The notes under the pieces were generated by a model. It was given only the letters and a program-made list of their open reading frames with translations. It was not told the origin of the DNA and searched no databases. The position numbers were made by a program, and so were the translations under genes. From Bacteroidota bacterium (GTDB lineage: Bacteria > Bacteroidota > Bacteroidia > Flavobacteriales > Flavobacteriaceae), in the NCBI GenBank assembly GCA_029561105.1, contig JAKQJQ010000117.1:1-41662 (forward strand): 41,662 nt of DNA, written 5' to 3'. Below, piece after piece: positions 1 to 41,662 of the stretch. Positions within the stretch are counted from its first letter, which is position 1. Each line of letters starts with the position of its first letter.

Positions 1-2
1 CG

Positions 3-10
3 TATCTTTG
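3..10 (+). promoter_or_regulatory. Bacteroidota -7 box for the 47-residue gene
   Basis: TATCTTTG matches the Bacteroidota TAnnTTTG box exactly and lies 16 bp before the ATG at 27. Transcription would start near 16-17 and give a very short leader. The -33 element would lie outside the window. Confidence 0.5.
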
Positions 11-26
11 CGCAATAGCTTTTACC

Positions 27-170
27 ATGTACAAAATCCTCGCAAAACTCAATAAATTACTGTTGCCGAGCTTCACCAAACGCCGACTCGACTTAGCCAA
101 GGCTAAAAAGTGGCAACTCGCGTTAATTGCCTGGCGTTACTATGTGACCAAACGCGCTCTGGATCAATGA
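27..170 (+). CDS. Small basic conserved protein, 47 residues
   Basis: This short reading frame starts MYKILAKLNKLLLPS and ends KRALDQ. It is rich in Lys, Arg and Leu, has several Trp and Tyr residues, and has no signal peptide or clear membrane span. A TAnnTTTG box sits at the right distance upstream, which supports real expression. From memory, very similar 47-48-residue proteins are common in Flavobacteriaceae and are sometimes labelled SsrA-binding protein. That label is doubtful, because true SmpB is about 150 residues with a beta-barrel that cannot fit here. The basic amphipathic sequence could bind RNA or ribosomes, but this is inference. Function unknown. Confidence 0.75.
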   Translation: MYKILAKLNKLLLPSFTKRRLDLAKAKKWQLALIAWRYYVTKRALDQ

Positions 171-318
171 GGCCATTCAATGATTCGAGGTGGGCAATCG
201 CCTCGAGTTGGTCATTTTGTGTTTTGGACTAATTTTTTGCATTTGTTAAAATATTTTCTAAGTTTAGTGTTTCTTTTCCAACCCATTACAAGAAATATTA
301 TCTTAAAAAACTCCAGAC
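171..318. other. Intergenic leader with a weak hairpin and possible lipase promoter
   Basis: A short inverted repeat (TCGAGG at 185-190, CCTCGA at 201-206) followed by a T-rich stretch may terminate the upstream gene weakly. TTTTG at 235-239, a 19-bp spacer and TAAGTTTA at 259-266 resemble a Bacteroidota promoter with one mismatch, placed for the lipase gene. No convincing gene lies here. Confidence 0.3.
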
Positions 319-348
319 ATGAAATAAATCTTTTGCACCCTGCTTGTA

Positions 349-1398
349 TTGTTGGGCTTATCTTCGGTTTCCCAAAACCTGCAGCCAGGCTTCAATAAAT
401 CGGAATACCGCGAACTCGTCCTGGCTTTTTCGCGTTGGAATGACAGTTCGGGCTATCATGGCATTCCAGAATCAAAGGTTTACAAGACCATTTATCGCGC
501 AAAGGAAAGAGGTCTCTTGAATTGTTGGGAAATGTATGAGGCCGCTGGTCACAACGTGATCAGTATTCGGGGAACCCGGGATTATGCGTTGAGCTGGATG
601 GCTAATTTTCATGCGGCTATGATTCCTGCAAAAGGACAGCTCAAACTAGGTGATTCGCTCACATATGATTATCATTTCGCCAACAATGACAAGGCTGGCG
701 TGCATGTGGGTTGGGCAGCATCCTGCGGTTTCCTGGTACCCGATGTTACCGCCAAAGTTTTAGAACAATACCAGAAAGGCGTTCGCGACTTTATCATTTT
801 TGGACATAGCCAGGGAGCGGCGGTAGCGTTCTTGATGAATGCGCAGCTCAAATACTATCAAACCACTGGCAAGCTTCCAAAAGACATTAAATTTAAAACC
901 TATTGCAGTGCGGCGCCCAAACCGGGCAATCTTTATTTCTCTTATGATTATGAAGCCGACAATCAGATCGGATGGTCGTTTACGGTGGTTAACGGGGCCG
1001 ATTGGGTTCCTGAACTTCCGGTATCCATCCAGTCCATTGGCGATTTCAATAAAACCAACCCGTTTAAAAACGTACAGGAAATCATACAGAAAAGGCCGAT
1101 TCTAGAAAGACCAATAATGGAATTTGTCTACTCAGAATTGACGAAATACAACCATAAGGCCGTCAAGAAATACCAAACTTATCTGGGACATTTCGTCGCC
1201 AAAGCGATCGGACATAGCTTGAAAGGTTTTGAAGATCCAGAATACCTGCACTCTAATTATTATGTGCGCTGCGGTACTTCGATAATTTTAAATCCCGATG
1301 CACAATACTACCAGAGTTTCCCTGATAGTGACAAGGCAGTTTTGGTTCACCATAACCTGAAAGCGTATTTGTATTTGTTGGAACAGCTTAAAGTGTAA
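349..1398 (+). CDS. Class 3 lipase family protein, signal peptide interrupted
   Basis: This is an alpha/beta-hydrolase of the Lipase_3 type. The nucleophile elbow GHSQGAA places the catalytic Ser near residue 154. An Asp in NGADWVPELP and a His in VHHNLKAY are plausible partners in the triad. The frame open to the stop at 1399 begins with TTG at 346 or 349. The natural start looks like ATG at 319, but its third codon is TAA (325-327). Read through, the sequence gives M-K-stop-IFCTLLVLLGLSSVSQ, a typical flavobacterial signal peptide with Lys (AAA) changed to stop (TAA). The gene may therefore be a recent pseudogene, may start weakly at TTG with a truncated export signal, or may carry a sequencing error. 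The catalytic domain itself is intact. Confidence 0.75.
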   Translation: MLGLSSVSQNLQPGFNKSEYRELVLAFSRWNDSSGYHGIPESKVYKTIYRAKERGLLNCWEMYEAAGHNVISIRGTRDYALSWMANFHAAMIPAKGQLKLGDSLTYDYHFANNDKAGVHVGWAASCGFLVPDVTAKVLEQYQKGVRDFIIFGHSQGAAVAFLMNAQLKYYQTTGKLPKDIKFKTYCSAAPKPGNLYFSYDYEADNQIGWSFTVVNGADWVPELPVSIQSIGDFNKTNPFKNVQEIIQKRPILERPIMEFVYSELTKYNHKAVKKYQTYLGHFVAKAIGHSLKGFEDPEYLHSNYYVRCGTSIILNPDAQYYQSFPDSDKAVLVHHNLKAYLYLLEQLKV

Positions 1399-1455
1399 TG
1401 GAGAATTGTTTTGAAATGATTGCTTTTTTGATAGATTGCGAAAACAACCTTTAAA

Positions 1456-1668
1456 AATCGTTTCAATCTTAGCAGAATGCTTTGCGTTGTTGGAATTGCC
1501 GCGACTGGATTGCCTATCCGGAATGCGCTCCATAGTCTAAATGAAAAGCCGTTTCAATCGCAATAGAATTGCTGTCGCTGTTGAAGTTTTGGGACTGGAT
1601 TACATGTCCAGAATGTGCTCCGTAGTCTAAATGAAAAGCCGTTTCAATCTGCGATTGAAACGCTTTTT
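1456..1668. repeat. Structured ~90-bp tandem repeat, two full units plus a partial
   Basis: Two 57-bp blocks, 1503-1559 and 1593-1649, match at about 50 of 57 positions and are offset by exactly 90 bp. The linkers between them are also related. A partial unit ending in GTTTCAATC precedes them at about 1456-1468. Each block holds a small hairpin, CTGGAT/ATCCGG in the first and CTGGA/TCCAG in the second, so one T-G wobble in the first stem becomes T-A in the second. Each linker also holds a mini-hairpin (AGCA-GAA-TGCT at 1471-1481, GCAAT-AGA-ATTGC at 1560-1572). The array ends in a terminator-like hairpin. No protein-coding frame spans it. Confidence 0.7.
1633..1668. terminator. Hairpin closing the tandem repeat, terminator-like
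   Basis: AAAAGC-C-GTTTCAATC (1633-1649) pairs with GATTGAAACGCTTTTT just downstream, leaving one bulged C and a 3-nt loop. A-rich and T-rich flanks on the two sides would let it work in both directions. Only the last repeat copy has the pairing arm; the first copy's GTTTCAATC has no local partner. Confidence 0.55.
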
Positions 1669-1678
1669 GCTTTCTTAA

Positions 1679-1695
1679 GTGACCTCGACTGGATT
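1679..1695. repeat. Copy of the tRNA-Arg 3' end (direct repeat with 1797-1813)
   Basis: GTGACCTCGACTGGATT occurs at 1679-1695 and again at 1797-1813. The second copy is the 3' terminus of the minus-strand tRNA-Arg gene (T-arm end, acceptor strand, discriminator base and one flanking base). A 17-bp duplicate of a tRNA 3' end is what an integrative element leaves as att sites, but only about 100 bp lies between the copies, so any element is gone or never existed. Partial duplication of the tRNA is the alternative. Confidence 0.55.
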
Positions 1696-1728
1696 TCGCT
1701 ACGCGACAACCACAAAGCTCCGCTTTGA

Positions 1729-1792
1729 AAATGCAAACCCCAAAAAAAAACGCTCAAGTGAACTTGGCGTTTTTTTTATGGGGTTTGCATTT
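1729..1792. terminator. Very long bidirectional hairpin downstream of tRNA-Arg
   Basis: AAATGCAAACCCC (1729-1741) pairs perfectly with GGGGTTTGCATTT (1780-1792). The stem continues inward through an A-tract/T-tract and CGC/GCG, closing on a small loop around CAAG-TGAA-CTTG. It directly follows the 3' end of the minus-strand tRNA and is well placed to terminate that transcript. Its stem is much longer than a usual rho-independent terminator. Confidence 0.7.
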
Positions 1793-1797
1793 ATTCG

Positions 1798-1871
1798 TGA
1801 CCTCGACTGGATTCAAACCAGTAACCTTCTGAGCCGTAATCAGATGCGCTATTCAGTTGCGCCACGAGGCC
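1798..1871 (-). tRNA. tRNA-Arg, anticodon ACG
   Basis: On the minus strand the sequence folds into a full cloverleaf. The acceptor GGCCTCG pairs with CGAGGTC (one G-T pair). The D-arm has a GCGC/GCGC stem and the anticodon stem is TCTGA/TCAGA. The loop TTACGGC puts ACG at positions 34-36. The T-arm is ACTGG-TTTGAAT-CCAGT, and the discriminator is A. CCA is not encoded. The ACG anticodon is normally deaminated to ICG by TadA and reads CGU, CGC and CGA. A strong hairpin follows at 1729-1792. Confidence 0.95.
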
Positions 1872-2041
1872 TTTTTTGTGGGTGCAAATATAGGTATTAA
1901 TCTTGCATTTGCAAATCAATTTTGAATAAAATTTTTAAGATTCATTAATCAGTCATTCCTGCTACTCGATTCCTCTCCATTAATGTCTACAAAATGCGAA
2001 CTATTTCTGTTACGACCGGTCTGGGAATTTGCTGAAAATGA

Positions 2042-2049
2042 TATATTTG
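2042..2049 (+). promoter_or_regulatory. Bacteroidota -7 box for the hybrid kinase
   Basis: TATATTTG is an exact TAnnTTTG match 149 bp before the ATG at 2198. A well-spaced -33 TTTG is not obvious. If used, the leader would be about 140 nt. Confidence 0.35.
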
Positions 2050-2197
2050 CTTAAAAGATTGACATTTTTCATAAATACCAACTGCGGGATTCTCAAATTT
2101 GAACACCCTTTGCCATTGTAAGCATAGCCCTGGCTCGTTTTGGCTGGCTGTGCTGCTATCAACATTTCAGGAACTTTCTAACAGCGATTTACTTATA

Positions 2198-4375
2198 ATG
2201 AATGTGTCCATGAACAACCAGTTTAAAGTCGATATCTACCGTTATTTTCGATTGGTCAAATTTGAATACAAAATATCGCTGGCGTACCTGATGGTGGGCT
2301 TGTTATGGATTTTGTTCTCAGACGAAGCTTTGGCTTTACTGATCAATGATCCGGCACTATTAACCAAATTCCAAACCTACAAAGGGAGCTTCTATATTCT
2401 GGTGACGGCATCACTGCTATTTTTCATGGCCAAAAAACATGTCGGGAAACTCGAAGAGCAACAGACGCTGTTTGAAATCATGTTCGACACCATTTCTGAT
2501 TGCGTTATCATTGCCAATACCAACCGTGAAATGGTCATGGTCAACAAAAGCACAATCGAAACCTTCGGATATGCAGAAAACGAACTGCTGGGCAAAACCA
2601 CCGAAATGCTCTACGAAAGCGAAGACAGCTTTAAATCACTGGGCGAAAAAATATTCGACAGACAATCCCAACAGGTCAAAAGCCAATACCTCCTCAATTA
2701 TAAAAACAGCCAGAGTGAATTGTTTGAGGGAAATACCTTTAGTGCTAAACTATTCGACAGCAAAGGGATATGGATTGGTAATATGTCTATCATTCATGAC
2801 CTGTCCGAACAAAATAAAGCAGAGGCACAAATCAACGAAGGCCGCATCAAACTCGAAGCCGCGCTCAACAGTATGACCGATGCCGTATTCATCTCTGACC
2901 GTGACGGCCATTTCGTGAATTTCAATGATGCATTTGCCGCGTTCCACAAGTTCAAAGACAAGGCCCAATGTGCCAAAAGCTTGTCGGCTTACCCTGATTT
3001 CCTGGAGGTCTACCTTCCGAGTGGAGAACTAGCAAGTTTTGAACAATGGGCGGTACCCCGGGCGTTAAACGGGGAAACTGCCACCAATGACGAGTACACG
3101 CTGCGTCGAAAGGATACTGGTGAGACTTGGGTTGGTAGTTACAGTTTTGCCCCCACACGAGACCAAGACGGCAAAATTATCGGGTCGGTGGTGGCGGCGC
3201 GCGACATCACCCAGAGCAAGCTCGCACAACAAGAGCTTTTGAAAGCCAAGGAAAAAGCCGAAGAAAACGATAGGCTCAAGACGGTTTTTCTGCAAAACAT
3301 CTCGCATGAAATCCTTACGCCGATGAACGCGATTATCGGTTTCTCTGAATTGCTTACCAATCCCGACCTTTCCGACAAAAAGTTGAAAAAATACACTCAA
3401 ATCATAATCAACAGCGGCAACCAGCTGCTCTCTATCGTTCATAACATCCTTACCATTTCAATCCTTGAAACCAAACAAGCTGCCATTTCAACAACGGCGG
3501 TAGATATTGATCGGGTGCTACAAGAACTTAAAACCGTTTTTGGCAAGATAGCATCAGAGAAAGACATTGAGTTTGATCTCGACAAAAAATCGGCAGAAAG
3601 GTGCTGCATAAACACCGACGAAACAAAACTGCGACAGATACTCACCAATCTGTTGTCGAACGCTTTCAAGTTTACCAAATCGGGAAAGATTTCTTTTGGA
3701 TATGATATACAGCAAAATACTTTGGAGTTCTTTGTGTCTGATACCGGAATTGGAATCAAGCCCGAGTGTCAGGAAAAAATATTCGAACGGTTCCATCAAG
3801 CCGACGTGACCGTTAGGGAAAATTACGGCGGCACAGGACTTGGCTTATCCATCGTCAAAGAATTTGTGACCCTGCTGGGCGGGCAAATGCGCCTTGAGTC
3901 ACAAGAGGGTTGTGGTGCGACTTTTTACTTTACCCTTCCGCTAAATTTGACAACCCAAAAGGATGAAATTCAAGATAGAATACTCCCCAGATTAAACAAA
4001 CCGCTGATTCTTGTGGCCGAAGATACCAAACTCAACTATTTGCTGCTCAAAACATTGCTTTCAAAACTTGACGTAAAACTCATCCACGCGTGGAATGGCC
4101 AGGAAGCTATAGACCGCTACGAGCAACATCCTGAGATAGACATCGTCATCATGGATCTCAATATGCCCATTATGGACGGATACCAAGCCACCACCCTGCT
4201 TAAAAAAAAGAACCCATCGCTGCCTATTGTTGCCCTGAGCGCCTACACGCTACCGCAAGAAATAGAAAACGCAAAAAAGCATGGCTTTGACGCCTACCTG
4301 ACCAAGCCGGTAAAAGTCAATGACCTCGACAGTATCCTGGAGAAATACTTTGGAGAAGGCAACAGCCAAAGCTAA
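2198..4375 (+). CDS. Hybrid sensor histidine kinase/response regulator
   Basis: About 725 residues. Two membrane spans near the N-terminus (about 22-45 and 62-78) are followed by two PAS domains (about 90-205 and 215-335). The HisKA domain carries the phospho-acceptor His370 in SHEILTPMNAI, the HATPase domain has N- and G-boxes (LTNLLSNAFKF, GGTGLGLSI), and the C-terminal receiver has phospho-acceptor Asp653 in IMDLNMP. The protein would autophosphorylate on His and pass phosphate to its own receiver; no Hpt or DNA-binding output domain is fused. The H-box has Leu where most kinases have Arg (HEIRTP). The frame is open further upstream to a TTG at 2099, but ATG 2198 (or 2210) gives the usual family N-terminus. 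It converges with the MFS gene, with 3 bp between the stop codons. The signal is unknown. Confidence 0.9.
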   Translation: MNVSMNNQFKVDIYRYFRLVKFEYKISLAYLMVGLLWILFSDEALALLINDPALLTKFQTYKGSFYILVTASLLFFMAKKHVGKLEEQQTLFEIMFDTISDCVIIANTNREMVMVNKSTIETFGYAENELLGKTTEMLYESEDSFKSLGEKIFDRQSQQVKSQYLLNYKNSQSELFEGNTFSAKLFDSKGIWIGNMSIIHDLSEQNKAEAQINEGRIKLEAALNSMTDAVFISDRDGHFVNFNDAFAAFHKFKDKAQCAKSLSAYPDFLEVYLPSGELASFEQWAVPRALNGETATNDEYTLRRKDTGETWVGSYSFAPTRDQDGKIIGSVVAARDITQSKLAQQELLKAKEKAEENDRLKTVFLQNISHEILTPMNAIIGFSELLTNPDLSDKKLKKYTQIIINSGNQLLSIVHNILTISILETKQAAISTTAVDIDRVLQELKTVFGKIASEKDIEFDLDKKSAERCCINTDETKLRQILTNLLSNAFKFTKSGKISFGYDIQQNTLEFFVSDTGIGIKPECQEKIFERFHQADVTVRENYGGTGLGLSIVKEFVTLLGGQMRLESQEGCGATFYFTLPLNLTTQKDEIQDRILPRLNKPLILVAEDTKLNYLLLKTLLSKLDVKLIHAWNGQEAIDRYEQHPEIDIVIMDLNMPIMDGYQATTLLKKKNPSLPIVALSAYTLPQEIENAKKHGFDAYLTKPVKVNDLDSILEKYFGEGNSQS

Positions 4376-4378
4376 AAG

Positions 4379-5665
4379 CTAGTTTTTTTTATCCTCATGA
4401 TCCTCAAAGGTAAATTCACGCAACTGTGGTGCCTTGAAAAATGTAAACGCAATCACGCCTAACGTAATGCAACCCCCAGTCACTACGGCTCTTACCGTAC
4501 CCAACCAATGCGCCATGAGGCCACTTTCAAAATCGCCGAGTTCATTGGACGAACTGACAAACATGGTATTGACAGCCGCCACCCGACCGCGCATCTCATC
4601 GGGTGTGACCAGTTGCAGGATGGTACTCCGGATCACCACGCTCACTGCGTCGAACATCCCAGAAAGTAAAAGCATCAGGAAAGACAGGTAGAAGTTTTTT
4701 GAAAGCCCAAAGATGATGATCGAGACGGCAAAACCCGTCACGCACAAAAACAATTTACGTCCCGGATATGTCCTGAGGGGCAGGAACGCCAGCAAACCCA
4801 AGGTGAGCAATGCCCCTATTCCCGGCGCCGACCGCAAAATACCAAATCCCATTTCGTTGACATGCAAAATCTCTTTCTGGTACACCGGGAGCAAGGCCAC
4901 GGCACCGCCAAACAATACCGAGAACATATCCAGGCATTGCGCAGCGAGCAAGGTTGGGGTTTTTAGCACAAACCGCAAACCTTCGGTGACGCTCTGCAAA
5001 ACCGGTTCTTTTACTTTTTTTAAGATCGGCTTGTCCGCAATGCGCAACAGTGGATAAAACAAAATGACTTCGAGGATAACTACCGCGAGTAAGCCTGCCG
5101 GAACGCCCACCCAAGCGATAGAAAATCCGGCGGCCAATGGGCCTAGAACGGCGCCCATCTGCCAGGCCATACTGCTCCAACTGGTTGCGTTGGGGTAGTG
5201 CTCGCGCGGAACCACCAACCCAAACAAGGCGAACATCGACGGGCTGTAAAACGCGCGCAACGCCCCTCCGATGAATATAAAAAAATACACCAACGCACTG
5301 ATGGAACCAACAGAAAGACTCGCATGTACCGCCGGCAATGCAATGGCAAACAGGCAGATTCCCGTAATGAGGTAACCTGCCATACAGGTCAATACCATCT
5401 TGCGCTTTTCATTCTGGTCTACGACATGGCCCGAAAAAAAAGAGCAGCCTATGGCAGGGATTACTTCGGCCAAACCCACCAATCCCAATGACAATTTATC
5501 CCCGGTAATTTCAAAAATCCAGTAATAAATGATGGTGGTCTGCATGTTGAGTGCAAAAATAATCCCGAGTCTGAGGGTAAGGTAGGAAACAAATTCCTTG
5601 ATCTTGAGCGCCGGATTTTTCCCGAAAAAGCCCGAAGCAGGAAAAGGTGTTGTAGGTTGCGACAT
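4379..5665 (-). CDS. MFS transporter, MFS_3/enterobactin-exporter-like
   Basis: This is a 428-residue hydrophobic protein with about 12 predicted membrane helices and a soluble N-terminal stretch (MSQPTTPFPASGFFGKNPAL). Features such as GHVVDQNEKRK after the second helix and SWSSMAWQMGAVLGPLAAG in the fourth to fifth helices fit the MFS_3 (EntS-like) branch of proton-driven exporters. The substrate cannot be told; siderophores, drugs or metabolites are the usual ones. The frame is open 31 codons further, but the ATG at 5665 sits about 24 bp downstream of an exact TAACTTTG box, which decides the start. The gene stands alone, converging on the hybrid kinase. Confidence 0.88.
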   Translation of the reverse strand: MSQPTTPFPASGFFGKNPALKIKEFVSYLTLRLGIIFALNMQTTIIYYWIFEITGDKLSLGLVGLAEVIPAIGCSFFSGHVVDQNEKRKMVLTCMAGYLITGICLFAIALPAVHASLSVGSISALVYFFIFIGGALRAFYSPSMFALFGLVVPREHYPNATSWSSMAWQMGAVLGPLAAGFSIAWVGVPAGLLAVVILEVILFYPLLRIADKPILKKVKEPVLQSVTEGLRFVLKTPTLLAAQCLDMFSVLFGGAVALLPVYQKEILHVNEMGFGILRSAPGIGALLTLGLLAFLPLRTYPGRKLFLCVTGFAVSIIIFGLSKNFYLSFLMLLLSGMFDAVSVVIRSTILQLVTPDEMRGRVAAVNTMFVSSSNELGDFESGLMAHWLGTVRAVVTGGCITLGVIAFTFFKAPQLREFTFEDHEDKKN

Positions 5666-5688
5666 AAACTGGCAGTGAGATGAGCCGG

Positions 5689-5715
5689 CAAAGTTACTAA
5701 TATTGTGATTGGCAA
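5689..5715 (-). promoter_or_regulatory. Bacteroidota promoter for the MFS gene
   Basis: On the minus strand, TTG (5715-5713), a 16-bp spacer and TAACTTTG (5696-5689) match the -33/-7 pattern. The predicted start is about 15-18 bp before the ATG at 5665. Confidence 0.5.
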
Positions 5716-5827
5716 GTGAGGCCGACAGGAGAGATTTTTGTCGAAACAGCAAAGCCATCGCTTAAAACTTGGAAGATTCCGCTCGAGGGGAGAACGTCAG
5801 ACGCACGCAAATCCTTATATTCGCCGA

Positions 5828-6400
5828 ATGAGCAATTACGTCCCTGATGCCAAGTACCAACACCTGACCTACGCGACAGACGACTTGAATTTCACCGACT
5901 TTGAACGCTGCCACTTTAGCCATTGTGATTTTTCTGGCTGCACTTTCCTTGCGGTCACCTTCATTGACTGCTCCTTTACCGATTGTGTCTTTGATGGCGC
6001 CAAAATCAACTATGTGGCGTTGCGGACAGCGGCTTTCATTCGATGCCAGATCCGCGAGGTCAATTTCTCCATGTGCGACAAATTGATTTTTGAAATCTCA
6101 TTCGACCAATGCATCCTGGATTTTTCAAAATTCTATACCCTCAGGCTCAAGCAAACCTCATTTGTCGATTGCAGCCTGATTGCGGTAGATTTCATGGCTG
6201 CCAATTTAACCGAAGCGGTTTTCGACCGTTGCGATTTGTACCGTGCCGAGTTTGCCAACGCTATTGCTTACAAAGCCGATTTCAGGACGAGTCACAACTA
6301 CACCATCGATCCCAAAAAGACAATAATCAAAAAAGCGCAATTCTCCCTACAGCAAGCCAAAGGATTGCTGTTCAAACACGAAATCCGGGTATCAGATTAG
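5828..6400 (+). CDS. Pentapeptide-repeat protein
   Basis: 190 residues beginning MSNYVPDAKYQHLTY. From about residue 25 the sequence follows the A(D/N)LXX-like rhythm of pentapeptide repeats, with Phe, Leu or Cys at the central position every five residues (for example FTDFERCHFSHCDFSGCTF). Such proteins form a right-handed quadrilateral beta-helix. Some (Qnr, MfpA, McbG) bind DNA gyrase, but this one is shorter than Qnr and no direct evidence links it to quinolone resistance. Eleven to twelve Cys residues make it unusually Cys-rich. The ATG at 5828 is preferred over an upstream in-frame start at 5738, which would overlap the MFS promoter. A near -7 box (TATATTCG, 5817-5824) lies so close that the mRNA could be nearly leaderless. 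Its last 4 bp overlap the convergent GNAT gene. Confidence 0.88.
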   Translation: MSNYVPDAKYQHLTYATDDLNFTDFERCHFSHCDFSGCTFLAVTFIDCSFTDCVFDGAKINYVALRTAAFIRCQIREVNFSMCDKLIFEISFDQCILDFSKFYTLRLKQTSFVDCSLIAVDFMAANLTEAVFDRCDLYRAEFANAIAYKADFRTSHNYTIDPKKTIIKKAQFSLQQAKGLLFKHEIRVSD

Positions 6401-6894
6401 ATTTTCTTTTCCATTTTAAAATCTTCCATAAGGTAACCACGCCCGATATCGATGTCTTCTTCCCCGACGATCTCAAATCCGTGCTTGCGGTAAAAGATTT
6501 GCGCTTTATTGAAGCGGTTCACGTTGAGTGAGATGACCTTAGACCCATTTGCCACAGCCCTTTTCTCAACGGTTTCCATCAAGAGCTTGCCCGCGCCTTT
6601 ACCTTGCGACTGGGGCAACAGGTAAATTTTGTGCAACCGCGTAACGGGTAGACTTTGATAATGGTGCTCGTACGAAGCAAAACCAAGTGCTTCCTCATTT
6701 TCTAACAGCAACAGGAAACGATGGTGCTTTTTAGTATAATTTTCAAACAACGCCGCGTCAGAATAAAACGCGTGGAGCATGTATTGCAATTGATCTGGCG
6801 ACAAAATTTCGCCGTAAGCCTCTGGCCACGTTTTAAAGGCGATGTCGCGGATGGTGGCAAAATCGGCTTCGTTGGCTTGGCGTACCGTCATCAT
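6397..6894 (-). CDS. GNAT family N-acetyltransferase
   Basis: 165 residues. The acetyl-CoA-binding motif A is visible as LPQSQGKGAGKLLM (about residues 95-108), followed by a typical C-terminal strand and helix (NRFNKAQIFYRKHGFEIVG). It would move an acetyl group from acetyl-CoA to an amine; the acceptor is unknown. It is the last gene of a four-gene operon. The ATGATG start overlaps the TGA stop of the upstream histidine kinase by 4 bp, a classic arrangement for translational coupling. An acetyltransferase at the end of a signalling operon may be an output or a modifier of the pathway, but that is inference. Confidence 0.9.
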   Translation of the reverse strand: MMTVRQANEADFATIRDIAFKTWPEAYGEILSPDQLQYMLHAFYSDAALFENYTKKHHRFLLLLENEEALGFASYEHHYQSLPVTRLHKIYLLPQSQGKGAGKLLMETVEKRAVANGSKVISLNVNRFNKAQIFYRKHGFEIVGEEDIDIGRGYLMEDFKMEKKI

Positions 6895-8684
6895 ATTTTG
6901 TTTTTTGGAAAGTAAATAGAAAACTTGGCGCCCTCATTAGGCTTGGCCTTTACCTTAATGAACCCGTTGTGGTTGTCGGCTACCCTTTTGCAGATGGCCA
7001 AACCCAAACCCGTTCCCGAATATTTGGAATCGGTTTCCAGCCGTTGGAACAGGTAAAATATCTTAGCTGCATATTCTTGCTTGAAACCTATGCCGTTATC
7101 GGCTACAACCACCTTGTGGTAATCATCTTCGGTAACGGGTTTGCCGTTGTGCGTCTGGCGCGATGCAATCTTCTCGGTGCGGATGTGAATAATCGGCGGC
7201 ACTCCTTCCCTACTGTATTTTAGCGCGTTGGTGAGCAGATTGGTAAACAATTGCTCGAGCTGGAAACGGATACCGTCAACCTGTGGCAATTCACCTATGT
7301 GGATTTCTGCTTTTTTCTCGTCGATGGTGTTGGCCAAATCGTGTACAACCTGACGCGCGATATCATCCAGCCTGATGGGTTCAAAATCCTTATCCCCTTT
7401 TACCGTGCGCGAATAATTGAGCAGATCAATGAGCAAAGCCTGGGTACGGTTGGCGGCCAGCTTGATTTTGGAGAAATATTCGCGGCCTTGGTCAGACAGT
7501 TTTTGGGTTTCATTTTCCTCGAGCCTTGAAATAAACATCTGTATTTTGCGAAGCGGTTCCTGCAGGTCATGGCTCACAATGTTGTTGAACGACTCGAGCT
7601 CTTCGTTGATGGATTGAAGTTCGCGGTTGTTTTCCTCTAATTCCCGAGTGTTGAGGAACTGCTCGGTGATGTCATAGTTTACGCCAATCTTGACAGTCTG
7701 CCCGCGGCTGTTTTTGGTAAAATTACCCACCGCCATGATGTAGCGCATTTCACCCGAAGCCAACACATAACGGCACATTGCAGAAGTCGGCTCAAGGTTT
7801 TCGAGCGAATCGTTGTGTACTTTCATCATGCGCTCATAGTCATCGGGATGCAGGTATTTGCCCATCTCGGACACATCGGGTTTGGTTTTATCGGGGTCGA
7901 TGCCCATCAGTCGGTAAAAATTATCAGAGAAGGTGTAACTTTTGGTTTCGAGGTTGTATTTCCAGTATCCGAATCCAGCAATTTTCTCGGCGTTGTTGAA
8001 AGAATAATTTAGGAATTTGAGCTCGTCGTTGGCTCGCTTGAGTTGGTGGAGGTCTACTCTCATCTTATTGAACGACAGCAATAAAATCAACAGTGAAAGA
8101 ATGACCAGCAAAAACGCGGTCGCAGCCGAGCCCTGCAGTTCAAAATGGTGGTTGGAGTTGTGGTATTTTACCTTAATACGCTCACGATTGATGGTCTCAT
8201 AAACAAAAGCACGCATGTCATCAGTACACCTGCTGCTTTCCAGCAGTTTGGCATTGAGCTCGTTGAAATCGACTTTCTTAGCCTTGGCAATGGTAACGGT
8301 TTCGCGGAACAATTCAAACCGGTAATCGATAAGTTTTTTAAGGCTATCGATGTCTTTGGTTCGCAAAGCGTTGTTTGAAGCTAAATTATTTAAGTTTTTG
8401 AGGTTCAGCTCGATGCTTCCACGACTCAAAAAGCGATCTCGGATATAGTTCTCGTCTTTGGTGATGATGAAACTGCGCAGGTTGGTCTCGTAAATACTGA
8501 TAACAGAAAGTAGTTTCTCGAGTTCGAGCTGGGTTTCATTAGAATTAGAAATGATGGCTACCGACTTGTTGAGCTCCCGCATCTGTGTATAAAATACCGT
8601 AGCGAGATAACAAATCACCAATATGGCAATTCCCAAAGCAATTTTAAAAACTTGCGAATTCTTATACAGCTTCAGGAATTTCAT
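6891..8684 (-). CDS. CHASE3-like/PAS sensor histidine kinase
   Basis: 597 residues. A membrane span at about 14-33 is followed by a periplasmic helical region of about 150 residues that resembles CHASE3, then a second span at about 186-206. A PAS domain (about 225-345), a short coiled coil, HisKA with His372 in VSHDLQEPLRK, and HATPase (NLLTNALKYSR, GTGLGLAICK) complete it. The DLQEPLRK H-box is the bacteriophytochrome-type form common in Bacteroidota kinases that work with small stand-alone receivers. The receiver gene lies 11 bp upstream and the GNAT gene overlaps the stop codon, so the three are surely cotranscribed. Confidence 0.92.
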   Translation of the reverse strand: MKFLKLYKNSQVFKIALGIAILVICYLATVFYTQMRELNKSVAIISNSNETQLELEKLLSVISIYETNLRSFIITKDENYIRDRFLSRGSIELNLKNLNNLASNNALRTKDIDSLKKLIDYRFELFRETVTIAKAKKVDFNELNAKLLESSRCTDDMRAFVYETINRERIKVKYHNSNHHFELQGSAATAFLLVILSLLILLLSFNKMRVDLHQLKRANDELKFLNYSFNNAEKIAGFGYWKYNLETKSYTFSDNFYRLMGIDPDKTKPDVSEMGKYLHPDDYERMMKVHNDSLENLEPTSAMCRYVLASGEMRYIMAVGNFTKNSRGQTVKIGVNYDITEQFLNTRELEENNRELQSINEELESFNNIVSHDLQEPLRKIQMFISRLEENETQKLSDQGREYFSKIKLAANRTQALLIDLLNYSRTVKGDKDFEPIRLDDIARQVVHDLANTIDEKKAEIHIGELPQVDGIRFQLEQLFTNLLTNALKYSREGVPPIIHIRTEKIASRQTHNGKPVTEDDYHKVVVADNGIGFKQEYAAKIFYLFQRLETDSKYSGTGLGLAICKRVADNHNGFIKVKAKPNEGAKFSIYFPKNKI

Positions 8685-8695
8685 CCACGAGGGCT

Positions 8696-9148
8696 TTATA
8701 TGCTGAAGAAAAACGTTTCTTTATTGAGTCCTGACGAGTGGAATTGCCAATTCATGTGAACGACTTCCTTGATTACTTTTTTGAGTTCAGAAAAATCATT
8801 GGGCTTTTTGATGTAGATATTAGCTCCTTCAACAAACGTATTCTCGATGTCTTTTTCTGACGATGACGTAGAGTAAATGGCAATAGAAACATTTTTAAAA
8901 CGCTGGTCTGCACGGATTTCCTTGAGGCAATCCAAACCATTTTTGTACGGCATGTTTAAATCCAGGAAAAGGATGTGCGGTAACTTAGCGTCGGGATTGT
9001 GCATGTATTCCATCAGGTCTTTTCCGTCGTTAAAGAGCGTAAGCTGATTGGTCATCTTCAATTCGGCAATCGCTTCGCTGAAAAAGGTGCGGTCATCTTC
9101 ATCATCATCCGCCAGAAGAATTCTCAATGTACTTTCGTTTGTTAGCAT
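8696..9148 (-). CDS. Stand-alone response regulator, Rcp/CheY type
   Basis: 150 residues: a single receiver domain with no output domain. The acidic cluster DDDEDD (14-19), phospho-acceptor Asp63 in FLDLNMP, the switch Ser/Thr in IYSTSSS and Lys in IKKPNDF are all present. The long beta4-alpha4 region and overall form match the Rcp1-like receivers paired with phytochrome-type kinases. It would take phosphate from the kinase encoded just downstream. It lies 14 bp after the AraC-type gene, so regulator, receiver and kinase form one operon. A short hydrophobic tail (ETFFFSI) extends past the receiver. Confidence 0.92.
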   Translation of the reverse strand: MLTNESTLRILLADDDEDDRTFFSEAIAELKMTNQLTLFNDGKDLMEYMHNPDAKLPHILFLDLNMPYKNGLDCLKEIRADQRFKNVSIAIYSTSSSEKDIENTFVEGANIYIKKPNDFSELKKVIKEVVHMNWQFHSSGLNKETFFFSI

Positions 9149-9162
9149 AACTTAGGGTTAAA

Positions 9163-9720
9163 TTAGTTGTTGGTTAATTTTCTGCGTTTGTCTACGATTC
9201 TCTTGAACATAGACGGCGTTAGCCCGGTGACTTTCTTGAACTGGCTTGACAGGTAGGCCACGCTGCTGTAGTTTAGCTTGTATGAAATCTCGGTCAGCGT
9301 CAGTTCTTCTTCTATTATCAGCTTCTTGGCGCGCTCCACTTTTTGGATGATGATAAAATTCTCAATAGAAGTGTACGTGTTCTCAGAAAAGATATTGGCG
9401 AGGTGACCGTAACTAAAGTTGAGTTTATCCGAAAGGTAATGCGAAATGGTCGTGTTGGGCATCTTATCTTTCTCATACACCATCTCCACGATGGTATCCT
9501 TGATTTTCTGGATCAATTGCGCTTTCTGATTGTTGACGATGTTGATTGAATATCGACCCAACGACTGCTGCAACTCGGCAAACGTCTCGGCAGGAACTTC
9601 ATCACTAATCTCTATTTCGCCCAAATCCAGCAATTGGTATTTGATTTCGAGTCGCTCGAGTTGCTCTTGGAGAATGACACGACAAGCCGTAATTCCGTCG
9701 AAATTGATATAAAGCTTCAT
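9163..9720 (-). CDS. AraC family transcriptional regulator
   Basis: 185 residues. The C-terminal half (about 85-178) is a double helix-turn-helix of the HTH_18 type: LTEISYKLNYSSVAYLSSQF followed by KKVTGLTPSMFKR. The N-terminal part is short, lacks the cupin sugar-binding domain of classical AraC, and may be a small ACT-like or dimerising region. It leads the operon with the receiver, kinase and GNAT genes. Whether it controls this operon or acts downstream of the kinase is unknown. A pair of direct repeats upstream (9836-9869) could be its own binding site. Confidence 0.92.
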   Translation of the reverse strand: MKLYINFDGITACRVILQEQLERLEIKYQLLDLGEIEISDEVPAETFAELQQSLGRYSINIVNNQKAQLIQKIKDTIVEMVYEKDKMPNTTISHYLSDKLNFSYGHLANIFSENTYTSIENFIIIQKVERAKKLIIEEELTLTEISYKLNYSSVAYLSSQFKKVTGLTPSMFKRIVDKRRKLTNN

Positions 9721-9745
9721 AAATTGATTTTAACTAAGTTTTGCA

Positions 9746-9753
9746 TAAATATA
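9746..9753 (-). promoter_or_regulatory. Near-consensus -7 box for the AraC-led operon
   Basis: On the minus strand TATATTTA differs from TAnnTTTG only in the last base. Transcription would start about 18 bp before the ATG at 9720. Confidence 0.35.
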
Positions 9754-9835
9754 ATTGAAAAATTCTACACCACGCCAGTCACAAGTAAATTAAACGACGA
9801 AATACAGCCCTTTTTGTCTGCTTTATCCTAAAAAA

Positions 9836-9869
9836 AAGCCGATAAAACCTTGACTCTGAAGCCGATAAA
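9836..9869. repeat. Direct repeat AAGCCGATAAA x2, operator candidate
   Basis: AAGCCGATAAA occurs at 9836-9846 and 9859-9869, 23 bp apart, about two helical turns. TTTATC at 9822-9827 adds an inverted half-site facing the first copy. The repeats lie about 90-120 bp upstream of the AraC operon's -7 box and just past the 3' end of miaE. AraC-type proteins usually bind direct repeats with about 21-bp spacing, so this may be an autoregulatory site. Confidence 0.4.
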
Positions 9870-9891
9870 TTTTTCTTAAAATTTTTGGTGT

Positions 9892-10485
9892 CTACCCGTG
9901 AATGGTTTCGCTTTTACCGTACCTCGCGATGACAGACGCTTCGAACTCAAGCCATTCGCGCCAGCGTTGCTCAACATCAATCCCGTGCCCGTATTTCCTG
10001 GCATAGGAGATGAACGTAGTGTAATGCGCGGCTTCGCTTTCCATAAGGTCGCGGTAGAATACCGATAGTTCTGGATCGTTTATATTTTCAGAAAGCACCT
10101 TGAAACGCTCACAGCTCCTGGCTTCGATCATGGCCGAAAACAACAATCTTTCTACAAGCCCCGAAACCCGACTACCGGTGTTGCTGCGCTTCATATACTG
10201 CGCGAGTTCACCCACATATTCATCCTTGCGCTCACGACCCAGTTGGAGCCCGCGTTTTTTGATGATTTCATGCACCATGTCAAAATGCTCTATTTCTTCC
10301 TTGGCCAAGGCAAGCATATCGGTGACCAAATCAGGGAACTCCGAGTTGATCGTAATCAGCGTAATGGCATTCGACGCCGCCTTCTGCTCACACCACGCAT
10401 GGTCAGTAAGGATTTCAGAAATATTCTTTTCTACGATATTCACCCAACGCGGATCGGTAGGCAGTTTTAATCTAAGTATCGACAT
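9892..10485 (-). CDS. miaE: tRNA-(ms2io6A37) hydroxylase
   Basis: 197 residues. MiaE is a non-haem diiron monooxygenase that hydroxylates the isopentenyl group of ms2i6A at position 37 of tRNAs reading UNN codons. The ferritin-like four-helix fold is indicated by paired carboxylate motifs: EILTDHAWCEQKAAS, AKEEIEHFDMVH, MIEARSCERF and ESEAAHYTTF, which supply the Glu and His ligands. The opening LKLPTDPRWV is characteristic of the family. The frame stays open 62 codons further upstream, but ATG 10485 gives the normal length and lies downstream of an exact TAATTTTG box. Confidence 0.95.
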   Translation of the reverse strand: MSILRLKLPTDPRWVNIVEKNISEILTDHAWCEQKAASNAITLITINSEFPDLVTDMLALAKEEIEHFDMVHEIIKKRGLQLGRERKDEYVGELAQYMKRSNTGSRVSGLVERLLFSAMIEARSCERFKVLSENINDPELSVFYRDLMESEAAHYTTFISYARKYGHGIDVEQRWREWLEFEASVIARYGKSETIHG

Positions 10486-10508
10486 GATATGAGGTGCTAA
10501 AAGTGCCC

Positions 10509-10516
10509 CAAAATTA
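10509..10516 (-). promoter_or_regulatory. Bacteroidota -7 box for miaE
   Basis: On the minus strand TAATTTTG matches TAnnTTTG exactly, 23 bp before the miaE ATG. It lies between the stop of the TonB-dependent receptor gene and miaE, so miaE probably has its own promoter. Confidence 0.5.
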
Positions 10517-10537
10517 CAACAATAAATGGATTGGAAA

Positions 10538-12979
10538 TTAATTTTTGACCCGGTTTTTTTCGGCATCGGCACCCGTGGCCTGGTAATCCTTGGTTTGGAA
10601 CGCTTTACCAAAACTGTAAGTAAAAATAAGTGCCACGTTACGCGTGTCGGGCTTGTTGACCCAATTGGCATCGGTTAACCTGAGGTTGTTGATCGTACCC
10701 GTGTTGATGTTCGTATAAAAGAGATCATTACCGGTCAATTTGATACTTGCCTTGCCTTTCATGATTTTTTTCTGCACGGCAACACTCACATAACCGCGCG
10801 CACCCAGCGTAAACTGTGACGAAACGATATTGGTGTGGTAACTTCCCGCAAGTTCGGCCGACCAATCCTTAGGAAATTTAAAGCTGTTCGTGGCATTGAC
10901 AGACCAGAACGTTCCCGATGAGTTGAGCGTCTCGGTATACAGCGCGCTGTTGAACAGCATATGGGTTACCTCAGAATACAAATTGGTAGAAAGCCAGGCA
11001 GCAAAAGGGATATCGGCATTGACATTCAAACTGTAAAACTGACCTTTCCCAATGTTTCCAGGGCGGCTGTAATAAATCCCATCTCTGATTTCTATTGTTT
11101 CGGCGATGTCGTCCTTAGAGTAGCCATAGCTTGCGGTCGTCGAGAAATAGCTTTTGTAGCGGTACGAAAGCTCAATATTGTGCATAAAAGTTGGGCTCAG
11201 ATACGGATTTCCGGCATAAAAAGTAAACTTATCGAGCGGACTCACAAACGGGTTCAAATCCTCATAATACGGACGGTTGATGCGTTTTCCGTAAGAAGCC
11301 ACGAGTTGATTATTGCCAATCGAGTCGAGTTTGTACTGCACATAAAGCGTTGGAAACAGATTGGTGTAGCGTTTGGTGAACCGCGACGCGGCCTTAATCA
11401 TATTCCCCAATTGATTCCCTTTAGACTGGGTGTGTTCTACGCGCAAACCCGATTGAATATTCAACCTTTTAAAACCAACATTGAAATTTACATACGCCGC
11501 ATGAATGGTTTCATCATATTTGAAATGATTGCTCATGTCAAAATCGGGCGTTTGAATCCCGGCGATAACATCGCGGTAATCTGCAATGTTGTCGGTTTTA
11601 GAAATACTCATCTTATAGCCGGTCTCGAAAGCGCCATCATTCTTAAGCGGTAGCGCATAATCGGTCTTGAACGAATAAATATTGATGTCTGCGGGCAAAT
11701 AACCTACCGAGGCATCCTGGCTGCTTAAGATATTGTTGGGCTGGTACACGAAATTATTGAAAGTCTGGTCTGTAGTATTGCGGTAATTGAGGTAATCCAG
11801 ATCGGCGGTAAGCTTCTCCCCTTTTTCATTGAAATCGTGGCGGTAATTGAGGTTGACACCCAAATTCGAGAAATCGTCTTTTTCAATATTCCTGGCCACA
11901 ATCGTCGAGTCTACCACACCCAAAGGACTACTAAGCACACTGCTCACGTCCGAAGTCTTCTTCCCCGATTTGATGATGCCGTTCACGCCCACGCCAATCG
12001 TCGTCTTATCAGAGACGTAATAATCCATCCCTACTTTGGCGTTGCCCGTATGCACCCTTGTCAAGAGCAAGCTGTTCTGATCAAAATTGCTCTTGGTAGA
12101 CAAGTCTGGGTTTTTAAAACGTCGGTAAATGTAGAGTTCGTTGTTGGGCTGGGCATAGCCGTAGCCTACGTTTCCGTACCAACGCACCTTGTCATTGAGG
12201 TAATTCAAATTGAGTCCTTGTCGCGTAAAGGTTCGTTTGCCTTGCGACACACGCGATGTTGCACTACCGTTAAATCCTCTGGCTTTTGTTTTTTTGGTGA
12301 CGATGTTAATTACACCTGCGCTTCCGGCAGCATCGTATTTGGCCGGCGGATTGGTCATGAGCTCAATCTGATTGAGTGTACTCGCTGGCAAGGATTTGAG
12401 GTAAGCTTCTAGCTCGGCACCCGATAAATACGTAGGTTTGTCATCGATAAACACCGCAACACCCGATTTTCCCTTAAAGGTAATCGTACCGTTTTGATCT
12501 ACGATGATACCCGGAGATTTCTCGAGCACATCCATCGCGTCACCACCAGCCACCGAGAGCACCGCATCCACATTCACAACGGTCTTATCGATCTTGTGCT
12601 CCACCACCGGTTTCTTCTTCTGTACCGTTACCTCATTGAGTTTGTTGGCCGCAGCGTTCAGGTGGATAGCTGGAAACTGGATTTGCGCGCCCTCTGCCAC
12701 TTCAATCACTTCACCCAAAAAAGGTTCATAGGAATCGGCTTCTATACTGATTTGGTATCTTTCGGGTTGGAGTCGGTCAAATTCAAAACTACCATCGGCA
12801 TCAGCGATTTGCGTCTTTACCAGCGACAGATCTTTGGCTAAAAGCAGCGAGACAATTACGGTCTCACTGTTGCTCACCGGATATTGCAGTCTTCCGTTAA
12901 TTTTTGCAGTGTTTTGCGCGTAAAGCATGCCGTGAAAAAGGCACAGGAAGTAAATTGCCGTTTGGATTGATTTTGTCAT
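10538..12979 (-). CDS. TonB-dependent outer-membrane receptor, OMP_b-brl_3 type
   Basis: 813 residues. A signal peptide (about 1-21, ending MLYAQ) precedes a CarboxypepD_reg-like beta-sandwich (about 27-110). A plug domain follows with VVEHKIDKTVVNVD, SPGIIVDQNGTI, VFIDDKPTYLSG and the conserved ELMTNPPAKYDAAGSAGVINI. The remainder is a large outer-membrane beta-barrel of the PF14905 family, ending in aromatic-rich strands (ALIFTYSFGKAF). Such receptors import substrates across the outer membrane using TonB energy. The substrate is unknown, and there is no SusD partner beside it, which argues against a classical polysaccharide locus. The basic C-terminal tail (NRVKN) is a little longer than usual. 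Confidence 0.92.
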   Translation of the reverse strand: MTKSIQTAIYFLCLFHGMLYAQNTAKINGRLQYPVSNSETVIVSLLLAKDLSLVKTQIADADGSFEFDRLQPERYQISIEADSYEPFLGEVIEVAEGAQIQFPAIHLNAAANKLNEVTVQKKKPVVEHKIDKTVVNVDAVLSVAGGDAMDVLEKSPGIIVDQNGTITFKGKSGVAVFIDDKPTYLSGAELEAYLKSLPASTLNQIELMTNPPAKYDAAGSAGVINIVTKKTKARGFNGSATSRVSQGKRTFTRQGLNLNYLNDKVRWYGNVGYGYAQPNNELYIYRRFKNPDLSTKSNFDQNSLLLTRVHTGNAKVGMDYYVSDKTTIGVGVNGIIKSGKKTSDVSSVLSSPLGVVDSTIVARNIEKDDFSNLGVNLNYRHDFNEKGEKLTADLDYLNYRNTTDQTFNNFVYQPNNILSSQDASVGYLPADINIYSFKTDYALPLKNDGAFETGYKMSISKTDNIADYRDVIAGIQTPDFDMSNHFKYDETIHAAYVNFNVGFKRLNIQSGLRVEHTQSKGNQLGNMIKAASRFTKRYTNLFPTLYVQYKLDSIGNNQLVASYGKRINRPYYEDLNPFVSPLDKFTFYAGNPYLSPTFMHNIELSYRYKSYFSTTASYGYSKDDIAETIEIRDGIYYSRPGNIGKGQFYSLNVNADIPFAAWLSTNLYSEVTHMLFNSALYTETLNSSGTFWSVNATNSFKFPKDWSAELAGSYHTNIVSSQFTLGARGYVSVAVQKKIMKGKASIKLTGNDLFYTNINTGTINNLRLTDANWVNKPDTRNVALIFTYSFGKAFQTKDYQATGADAEKNRVKN

Positions 12980-13165
12980 TTGTTTGTTTTTGATTTTTTC
13001 CGTTGCGCTCCGAACAGTTTGGTGTACAACGGTTGATGATTGCTGCTAAGAATTGTCATTGGTCTGTTTATGCCCAATTTGTTACAGGTTCAGGTCGACT
13101 AATTCGTGATAGCAGCGAGGAGCGCTACAAAAATAAGGTTCAATTAACGCTTTATAACACGTATA

Positions 13166-13194
13166 AAAAAACCCGCCAATACTGCGGGTTTTTT
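13166..13194. terminator. Rho-independent terminator for glyA
   Basis: AAAAAACCCGC (13166-13176) pairs perfectly with GCGGGTTTTTT (13184-13194) around a 7-nt loop. It lies about 40 bp past the glyA stop on the minus strand. The U-tract works in either direction. Confidence 0.8.
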
Positions 13195-13234
13195 CATTAT
13201 TAATTTGGGTTGTTGGGCAACTCATCCGTTTTTG

Positions 13235-14509
13235 TTAAAAAACAAACATCGCTCTTTCGCCCATCATCTCATTGACTTCCTCGCCAACTTGCTCGATGAT
13301 TTCATCGTTAGTATGGTTCATCAACACGCGATCAATCATATCCACGATGGTTTCCATATCGCTCTCTACCAAACCGCGTGTCGTGATTGCCGGTGTCCCG
13401 ATTCTAATCCCCGAAGTCACAAATGGCGACTTGTCATCAAACGGAACCATATTTTTATTTACGGTGATTTCTGCCTTTACGAGTGCATTTTCGGCTTCTT
13501 TACCAGTGATATTTTTATTTCTCAAATCGATGAGCATCATGTGGTTGTCGGTTCCGCCAGAAATCAGGTTGTATCCGCGTTCCATGAACGCTTCGGCCAT
13601 TGCCTTGGCATTTTTCTGAACCTGCATCGAATAATGGAAAAATTCATCCGACAGGGCTTCTCCAAAAGCCACCGCTTTGGCAGCAATGATGTGCATGAGC
13701 GGGCCACCTTGGTTTCCTGGAAAAACGGCCATGTCCAGTAAGTTCGACATCATCTTCACTTCGCCTTTTGGTGTGGTCAATCCCCACGGATTCTCAAAAT
13801 CTTTGCCCATCAAAATCATACCGCCTCTTGGCCCACGCAATGTTTTGTGCGTAGTCGTGGTTACAATATGACAATGCGGAATCGGGTCGTTCAATAATCC
13901 TTTGGCAATCAATCCCGCCGGATGTGAAATATCGCCAAACAACAAAGCCCCTACGCTGTCGGCGATTTCGCGGAATCTTTTAAAATCCATGTCACGGCAA
14001 TAAGCCGACGCTCCAGCAACAATCATCTTTGGCATTTCGCGCGTAGCGATCTCCTGGATCTTGTCGTAATCAAATCGGCCGGTTTCTTTTTCAACGCCGT
14101 AAAAAACAGGCGTGTATAATTTTCCCGAGAAATTCACCGGCGAACCATGTGTAAGGTGACCGCCGTGCGAAAGGTCGAATCCAAGGATTTTGTCTCCGGG
14201 TTGCAAACAAGCAGCGTAAACTGCGGTATTGGCCTGTGAGCCCGAGTGCGGTTGTACATTGGCGTACTCGGCACCAAACAATGCCTTGGCGCGATCAATG
14301 GCGATTTGTTCTACAACATCCACCACTTCACAGCCACCGTAATACCTGCGTCCCGGATAACCCTCGGCGTATTTGTTGGTCAGGCACGAACCCGCAGCTT
14401 CCATCACCTGGTCACTTACGAAATTCTCCGAAGCGATAAGCTCCAAACCGTGAATCTGCCTGTCTTGTTCTTCTAAAATTAAATCGAATATTTGTTGGTC
14501 GTGTTGCAT
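13235..14509 (-). CDS. glyA: Serine hydroxymethyltransferase
   Basis: 424 residues, the normal bacterial length. GlyA converts serine and tetrahydrofolate to glycine and 5,10-methylene-tetrahydrofolate, the main source of one-carbon units. The PLP-binding Lys222 lies in [14 protein letters not shown]. Other family landmarks are [39 protein letters not shown] and [13 protein letters not shown]. Cytoplasmic homodimer or tetramer. It is transcribed away from the fumarylacetoacetase gene; the two share a 108-bp promoter region. Confidence 0.97.
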
Positions 14510-14533
14510 CTTTTTATTTTGTTAAAAACTGCT

Positions 14534-14541
14534 CAAAATTA
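14534..14541 (-). promoter_or_regulatory. Bacteroidota -7 box for glyA
   Basis: On the minus strand TAATTTTG matches the box exactly, 24 bp before the glyA ATG. Its upstream half overlaps the -33 region of the divergent fumarylacetoacetase promoter. Confidence 0.5.
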
Positions 14542-14550
14542 CGAAAATGG

Positions 14551-14581
14551 TTTGGTAAACTAACATATAATAATATATTTG
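14551..14581 (+). promoter_or_regulatory. Consensus Bacteroidota promoter for fumarylacetoacetase
   Basis: TTTG (14551-14554), a 19-bp spacer and TATATTTG (14574-14581) form the best promoter match in the window. The predicted start near 14588 gives a leader of about 30 nt. Confidence 0.7.
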
Positions 14582-14617
14582 GTACATGAATTTTCAACAA
14601 CCAATCAACACTAACAA

Positions 14618-15901
14618 ATGCCGATAACTGCCAATGATCCAGCGAGAAAATCCTGGATTGAAGTTCCCGCCGACAGCGATTTTCCGATACAAAACATCCC
14701 TTTCGGGGTTTTCCTAACCAAAGACGACGTGATTACCATTGGTACGCGCATCGGGAATTTTGCCATAGACCTCGGCGCCTTACAACAACTCAATTATTTT
14801 GAAGGCATAGAGCTCACCGATGATATGTTCATGCAGGATACGCTCAACGACTTCATTTCAGACGGCAAGAAAACCTGGCGGCTTGTGCGCAATCGTATCG
14901 CCGAACTTTTCGACGCTACAAACCCAGAACTGCGCGACAACAAAGACCACTGCGAAATTGTAGTCTTTAATATGGAGGACGTAGAAATGCAACTTCCCGT
15001 ACTCATTGGCGACTATACCGACTTTTATTCGAGCAAGGAACACGCCACCAACGTAGGCTCCATGTTCCGCGATCCGGCCAACGCGTTGCTTCCCAACTGG
15101 CTGCACATTCCTGTTGGTTACCACGGACGCAGCTCCTCGATTGTTCCGTCAGGAATCCCTGTCCACAGGCCAATGGGACAAACCGTTGCCGTTGGTGAGA
15201 ACACGCCTGTTTTTGGGCCATCGCGTGCCATCGACTTTGAGCTCGAAACTGCATTCATCACCACCGACGCCAACATCATGGGCGAAAACATCCCCGTACA
15301 CGAAGCCGAAGATTATATTTTTGGGATGGTGTTGCTCAACGACTGGAGTGCGCGCGACATCCAGAAATGGGAGTATGTTCCGCTCGGGCCATTTTTGGCC
15401 AAGAACTTCGCCTCGTCTATTTCACCGTGGATTGTGACTATGGATGCGCTAGAGCCCTTCCGTACCAAAGGTCCCAAACAAAATCCTGCGCCACTGCCCT
15501 ATTTGCAGCAGAAAGGCAAACACGCCTTCGATATCTGTTTAGAAGTTTCCATCCAACCCGAAAATTGTGAAGCAACCGTCGTATCAGAATCCAATTTCAA
15601 ATATATGTACTGGTCTATGAGCCAACAACTCGCGCACCATACCTCTAACGGCTGCCGCGTGAATTCGGGCGATATGATGGGTTCGGGGACCATTTCAGGG
15701 CCAACACCCAACAGTTTCGGGTCTATGCTTGAACTCACCTGGAACGGCAAGAATCCCATCGCAATGAAAGACGGCACAGACCGCAAATTCATCAACGACA
15801 ACGACACGGTCATTATGAAAGGCTGGTGTAAAAACAACGAAGTCCGTATTGGTTTTGGTGAAGTGAGCAGTAAATTGTTGCCGCCGTTTGTGAGAAAATA
15901 A
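14618..15901 (+). CDS. fahA: Fumarylacetoacetase
   Basis: 427 residues. It hydrolyses fumarylacetoacetate to fumarate and acetoacetate, the last step of tyrosine (homogentisate) breakdown. By alignment from memory to mouse FAH, the metal ligands are Asp135 (DYTDFY), Glu208 and Glu210 (IDFELETAF) and Asp242 (LNDWSARD), and the catalytic His is His142 (SSKEHATNVG). The N-terminal SH3-like FAA_hydrolase_N domain is present. No other tyrosine-catabolic genes (hmgA, hppD) lie nearby, so the pathway is dispersed. The neighbour glyA is divergent and not pathway-related. Confidence 0.97.
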   Translation: MPITANDPARKSWIEVPADSDFPIQNIPFGVFLTKDDVITIGTRIGNFAIDLGALQQLNYFEGIELTDDMFMQDTLNDFISDGKKTWRLVRNRIAELFDATNPELRDNKDHCEIVVFNMEDVEMQLPVLIGDYTDFYSSKEHATNVGSMFRDPANALLPNWLHIPVGYHGRSSSIVPSGIPVHRPMGQTVAVGENTPVFGPSRAIDFELETAFITTDANIMGENIPVHEAEDYIFGMVLLNDWSARDIQKWEYVPLGPFLAKNFASSISPWIVTMDALEPFRTKGPKQNPAPLPYLQQKGKHAFDICLEVSIQPENCEATVVSESNFKYMYWSMSQQLAHHTSNGCRVNSGDMMGSGTISGPTPNSFGSMLELTWNGKNPIAMKDGTDRKFINDNDTVIMKGWCKNNEVRIGFGEVSSKLLPPFVRK

Positions 15902-15921
15902 ATCCAATCCTACATTTAAAG

Positions 15922-15950
15922 AAACGCACTTCCTATGGAGTGCGTTTTTT
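15922..15950 (+). terminator. Rho-independent terminator after fumarylacetoacetase
   Basis: AAACGCACT (15922-15930) pairs with AGTGCGTTT (15939-15947) around an 8-nt loop, followed by a T-run. It lies 20 bp past the stop codon. Confidence 0.8.
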
Positions 15951-16165
15951 ATGGCGCTGCCCTTCACACCGGCTTGCGCACCTGCAGGCTTCCCGCTAGA
16001 ACAGCCCACTGGACTGTTTCTTTATGCTCGGCCCTGGGCCAGGCTGTCCGCACTCGCTTTTTTGCTTCATACTTCAGCAAAAAGAGCTCAGACAAAGCTT
16101 CCATCCTTAGCGCGGCCAACCGCAGCAACAACTCATCCCTTCGACCCGGCACAAACCGGCAGCAC
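15951..16165. repeat. GC-rich non-coding island, probable interspersed repeat
   Basis: About 215 bp clearly richer in G and C than the flanks, between the terminator of the fumarylacetoacetase gene and the stop of ytxJ. It contains small palindromes (for example AACAG...CTGTT at about 16000-16020 and GGCCCTGGGCC-like at about 16030). Two overlapping plus-strand reading frames cross it, but neither looks like a known protein. From memory, similar GC-rich stretches recur between genes in Flavobacterium genomes and generate spurious ORFs. A genome-wide copy count is needed to confirm this. Confidence 0.4.
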
Positions 16166-16549
16166 TTATATCCTTTCGGCCAAAGCCATCGCATCGATCG
16201 CGTCGTGAGAAACATCAAAAACCGATTTCCCATCCTTTATCACCAATAACTGCGGTGATTGGTGCACCACCTTAAACTTTTCGGCAATCGCATCAGAAAT
16301 GTCGCGATAAGCCAACAAGTCCAGGAAATACGGCGTAACTTTATCTTCAAGATTGTACCTGCTTTCAAACCGCTTGAGCACCATGCGGCTGATACCGCAA
16401 CGCGTGCTGTGCTTGAAAATCAAAACCGGCCGTTGGTTAGAAAGGGCTGTGATTTCGTCCAGCTGCGCCAAAGATGTTAGCGCAATCCATTTGACCGGTG
16501 ATTTTTCTGGCTCGGAATTTTCTCCGAATATATTGTTTAAGAAACTCAT
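16166..16549 (-). CDS. ytxJ: Bacillithiol-system redox protein YtxJ
   Basis: 127 residues with a thioredoxin-like fold of the DUF2847/YtxJ family. A single active-site Cys51 in FKHSTRCGISRMVL and the cis-Pro motif HQSPQLLVI are visible. YtxJ is thought to act as a monothiol bacilliredoxin, removing bacillithiol from mixed disulfides on cytoplasmic proteins. This implies that the organism makes bacillithiol, which many Bacteroidota do. The gene diverges from clpB; both are stress genes, and a shared upstream region is plausible. Confidence 0.9.
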   Translation of the reverse strand: MSFLNNIFGENSEPEKSPVKWIALTSLAQLDEITALSNQRPVLIFKHSTRCGISRMVLKRFESRYNLEDKVTPYFLDLLAYRDISDAIAEKFKVVHQSPQLLVIKDGKSVFDVSHDAIDAMALAERI

Positions 16550-16601
16550 AATGGCATTTTTAAGACAATTTGACGTTTAAAAATAGTCAACTCCCACACT
16601 T

Positions 16602-16620
16602 TCAAGACATTTTGTCCTGA
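16602..16620. promoter_or_regulatory. Imperfect palindrome between ytxJ and clpB
   Basis: TCAAGACA-TTT-TGTCCTGA is an 8-3-8 inverted repeat with one mismatch. It lies in the 155-bp divergent region, about 53 bp upstream of ytxJ and about 85 bp upstream of clpB. It could be an operator. It is not a CIRCE element. Confidence 0.3.
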
Positions 16621-16704
16621 TTTTCGCCTTGGAATGTAAATTGACTATCGCCCCACAAATGTAACCCATTTCTAACCCGAATGATAACAATAAAAACCTA
16701 AAAG

Positions 16705-19308
16705 ATGAACCTCAATAATTTTACAATCAAATCACAAGAAGCTTTGCAACAAGCACAATTGCTCGTGCAAGGCAATGAGCAACAGCAGATTGAAAACGAG
16801 CACCTGCTCAAAGCGATCTTTGAAGTAGATGAGAATGTAGCGCCGTTTATCCTCAAGAAACTCAATGTCAATGTGCCTTTGTTCAAGCAAATCCTCGACA
16901 GCGAAATCCAGAGTTTCCCAAAAGTTTCGGGTGCGCAGGTCATGCTTTCAAGAACGGCAAATAGTACACTCAACGAAGCAGAAATCATCGCCAAAAAAAT
17001 GAACGACGAATTTGTTTCGATTGAGCATTTGATCCTCGCGATTTTCGCCTCCAAAAGTAAAGTCGCCCAAATCCTCAAAGACCAAGGCGTTACCGAGAAA
17101 GGACTCAAGGCTGCGATAGACGAATTGCGCAAAGGCGAACGCGTCACATCGGCTTCTGCCGAGGAAACCTACAATGCGCTCAACAAATACGCAAAGAACC
17201 TCAATGAACTTGCTGCCAACGGCAAACTCGATCCGGTGATTGGCCGTGACGAGGAAATCCGCCGCGTATTGCAGATTTTAACGCGCCGCACCAAAAATAA
17301 CCCCATGCTCGTGGGCGAACCCGGCGTGGGTAAGACCGCAATCGCCGAAGGTTTGGCACACCGTATCGTAGACGGCGACGTACCCGAAAACCTCAAGGAC
17401 AAGGTTATTTTCTCACTCGACATGGGTGCGCTCATCGCGGGCGCGAAATACAAAGGAGAGTTTGAGGAACGCTTAAAATCGGTAGTCAAGGAAGTAACGA
17501 CCTCAGAGGGCGATATCGTGCTATTCATAGACGAAATCCACACACTGGTTGGAGCTGGCGGTGGCGAAGGTGCGATGGATGCCGCCAACATCCTCAAACC
17601 CGCATTGGCACGTGGCGAACTGCGTGCGATTGGCGCCACCACTCTCGATGAATACCAGAAATATTTCGAGAAAGACAAAGCGCTCGAGCGCCGTTTCCAG
17701 AAAGTCATGGTAGAAGAACCCGATACCGAAAGCGCCATCTCAATCCTTCGAGGTATCAAGGAAAAATACGAAACGCACCACAAAGTGCAGATCAAGGACG
17801 AGGCGATTATTGCCGCGGTCGAGTTGTCGCAACGTTACATCACCAACCGTTTCCTTCCAGACAAAGCCATCGATTTGATGGACGAAGCCGCGTCGAAACT
17901 CCGAATGGAAATCAACTCCAAACCCGAAGAACTCGACGTTTTGGACCGCAAGATCATGCAACTCGAGATTGAGATCGAAGCCATCAAACGCGAAAACGAC
18001 GAGAGCAAACTCAAAAACCTCGGCATGGAACTCGCCAACCTCAAGGAAGAGCGCAACGAGATTTTCGCCAAATGGAAATCAGAGAAAGATGTGGTAGACA
18101 ACATCCAAGCGGTGAAGACCGAGATTGAGGATTTCAAATACGAAGCCGAACGCGCCGAACGCGAAGGCGACTACGGTAAGGTGGCCGAAATCCGTTACGG
18201 GAAAATCAAGGAAGCCCAATCACGGCTCGACGCTTTGCAAAAACAACTCCTGGAAAACCAGTCGGGGACGTCGCTGATCAAAGAGGAAGTGACACGTGAG
18301 GACATCGCCGAAGTTGTCGCCAAATGGACTGGAATCCCCGTGGTAAAAATGCTCCAGGGCGAACGCGAAAAATTGCTCCGCCTGGAAGCCGAACTGCACA
18401 AACGCGTGGTAGGCCAGGAAGAAGCCATAGAAGCCGTGAGTGATGCCGTTCGTCGCAGCCGCGCCGGATTGCAGGACATGAAAAAACCCATCGGTACTTT
18501 CTTGTTCCTCGGTACGACCGGAGTAGGTAAAACCGAACTCGCCAAAGCGCTCGCCGAATATTTATTTGACGATGAAAATTCAATGACGCGCATTGACATG
18601 AGTGAATATCAGGAACGCCACAGTGTGAGCCGTTTGGTGGGAGCGCCTCCGGGATATGTAGGTTATGACGAAGGCGGTCAACTTACTGAGGCTGTGCGTA
18701 GAAAACCGTATTCAGTTATATTGTTGGATGAGATTGAGAAAGCACATCCCGACACCTTCAATATCTTGTTGCAGGTACTCGATGAAGGCCGACTCACCGA
18801 CAACAAAGGGCGCCTCGCCGACTTCAAGAATACCATCATCATTATGACCTCAAACATGGGTTCGAACATCATCCAGGAGAAATTCGAGAATCTCAAAGGC
18901 GGTATCGAAGCCGCGACCGAGGCTGCAAAAATTGAAGTCCTGGGCTTGCTCAAACAAACCGTGCGCCCCGAATTCATCAACCGTATTGACGAGATTGTGA
19001 TGTTTACGCCACTCACCGATGCAAACATCGCTCAAATCGTGGGGTTACAGCTCAAGAGTGTCACTAAAATGCTTGCGCAGCAAGGCATCACCATGGACGC
19101 CACGCCCGAAGCGGTCAAATACCTATCAGAAAAAGGCTTCGACCCGCAATTTGGTGCAAGGCCGGTAAAAAGGGTCATCCAACGCGAGGTTTTGAATCTA
19201 TTATCCAAAGAAATACTCGCGGGTAAAATTGCCACAGACAGTATTATTTTACTCGACTCATTCGACGGGCAGCTCGTATTCCGCAACCAGCCTGAACTCG
19301 TAAAATAA
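16705..19308 (+). CDS. clpB: ATP-dependent chaperone ClpB
   Basis: 867 residues, the normal length. ClpB is a hexameric AAA+ disaggregase that pulls proteins out of aggregates together with DnaK. The N-domain (about 1-145) is followed by NBD1 with Walker A GEPGVGKT (about 203-210) and Walker [13 protein letters not shown]. The coiled-coil middle domain (about 400-530) is what separates ClpB from ClpA/ClpC. NBD2 has Walker A GTTGVGKT (about 603-610) and the GYVGYDEGG pore loop. No zinc finger or ClpP-binding loop was noted. The gene stands alone between the divergent ytxJ and a terminator. No clear TAnnTTTG box was found, so a different sigma factor may drive it. Confidence 0.97.
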
Positions 19309-19336
19309 ATTTTTCATAATTAAATTGGTTAGTGAA

Positions 19337-19370
19337 AGCGCCGGATCATAAGAGGTTCGGCGTTTTTTTT
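19337..19370 (+). terminator. Terminator after clpB
   Basis: CGCCG (19339-19343) pairs with CGGCG (19358-19362), extended by two weaker pairs, and is followed by eight T residues. Confidence 0.7.
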
Positions 19371-19410
19371 GTTGGGGTTAAAAAAAAACAATTTGTTAAT
19401 TTTAATTCCT

Positions 19411-19418
19411 TATTTTTG
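19411..19418 (+). promoter_or_regulatory. Bacteroidota -7 box for the TonB_C-like protein gene
   Basis: TATTTTTG matches TAnnTTTG exactly, 22 bp before the ATG at 19440. TTTG at 19392-19395 could be the -33 element, though the 15-bp spacing is short. Confidence 0.45.
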
Positions 19419-19439
19419 AAATCTTTAAGTCAAAACAAG

Positions 19440-19922
19440 ATGAAATCAATTGTACTTTTCCTGCTGGTTTTTGTAGCCACAGCGCAGGCTCAACCCCCTG
19501 CAAATGATGTGGCTTCGGCAGCAACGTCTCAAAAAACCTATCGCTCCACAGAAGTCGATGTGAAACCCCAACTCAAGGATGGTATGTACACGCTGTCGAT
19601 GTTCATCAGCGACAACTTTCAATTTGCAAAAGACATCAAGAACAAGAAAATAACGATTTTCTCGAGTTTCATCATAGAAACCGACGGCAGCATGACCGAC
19701 ATCAAGGCGTTTTACGTGAGCGTGAAAGATTATATTGAAAGCAATGTGGTCAAGATTGAAACCCAGGACCAAAAACTCAACGAAGCCGACCAGATCGAAA
19801 GCATGAAAGGCGAAACGGTACGCGTGCTCAACTTGTTCAAGGAAACCTGGATTCCGGCCACCAAAGATGGCAAGCCAGTACGTTGCCTCTACAATTACCC
19901 TATAAATTTCAAGATAGAATAA
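19440..19922 (+). CDS. Secreted protein with a TonB C-terminal-like domain
   Basis: 160 residues. A signal peptide (MKSIVLFLLVFVATAQAQ, cleavage near residue 18) is followed by about 50 variable residues. The last part has the pattern of a TonB_C domain: FIIETDGSMTDIKAF, a helix rich in acidic residues, then TWIPATKDGKPVRCLYNYPINFKIE, where W-x-P-A-x-x-x-G-K-P-V and the closing hydrophobic strand are characteristic. It lacks the N-terminal membrane anchor and Pro-rich linker of true TonB, so it is probably a soluble periplasmic protein rather than an energy transducer. An upstream in-frame start at 19332 would fall in the clpB terminator and is rejected. Confidence 0.8.
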   Translation: MKSIVLFLLVFVATAQAQPPANDVASAATSQKTYRSTEVDVKPQLKDGMYTLSMFISDNFQFAKDIKNKKITIFSSFIIETDGSMTDIKAFYVSVKDYIESNVVKIETQDQKLNEADQIESMKGETVRVLNLFKETWIPATKDGKPVRCLYNYPINFKIE

Positions 19923-19977
19923 CGCGTCAATCTTGACGCGCACCCAATAAAAAACTCCAGCGTTCGCCGGAGTTTTT
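19923..19977 (+). terminator. Double hairpin terminator
   Basis: A perfect 8-bp stem, CGCGTCAA/TTGACGCG (19923-19940), is followed by AAAAACTCC (19950-19958) pairing with GGAGTTTTT (19969-19977). The second is a standard bidirectional terminator and may also serve the minus-strand gene ending at 20027. Confidence 0.75.
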
Positions 19978-20026
19978 GTTTTTAACTTATATCAGTTGCG
20001 AGTTTGCCTGACAACTTGGTTCTGTT

Positions 20027-20194
20027 TTATTGATTGTCATTGATTTCGGTTTCCTCTTTTTTTATCGGATGGTCATTTTTATTCAGGAAATCTTCTAGTT
20101 CTTCTTCGTCTTTTAAGTTTCGCTTCACGAGAAAAACAACCAAGATTGCCGCGCAAGCGATTACCACACCGATCACCAACCAATTTGCTTCCAT
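20027..20194 (-). CDS. Small single-pass membrane protein, 55 residues
   Basis: The protein begins MEANWLVIGVVIACAAILVV. Residues 5-24 form one hydrophobic span, followed by a positively charged stop-transfer (VKRN) and an acidic hydrophilic tail rich in Glu, Asp, Asn and Lys. This suggests an N-out, C-in membrane protein. The frame continues upstream to a possible start at 20245, but ATG 20194 gives a clean N-terminus. Function is unknown. It could be a regulator of a membrane complex, but nothing nearby identifies a partner. Confidence 0.7.
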   Translation of the reverse strand: MEANWLVIGVVIACAAILVVFLVKRNLKDEEELEDFLNKNDHPIKKEETEINDNQ

Positions 20195-20288
20195 AAGCGT
20201 TCTGTTTGGTATAAAGTTACAAAACCAAACGGCATGTGCTTTCATTGAACATTATCAAATGGTTAACTTTTGAACACGAATTCTAAGA

Positions 20289-22535
20289 TTATTTTTCGCG
20301 TTTGAAGACGAACTGTTGCCCTTCTTGCACCAAGGTCATTTCTGTCTTGGAGTCGTTGAACCGGAACTCCATATCGGCCTGACCGAACCGAAACCGGTCC
20401 TTGCCCGAAACTTCTAACGGATACGCGCCCTGTCCCGCAATCTGGAAAGACAGTTTGTTGTTCTCTTCAGAAAAAGTGATCTTGGGCGCAGCAGGATTCA
20501 TCGAAAAAACGCCCGTGTAAGGTGCTACGATTACGTCTTTTTCGAGTTGGCTTAACGCTACAGTCCAGGTGTTGTTTGCGGGGTTAAAATCGGGTAAGGC
20601 ATGGTCTGGATCAAGTGTGATGCTTTCTATTTCTTCGTTCACTTCGGGGTTAAATGTCCAGGAGGTGTTGCGCATCCAAATCTCTACTGGTAATTTCACT
20701 CGTGTGGTTTTGCCGCTTTTGGTTTTGATATCCATGATGACGGGCATGGCCATTCTTTCCAGGTTGTCTATCGTGACGTTCACGCCCTGTGCCGGATCGT
20801 TCTTGACATATTTCACCTTGCTGATGGCCTGATCCAAACGCCAATTATTAAGGAACCAGCCGCGCCAAAACCAATTGAGGTCTTCTCCTGCTACATTTTC
20901 TATGGTCCTGAAAAAGTCATCGGGTTGCGGATGCTTGAAAGCCCAACGTTCGATATAAGTCCTGAACGCTCTATCAAAACGTTCCTTGCCCAACACCTGT
21001 TCGCGCAGCATTTGCAATCCTGCCTGCGGTTTGTAATAACAGAGAAAACCGATGTGCGCTTCTTTCATGACATCAGGCGTGGTAAAAACCGGTTCCATAC
21101 TCGGGTCGGTCATCGTCGCGCCGCGTTGGTTCATGTTGATGGGTGCTTCTTTGTATTCGCCATTGTTAAAATCATCTGCGCTCAACGAATTGATGAACTG
21201 GTTGAAACCTTCGTCCATCCAGGCAAAAAGGCGCTCGTTAGAGCCTACAATCATTGGGAACCAGGTATGTCCAAACTCGTGGTCGGTGACGCCCCATAAA
21301 TCTGATCCCTGCGACTGGTAATGACAAAATACAATACCCGGATACTCCATGCCTCCTTCGTTTCCGGCCACATTCGTCGCTGCCGGATAAGGATACTCAT
21401 ACCACCTTTTGGAATAGTTTTCAATACAATACTTGGTATATTCGGTAGAGCGGCTCCATGCCTTTTGCCCGTCGCTTTCTACAGGATAGGCAGAAATAGC
21501 CATCGACCTTTTCCCGCTGGGAAGATTGATCCTGGCGGCATCCAGGATAAAAGCGGCCGATGCGGCCCACGAAATGTCGCGGGCGTTTTTGATCTTGAAT
21601 TTCCAGGTTAATGTTGGTTTTGCCGTGGGCCGCGAATTGGCTTGGGTAACTTCGGTCGCCGAGCGTATGATGACTGTTTTATCACTCTGTTTGGCGGTTG
21701 CCCAACGTTTTTGTTGCTCTGGTGTGAGCACTTCGGCTGTATTTTGCAGCTCACCCGAACAAACCACGATATGGTTGGAAGGCGCCGTGATATCTACATC
21801 GAAATCGCCGTATTCGAGGTAAAACTCGGCTCCGATATAGGGGTTTACGTTCCATCCGCGCACGTCGTCATACACACACATCCTAGGATACCATTGGGCG
21901 ATGGTGTATATTTTACCGTTTTTGGTATCGAGGATTCCGGTGCGGTCGGATCCGTATTTTGGAGAAATGTATGAAAAATCGATTTTGAGTTTGATGGAAT
22001 TACCGTTGGCAGGAAGTGCTTTGGGCAACATCAGCTGCATTCTGGTATCGTCTATAACAAACGGTACTTTGGTTTCTGCAGTTCCGGCCTTTGTGCTCGA
22101 GATTACGCTGACCGATTTGATCCGAAAGCCGCCATCAAGGATTTCTCCCTTAGTGCCTCCGCGGCTTCCATCCAACGGAATCACAGCACTGCCCCTAGAG
22201 TTTTTGGCAAACGCATTCTGCTCGAGATTCATCCACAAAAAAGAAAGATTGTCCGGGCTGTTGTTGGTGTAAGTGAGGATTTCTGAGCCCGAAATCTCGT
22301 CGGTCTTTTCATTGAGGCTTACCGATAACTTGTAATCGGCGCGGTTCTGCCAGTATTTTGGACCTGGTTGTCCGCTGGCCGAACGCGTCTGTGTACCGTC
22401 TTTGGTATAGAATCCGGGAGCAAAGAGCGCATAATAATCGTACTTGGAACCAGTGGCTGTCTCCTGCGCCATGACGCCGGGAAGCTGCACAAATAAAGCC
22501 AATGCAACGACTGCCTTTGTGATTTTACTTTTCAT
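20289..22535 (-). CDS. Secreted M1 family metallopeptidase
   Basis: 748 residues. After a signal peptide ([24 protein letters not shown]) comes an N-terminal beta-domain typical of M1 aminopeptidases. The exopeptidase signature is GGMEYPG, followed by the zinc motif HEFGHTWFP (His419, His423) and the third ligand Glu442 in MDEGF, 18 residues later as in the gluzincin family. It probably trims peptides in the periplasm or outside the cell. The GxMEN motif is changed to GGMEY, as in many Bacteroidota homologues. ATG 22535 is chosen over 22574 because the latter precedes the signal peptide and overlaps the promoter. No type IX sorting domain is present at the C-terminus. Confidence 0.93.
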
Positions 22536-22788
22536 AACTACAGAATTTAGTTTGCCGTTGGTCGCAACAGCCACGGCAAAGTTACAAACCTACGGATATA
22601 ATCCTAGCGCTATGTTGGAGTGATCATGTTGACACACGGTTGACACAATGATTCCTGCATCAACCAAAAGCAATTGACTATAGGCAATGCGCATCCGGCA
22701 ATAAATCGGAAGGTCGATCACTTTGCGCAAAAAAATGAAAATGGCCAGACCGCAAAAAGGAAAAATCTTGATTTCATGTAGTTGGAAT
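22536..22788. other. Intergenic region with M1-peptidase promoter and a short direct repeat
   Basis: On the minus strand an exact -7 box TAACTTTG lies at 22584-22577, 42 bp before the peptidase ATG. Further on, GTTGACACA occurs twice, at 22628-22636 and 22639-22647, an 11-bp period that puts both on the same face of the helix. It could be an activator site but is distant from the -7 box. No gene was recognised. Confidence 0.4.
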
Positions 22789-22816
22789 TAAAAAAAGGCA
22801 ATCCGGTGGGATTGCC
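22789..22816 (-). terminator. Terminator of the disordered-protein gene
   Basis: GGCAATCC (22797-22804) and GGATTGCC (22809-22816) form a perfect 8-bp stem with a 4-nt loop. On the minus strand it is followed by a T-run (A-run 22789-22796 on the plus strand). It lies directly after the stop codon at 22825. Confidence 0.75.
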
Positions 22817-22824
22817 CTAATGTA

Positions 22825-23202
22825 TCAAAGACCTTCAAAAAATTCGGATTGGCTTTTATCAAGTTCAGGATAATCGCGCGGCTTAGATTCGCGTTGTGCT
22901 TCGCTTTCCTCTTCGGGCGAATTCTGGTGTGGTGTTGTGAAAGGCTGTTGGATGCGGTCGTCTTCAGTAGAATAATGGCTGTTATCATCGGTAGCGCTGC
23001 CTTCCTGAATGATGGCCTCTTCGTGTGGCTTAGGGAAATTTTTGTAACGGTTGGGATCGGTGTCGAGGCGCTGGTTTTCCTTCTCCGAGTAATTTGGAGC
23101 AATCGGCTGCTCGGGCTCATTGGTATTGGGGTTGGCAGTCGAAAATTCCTCTTCGGTATGGTCGTGACGATAATTGTGATCGTCGTGGTGTTGATTTTCC
23201 AT
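22825..23202 (-). CDS. Acidic, low-complexity, probably disordered protein
   Basis: 125 residues, extremely hydrophilic. It has a His/Asp-rich start (MENQHHDDHNYRHDHTEEE) and is then dominated by Glu, Asn, Pro, Gln, Ser and Asp with almost no hydrophobic residues except a short C-terminal FFEGL. No domain was recognised. The His cluster might bind metal. A perfect terminator directly after the stop and a near -7 box (TAACTTTA, 23241-23234) before the start support expression. It lies divergently 187 bp from ku, so the two may share control. Hydrophilin-like stress protection is one possibility, but this is inference. Confidence 0.65.
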   Translation of the reverse strand: MENQHHDDHNYRHDHTEEEFSTANPNTNEPEQPIAPNYSEKENQRLDTDPNRYKNFPKPHEEAIIQEGSATDDNSHYSTEDDRIQQPFTTPHQNSPEEESEAQRESKPRDYPELDKSQSEFFEGL

Positions 23203-23389
23203 GGTGTCGTAGATTTTTAGGTTTAGTGTGTAGTAAAGTTAGTCGACGGTGAAACCTATTGGCTTATATGATTTTAAACTAAGCTTATAATATTTCGAAG
23301 CTGCAAATCCCGTAATATTTTGGCAAAATCGCGTAAGACAAAAAACACGCTTTATGTTGAATTTTAAATCCACCAAAAATCAAAATCTT

Positions 23390-24169
23390 ATGCGATCGAT
23401 TTGGACAGGCGCCATCAGCTTCGGGCTGATCAACATTCCTATAAAACTGTATTCGGCGGTCCAGGAGAGTACGCTCGATTTGGATATGCTCGACAGCAAA
23501 GACCTTTCGCATATCAAGTTCCAGCGCATCAACGAAAAGACGGGAAAAGAAGTCAAATTTGCCGATATTGTAAAAGGCTATCAGGTAGATGACAAGTACA
23601 TCGTGCTCGAGGAAGCCGATTTTGAAGCCGCCGATGCCGAGAAAACCAAACTCATCGAAATCGTGAATTTTGTCGCCGAAAAAGAAATCGACAGCATTTA
23701 CTACGAACAACCTTATTATGTTGAACCCGATAAAAGTGGTACCAAAGCCTACGCCTTGCTGCGCGATGCCTTACAGAAATCAGAAAAGGTAGGCGTTACG
23801 ACCTTTGTATTGCGCAACAAGGAGTCGCTTGCTATCCTGAAACCTTATGGCAATGTAATCGTGCTCAACCGCATCCGCTTTGCGCAGGAAATCCGCGACA
23901 CCTCAGACCTGAAGTTACCCGCCGTTGCCAAAACCAAAAGCAAGGAAATAGACATGGCCAATAAGCTTGTGGAACAGCTTACCGAAAAATTCGACATCTC
24001 TGATTTCAAGGACACTTACACCGAGAAACTAATGAAAATCATCAAGGCCAAAGCCAAAGGAAAAAATCCGGTCCCGGCAAAAATGAAGGTCGTGCACAAA
24101 CAAAGCGACGATTTGATGAGCATGCTCAAAGCGAGTCTTGAGAACAAAAAAGTCAAAAAGTCGTCGTAA
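23390..24169 (+). CDS. ku: Non-homologous end joining protein Ku
   Basis: 259 residues, normal for bacterial Ku. It opens with the family signature [20 protein letters not shown] and continues through the Ku core beta-barrel ([21 protein letters not shown]). The short basic C-terminal tail ([14 protein letters not shown]...NKKVKKSS) is like those that contact DNA and LigD. Bacterial Ku forms a homodimeric ring on double-strand ends and recruits LigD. The frame extends 12 codons upstream to 23354, but ATG 23390 matches the conserved start. It converges with an SGNH hydrolase, beyond which ligD lies. Confidence 0.96.
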
Positions 24170-24173
24170 TCAT

Positions 24174-24854
24174 TTATTTGCGCTTCAAAGCCTGTGCAAT
24201 CCCTTTGAGTAGCAATGGTTTCATTACACTATACCCGTCCAGGTTAGGATGCACGCCGTCTTCGGCATACCCTTCTTTCATCCCGTTGCGCGCGTCCTTC
24301 ATAGCCGAATGGTAATCAATGTAAGTAATTTTGTTTTTGGCCGCATAGCGTTTCAGCATAGCGTTGAGCTTAACGATTTTCTCTGCCGGCGCTACCTCGG
24401 GCCGCCATTTGAAATCGTAAGCCGGCAAGACAGAACACAACACTACCCTGATTTTATTGGATTTGGCGAGTTGCACCATAGACACAATATGCCCAAAAGT
24501 ATCCTCGAGCGCTAACGGCCCATCGTTTAACGCAATGTCGTTGGTCCCGCCCATAATCACCACGAGCTTGGGGCGCAAATCGATGACATCTTCCCTGAAT
24601 CGCAGCAGCATCTGAGCGGTGGTTTGCCCGCTGATGCCACGATTGATGTAGCTCCCGGTAAACAATTTGCCGTCGATGACTTTCCACAATTCTGTAATCG
24701 AATCGCCCATCAATACGATCCGGCGGGCGTCTGGTGTAGTTTGCAGCAAGGCATTTTCGGATGCGTATTTCCCGACAGGTTTTGAATCGGTGTCACCGGG
24801 TTGGGCGTAGGCCGAGCAAATGCCACACAGCAAAAAGAGGAGGATTTTTTTCAT
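24174..24854 (-). CDS. SGNH/GDSL-type esterase, secreted
   Basis: 226 residues with a signal peptide (MKKILLFLLCGICSAYAQ). The four SGNH blocks are all visible: Ser52 in MGDSITELW, Gly in NRGISGQT, Asn105 in GGTND and the Asp199/His202 pair in EDGVHP. These enzymes remove acyl or acetyl groups from lipids or polysaccharides in the periplasm; the substrate here is unknown. It starts only 12 bp after the ligD stop on the same strand and is probably cotranscribed with ligD, though a link to DNA repair is not expected. Confidence 0.92.
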   Translation of the reverse strand: MKKILLFLLCGICSAYAQPGDTDSKPVGKYASENALLQTTPDARRIVLMGDSITELWKVIDGKLFTGSYINRGISGQTTAQMLLRFREDVIDLRPKLVVIMGGTNDIALNDGPLALEDTFGHIVSMVQLAKSNKIRVVLCSVLPAYDFKWRPEVAPAEKIVKLNAMLKRYAAKNKITYIDYHSAMKDARNGMKEGYAEDGVHPNLDGYSVMKPLLLKGIAQALKRK

Positions 24855-24866
24855 CGAATAAAAGTA

Positions 24867-27398
24867 TTATTCTTTTTGGTTAGATTCCATGCGTTTGATG
24901 ATTTTGAGGATGTTGGCGCCTTTACCCAAAACCGGCTTCCACAAATCGCCTTTCTTTTCAAGCCTTTCGAGTATGTTGTGAATGGTAAACTGCGAAGGTG
25001 AAAGCTGGTTATTCACTTCATCCCATTCTAGCGGTGTTGAAACCGTAGCGCCGTTCTTAGGCCTTACCGAGTAAGGTGCTGCCAACGTCTGTCCTGCACG
25101 GTTTTGCAAAAAGTCGATGTAAATCTTGCCGTTTCTTTTCTTTATGGTGCGCTCGGTGGTTGTGATTTGGGGCAAACGCGACTGGACTTCGTGCGCAATG
25201 AGCTCGGCGAAAATCTTTACCGTATAATAGTTGTATTTGGCCTGCAGCGGAATATAAACATGCAAGCCGGTCGCACCAGATGTCTTGCAATAGCAATCGG
25301 TTTCGAGTTCGTCCATAACGGCCTTGACGGTAAGCGCGGCTTCAACGACGGCTTCGAAATCATTTTCCTTTCCGGGATCGATGTCAATGACCACCCAATC
25401 GGGATGTTCGGGCTTTTTGATGGTTGAATTCCACGGATTGATCTCGATACAGCCCAAATTCGCCATATACAGCAGCGTGGCCTTGTCGTTGCAAATCAGG
25501 TAATCGATGTCGGCGTCGTTCGATTTAGAGTAGACCGATTGCGTCTTGAGCCACGACGGCACTTTCTCTATGTCGATATCCTTTTGGTAAAAACTCGGGC
25601 CGTTGATGCCATTGGGGAAACGGTTCATAGACTGCGGACGGTTTTTGAGATACGGCAAGATGTAATCGGCAACTGCAGCGTAATATTGTACAATATCACC
25701 TTTGGTGAAACCGTCTTTGGGGAAATACACCTTATTCGGATTGGTCAAATGCAGGGCGATTTTCCCGACCTTTAAATCGTAGTCATCTTCAACTTGTCGT
25801 TTCATGGTTTTGGATTTTGGTTGATTGGTTGGCTGCGGGCGTTTTACTTCGGAAGCTTTCTTGTCTACACGAAGCCCCATAAATACCGGATGTCGCAAGC
25901 TGCCTTCGCGCGTCCATTCGGTGAATTTGACCTGACAGACGAGTTGCGGTTTGACCCAATGTATTTTGGCCGGAGCAGTAACTTTTTCTTCGATTGGCGA
26001 TTTTGCGACATCGAGTTTTTGAAATTGGGCGTGCAATTCCTTGAGCGCAGTATCATTGAATCCGCTGCCGCAGTTACCAATGTATTCGATCGTATCGCCC
26101 CTGTATTGTCCCAGCAGCAACGATCCGAAATAGCTACGCGCGCCTTTGGGTTCAGTGTAACCAATGATGATCGCTTCCTCGCTTTGGATACTTTTAATTT
26201 TAAGCCATTCGCCACTGCGTTTGCCCACGCGATACGGGCTATTGGCGTCTTTGGCGATGATGCCTTCGAGTTTGTGTTTTTCTGCCTCTTCAAAAAAAGC
26301 AATGCCTTTGGCGGCGATGTGTTCTGAATAGTAGATGCTGTCGAACTGGTATTTTGAAAGCAACAGCCACAGCAATTCCTTGCGTTCTAAAAGTGGCAAC
26401 TGTGTCGTGTCGTGGCCGTCGAGCTGCAGGATGTCAAAAACATAATATTGGAGTTGGCCTTTACCTGTTTTCCAGAAACTTTGCAACGACTGGAAATCAC
26501 TTTTCCCGTCAGATTCCACCACCACTTCCCCATCAATTACGGCATTGTGCCCGATTTTTTTTAGCGCGTCGGCTATGGATTTAAAATTTTTATTGAACGA
26601 CAATTCATTGCGGCTGAAAAGGTTCGCTACACCATCCTCAATCACCGCAATTGTGCGGTAGCCGTCGTATTTCGTTTCGTACACCCAATTTTCATTGTCG
26701 AATGGTGCGTCTGCAACGGCTGCCAGCATGGGCGCGATAAATTTGGGTTTGGCCAGCTTTTGGGTTTTATCTTTTGCTATTTGCTTTTTTGCGTGATTTT
26801 TTACAGACGCCTGTTGCTGGTCTTGTTTCTTCTCAAGGCTTTCTATGGTCATGCCCGAAAGAACCGATTTATTTTGTTGAAGTACATCTGTTTTAGAGGC
26901 GTGTTTGTCATCTTTTTTGAGCAGCAGCCATGCATTTTCCTGCTTGCTGTTCCTGATCTTGACCAGCGCAAATTCGCCCTTGAGCTTTTTGCCTTTGAGG
27001 ATAAAACTCAGGTGGCCTTTGTGCAGACCGGCGCGCAAAGCTTTTTCTTTATCTGCCAAATCTTTAACTGTTGAAGTATAGGTTCCTCGGTCCCAAACGA
27101 TGACGTTGCCGGCACCATAATTGCCCTCGGGGATATTGCCTTCAAAATCCTTGTAATCGTAAGGATGATCTTCAACCATCATCGCCAGGCGTTTGTCGTC
27201 GGGATTGAGCGACGGGCCTTTGGGAACCGCCCAACTCACCAATACGCCGCCCAGTTCCAGCCTGAAGTCATAATGCAGGTGCGATGCGGCGTGTTTTTGA
27301 ACAACAAACATCAACTCCTTTTCAGATTTCCTGATTTTCGCTTGGGGCTCGGAGGTTTGCGTGAAATTGCGCTTTTGCTTATATTTTTCTAGTGCCAT
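24867..27398 (-). CDS. ligD: Multifunctional DNA ligase D (NHEJ)
   Basis: 843 residues in the order phosphoesterase, ligase, polymerase. The 3'-phosphoesterase domain (about 20-170) has HAASHLHYDFRLELGGVLVSW and the DHPYDYKDFEG motif. The ATP-dependent ligase (about 220-520) has its adenylated Lys243 in YETKYDGYR and continues through the OB fold. The archaeo-eukaryotic primase-like polymerase domain (about 560-840) has VVIDIDPG and SGATGLHVYIP. LigD trims, fills and seals broken ends held by Ku. The first residues are strongly basic (KYKQKRNFTQ). The Lys/Gln-rich linker around 175-215 separates the first two domains. The SGNH gene follows closely. Confidence 0.97.
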   Translation of the reverse strand: MALEKYKQKRNFTQTSEPQAKIRKSEKELMFVVQKHAASHLHYDFRLELGGVLVSWAVPKGPSLNPDDKRLAMMVEDHPYDYKDFEGNIPEGNYGAGNVIVWDRGTYTSTVKDLADKEKALRAGLHKGHLSFILKGKKLKGEFALVKIRNSKQENAWLLLKKDDKHASKTDVLQQNKSVLSGMTIESLEKKQDQQQASVKNHAKKQIAKDKTQKLAKPKFIAPMLAAVADAPFDNENWVYETKYDGYRTIAVIEDGVANLFSRNELSFNKNFKSIADALKKIGHNAVIDGEVVVESDGKSDFQSLQSFWKTGKGQLQYYVFDILQLDGHDTTQLPLLERKELLWLLLSKYQFDSIYYSEHIAAKGIAFFEEAEKHKLEGIIAKDANSPYRVGKRSGEWLKIKSIQSEEAIIIGYTEPKGARSYFGSLLLGQYRGDTIEYIGNCGSGFNDTALKELHAQFQKLDVAKSPIEEKVTAPAKIHWVKPQLVCQVKFTEWTREGSLRHPVFMGLRVDKKASEVKRPQPTNQPKSKTMKRQVEDDYDLKVGKIALHLTNPNKVYFPKDGFTKGDIVQYYAAVADYILPYLKNRPQSMNRFPNGINGPSFYQKDIDIEKVPSWLKTQSVYSKSNDADIDYLICNDKATLLYMANLGCIEINPWNSTIKKPEHPDWVVIDIDPGKENDFEAVVEAALTVKAVMDELETDCYCKTSGATGLHVYIPLQAKYNYYTVKIFAELIAHEVQSRLPQITTTERTIKKRNGKIYIDFLQNRAGQTLAAPYSVRPKNGATVSTPLEWDEVNNQLSPSQFTIHNILERLEKKGDLWKPVLGKGANILKIIKRMESNQKE

Positions 27399-27757
27399 GA
27401 CAGGTGAATTGGGAGTTAAATTTCCTGTAAATCCAGGTTAAATGTGTTACGCAATTCAGTCAATTGGTTTTAATATTTGACACAATCATATTGCCCTCCC
27501 CACTTCTAATATTTAACAACAAATGCAGAATAACTACATTTCGGTTTTCGGGCGTTTTGTTAAGGGATACATTTGCCCCTTCCCTGAAGGTAAAATACAA
27601 TTTTTTCCAATAACGGTTCTACATAAAATCTATAGGTATTGTTAACGAAAAAATCAACATTACAGCGTTGTCAAAATGTGTCTTTTTTAACTTCTGTTGA
27701 ACAGGAAAATTCGGCGACCGTTTTGTAAATTTACCGCACTTCAAAAAGCAAGCCCCC
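27399..27757. other. Divergent promoter region between ligD and the radical SAM gene
   Basis: 359 bp without a recognisable gene. On the plus strand TACATTTG (27568-27575) matches the -7 box exactly, with a T-run 19 bp upstream. A second near match, TAAATTTA (27726-27733), lies 24 bp before the ATG at 27758. If the first is used, the mRNA leader would be about 180 nt. No strong hairpin, riboswitch or tRNA was seen. The ligD promoter on the minus strand is not clear. Confidence 0.4.
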
Positions 27758-29014
27758 ATGTCTGAAAGAATTCGAGAGAAGCTGCAAATCCTTGCCGATG
27801 CTGCTAAATATGACGTTTCCTGTTCCTCAAGCGGCAGCAACAGAAAGAACAATTCTAAAGGTTTGGGCGATGCCAGTTCATCGGGTATTTGCCATACCTA
27901 CACAGAGGATGGCCGCTGTGTATCGCTGCTCAAGATCCTGCTCACCAACCATTGTATTTTTGACTGCGCTTTCTGTGTGTCGCGCAAAAGCAACGACGTG
28001 AAGCGTGCCGCATTTACCGTTGAGGAAGTCGTAGAACTAACGATGAGTTTCTACCGTCGCAATTACATTGAAGGCTTGTTCCTGAGTTCAGGTATTTTCA
28101 AGAATGCCGATTATACGATGGAACGCCTCGTGCGCATTGCCAAGAAGCTGCGGCTCGAGAACAATTTCAACGGCTACATACACCTCAAGACGATTCCCGG
28201 TGCGAGCCAGGAGTTACTTACCGAAGCGGGTTTGTATGCCGACCGCATGAGCATCAATCTTGAAATGCCCACAGAAGCCGGACTTAAATTGCTTGCGCCC
28301 GACAAATCGCATGAGGATGTGAAGCAACCGTTGTCGTTTATACAGAAAAGCATCGTTGCGTTGAAAGATGAAAAGAAAATCATCAAACACGTCCCGAAAT
28401 TCGTCCCGGCAGGGCAAAGCACGCAGATGGTGATTGGCGCCACACCCGAAACCGATATGGAGATCATGTACAGTGCCAACGAATATTATAAAAACTACGA
28501 CCTCAAACGCGTCTACTATTCGGGGTATATCCCGATCAGTTATGACGACCGCATGCCCATTATAGGCAGCCAGCCGCCGCTATTGCGCGAAAACCGTTTG
28601 TACCAGACCGACTGGCTCATGCGCTTTTATGGCTTTGAGGTACACGAAATCCTGAATGACAGCAATCCGCATCTGGATGTAGACATTGACCCGAAATTGA
28701 GTTGGGCGCTGCGCAATATGGACCTGTTCCCGATTGATATCAACACGGCCGATTACCGCATGATATTGCGGGTTCCCGGAATTGGCGTAGGATCGGCCAA
28801 GAAGATTGTGATGGCGCGCAAGTTTGGTCGTTTGCGCTCGGAGCAATTGCAAAAGATTGGTATTGCGTACAACCGCGCCAAACATTTTATTCGTTGTGCC
28901 GACAGTGTGCTGCAGCTCAACACACCCGACGCCTTGCAGGTTAAACATACGATTTTGTCTGACAGCCAGAGCAAATACCTTAAGGTGCCGTTGAACCAAT
29001 TGAGTTTATTTTGA
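27758..29014 (+). CDS. Putative DNA modification/repair radical SAM protein (TIGR03916 family)
   Basis: 418 residues. The 4Fe-4S cluster motif is CIFDCAFC (Cys66, Cys70, Cys73; CX3CX2C), which cleaves S-adenosylmethionine to a radical. A TIM-barrel core follows (GLFLSSGIFK, YIHLKTIPGAS, SINLEMPTE). Near the C-terminus a helix-hairpin-helix (RVPGIGVGSAKKIVMAR) suggests DNA contact, and the end (KVPLNQLSLF) resembles a short interaction tail. The family model describes a putative DNA repair/modification enzyme always paired with a DUF4130/TIGR03915 protein, here the next gene. The exact reaction is not known to me. It lies beside ligD and ku, strengthening a DNA repair role. Confidence 0.9.
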   Translation: MSERIREKLQILADAAKYDVSCSSSGSNRKNNSKGLGDASSSGICHTYTEDGRCVSLLKILLTNHCIFDCAFCVSRKSNDVKRAAFTVEEVVELTMSFYRRNYIEGLFLSSGIFKNADYTMERLVRIAKKLRLENNFNGYIHLKTIPGASQELLTEAGLYADRMSINLEMPTEAGLKLLAPDKSHEDVKQPLSFIQKSIVALKDEKKIIKHVPKFVPAGQSTQMVIGATPETDMEIMYSANEYYKNYDLKRVYYSGYIPISYDDRMPIIGSQPPLLRENRLYQTDWLMRFYGFEVHEILNDSNPHLDVDIDPKLSWALRNMDLFPIDINTADYRMILRVPGIGVGSAKKIVMARKFGRLRSEQLQKIGIAYNRAKHFIRCADSVLQLNTPDALQVKHTILSDSQSKYLKVPLNQLSLF

Positions 29015-29033
29015 GTTGGATGTTGTTTTGCGC

Positions 29034-29160
29034 GAAGGATGGCAGCGGTATCCTTTTGCGGAGTTTACGAAGCAAAAGATTTAGCGGACAGCCTGACGGC
29101 ACAAAGTGTTGATGGATAACAGAATGTTGATTGCCGGCGCGCCCAAAAAACAGCAACAAG
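29034..29160. repeat. Flavobacterial interspersed repeat-like segment
   Basis: The stretch GGATGGCAGCGGTATCC...TTTAGCGGACAGCC, with an inner inverted repeat ATCCTTTTGC (about 29051-29060) and GCAAAAGAT (about 29073-29081), followed by a GCCGGCGCGCCC run, matches my memory of a sequence repeated many times between genes in Flavobacteriia. No coding potential is seen. It separates the radical SAM gene from its usual partner gene. Confidence 0.5.
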
Positions 29161-29206
29161 GTTCAGGCTACAAGGTACGAGCCAGTTGAGAACTTGCACC
29201 CCGAAA

Positions 29207-29248
29207 CCTGTACCCTGTACCCTGTACCCTGTACCCTGAACCCTAAAC
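29207..29248. repeat. Heptamer tandem repeat, six units
   Basis: CCTGTAC is repeated four times perfectly (29207-29234), then as CCTGAAC and CCTAAAC. The array ends 10 bp before the ATG at 29259, so it occupies the leader or translation-initiation region. GGTTCAGG at 29160-29167 is complementary to CCTGAACC at 29235-29242, allowing a long hairpin that would include the array. Confidence 0.85.
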
Positions 29249-29258
29249 CTCATCCCTA

Positions 29259-30026
29259 ATGACCACTTATATTTTCGACGGCTCCCTTGAAGGCCTGCTC
29301 ACCGCAATTTTTGAATTTTACGAACGCAAGTCTGGAACAATCAAGCTTGTCGCTGCGGCAGATTATGAGCCGCAATTGTTGGGAGAAACCCTTGAAATTA
29401 CGAGTGACGAGGTTAAATCGAAACGCGTTTGGGATGGTCTTAAAAAGAAACTATCACCCGATTGGCTATTGCGGTTTTACAAGGCGTACTTATCAGAGGA
29501 TCCCGAAACATTCCAGCAGTTGTTTGAATTTGCGTGTTATATTTTTGACCATGAAAAGGGCGCCGAACAGAACTTTGGGCACAAGGCGGTTTTGGCGGTG
29601 ACGCAGATGGACCGCAGCGTGAACCGCGAGAAACACAGGATGAAAGCGTTCATCAGGTTTCAGGAAACGGCTGATGGGATTTTTTACGCGGGTATTGAAC
29701 CCGATTTCAATGTATTACCGTTGGTCTCGAATTTCTTTAAGAACCGATATGCCGACCAGCGCTGGATTATCTACGACCTCAAACGCAAATACGGCTTGTA
29801 TTATGATTTGGAAACGGTGACCGAAATCCAATTGGATTATGCGCCCGAGATGAAATCTACCACGCCGTTGTTGCCCGAAAACGCTTTGCAGGACAAAGAA
29901 GGATTGTATGCTTTGCTGTGGAATGATTATTTCAAAAGCACGAACATTCCAGCGCGCAAGAACATGAAACTGCACATCAGGCACGTTCCCAAACGCTATT
30001 GGAAATTCCTGACAGAGAAGCAGTGA
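29259..30026 (+). CDS. DUF4130 domain protein, partner of the radical SAM enzyme (TIGR03915 family)
   Basis: 255 residues. The start TTYIFDGSLEGLLTAIFEFYE is the family opening, and the remainder includes NREKHRMKAFIRFQE, IEPDFNVLPLVSNFFKNRYADQRW and the C-terminal LHIRHVPKRYWKFLTEK. The DUF4130 domain occurs alone, as here, or fused to a uracil-DNA glycosylase-like domain in other bacteria, which points to base excision or repair. It is normally encoded next to the TIGR03916 radical SAM protein. In this window the pair is split by 244 bp holding a repeat element and a heptamer array, so coexpression may be altered. A strong terminator follows. Confidence 0.9.
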   Translation: MTTYIFDGSLEGLLTAIFEFYERKSGTIKLVAAADYEPQLLGETLEITSDEVKSKRVWDGLKKKLSPDWLLRFYKAYLSEDPETFQQLFEFACYIFDHEKGAEQNFGHKAVLAVTQMDRSVNREKHRMKAFIRFQETADGIFYAGIEPDFNVLPLVSNFFKNRYADQRWIIYDLKRKYGLYYDLETVTEIQLDYAPEMKSTTPLLPENALQDKEGLYALLWNDYFKSTNIPARKNMKLHIRHVPKRYWKFLTEKQ

Positions 30027-30049
30027 CGCTTTAAAACTTTAAAAATGCG

Positions 30050-30079
30050 AAAAGCCACCTCAAATATGGTGGCTTTTTT
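30050..30079. terminator. Bidirectional terminator
   Basis: AAAAGCCACC (30050-30059) pairs perfectly with GGTGGCTTTT (30068-30077), followed by more T residues. It separates the DUF4130 gene from the convergent gene ending at 30097 and can serve both. Confidence 0.85.
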
Positions 30080-30096
30080 ATGTTGATGATAGTCGG

Positions 30097-30483
30097 TTAT
30101 TTTTTTGGCGGCGTTGCCGTTGTGCCATCTACTCGTTGGGTTCCCGACGGTGGTGTGTGGTCTATGTCGGTGTTGTCGATTTTGGTATTTCCCGGCGTGG
30201 TGACGTGTTGGTTGGTGTTGGCGTTGCCGTTGATGATGCTGGGTTTGGTATCGTTTTTTAACAGTGGCTCTAACTGCCCGCCGGGTGTAATGGTGGCTTG
30301 CGAATTGCCCGGCTGAATGGTTTGACTTTGAGGGATGACCGGCACATTGGCGTTGGGTGTGACTGCGGTATTGGGTTTATTGGGATCGGGCTGTGTGGGA
30401 TTGACCGGATTGCCACTGCGATTGGTTTGCGCATACAGGCTAACACTGCCCAACACCATCATTAGGATTAGGATCTTTTTCAT
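30097..30483 (-). CDS. Secreted Pro/Asn/Thr-rich low-complexity protein
   Basis: 128 residues. A clear signal peptide (MKKILILMMVLGSVSLYAQ) precedes a mature region made almost wholly of Asn, Pro, Thr, Gln, Gly and Lys (for example NPTQPDPNKPNTAVTPNANV), without Cys, Trp or any recognised domain. It is probably unfolded in the periplasm or outside the cell. It starts 10 bp after the stop of the upstream PNPOx-fold gene and is probably cotranscribed. The composition is conserved in style in flavobacteria, but function is unknown. It shares the terminator at 30050-30079. Confidence 0.8.
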   Translation of the reverse strand: MKKILILMMVLGSVSLYAQTNRSGNPVNPTQPDPNKPNTAVTPNANVPVIPQSQTIQPGNSQATITPGGQLEPLLKNDTKPSIINGNANTNQHVTTPGNTKIDNTDIDHTPPSGTQRVDGTTATPPKK

Positions 30484-30493
30484 GGCATTTTAT

Positions 30494-31030
30494 TTAAGGG
30501 TTAATTTTTCCTTCTATTGAATCGTCGAAAGTCTCACCAACCACCGCGCCGTACGCGCGTTTAATCATACCCACAGCCATACCGTTTTTGGTGTCCCAAT
30601 AGTAGCCTTCATTGGGAGATACTTTAATGACGGTAATCCTTGGATCATCTTCGCCCTGGGTGAACCAATTTTTCATGGTTGGATCCCAAAGTTCTTTGAT
30701 GCGTTGCTTGTCGGTGGAGATTTCGGCGGTGCCGTAAAGGGTCATGAAATCGCTATAAGACGAACCCTGAAACAGCAACTGTACCTTGTTGTCGACTTGG
30801 ATTTCTTTATTTTTGTGGCTGTCGGAAGCGCTTAAGAACCACAGGTTGCCTTCGTCGTCTATTTCTTCTGCTGCCATTGGGCGCGTCGCGAACGGTTTGC
30901 CGGTTTGTATGGCCGTGCAGAAAAAGAACGATCCTGATTTTTTGGCGAGTTCTTTTATTTTTTCGATGGCTTCCGGGCCATAAACATCTTTAAGGTTTTC
31001 TTCTTTTTGATTTTTGTTGATACTGTCCAT
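30494..31030 (-). CDS. Pyridoxamine 5'-phosphate oxidase-fold general stress protein
   Basis: 178 residues. The split beta-barrel flavin-binding fold (Pyrid_ox_like, PF16242) is suggested by FFFCTAIQTGKPFATRPMAA, NLWFLSASDSHKNKEI, VQLLFQGSSYSDFMTLYG and the late WDP and GYYWDTKNGMAVG segments. Such GSP26-like proteins bind FMN or F420-type cofactors and are induced by stress, but a specific reaction is not known. A near -7 box (TAATTTTA, 31067-31060) lies 30 bp before the ATG. The gene is first in an operon with the secreted low-complexity protein. Confidence 0.9.
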   Translation of the reverse strand: MDSINKNQKEENLKDVYGPEAIEKIKELAKKSGSFFFCTAIQTGKPFATRPMAAEEIDDEGNLWFLSASDSHKNKEIQVDNKVQLLFQGSSYSDFMTLYGTAEISTDKQRIKELWDPTMKNWFTQGEDDPRITVIKVSPNEGYYWDTKNGMAVGMIKRAYGAVVGETFDDSIEGKINP

Positions 31031-31186
31031 AGCGTGGGAATTTTATTTTTTGACTTGTATAAAATTAGCGCTCGGTCAACCAACGCCGTTATGGTATTGG
31101 CGGGATTTGTTATGTAATTTTAAAACGGCAACGCAACCTTTGCGTGTTTGGTCAATCTATCAATGGTCAATCACAATCTAAGAACG

Positions 31187-32734
31187 ATGAATAGAATTAC
31201 ACTTGCTTTGTTGATGTTACTGCCTTTTTTGGGCTTGTCTCAATCTTTTGAATGGGTTGCTACGCCAACCATCAACTTTTCCTGGAATCCCAACATGATT
31301 GCCTACGTCACCACTTGCGATGGTGATGGAAACGCGTACTTCGCCGGATACAAAGACAACGCATTTGCCTACAGTGAAATTATGGGCGACGTTTATTTCA
31401 ATAAATATGACGCCACGGGCAACGCTGTATTCTCTAAAACGATCAGCGGACGAGTTGCTGTCTCGAAATTGCTGGCCGATTCTACCGGCGCGATATATCT
31501 GTTGGCCTTTTATGTGAATACCCTCTCTGTGGATTCGCTGGAGCGCAACACTACCAATCAAGGAGAACAACCCATCTTGATTAAGTTTGACGCAAACGGC
31601 AATGTACTTTGGCATTACGAACCGCAGACCAATGGCGAGCCAGTTGCGTATTGCAGGGCGATGGCCATCGACGCTTTAGACCAGATTTACCTGGGCTTTA
31701 ACGACTACGAAAACGCCTATATCGAAAAATTGAGCCCGCAGGCCGGGCTGCTTGCAACAATTGTACAACAGCACGTGCGCATGATCAGCTCGGTGAGTGT
31801 AGATAACCAAGGCAATGTATACAGCGCGGGCGGTTGTGCCGAATTCAATTCGGCTTTTGCCGGAGTGTCGGCACCAGCGCCATTTACCTATACGACTTAC
31901 CTCGCCAAATTCAATGCTGCCGGCGTTTTTCAATGGGTCAAATATGTAGAAGACATTACGTGTCCGGAGCCACAGGTCAAGGCGATTGAGCCCAACACGG
32001 TTTATTTCAGTTCGTATCTTTTTGGCGGATTCACCTTTGGGGATTTCATAGCCGAAGGCCCAATCTCGGGTGCGTTCTCGGACGCCTTTATCACAAAACT
32101 CAATAGCGATGGCCATTACCAATGGATCAGGGAAGTACCGGGCGCTGGTTACCTTGCCACCGGAAATCGCGATTACCTCACAGCCGATGCCGAGGGCAAC
32201 GTTTATTTTTCGGGCAAAACACGAGGCGAAGTAAACTGGGACGAGCAACACCAGACATCTACCAACGGATTCAACAATGACGCTTTGTTGCTTAAGTACA
32301 ACAGCGGTGGCGAATTGCTGATGGCACAAACCGCTGGCGGGAATTCGGAAGACCGTTTTGACAGTGTCGCGGTCGCATCAAACGGGGAAATCTATGTATC
32401 GGGTATGGCTAGCGGAAGTGCTTCGTTTGGAAATTTGAATCATGAAGCTCCTCCTTTTATTTACTATCCGTTTGTGGCGAAAATGAGCAGTGGTGCACTG
32501 GGTATCAGACAATCCGCACAACCATCAGTCGGATTGGTTCCGAATCCGGTAGAGAGTAGCTTTCACCTGACCGGTATAAACGGCAATCATCAAGGTATTA
32601 TTTTCAGTATGCTGGGCCAGAAAGTGAAGCAATTTGAAGTGATGGGTGATGCGCCTGTTGATATAAGCGCGTTAGAGAAAGGTGTCTATTTCCTAGACAT
32701 CGACCAAACCCGTTTAAAGATTTTAAAGAGATAA
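31187..32734 (+). CDS. Secreted SBBP beta-propeller protein with type IX sorting domain
   Basis: 515 residues. A signal peptide (MNRITLALLMLLPFLGLSQ) precedes a series of SBBP-like beta-propeller blades with repeated patterns such as VDNQGNVYSAGG, YLAKFNAAGVFQWVKYV, AFITKLNSDGHYQWIREV and LTADAEGNVYFSGKT. The C-terminal 75 residues form a type A T9SS sorting domain (VGLVPNPVESSFHL, GVYFLDI and the basic end LKILKR). It should be exported by the Sec system, moved through the outer membrane by type IX secretion and anchored or released. Function is probably adhesion or surface binding. ATG 31187 is chosen over 31148 because it starts the signal peptide. The stop region overlaps the convergent gene by 12 bp. 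Confidence 0.93.
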   Translation: MNRITLALLMLLPFLGLSQSFEWVATPTINFSWNPNMIAYVTTCDGDGNAYFAGYKDNAFAYSEIMGDVYFNKYDATGNAVFSKTISGRVAVSKLLADSTGAIYLLAFYVNTLSVDSLERNTTNQGEQPILIKFDANGNVLWHYEPQTNGEPVAYCRAMAIDALDQIYLGFNDYENAYIEKLSPQAGLLATIVQQHVRMISSVSVDNQGNVYSAGGCAEFNSAFAGVSAPAPFTYTTYLAKFNAAGVFQWVKYVEDITCPEPQVKAIEPNTVYFSSYLFGGFTFGDFIAEGPISGAFSDAFITKLNSDGHYQWIREVPGAGYLATGNRDYLTADAEGNVYFSGKTRGEVNWDEQHQTSTNGFNNDALLLKYNSGGELLMAQTAGGNSEDRFDSVAVASNGEIYVSGMASGSASFGNLNHEAPPFIYYPFVAKMSSGALGIRQSAQPSVGLVPNPVESSFHLTGINGNHQGIIFSMLGQKVKQFEVMGDAPVDISALEKGVYFLDIDQTRLKILKR

Positions 32735-33055
32735 AGTGCGTCGCCTGTGCTTTACAATTTCTATCATGTCGGCGACTAGGTATCCCAACGCAATGGTCAT
32801 AACCATAGAAATGAGCGTATGCCCTTGAGGGAATAACCTGAGCAGCGAAAAACTGCTTCCTGCTGCAAACCCAACAAAAATGCTCCCTGAACTCATGTTG
32901 CCGACGAAAGCAGCATCCGCAAGGGAGCTTTTGTTGTAAATTAACTCACTTAACCCAAACCAAACCCGGACACCTTGACCTAACGCTCCCAAAATACCAC
33001 TAATAAGAAGAGTTATAACTACATCGTAATTACTGGTAAAGGAATCCATCGGCAT
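32723..33055 (-). CDS. Small membrane protein, about three spans
   Basis: 110 residues with hydrophobic segments at about 12-32, 50-70 and 78-98 separated by short polar loops (LIYNKSSLADAAF, LFPQGH) and a basic C-terminal tail (KHRRRTLSL). The Gly/Ser-rich second segment (NMSSGSIFVGFAAGSSF) is holin-like in feel, but no family was recognised. Start at ATG 33055, or 33049. A good promoter lies upstream. Its 3' end overlaps the convergent SBBP gene by 12 bp. It diverges from the lipoprotein-led signalling operon and shares its CCCTA/TAGGG promoter region. Confidence 0.7.
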   Translation of the reverse strand: MPMDSFTSNYDVVITLLISGILGALGQGVRVWFGLSELIYNKSSLADAAFVGNMSSGSIFVGFAAGSSFSLLRLFPQGHTLISMVMTIALGYLVADMIEIVKHRRRTLSL

Positions 33056-33073
33056 TGGTTTAATAGGCTGGGA

Positions 33074-33102
33074 TAAAATTACATTTAATTACACCCTATC
33101 AA
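33074..33102 (-). promoter_or_regulatory. Promoter of the small membrane protein gene
   Basis: On the minus strand TTG (33102-33100), an 18-bp spacer and TAATTTTA (33081-33074) follow the Bacteroidota pattern with one mismatch. Its -33 end falls within the CCCTA-TCAAT-TAGGG palindrome. Confidence 0.4.
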
Positions 33103-33140
33103 TTAGGGAAAACCCTATTTTTGAATCAGGTTTTTCCCTA
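33094..33140. promoter_or_regulatory. CCCTA/TAGGG palindrome cluster with -7 box
   Basis: CCCTA (33094-33098), TAGGG (33104-33108), CCCTA (33113-33117) and CCCTA (33136-33140) form two overlapping palindromes, CCCTA-N5-TAGGG and TAGGG-N4-CCCTA. A longer inverted repeat TAGGGAAAA...TTTTTCCCTA (33104-33140) encloses an exact -7 box TATTTTTG (33116-33123) for the plus-strand operon. A protein bound here could control both divergent promoters. Confidence 0.5.
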
Positions 33141-33203
33141 GTAATTTTATCAGTCAAAACCCCATCTTTGTCTAAACCAATAACAACTAAAACTACAATC
33201 CCC

Positions 33204-33809
33204 ATGAAAAAAACAACACTACTCTGTTTTATGATCCTCTTATTGGGTTCATGTAAAAAAAAAGAAACGCCTACCAATGATCTCCCACAAGGCATTCTAT
33301 CTACAGAAAGCGCTACCGCCACAACCGACGACTGCAGCTTCTTTGATCCGTTAGACTCCCTTGATACTGCCGACCAGGTAAAATGGTTGCGCGACAACCA
33401 AAATGAAGCATGTTTGCCCCAGTATGACCAATGCCGTGAAAATGTCCATAAGATTTCACAAGCCGTGTACCAACAAGCTTTACAGGAATATTGGGGTGCC
33501 GTAGAGGTTGTAACCACAGAGATACGTCTCGGTGATATTGAAGCCCTATCAAACCAGTCTGAATATGTCCAGTTCATTGCTGCCGAAATCAACGGAAACA
33601 AAGTCGTGAAATTGATGGCAACCGACAATTTTACACAAAGCCCTACCTGCTATTCTGTACCGCTATTTTACAGTATACAACGCCTCCACGAGTTGACAGC
33701 AGAAAGTGTGTTGGTGTTTACGGCAGGAAAAAAAGATGGGAAAGAAGTGATTTTGTTTGGCGTGAAAGGGACTTCGGATTATTATGATGTATCGAGCGCC
33801 CCAATGTAA
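33204..33809 (+). CDS. Putative lipoprotein leading a signalling operon
   Basis: 201 residues. The signal peptide MKKTTLLCFMILLLGSC ends in a lipobox with Cys17 as the lipidated residue, followed by KKKE. The mature part has four further Cys (CSFFD, CLPQY, CREN, TCYSV) that could pair as disulfides. No domain was recognised. It lies 20 bp before the polytopic membrane protein gene and in line with a kinase and regulator, so it may be a periplasmic part of the sensing unit; this is inference. ATG 33204 is chosen over the upstream in-frame start at 33168, which gives no signal peptide. Confidence 0.8.
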   Translation: MKKTTLLCFMILLLGSCKKKETPTNDLPQGILSTESATATTDDCSFFDPLDSLDTADQVKWLRDNQNEACLPQYDQCRENVHKISQAVYQQALQEYWGAVEVVTTEIRLGDIEALSNQSEYVQFIAAEINGNKVVKLMATDNFTQSPTCYSVPLFYSIQRLHELTAESVLVFTAGKKDGKEVILFGVKGTSDYYDVSSAPM

Positions 33810-33829
33810 TCGCATTCTCCGAAGGATTT

Positions 33830-34477
33830 ATGATTAAAACGATATTTAACTGCGTCACTCCAATACAAATCTATATTTTTGTAGTATTGGTCATCGCTTT
33901 ACTGTTTCATTCCCTGAAAAGTGAAAATGCGAAATATCTATATGTTATACTACTTTTGAATGCGGCCACAGAATTTATCTCGATCTTACTGATGTCTAAG
34001 AACAAACCCATAGGATTTCTGATAAACATAAGTGTTTTTTTTCACAATTGTTTGTGGCTATCACTACTACTAAAATCGGTAAAAAAGCGTGATATATATA
34101 GGTTGATATTTATTTTATTTGTTGTTTCTTATCTGTTGATTTTTTACTTCGACGGAGTATCCGATTTTAGTTGTCTGGCGTTCGTCTTTGGGGCGTTTAT
34201 CTACCTGATTATTTTTATCGTAGAAAGCTTTTACGAACTGCAGCGTGAAGCATTCTCGTTTTTCCTTTCTAACCAATTTTTGTTACTGTCGGCGCCAATA
34301 CTGTTTTTCATTGGGCTTAGTGCTGCTTTAGGATTTCAGGATCGCGCACTGATTCGCACGGTATTGTTTTCTAATGTATCACTTTACGAATTCATCGCCT
34401 ATTTCGTCAACATCATCTACTACACATTGATCATCGTCTATATTTACCGTGAAAAGAAATTGAAAGATGCTGAATAA
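33830..34477 (+). CDS. Polytopic membrane protein, likely sensor part
   Basis: 215 residues, almost wholly hydrophobic, with about seven predicted membrane helices (for example IYIFVVLVIALLF, YLYVILLLNAATEF, IFILFVVSYLLIFYF and the final helix ending in IYREKKLKDAE). The last 11 bp overlap the start of the histidine kinase gene, which has only one N-terminal span and no sensing domain, suggesting that the two act as a split sensor kinase. No known family was recognised. It is A/T-richer than its neighbours, as expected for Phe/Ile/Leu-rich membrane proteins. Confidence 0.85.
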   Translation: MIKTIFNCVTPIQIYIFVVLVIALLFHSLKSENAKYLYVILLLNAATEFISILLMSKNKPIGFLINISVFFHNCLWLSLLLKSVKKRDIYRLIFILFVVSYLLIFYFDGVSDFSCLAFVFGAFIYLIIFIVESFYELQREAFSFFLSNQFLLLSAPILFFIGLSAALGFQDRALIRTVLFSNVSLYEFIAYFVNIIYYTLIIVYIYREKKLKDAE

Positions 34478-35240
34478 TCTCGCCTTTGGAATCGCTACCT
34501 TACTTATCATTATAAGCCTGATTGTAATGTTCTGCGTCCTGTTGGTTAAACTCCACATCCGAAAGATAAAAAACTACACCAAAGTCATCTATGAAAAGGA
34601 TCTCGATTTCCAGAAAGCCATCAATACCACGATTATAGAAACCCAGGAACAGGTCTTGAACAACATTTCTCAAGATTTGCATGACGATGCAGGCCAACAG
34701 CTAACGGCCATCAATTTCCAGCTTGAAAACCTCAAAATTGATTCACCAGAGTTGCGTGGGGTTTTACAGCCCATTTCGACTTCGATTGCAGGATTGGCAC
34801 AATCGGTGCGTAGCCTCAGCCACTCGCTCAACAATCAATTGCTTACCAAACAGGATTTGTTTAAGGCGATTACCGCCGAAGCCGAACGCCTCCAGAAAAA
34901 CCTCGCATTTCCTATACAGGTTATCGTCGATGACGAGATCAGGAAAAATTTTTCGTCCAATGAAAAAATCGTTATCTACCGCATTTTTCAGGAGATTATG
35001 AACAACATCCTCAAACACGCCAACGCCGACACAGTGACCATTGCACTTACCAACCGTTCCCTTTTTCAAATGAAAATCACCGACAACGGCCGCGGATTTG
35101 ACACATCCCAGGCTACCAAAAATATTTCTCTGGGTTTGGTAGGAATGGCCAAACGCGCGAACTTTATCGGATATACACTAGACATCCAATCAGAGCCGGG
35201 AATCGGCACAACTATTACCTTAAATGAGACTTTAAATTAG
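34467..35240 (+). CDS. NarX/DesK-type histidine kinase (HisKA_3)
   Basis: 257 residues. One membrane span (about 6-28), a short coiled coil, then a HisKA_3 dimerisation domain with His72 in SQDLHDDAGQQLTAI, and a HATPase domain with EIMNNILKHANA and DNGRGF...SLGLVGMAKRA. These features define the family that pairs with NarL/LuxR-type regulators. No input domain is fused, so sensing probably relies on the overlapping upstream membrane protein. The regulator gene begins 1 bp after the stop codon, so they are cotranscribed. Confidence 0.93.
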   Translation: MLNNLAFGIATLLIIISLIVMFCVLLVKLHIRKIKNYTKVIYEKDLDFQKAINTTIIETQEQVLNNISQDLHDDAGQQLTAINFQLENLKIDSPELRGVLQPISTSIAGLAQSVRSLSHSLNNQLLTKQDLFKAITAEAERLQKNLAFPIQVIVDDEIRKNFSSNEKIVIYRIFQEIMNNILKHANADTVTIALTNRSLFQMKITDNGRGFDTSQATKNISLGLVGMAKRANFIGYTLDIQSEPGIGTTITLNETLN

Positions 35241-35241
35241 T

Positions 35242-35901
35242 ATGGAGAAAATTACAATCGGCATTATTGACGACCACAAAATTGTAAGGCAGGGCCTCAA
35301 GGAACTGCTGCAAAAAATCATCAACTGCAAGGTGACCCACGAATACGAAAACGGGAAAGATTTCCTTGCCGCATTGCCTATGAATCCTGCACCCGACTTA
35401 CTGGTGCTCGATTACTCCATGCCCGGCTTAAATGGTATCGATATTCTAAAAATCCTCGAAAAGCGAAAAGAAGAATACAAAGTGCTCCTGCTCACACAGC
35501 ACATCGACGAACAAGTGATAGACGAAGCCTACCTTTTTGGTGCGCGCGGTTTCCTTAATAAAAACTGTACCGCCGACGACCTCAAATTCGCCGTGCAAAA
35601 CATCATCAAGATTGGTTACAATAATATCACCGAAGTGCTCAAGAGGATTAAAAACTACGAAGATTCGATTCTTGAAATCAGGCCCAACCACGTAGTATTG
35701 TCAGACCGCGAATACGAATTCCTCGAGCTCGTCTGCGATGAACGCGAACTAACCTACGACCAAATGGCCGAAATGATGAACCTTTCTATCAAGACGGTCG
35801 AGAGCTACAGGACAGCCATTTTTGAGCGTTTCAATATCAAATCAAAGGTTGGGTTGGTACTGTTCTCGTACAAATACCAGTTAACCAAACCATTTCGTTA
35901 A
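35242..35901 (+). CDS. NarL/LuxR-type response regulator
   Basis: 219 residues. Receiver domain with the acidic pocket DDH (10-12), phospho-acceptor Asp57 in VLDYSMPG, the Thr of LLTQH and Lys of GFLNK. The C-terminal LuxR-like helix-turn-helix (about 150-205) reads LSDREYEFLELV...YDQMAEMMNLSIKTVESYR. It is a DNA-binding output for the kinase immediately upstream. The CCCTA/TAGGG palindromes in front of the operon are a natural candidate for its site. Confidence 0.94.
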   Translation: MEKITIGIIDDHKIVRQGLKELLQKIINCKVTHEYENGKDFLAALPMNPAPDLLVLDYSMPGLNGIDILKILEKRKEEYKVLLLTQHIDEQVIDEAYLFGARGFLNKNCTADDLKFAVQNIIKIGYNNITEVLKRIKNYEDSILEIRPNHVVLSDREYEFLELVCDERELTYDQMAEMMNLSIKTVESYRTAIFERFNIKSKVGLVLFSYKYQLTKPFR

Positions 35902-35937
35902 TCAATCGCAGCTTCAAAAAAATACTATGGCAAGGCG

Positions 35938-38868
35938 TTAGGATTTGATGGATTTGGCCGATAGCGGGAAATAAATATCAAAAGTAGCGCCCTCACCCAC
36001 CGCGCCGCTAGCCGAAATAAATCCGTTGAGATTGTCTACAATCTTCTTGACGATTGCCAGCCCGATTCCGGTGCCCACGTACTCGGTTTTGCCATGAAGC
36101 CGTTGAAAAACCTCGAAGATCTTTTCACTATAAGCGGGGTCAAAACCAATGCCGTTATCACTGACACTGATATGGCAATAGTCTATCCCTTCCCTAAGCT
36201 TATTGTTCTTAAAATAGCCCGACGGATGGATTTCTCCTACTATTTCAATGACCGGATCTACGCCGTCCCTGGCAAATTTAAATGAATTACTAAGCAGGTT
36301 GTGGATTAGTTGCCTGAACTGGAAAGGAATGACATCGGCCTTGCCCAGTTCTCCAATGTTAATTGTAGCATTTTTGGGGAGCAATTCCTCACCCATATCA
36401 TCAATTACTTCGGTGACCAATTTGTTGAGATCTGATTTGACGTATTTCCGCTCGGCATCGCTGGTTCGCGAATACACCAATAGGTCTTCAATGAGCACCT
36501 GCATGCGTTTGGCTGCACCTTGCATCCGCCTAAAGTTGTCCTTGGCATTCTCCGATAGGTTGTCGTATTCCATCTCCTGAATACGCGACGCAAACGTCTG
36601 GATCTTGCGCAACGGCTCTTGCAAATCATGGCTCGAGATGTAGGCGAAAGATTCGAGCTCCTTATTCATCTTTTCAAGTTCGGCATTCTGCTGTTGGAGT
36701 TGGGTCGCGTTGGCCCTGAGTTGTTCGGTAATTTCTTTCTTTTCGGTCAAATCGTGTGTAACCTTAGAAAAACCGATTACCTCGCCATGAGCATTATGTA
36801 CCGCTGTAATGGTAACATTTGCCCAGAACCTGTCGCCGCCTTTCCTGACACGCCAACCTTCTTGCTTGACCCTGCCGGTCTCCCTTGCTTGTGCCAGCAG
36901 TAATTGCGGCAAGTTGGTTTTACGGTCTTCTTCTGTGTAAAAAGTCGAAAAGCATTTGCCAATGATTTCGTCGGCGCGATAACCCTTGATTTTCTCCGCG
37001 CCTTTGTTCCAGTTTTCAACAACGCCTTGCTCATTGAGGTAGAGGATGGCGTAATCCTGCACCTGGTCTACCATCAGGTGATAGCGTTCCTCACTTTTGG
37101 CCAGCGATTCGTTGAGTTCTTTGAGTTCTTTGGTGCGGTTGCGGACCTGCGTTTCAAGCTCGGTGGCAAACATTTTTTGCTCTTGTATATCGGTACTTGT
37201 ACCTACCCACATCTGGATTTGCCCTTGGTTGTCACGCTGCGGAATGGCACGGCTCAATTGCCAACGGTACTCGCCGTCGTGGCGGAGAAAACGATGCTCA
37301 AAGATAAACGGAACACCATTTTGCACCGCATGCATCCAAGCTTTGCTGTTTTCCTCGCGGTCATCGGGATGCACCACACTAATCCAACCATCCCTTTCAA
37401 GTGATTCGCGTGTATGCCCTGTAAAATTGTAAACAGACGCATTGTAATAATCTATATTCCCCTCTATATCAGCTGTCCAAATATGTTGCGGCATGGAATC
37501 GGCGAGCAACCGAAACTTGGTCTCGCTTCTGGTGAGTTCTTCTTCATGCAGCTTTTCGGCAGTAATGTCGCGGATTGTCCCCATCATTTTCTCGGGCTCT
37601 CCGTTTTCATCATAGAAAACTTTACCGCGTCCTTCAAACCAATGTATCGATCGGTCACGCCAATAAACCCGCGCTTCATAATGCAAAAATCCGGTTTGGA
37701 TGGCCGTTGCAAAAGCTTCGTCCCTAATGGGCAAGTCGTCGGGATGCAGCCGGGCGAGCAAATCGGCGTGTTGCAGTACTGTACCCGAGGGAAAGTCAAA
37801 AATAGCCAGGTACCGATCAGAATAATTTACTTCTCGGGTCTTCAGGTTGAGTTGCCAGGTGGCCAGTTCGCTTGCTTCGATGATGATATTAAGCTTTTCC
37901 TCATTTTCCTTAAGTTGCTGTTCTGCGACGACTTTCTCGTGGATGTCCATGCAGGCACCGATGAATCCTTCAAATTCACCATTGGCGGTAAAATGTGGGG
38001 CCGCCTTCTCAGAAATCCAACGGTATTGGCCGTCGTACCTGAGCAGTCGATACTCCATATAAAATTCCTCACGCCTTTCAAATGCCGCGCGACAGGTAGC
38101 CAAAGATTGTTCTAAGTCTTCGGGATGTACACCTTGTGTCCAACCCTGTCCCTGCTCCTGCGCGAGCGTCCGGCCAGTAAATTCGAGCCAGGCAGAATTG
38201 AAAAAATGGCAAAATTTACGGTTGTCCGACATCCAAATCAAAACAGGCGCATTATTGGCTACGTTCCTGAATCGCTCTCCCTCTTTTTTGAGCAACGCAT
38301 CGGCTTGAATATCTGAAGATTCGGCTGTTTTAAGGAATCGTTTTTGGCTATGGAGCATGTTGTTACTTTTAATGACTTTTTGTGGGGTTTCGTTGCAGGC
38401 AATCAAAATCCCTTCGATGTTCCCAATCTCGTCGGCAATCGGGCTGTAAGAGAAAGTCCAGTAAACTTCCTCGGGTTCTCCGTTGCGGTAAATAGGGGTC
38501 AATTGATCTTCGCGACAAATGACCTCGCCGGTCGTTCGTACCTCGTCAATAAGCGGTTGGATGGTGTCCCAGATTTCAGGCCAGGCCTCTCTTGCAGGCC
38601 TCCCCAGTATCGACGGGTGTTTTCCGTTGCTGCCAAGACTGGTCCGATAGGCGTCATTGTAAAAACAAATCAATTCTGTTCCCCACCAAAGAGCCATCGG
38701 GAATTTAGAATTGAGCAAGATACCCAGTGTGGTCTTTAGGCTTTGTGGCCAGGTTTCGGGAGGACCGATCGGAGCGTCAGACCAATCTTTATCGCGCACC
38801 AGCTGGCCCATTTCACCTCCGCCTGAAAACAAATGTGAATGCGTAGATCGTGCTCTGGCTTTAGTCAT
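35938..38868 (-). CDS. Cytosolic multi-PAS sensor histidine kinase
   Basis: 976 residues without membrane spans. The N-terminus has the motif DWSDAPIGPPETWPQSLK that precedes the first PAS domain (about 35-165). Four further PAS/PAC units follow (about 200-315, 325-440, 445-565, 595-710), several with the repeated HPDDLE/HPDDRE and RHDGEYRW patterns. The HisKA domain has His747 in SSHDLQEPLRK and the HATPase domain ends with GTGIGLAIVKK. The H-box is the same type as in the CHASE3-like kinase at 6891-8684. It converges with the NarL-type regulator gene and has no partner receiver of its own nearby, so it is an orphan kinase. PAS domains may sense redox, light or small molecules; no Cys/His heme or flavin signature stands out. 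Confidence 0.93.
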   Translation of the reverse strand: MTKARARSTHSHLFSGGGEMGQLVRDKDWSDAPIGPPETWPQSLKTTLGILLNSKFPMALWWGTELICFYNDAYRTSLGSNGKHPSILGRPAREAWPEIWDTIQPLIDEVRTTGEVICREDQLTPIYRNGEPEEVYWTFSYSPIADEIGNIEGILIACNETPQKVIKSNNMLHSQKRFLKTAESSDIQADALLKKEGERFRNVANNAPVLIWMSDNRKFCHFFNSAWLEFTGRTLAQEQGQGWTQGVHPEDLEQSLATCRAAFERREEFYMEYRLLRYDGQYRWISEKAAPHFTANGEFEGFIGACMDIHEKVVAEQQLKENEEKLNIIIEASELATWQLNLKTREVNYSDRYLAIFDFPSGTVLQHADLLARLHPDDLPIRDEAFATAIQTGFLHYEARVYWRDRSIHWFEGRGKVFYDENGEPEKMMGTIRDITAEKLHEEELTRSETKFRLLADSMPQHIWTADIEGNIDYYNASVYNFTGHTRESLERDGWISVVHPDDREENSKAWMHAVQNGVPFIFEHRFLRHDGEYRWQLSRAIPQRDNQGQIQMWVGTSTDIQEQKMFATELETQVRNRTKELKELNESLAKSEERYHLMVDQVQDYAILYLNEQGVVENWNKGAEKIKGYRADEIIGKCFSTFYTEEDRKTNLPQLLLAQARETGRVKQEGWRVRKGGDRFWANVTITAVHNAHGEVIGFSKVTHDLTEKKEITEQLRANATQLQQQNAELEKMNKELESFAYISSHDLQEPLRKIQTFASRIQEMEYDNLSENAKDNFRRMQGAAKRMQVLIEDLLVYSRTSDAERKYVKSDLNKLVTEVIDDMGEELLPKNATINIGELGKADVIPFQFRQLIHNLLSNSFKFARDGVDPVIEIVGEIHPSGYFKNNKLREGIDYCHISVSDNGIGFDPAYSEKIFEVFQRLHGKTEYVGTGIGLAIVKKIVDNLNGFISASGAVGEGATFDIYFPLSAKSIKS

Positions 38869-38998
38869 TGGGGATTTTCTTTTTCAAATTTTGGAAGCTA
38901 TGTTTCGCCTCGATGTTCTTAAGGACTATAATACTTCCGAAAATACTAAATTAAACTCAATATCCAACAATCCATTTTTTAGACAAAATCCAGGCTTA

Positions 38999-39397
38999 TC
39001 AATCATTGTCTTGCAATTGCTCTTCTTTTTTCTCGAGCAGTTTGATTTCTGTCTTTTCCATTTTGATGGCTTGTCGCAAGAGCGCAAAAAGACTCATATA
39101 AACGTTTGCAATCCAGACCAGTGCAAAACCTGCAATCAAGTAGCCGCGCCAGTCATTCAGGAGCAAATGGTAACCGGTAAGGATCAACACCACTATGGTC
39201 ACATAATGGCTAAAACAGTACTCGCAGGTAAAAAGGTAGAAAAACTTGCGTGACAGCAAACGACGGTCGGCTTGGCTTCTGCGCACGCAATACTCGTGCG
39301 GCTCGCGAAAGATCTCTTCGTGGGTGACAGTCCAGGCGATGCAAGCTATGGGGATCGCAAGTACAAAAAGCCATTGGAGTTGCAGGGTGATGTCCAT
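38999..39397 (-). CDS. Integral membrane protein with CxxC motif
   Basis: 132 residues from ATG 39397. Hydrophobic spans at about 8-24, 64-80 and 85-105. A pair of Cys (Cys58, Cys61 in FTCEYCFSHY) at the edge of the second span, plus Cys37, suggests metal or redox chemistry, but no function is known to me. The C-terminal tail is a charged Lys/Glu helix (KTEIKLLEKKEEQ). ATGs at 39406 and 39439 are also in frame. The exact -7 box at 39413-39420 puts the transcription start near 39406, favouring 39397. Confidence 0.75.
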   Translation of the reverse strand: MDITLQLQWLFVLAIPIACIAWTVTHEEIFREPHEYCVRRSQADRRLLSRKFFYLFTCEYCFSHYVTIVVLILTGYHLLLNDWRGYLIAGFALVWIANVYMSLFALLRQAIKMEKTEIKLLEKKEEQLQDND

Positions 39398-39412
39398 AGG
39401 TAACATTTTAAT

Positions 39413-39420
39413 CAAATTTA
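39413..39420 (-). promoter_or_regulatory. Bacteroidota -7 box deciding the CxxC protein start
   Basis: On the minus strand TAAATTTG matches the box exactly. Transcription should begin near 39406-39408, which makes ATG 39397 the first usable start and rules out 39439. Confidence 0.5.
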
Positions 39421-39480
39421 GGCAAATTAAGCCGAACACTATCCTACAGCTAACAGTTGATTGAAATTTTATAAAAACAC

Positions 39481-39509
39481 AAATCCCACCAATTAAAAAG
39501 GTGGGATTT
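39481..39509. terminator. Terminator of the VOC-DUF1801-AHSA1-DoxX-SRPBCC operon
   Basis: AAATCCCACC (39481-39490) pairs perfectly with GGTGGGATTT (39500-39509) around a 9-nt loop. It lies 27 bp past the stop of the last operon gene; a T-rich stretch follows on the minus strand. Confidence 0.8.
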
Positions 39510-39535
39510 ACGAAATCTCAGGTATTAAGTTATGG

Positions 39536-40063
39536 TTATTGCTCGAGTTGTTTTTTGAGATTTCTGGAGGTTTCGTCCATATCTTTCAACAGCATTTTCT
39601 TGAGCAACGGCGCCATTGCATTCATCGGGAACGGCATCGAGGTATGGAATGTCGTGGTGACCATGGTTTGCCCATCTGGCATGGGCTCGGTCATCGCTAC
39701 GGCGTAACTGGTTCCTTTGAACGGTTTTTCAAATCGGATTTCTACTTCATAGCCTTGGCCGGGAAACAGTTTGGTGATTTCCTGAGCGCCTTGGCCCACA
39801 TTCTTGAGTTCGCTTTTCCAGGTCGAGGTAAATCCGGGCTCACCATCGGTTCCGGTATATACGATGTGGAGATTCGGGTCGGCCATGACCCATTTGCTGT
39901 AACGCTCCTGGTTTTTGATGTGACGGATGTAATCAAAAACCGTTGCCTGCGGGCGATTGATGACTACCGATGAGGCGAGCGTGTACTCTCTCGGCATGAC
40001 TGCCGCAGCCAGCAACAGTAAAACAATTAAGCCTATAAGGGCAATGAGTATGGTAGTCAGCAT
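39536..40063 (-). CDS. Membrane-anchored SRPBCC (polyketide cyclase-like) protein
   Basis: 175 residues. An N-terminal membrane span (MLTTILIALIGLIVLLLL) anchors a START/SRPBCC domain: ASSVVINRPQATVFDYIRHI at the start, FTSTWKSELK in the middle, and the long C-terminal helix MAPLLKKMLLKDMDETSRNL closing the cavity. Such proteins bind hydrophobic ligands. The start is ATG 40063; an upstream TTG would overlap the DoxX stop. It begins 2 bp after the DoxX gene in a tight operon. Ligand unknown. Confidence 0.88.
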   Translation of the reverse strand: MLTTILIALIGLIVLLLLAAAVMPREYTLASSVVINRPQATVFDYIRHIKNQERYSKWVMADPNLHIVYTGTDGEPGFTSTWKSELKNVGQGAQEITKLFPGQGYEVEIRFEKPFKGTSYAVAMTEPMPDGQTMVTTTFHTSMPFPMNAMAPLLKKMLLKDMDETSRNLKKQLEQ

Positions 40064-40065
40064 GA

Positions 40066-40440
40066 TCAAATCGGATTACTGTCGTTGATTTTATGGTAGT
40101 AAATGTAAGAAACCGCGAGCACCGCAAATACCACCAAAGGGAAAAACGTGTCGCCGCCCAAACCATCCACCGCCCAATGGCTTACCGAAGCGCAAATAAA
40201 GTCAATCCCAAACCCCGCGTAAGCCCATTCCTTAATTCGTTTCGGAAATTTTGGGACAATCAGCACGATAGCACCTAATACTTTAAAAACAACCAGCATC
40301 AACCCAAAATATTCGGGATAACCCAAATGGCGTATGCCTTCCTTGGCCATTTCTGATTGGCCGGTCAATGCGGGCAAGACACCTTCGAACAAAAAAATGA
40401 GCGTCGTGGCGGTCCAATAAATGATTTTGTCTTTTTTCAT
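40066..40440 (-). CDS. DoxX family membrane protein
   Basis: 124 residues with four predicted membrane helices (about 7-25, 45-62, 72-88, 98-115). The pattern HLGYPEYFGLMLVVFKVLGAIVLIVP with a following KEWAYAGFGIDF is typical of the DoxX-like (PF13564) group. Such proteins are often encoded beside SRPBCC and AHSA1 genes, as here. Proposed roles in redox or membrane quinone chemistry are unproven. It sits between the AHSA1 gene (12 bp upstream) and the membrane-anchored SRPBCC gene. Confidence 0.9.
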   Translation of the reverse strand: MKKDKIIYWTATTLIFLFEGVLPALTGQSEMAKEGIRHLGYPEYFGLMLVVFKVLGAIVLIVPKFPKRIKEWAYAGFGIDFICASVSHWAVDGLGGDTFFPLVVFAVLAVSYIYYHKINDSNPI

Positions 40441-40452
40441 GAGGATTGGTTT

Positions 40453-40869
40453 TTAGTTGGTTTCTGTGTACTTTCTGAAATTATCGAGTATGGCCTGCCA
40501 GCCGTCACGCTGCATCTCAATTGGGTTTTGGCTTTCGGGATCAACGGTCTCGGTGACTTTGGTATGCTGGTCCTGGCTTTCAAAAGTGATGGCCACTTTC
40601 CTGCCATCGGGCATTTCATAGGCAATGTGTTTGTGGATTTCTACGGTCGTGTAAACGCCTTCAAAGTCAAACCCAAAACTGCCGTCTTTGGCTTCCATAC
40701 GTGTCATAAACTTCCCTCCTGCACGCAAGTCATTGGTGGCTTTTGGAGCATGCCAATCGTCTGAAGCGCTGCACCATTGGGTGATATGCTCGGGCAATGT
40801 CCAGGTTTGCCAAACTTTTATTATTGGTGCCGCCACTTGGGCAGTCACGGTAATCTGTTCTAAATTCAT
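40453..40869 (-). CDS. SRPBCC/AHSA1 domain protein
   Basis: 138 residues. The AHSA1-type fold is indicated by VTAQVAAPIIKVWQTWTLPEHITQWC, the central LRAGGKFMTRMEAKDGSFGFDFEG and VTETVDPESQNPIEMQRDGWQAILDNFRKY at the end. These soluble proteins bind small hydrophobic molecules; some resemble the Hsp90 activator Aha1, but bacterial ones are mostly uncharacterised. Its stop and start are 12 and 6 bp from the neighbours, so it is firmly in the operon. Confidence 0.9.
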   Translation of the reverse strand: MNLEQITVTAQVAAPIIKVWQTWTLPEHITQWCSASDDWHAPKATNDLRAGGKFMTRMEAKDGSFGFDFEGVYTTVEIHKHIAYEMPDGRKVAITFESQDQHTKVTETVDPESQNPIEMQRDGWQAILDNFRKYTETN

Positions 40870-40875
40870 GATTGG

Positions 40876-41268
40876 TTATTTTTTGGTTGTATGCTGTTTT
40901 GCTTTTTCTAAGTTTTCCTTGATTCGGGTGCGGATAATTTTCTTGAGCAAAGTCACTGGTAATTTGTCCTTATAAGGCAACTGGATTGCACCCGAAGAGG
41001 TTGTAAATCCTTCCAGCTCCTTTGCAAATGCTGCTACCGTATGGCCATTCCAGGGATAAAACCCGCAATGTTCCTTCCAGGCCGCAAAACCAACGAGCAT
41101 GCCCTGTAATTTAAACGCCGGCATATTGTAACTGATGGTCTCCTGGGCTTCGGGTGCTACAGACCGGATGAGTTGGCGCACCGCTTCGAGCCTGCCGTGA
41201 ATGGCCTCGGGTTGCAAAGCGATGTACGCGTCGATCGTAGCCACTTTTACTTTGTTCATGTTGTTCAT
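40876..41268 (-). CDS. DUF1801/YdhG-like protein
   Basis: 130 residues. YdhG/DUF1801 proteins are small alpha/beta proteins, and some are labelled iron chaperone (frataxin-like) by similarity. Recognisable pieces are VRQLIRSVAPEAQETISYNMPAFKL and FAAWKEHCGFYPW, with the C-terminal segment IQLPYKDKLPVTLLKKIIRTRIKEN. The frame extends upstream through the VOC gene, but the start at 41268 lies 10 bp after the VOC stop. Enzymatic activity is not known. Confidence 0.88.
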   Translation of the reverse strand: MNNMNKVKVATIDAYIALQPEAIHGRLEAVRQLIRSVAPEAQETISYNMPAFKLQGMLVGFAAWKEHCGFYPWNGHTVAAFAKELEGFTTSSGAIQLPYKDKLPVTLLKKIIRTRIKENLEKAKQHTTKK

Positions 41269-41278
41269 CGCTACTTTT

Positions 41279-41662
41279 TTAGCAGGGTTGCATTTTGCTG
41301 GGATCCATATAAAGCATGTTCCAGCGGTGTCCGTCGGGGTCGGCAAAAGCGAATCCGTACATCCAACCCTGGATGCTTTGCGGTTTCGCGAATACATTTG
41401 CACCGGCTTTTTCTGCCTTGGCGGCCATCGCATCTACCGCTTCAGGACTTTCGGCATCAAAGGAAATCATGATTTCACAGGTTTTCGACGTATCGGTCAA
41501 CGGAAGCTGCATAAAGCCCTCAAGCGTGTTTTCGTCAAAAAGCATTATAACAATGTCCTTTTCTCCAATAGTCATGCACTCGCAAATCGCGCTGTTATGA
41601 CTTTCCCTAAATGTAAAACCGAGCTCAGAAAAAAATGCCTTCGACTTCTTTAAATCCTTAAC
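41279..41662 (-). CDS. VOC (glyoxalase/bleomycin-resistance) family protein, cut by the window edge
   Basis: At least 127 residues are visible. The start codon lies beyond 41662, because the frame remains open to the edge and reads a normal VOC opening (VKDLKKSKAFFSELGFTF), whereas the first internal ATG at 41575 would drop a quarter of the domain. Later pieces are DAMAAKAEKAGANVFAKP and GFAFADPDGHRWNMLYMDP, the paired beta-alpha-beta-beta-beta modules that bind a metal. It is the first visible gene of the five-gene minus-strand operon. Function may be detoxification. Confidence 0.9.
   Translation of the reverse strand, partial: VKDLKKSKAFFSELGFTFRESHNSAICECMTIGEKDIVIMLFDENTLEGFMQLPLTDTSKTCEIMISFDAESPEAVDAMAAKAEKAGANVFAKPQSIQGWMYGFAFADPDGHRWNMLYMDPSKMQPC

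Follow-up and report, generated by a model that had tools for sequence, protein, structure and literature searches.

Do the end-joining genes and the radical SAM genes that adjoin each other at this locus belong to one repair pathway, or are they separate modules that have become neighbours? The window (the whole stretch of DNA analysed, a single contig of 41,662 bases from a 3.7-Mb draft assembly of 416 contigs) carries ku, an SGNH hydrolase gene, ligD and a TIGR03916/DUF4130 gene pair within 7 kb, and family scans found every one of these genes where the initial annotation had placed it. The features discussed below are the following:

23390..24169, + strand: ku, encoding the bacterial NHEJ DNA-end-binding protein (TIGR02772, 299.5 bits against a cut-off of 150, 2e-89; PF02735, 2.5e-48)
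24174..24854, - strand: SGNH/GDSL hydrolase gene (PF13472, 1.3e-30)
24867..27398, - strand: ligD, with the domain order phosphoesterase, ligase, primase-polymerase (PF13298, PF01068/PF04679, PF21686)
27399..27757, no strand: divergent intergenic region of 359 bp between ligD and the radical SAM gene; a promoter-like element, TTAACTTCTGTT, begins 71 bp before the start of the latter
27758..29014, + strand: TIGR03916 radical SAM (rSAM) gene (TIGR03916, 678.8 bits against a cut-off of 343.5, covering model positions 1-415 of 415; PF04055)
28997..29011, + strand: codons for QLSLF, the final five rSAM residues, a DnaN (beta clamp) binding motif predicted from sequence
29259..30026, + strand: TIGR03915/DUF4130 partner gene (TIGR03915, 275.8 bits against a cut-off of 112.25; PF13566, 175.6 against a cut-off of 27)

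The assignment of Ku and LigD as an NHEJ pair holds, with Ku and all three LigD domains over their cut-offs (TIGR02777, TIGR02779 and TIGR02778 for LigD in the profile scan). Compared with bacterial NHEJ systems, the window likewise has both genes and all three LigD domains; it differs in that ku and ligD are convergent with the SGNH hydrolase gene in between (12 bp behind ligD and on the same strand), and is otherwise ordinary. We count the hydrolase with neither repair module. On the other side of ligD lies the divergently oriented rSAM gene, 359 bp away, whose closest named matches come from Flavobacterium (84-86%) and which is followed after 244 bp by the partner gene. Both proteins of this pair correspond to the NCBIfam pair named "putative DNA modification/repair", being over both cut-offs and encoded in the same order and on the same strand.

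Physical linkage was surveyed in three samples, which may overlap: 150 genomes of the same genus, scanned for rSAM, Ku and the phosphoesterase domain of LigD; a class-level set of 197 genomes; and 49 named genomes picked for having rSAM, in which Ku was sought (these were drawn from 80 named loci, 30 others and L117 being outside the Ku scan). Both rSAM and Ku were over cut-off in 30 of the 150 genus genomes, and in three of these 30 (the window, G334 and G204) they are less than 10 kb apart. The distance is 18 kb in G260 and 90 kb in G062, and in five single-contig genomes (G303, G330, G238, G324 and G267) over 1.5 Mb separates the two genes. None of the eight class genomes outside the genus that carry both genes has them within 10 kb; three have them on one contig, the nearest at 189 kb. 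Among the named genomes Ku was found in 25 of 49, and within 10 kb of rSAM in one of these 25, Sphingobacterium alkalisoli (L069). These counts are limited by the draft state of the assemblies, since the genes are on different contigs in 20/30 genus and 5/8 class genomes and some lie near contig ends, so that linkage may have been missed in a few cases. Among the 80 named loci, L071 and L128 each have a distant ligase-like match, 27-28% identical to LigD, within 10 kb.

The linked cases differ in their organisation. The window and G334 have a collinear block of about 25 kb in common (window positions 4379 to 30026, ClpB included, with one gene rearranged) and are therefore treated as one case. 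In G204 the rSAM gene, its partner, a SpoIIAA-like gene and ku are on one strand, followed by a convergent ligD, and this genome carries a second Ku-LigD locus with no rSAM gene; in L069 ligD and ku are convergent and the rSAM gene is divergent from ku. If the genes were placed at random, 0.295 linked cases would be expected among the 63 genomes with both, as against four genomes with three arrangements observed (P 0.003), and when the lineage of the window is set aside two linked cases are observed (P about 0.036). The excess of linkage over chance is thus at most mild, and the over-representation of the pair near ku/ligD (10 kb or less) that the initial annotation had led us to look for came out weak. 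A conserved ku-ligD-rSAM operon is rejected on linkage in just 3/30, 0/8 and 1/25 genomes; the neighbourhood is real and reflects mostly lineage-level history. The three different arrangements, being somewhat above chance, leave room for coupling.

Upstream regions were compared for signs of joint control. The element TTAAC-N4-GTT is found upstream of rSAM in 19 of 136 regions (12 once twice-fetched loci are removed) against 1.2 expected from mononucleotide shuffling, and TAnnTTTG in 96 of 136 against 18.2 expected. As TTAAC-N4-GTT is also present in 10 of 386 upstream regions of other ORFs, it could belong to an ordinary promoter. Elements of this type also precede some rSAM genes that are not near ligD, e.g., in G267 and G272, and TTAAC-N4-GTT is absent from all 12 Ku and all 14 LigD upstream regions. 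A scan for sigma-70 sites gave 11 against 10.7 expected. With the rSAM element in 0/12 and 0/14 of these upstream regions and sigma-70 sites close to expectation, a shared divergent promoter is unsupported, and the comparison, in which one promoter-like element was tested, gave no sign of common control of rSAM and ku/ligD.

Gene content gives a different picture from gene position. Trait tables were built for 122 genus genomes, 28 of the 150 having been dropped because they were less than 90% complete, more than 5% contaminated or had no full gyrB; 30 of the 122 carry both rSAM and Ku, 11 rSAM alone, two Ku alone and 79 neither. Genus genomes that keep NHEJ thus nearly always keep the rSAM module, with Ku found without rSAM in only two of 32 Ku genomes, and within genome-size strata 30 genomes with both genes are observed against 16.7 expected. 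The co-occurrence tests used a quick single-gene gyrB tree. They include 13 independent pairs whose members differ in rSAM, and Ku changes in the same direction in 6.5 of them, in the opposite direction in 0.2 and not at all in 6.3 (averages; median P 0.03), which is modest support. In likelihood tests on 121 genomes (G300 was left out for its long branch) the dependent-rates model of rSAM and Ku evolution was better than the independent model by LR 61.8, in a test that is liberal and had one fitted rate at its bound. For comparison, the positive control, Ku with the LigD phosphoesterase, gave LR 85.5, and rSAM with the LigD phosphoesterase 44.9. The other comparators were lower: a second AlkB paralogue gave 26.8 with Ku and 30.3 with rSAM, genome size 15.5 and 13.2, and KatG 15.1 and 9.7, respectively. 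We take LR 10-15 as the noise level because KatG reaches such values with no plain correlation (phi -0.04 with Ku and -0.08 with rSAM). KatG (over cut-off in 112 of 150 genomes) and AlkB (143 of 150) are too common to be ideal comparators, and an AlkB copy number of at least two was used instead for the latter.

Outside the genus, eight class genomes have both genes, six rSAM only, 10 Ku only and 168 neither (Fisher P 2e-6, with kinship ignored). Across the samples the association has exceptions: rSAM is absent from 11 of 22 class Ku genomes and Ku from 24 of the 49 named rSAM genomes, and of 14 control genomes rSAM is over cut-off in Caulobacter and Bacteroides and Ku in Bacillus, none having both. 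The association in gene content is real in genus and class and strong in the genus, but it is not strict. Of the earlier proposal that the two repair modules are linked, the part concerning gene content therefore stands, as the genes co-occur beyond what the tree, the genome-size controls and the comparators account for, while the part concerning position does not, with weak physical linkage and no common promoter element. The co-occurrence may reflect functional coupling or a lifestyle in common.

The rSAM protein itself gave, at its C-terminus, the new result that we consider most useful. The cluster motif and helix-hairpin-helix (HHH) reported for it were both recovered: C66-X3-C70-X2-C73 is invariant in two alignments (34 homologues, and a wider set of 13 of which one is a fragment), and the HHH domain PF12836 is detected at residues 326-364 with 27.4 bits, just over the cut-off of 27. 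Residues C22, C45, H46 and C54 are invariant in the 34 homologues and at least 90% conserved in the same wider set, and could hold an auxiliary cluster. The structure model (pLDDT 68, with residues 19-79 below 50) has as its listed matches radical SAM proteins of several kinds and is of a quality that supports no more than the overall fold.

The C-terminus consists of a variable stretch followed by a terminal QLSLF. The last 15 residues of 134 rSAM homologues, all distinct sequences, were surveyed (L144, with an unclosed frame, was left out of one motif check) together with 1009 control ORFs from the same or neighbouring loci. Strict QLxLF is present in 100 of the 134 homologues and in one of the 1009 controls, which is the rSAM gene of G334; a loose pentapeptide is present in 116 against two, and either a penta- or a hexapeptide form is carried by 129 against eight. 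Five homologues have no motif in this stretch, and two of the five have QLSLF or QLSLW further in. Three rSAM copies from alpha- and betaproteobacterial plasmids, within the 134, end in QLSLF, QLSLL and QLSLI. According to a 2025 study, the motif most often used for clamp binding is QL[S/D]LF, more generally QxxLF, and PolC of B. subtilis carries QLSLF at its C-terminus (PMC12309361). A conserved terminal motif of this kind, by which clients of the beta clamp can be recognised, is what the rSAM family has, and the sequence evidence that TIGR03916 is a predicted client of the sliding clamp (DnaN) is strong. The pentapeptide at the extreme C-terminus is identical to that described for PolC and other QLSLF clients (PMC12309361); unlike PolC-type clients, the rSAM protein is no polymerase, and its clamp binding is predicted. 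The open literature that we searched contained no paper joining a clamp-binding motif with radical SAM, and we regard the clamp-binding tail of TIGR03916 as a new finding.

Many radical SAM proteins do not act on DNA, unlike TIGR03916, which its predicted tail would set among DNA enzymes. Spore photoproduct lyase (SplB) is a radical SAM enzyme that acts on DNA, and the window protein resembles it in being a radical SAM protein and a predicted DNA enzyme, differing by its additional N-terminal cysteines and its HHH domain. No SplB-type model was among its NCBIfam and Pfam matches at E 0.001, in libraries which may not include an SPL model.

At 122 of 126 loci the partner gene comes after rSAM in the same orientation and no more than 3 kb away, with a median gap of 27 bp between tblastn ends, and the 244-bp spacer of the window is unusual for the genus; at a distant Gemmatirosa plasmid locus (L061) no partner match was found. 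An AF2 model of the partner (pLDDT 87) gave as its best Foldseek match a PAP phosphatase (8a8k, E 9e-4). The VIA comparison also placed a PAP phosphatase at the top (Z 8.8, rmsd 5.7, 199 aligned), with RecJ at 7.9 and replisome chains at 7.1, Z values that are in or near the range which the tool calls common and may mean a mere common arrangement. Rows 1-43 of that comparison comprise PAP phosphatase, RecJ, RecJ-Cdc45, Cdc45, family II pyrophosphatase, DhhP, PggH, an S1P-family DHH domain and chains labelled replisome or "DNA replication protein", which are presumably Cdc45 or archaeal RecJ. The modelled fold thus appears to resemble DHH/DHHA1 phosphoesterases (PAP phosphatase, RecJ, Cdc45) in structure only, and we offer this as a lead. 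No homology between TIGR03915 and DHH proteins was found at the sequence level: no DHH family is among the 25 listed of 32 Pfam families for 39 members, hhalign against eight RecJ and 10 NrnA-like sequences gave a Prob of 0.1 or less, and in a profile search of the PDB the matches were to S100 proteins and a single designed protein, with E 0.027 at best.

The statement that the partner family is elsewhere fused to a uracil-DNA glycosylase (UDG) domain was borne out at all three proteobacterial plasmid loci scanned (Azospirillum, Rhizobium and Caballeronia). All three fused partners contain GEQPG, KRRIH or KRRLH, and HPS, corresponding to the GEQPG motif, KRRIH loop and HPS motif described for UdgX, an enzyme reported to excise uracil and then bond covalently to the resulting AP site (PMC10359453). 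These alpha- and betaproteobacterial systems have the same rSAM family (50-52% identity), the same adjacency and an N-terminal DUF4130 part; the window partner differs from them in having no UdgX domain, and the profile scan detected no UDG domain in it. A published network of genes linked to SOS places DUF4130 alongside radical SAM and UDG genes, in an account whose accessible part includes neither the clamp tail nor the DHH-like fold nor the co-occurrence with Ku (PMC3765255). Our search of the open literature found no paper on TIGR03915 by that name and none joining UdgX with radical SAM. The rSAM family is present in 158 plasmid records and at least 589 genome stretches, and a scan of a viral collection gave just two loci.

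Taken together, the reading that we favour, with a probability of roughly 60%, is that rSAM and TIGR03915 form a clamp-tethered DNA-lesion module separate from NHEJ, and that the two modules are neighbours by lineage-level arrangement. Two repair modules would then lie side by side, one for end joining (Ku and LigD) and one, of two genes, for DNA lesions. The C-terminal QLSLF, whose motif is conserved near-universally, would bind DnaN as in PolC, and the HHH domain would contact DNA. The [4Fe-4S]/SAM site would yield a 5'-deoxyadenosyl radical that attacks a modified DNA base or sugar, with the three further conserved cysteines and the histidine perhaps holding an auxiliary cluster, while the partner, with its DHH-like fold and no recognisable DHH sequence, would bind or present the lesion. 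Since the partner is fused to UdgX in some proteobacteria, a base lesion on clamp-loaded DNA is the probable substrate. The link with NHEJ would consist in complementary coverage of damage in the same kinds of genomes, with no joint machine. A more specific version, which we hold to be improbable, is that TIGR03916 repairs or edits bases in situ just behind the fork, that TIGR03915 is a catalytically dead RecJ/Cdc45-like subunit holding the DNA, that the proteobacterial UdgX caps failures as a covalent AP-site adduct, and that cells with Ku/LigD depend on this system to clear NHEJ products, e.g., damaged bases or ribonucleotides that the polymerase of LigD has inserted.

For the co-occurrence itself two explanations compete. 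The genes may simply belong to the accessory repair set of Flavobacteriia that have larger genomes and live exposed to the environment, with joint gain and loss but no interaction between them, which we judge to fall a little short of an even chance: both Ku and rSAM track genome size (LR 15.5 and 13.2) and the second AlkB paralogue (26.8 and 30.3), but the LR of 61.8 between them is over twice those values and their association persists inside size strata. This explanation concerns co-occurrence and is compatible with a clamp-tethered enzyme. Alternatively, the rSAM pair, removing base damage, and Ku/LigD, joining ends, could serve one pathway, e.g., with bases being cleaned near breaks before LigD seals them, and their adjacency could have been selected. 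Such coupling would fit a co-occurrence that exceeds the effects of genome size and comparator genes, the scarcity of genus Ku genomes that have no rSAM (2/32), the three different linked arrangements and the reported 5'-dRP lyase activity of LigD, which connects LigD to base excision repair (PMC4770248). We nevertheless consider it rather unlikely, given that the genes are unlinked at 10 kb in 27/30, 8/8 and 24/25 genomes with both (within the limits of draft contigs), that no common promoter element was found in the Ku, LigD and rSAM upstream regions, that rSAM is missing from 11/22 class Ku genomes, Ku from 24/49 named rSAM genomes and the combination from all 14 controls, and that the clamp motif suggests replication, not breaks.

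Two further explanations concern the nature of the pair and the origin of the cluster. A role of the rSAM pair in modifying DNA or in phage defence, in place of lesion repair, would agree with the "DNA modification/repair" in the NCBI family name, and we know of no established chemistry for the pair; three observations make this improbable: UdgX, to which the partner is fused in the proteobacterial relatives, binds uracil-DNA; the viral collection yielded only two loci; and Ku, LigD, rSAM and the partner have no PADLOC match (0 families). Acquisition of ku, ligD and the rSAM pair as a unit, on a mobile repair island, appears to be the remotest of these explanations: G204 does have two ku-ligD loci of which just one adjoins its rSAM pair, but the window cluster lies within the block in common with G334, ClpB included, and a scan of 10 neighbouring proteins at L146 and L069 revealed no integrase or transposase.

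The survey therefore answers the question raised by this neighbourhood in two parts: the adjacency of the genes is mostly local history, and their joint gene content is not. For the rSAM family, a near-universal clamp-binding tail would indicate where, and with what partner, the enzyme works, and it makes the substrate of the widespread rSAM/TIGR03915 pair a question that can be approached experimentally.

The arrangement of Ku and LigD was compared over the Ku/LigD loci fetched from the genus (L145–L164), among which NHEJ loci of two types can be distinguished: convergent Ku/LigD loci, with a Ku 71–78% identical to that of the window, and codirectional Ku-LigD loci, for which this value is 47–56%. 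Stand-alone LigD phosphoesterase-domain proteins, with open frames of approximately 170–240 aa, are encoded in eight Ku-less genomes of the genus (G203, G213, G257, G264, G307, G333, G336 and G339). Distant ligase-like matches (27–28% identity to LigD) were found less than 10 kb from the radical SAM gene in two fetched loci, one from Sphingobacterium and one from Chryseobacterium:

L071, 7381-8271: distant ligase-like match
L128, 5715-6551: distant ligase-like match

The gap between the radical SAM gene and its partner does not exceed 28 bp in 26 of the 29 other genus loci, compared with 244 bp in the window, where the spacer contains 5.4 tandem copies of the 7-bp unit CCTGTAC (29207-29244). 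The window PPOX gene (30494-31030) is situated past the partner, whereas its counterpart in G334, which shares a collinear 25-kb block with the window, lies between LigD and the radical SAM gene:

L145 (G334 locus), 9828-10358: PPOX gene, 65% identical to that of the window

Relatives of the radical SAM gene are also encoded on two viral-collection contigs (L143 and L144). Acinetobacter, Psychrobacter and Moraxella records (L056, L073, L078, L119, L120, L122 and L126) carry Bacteroidota-like radical SAM genes with 60–69% identity, which suggests inter-phylum transfer or, in the case of MAGs, misbinning.
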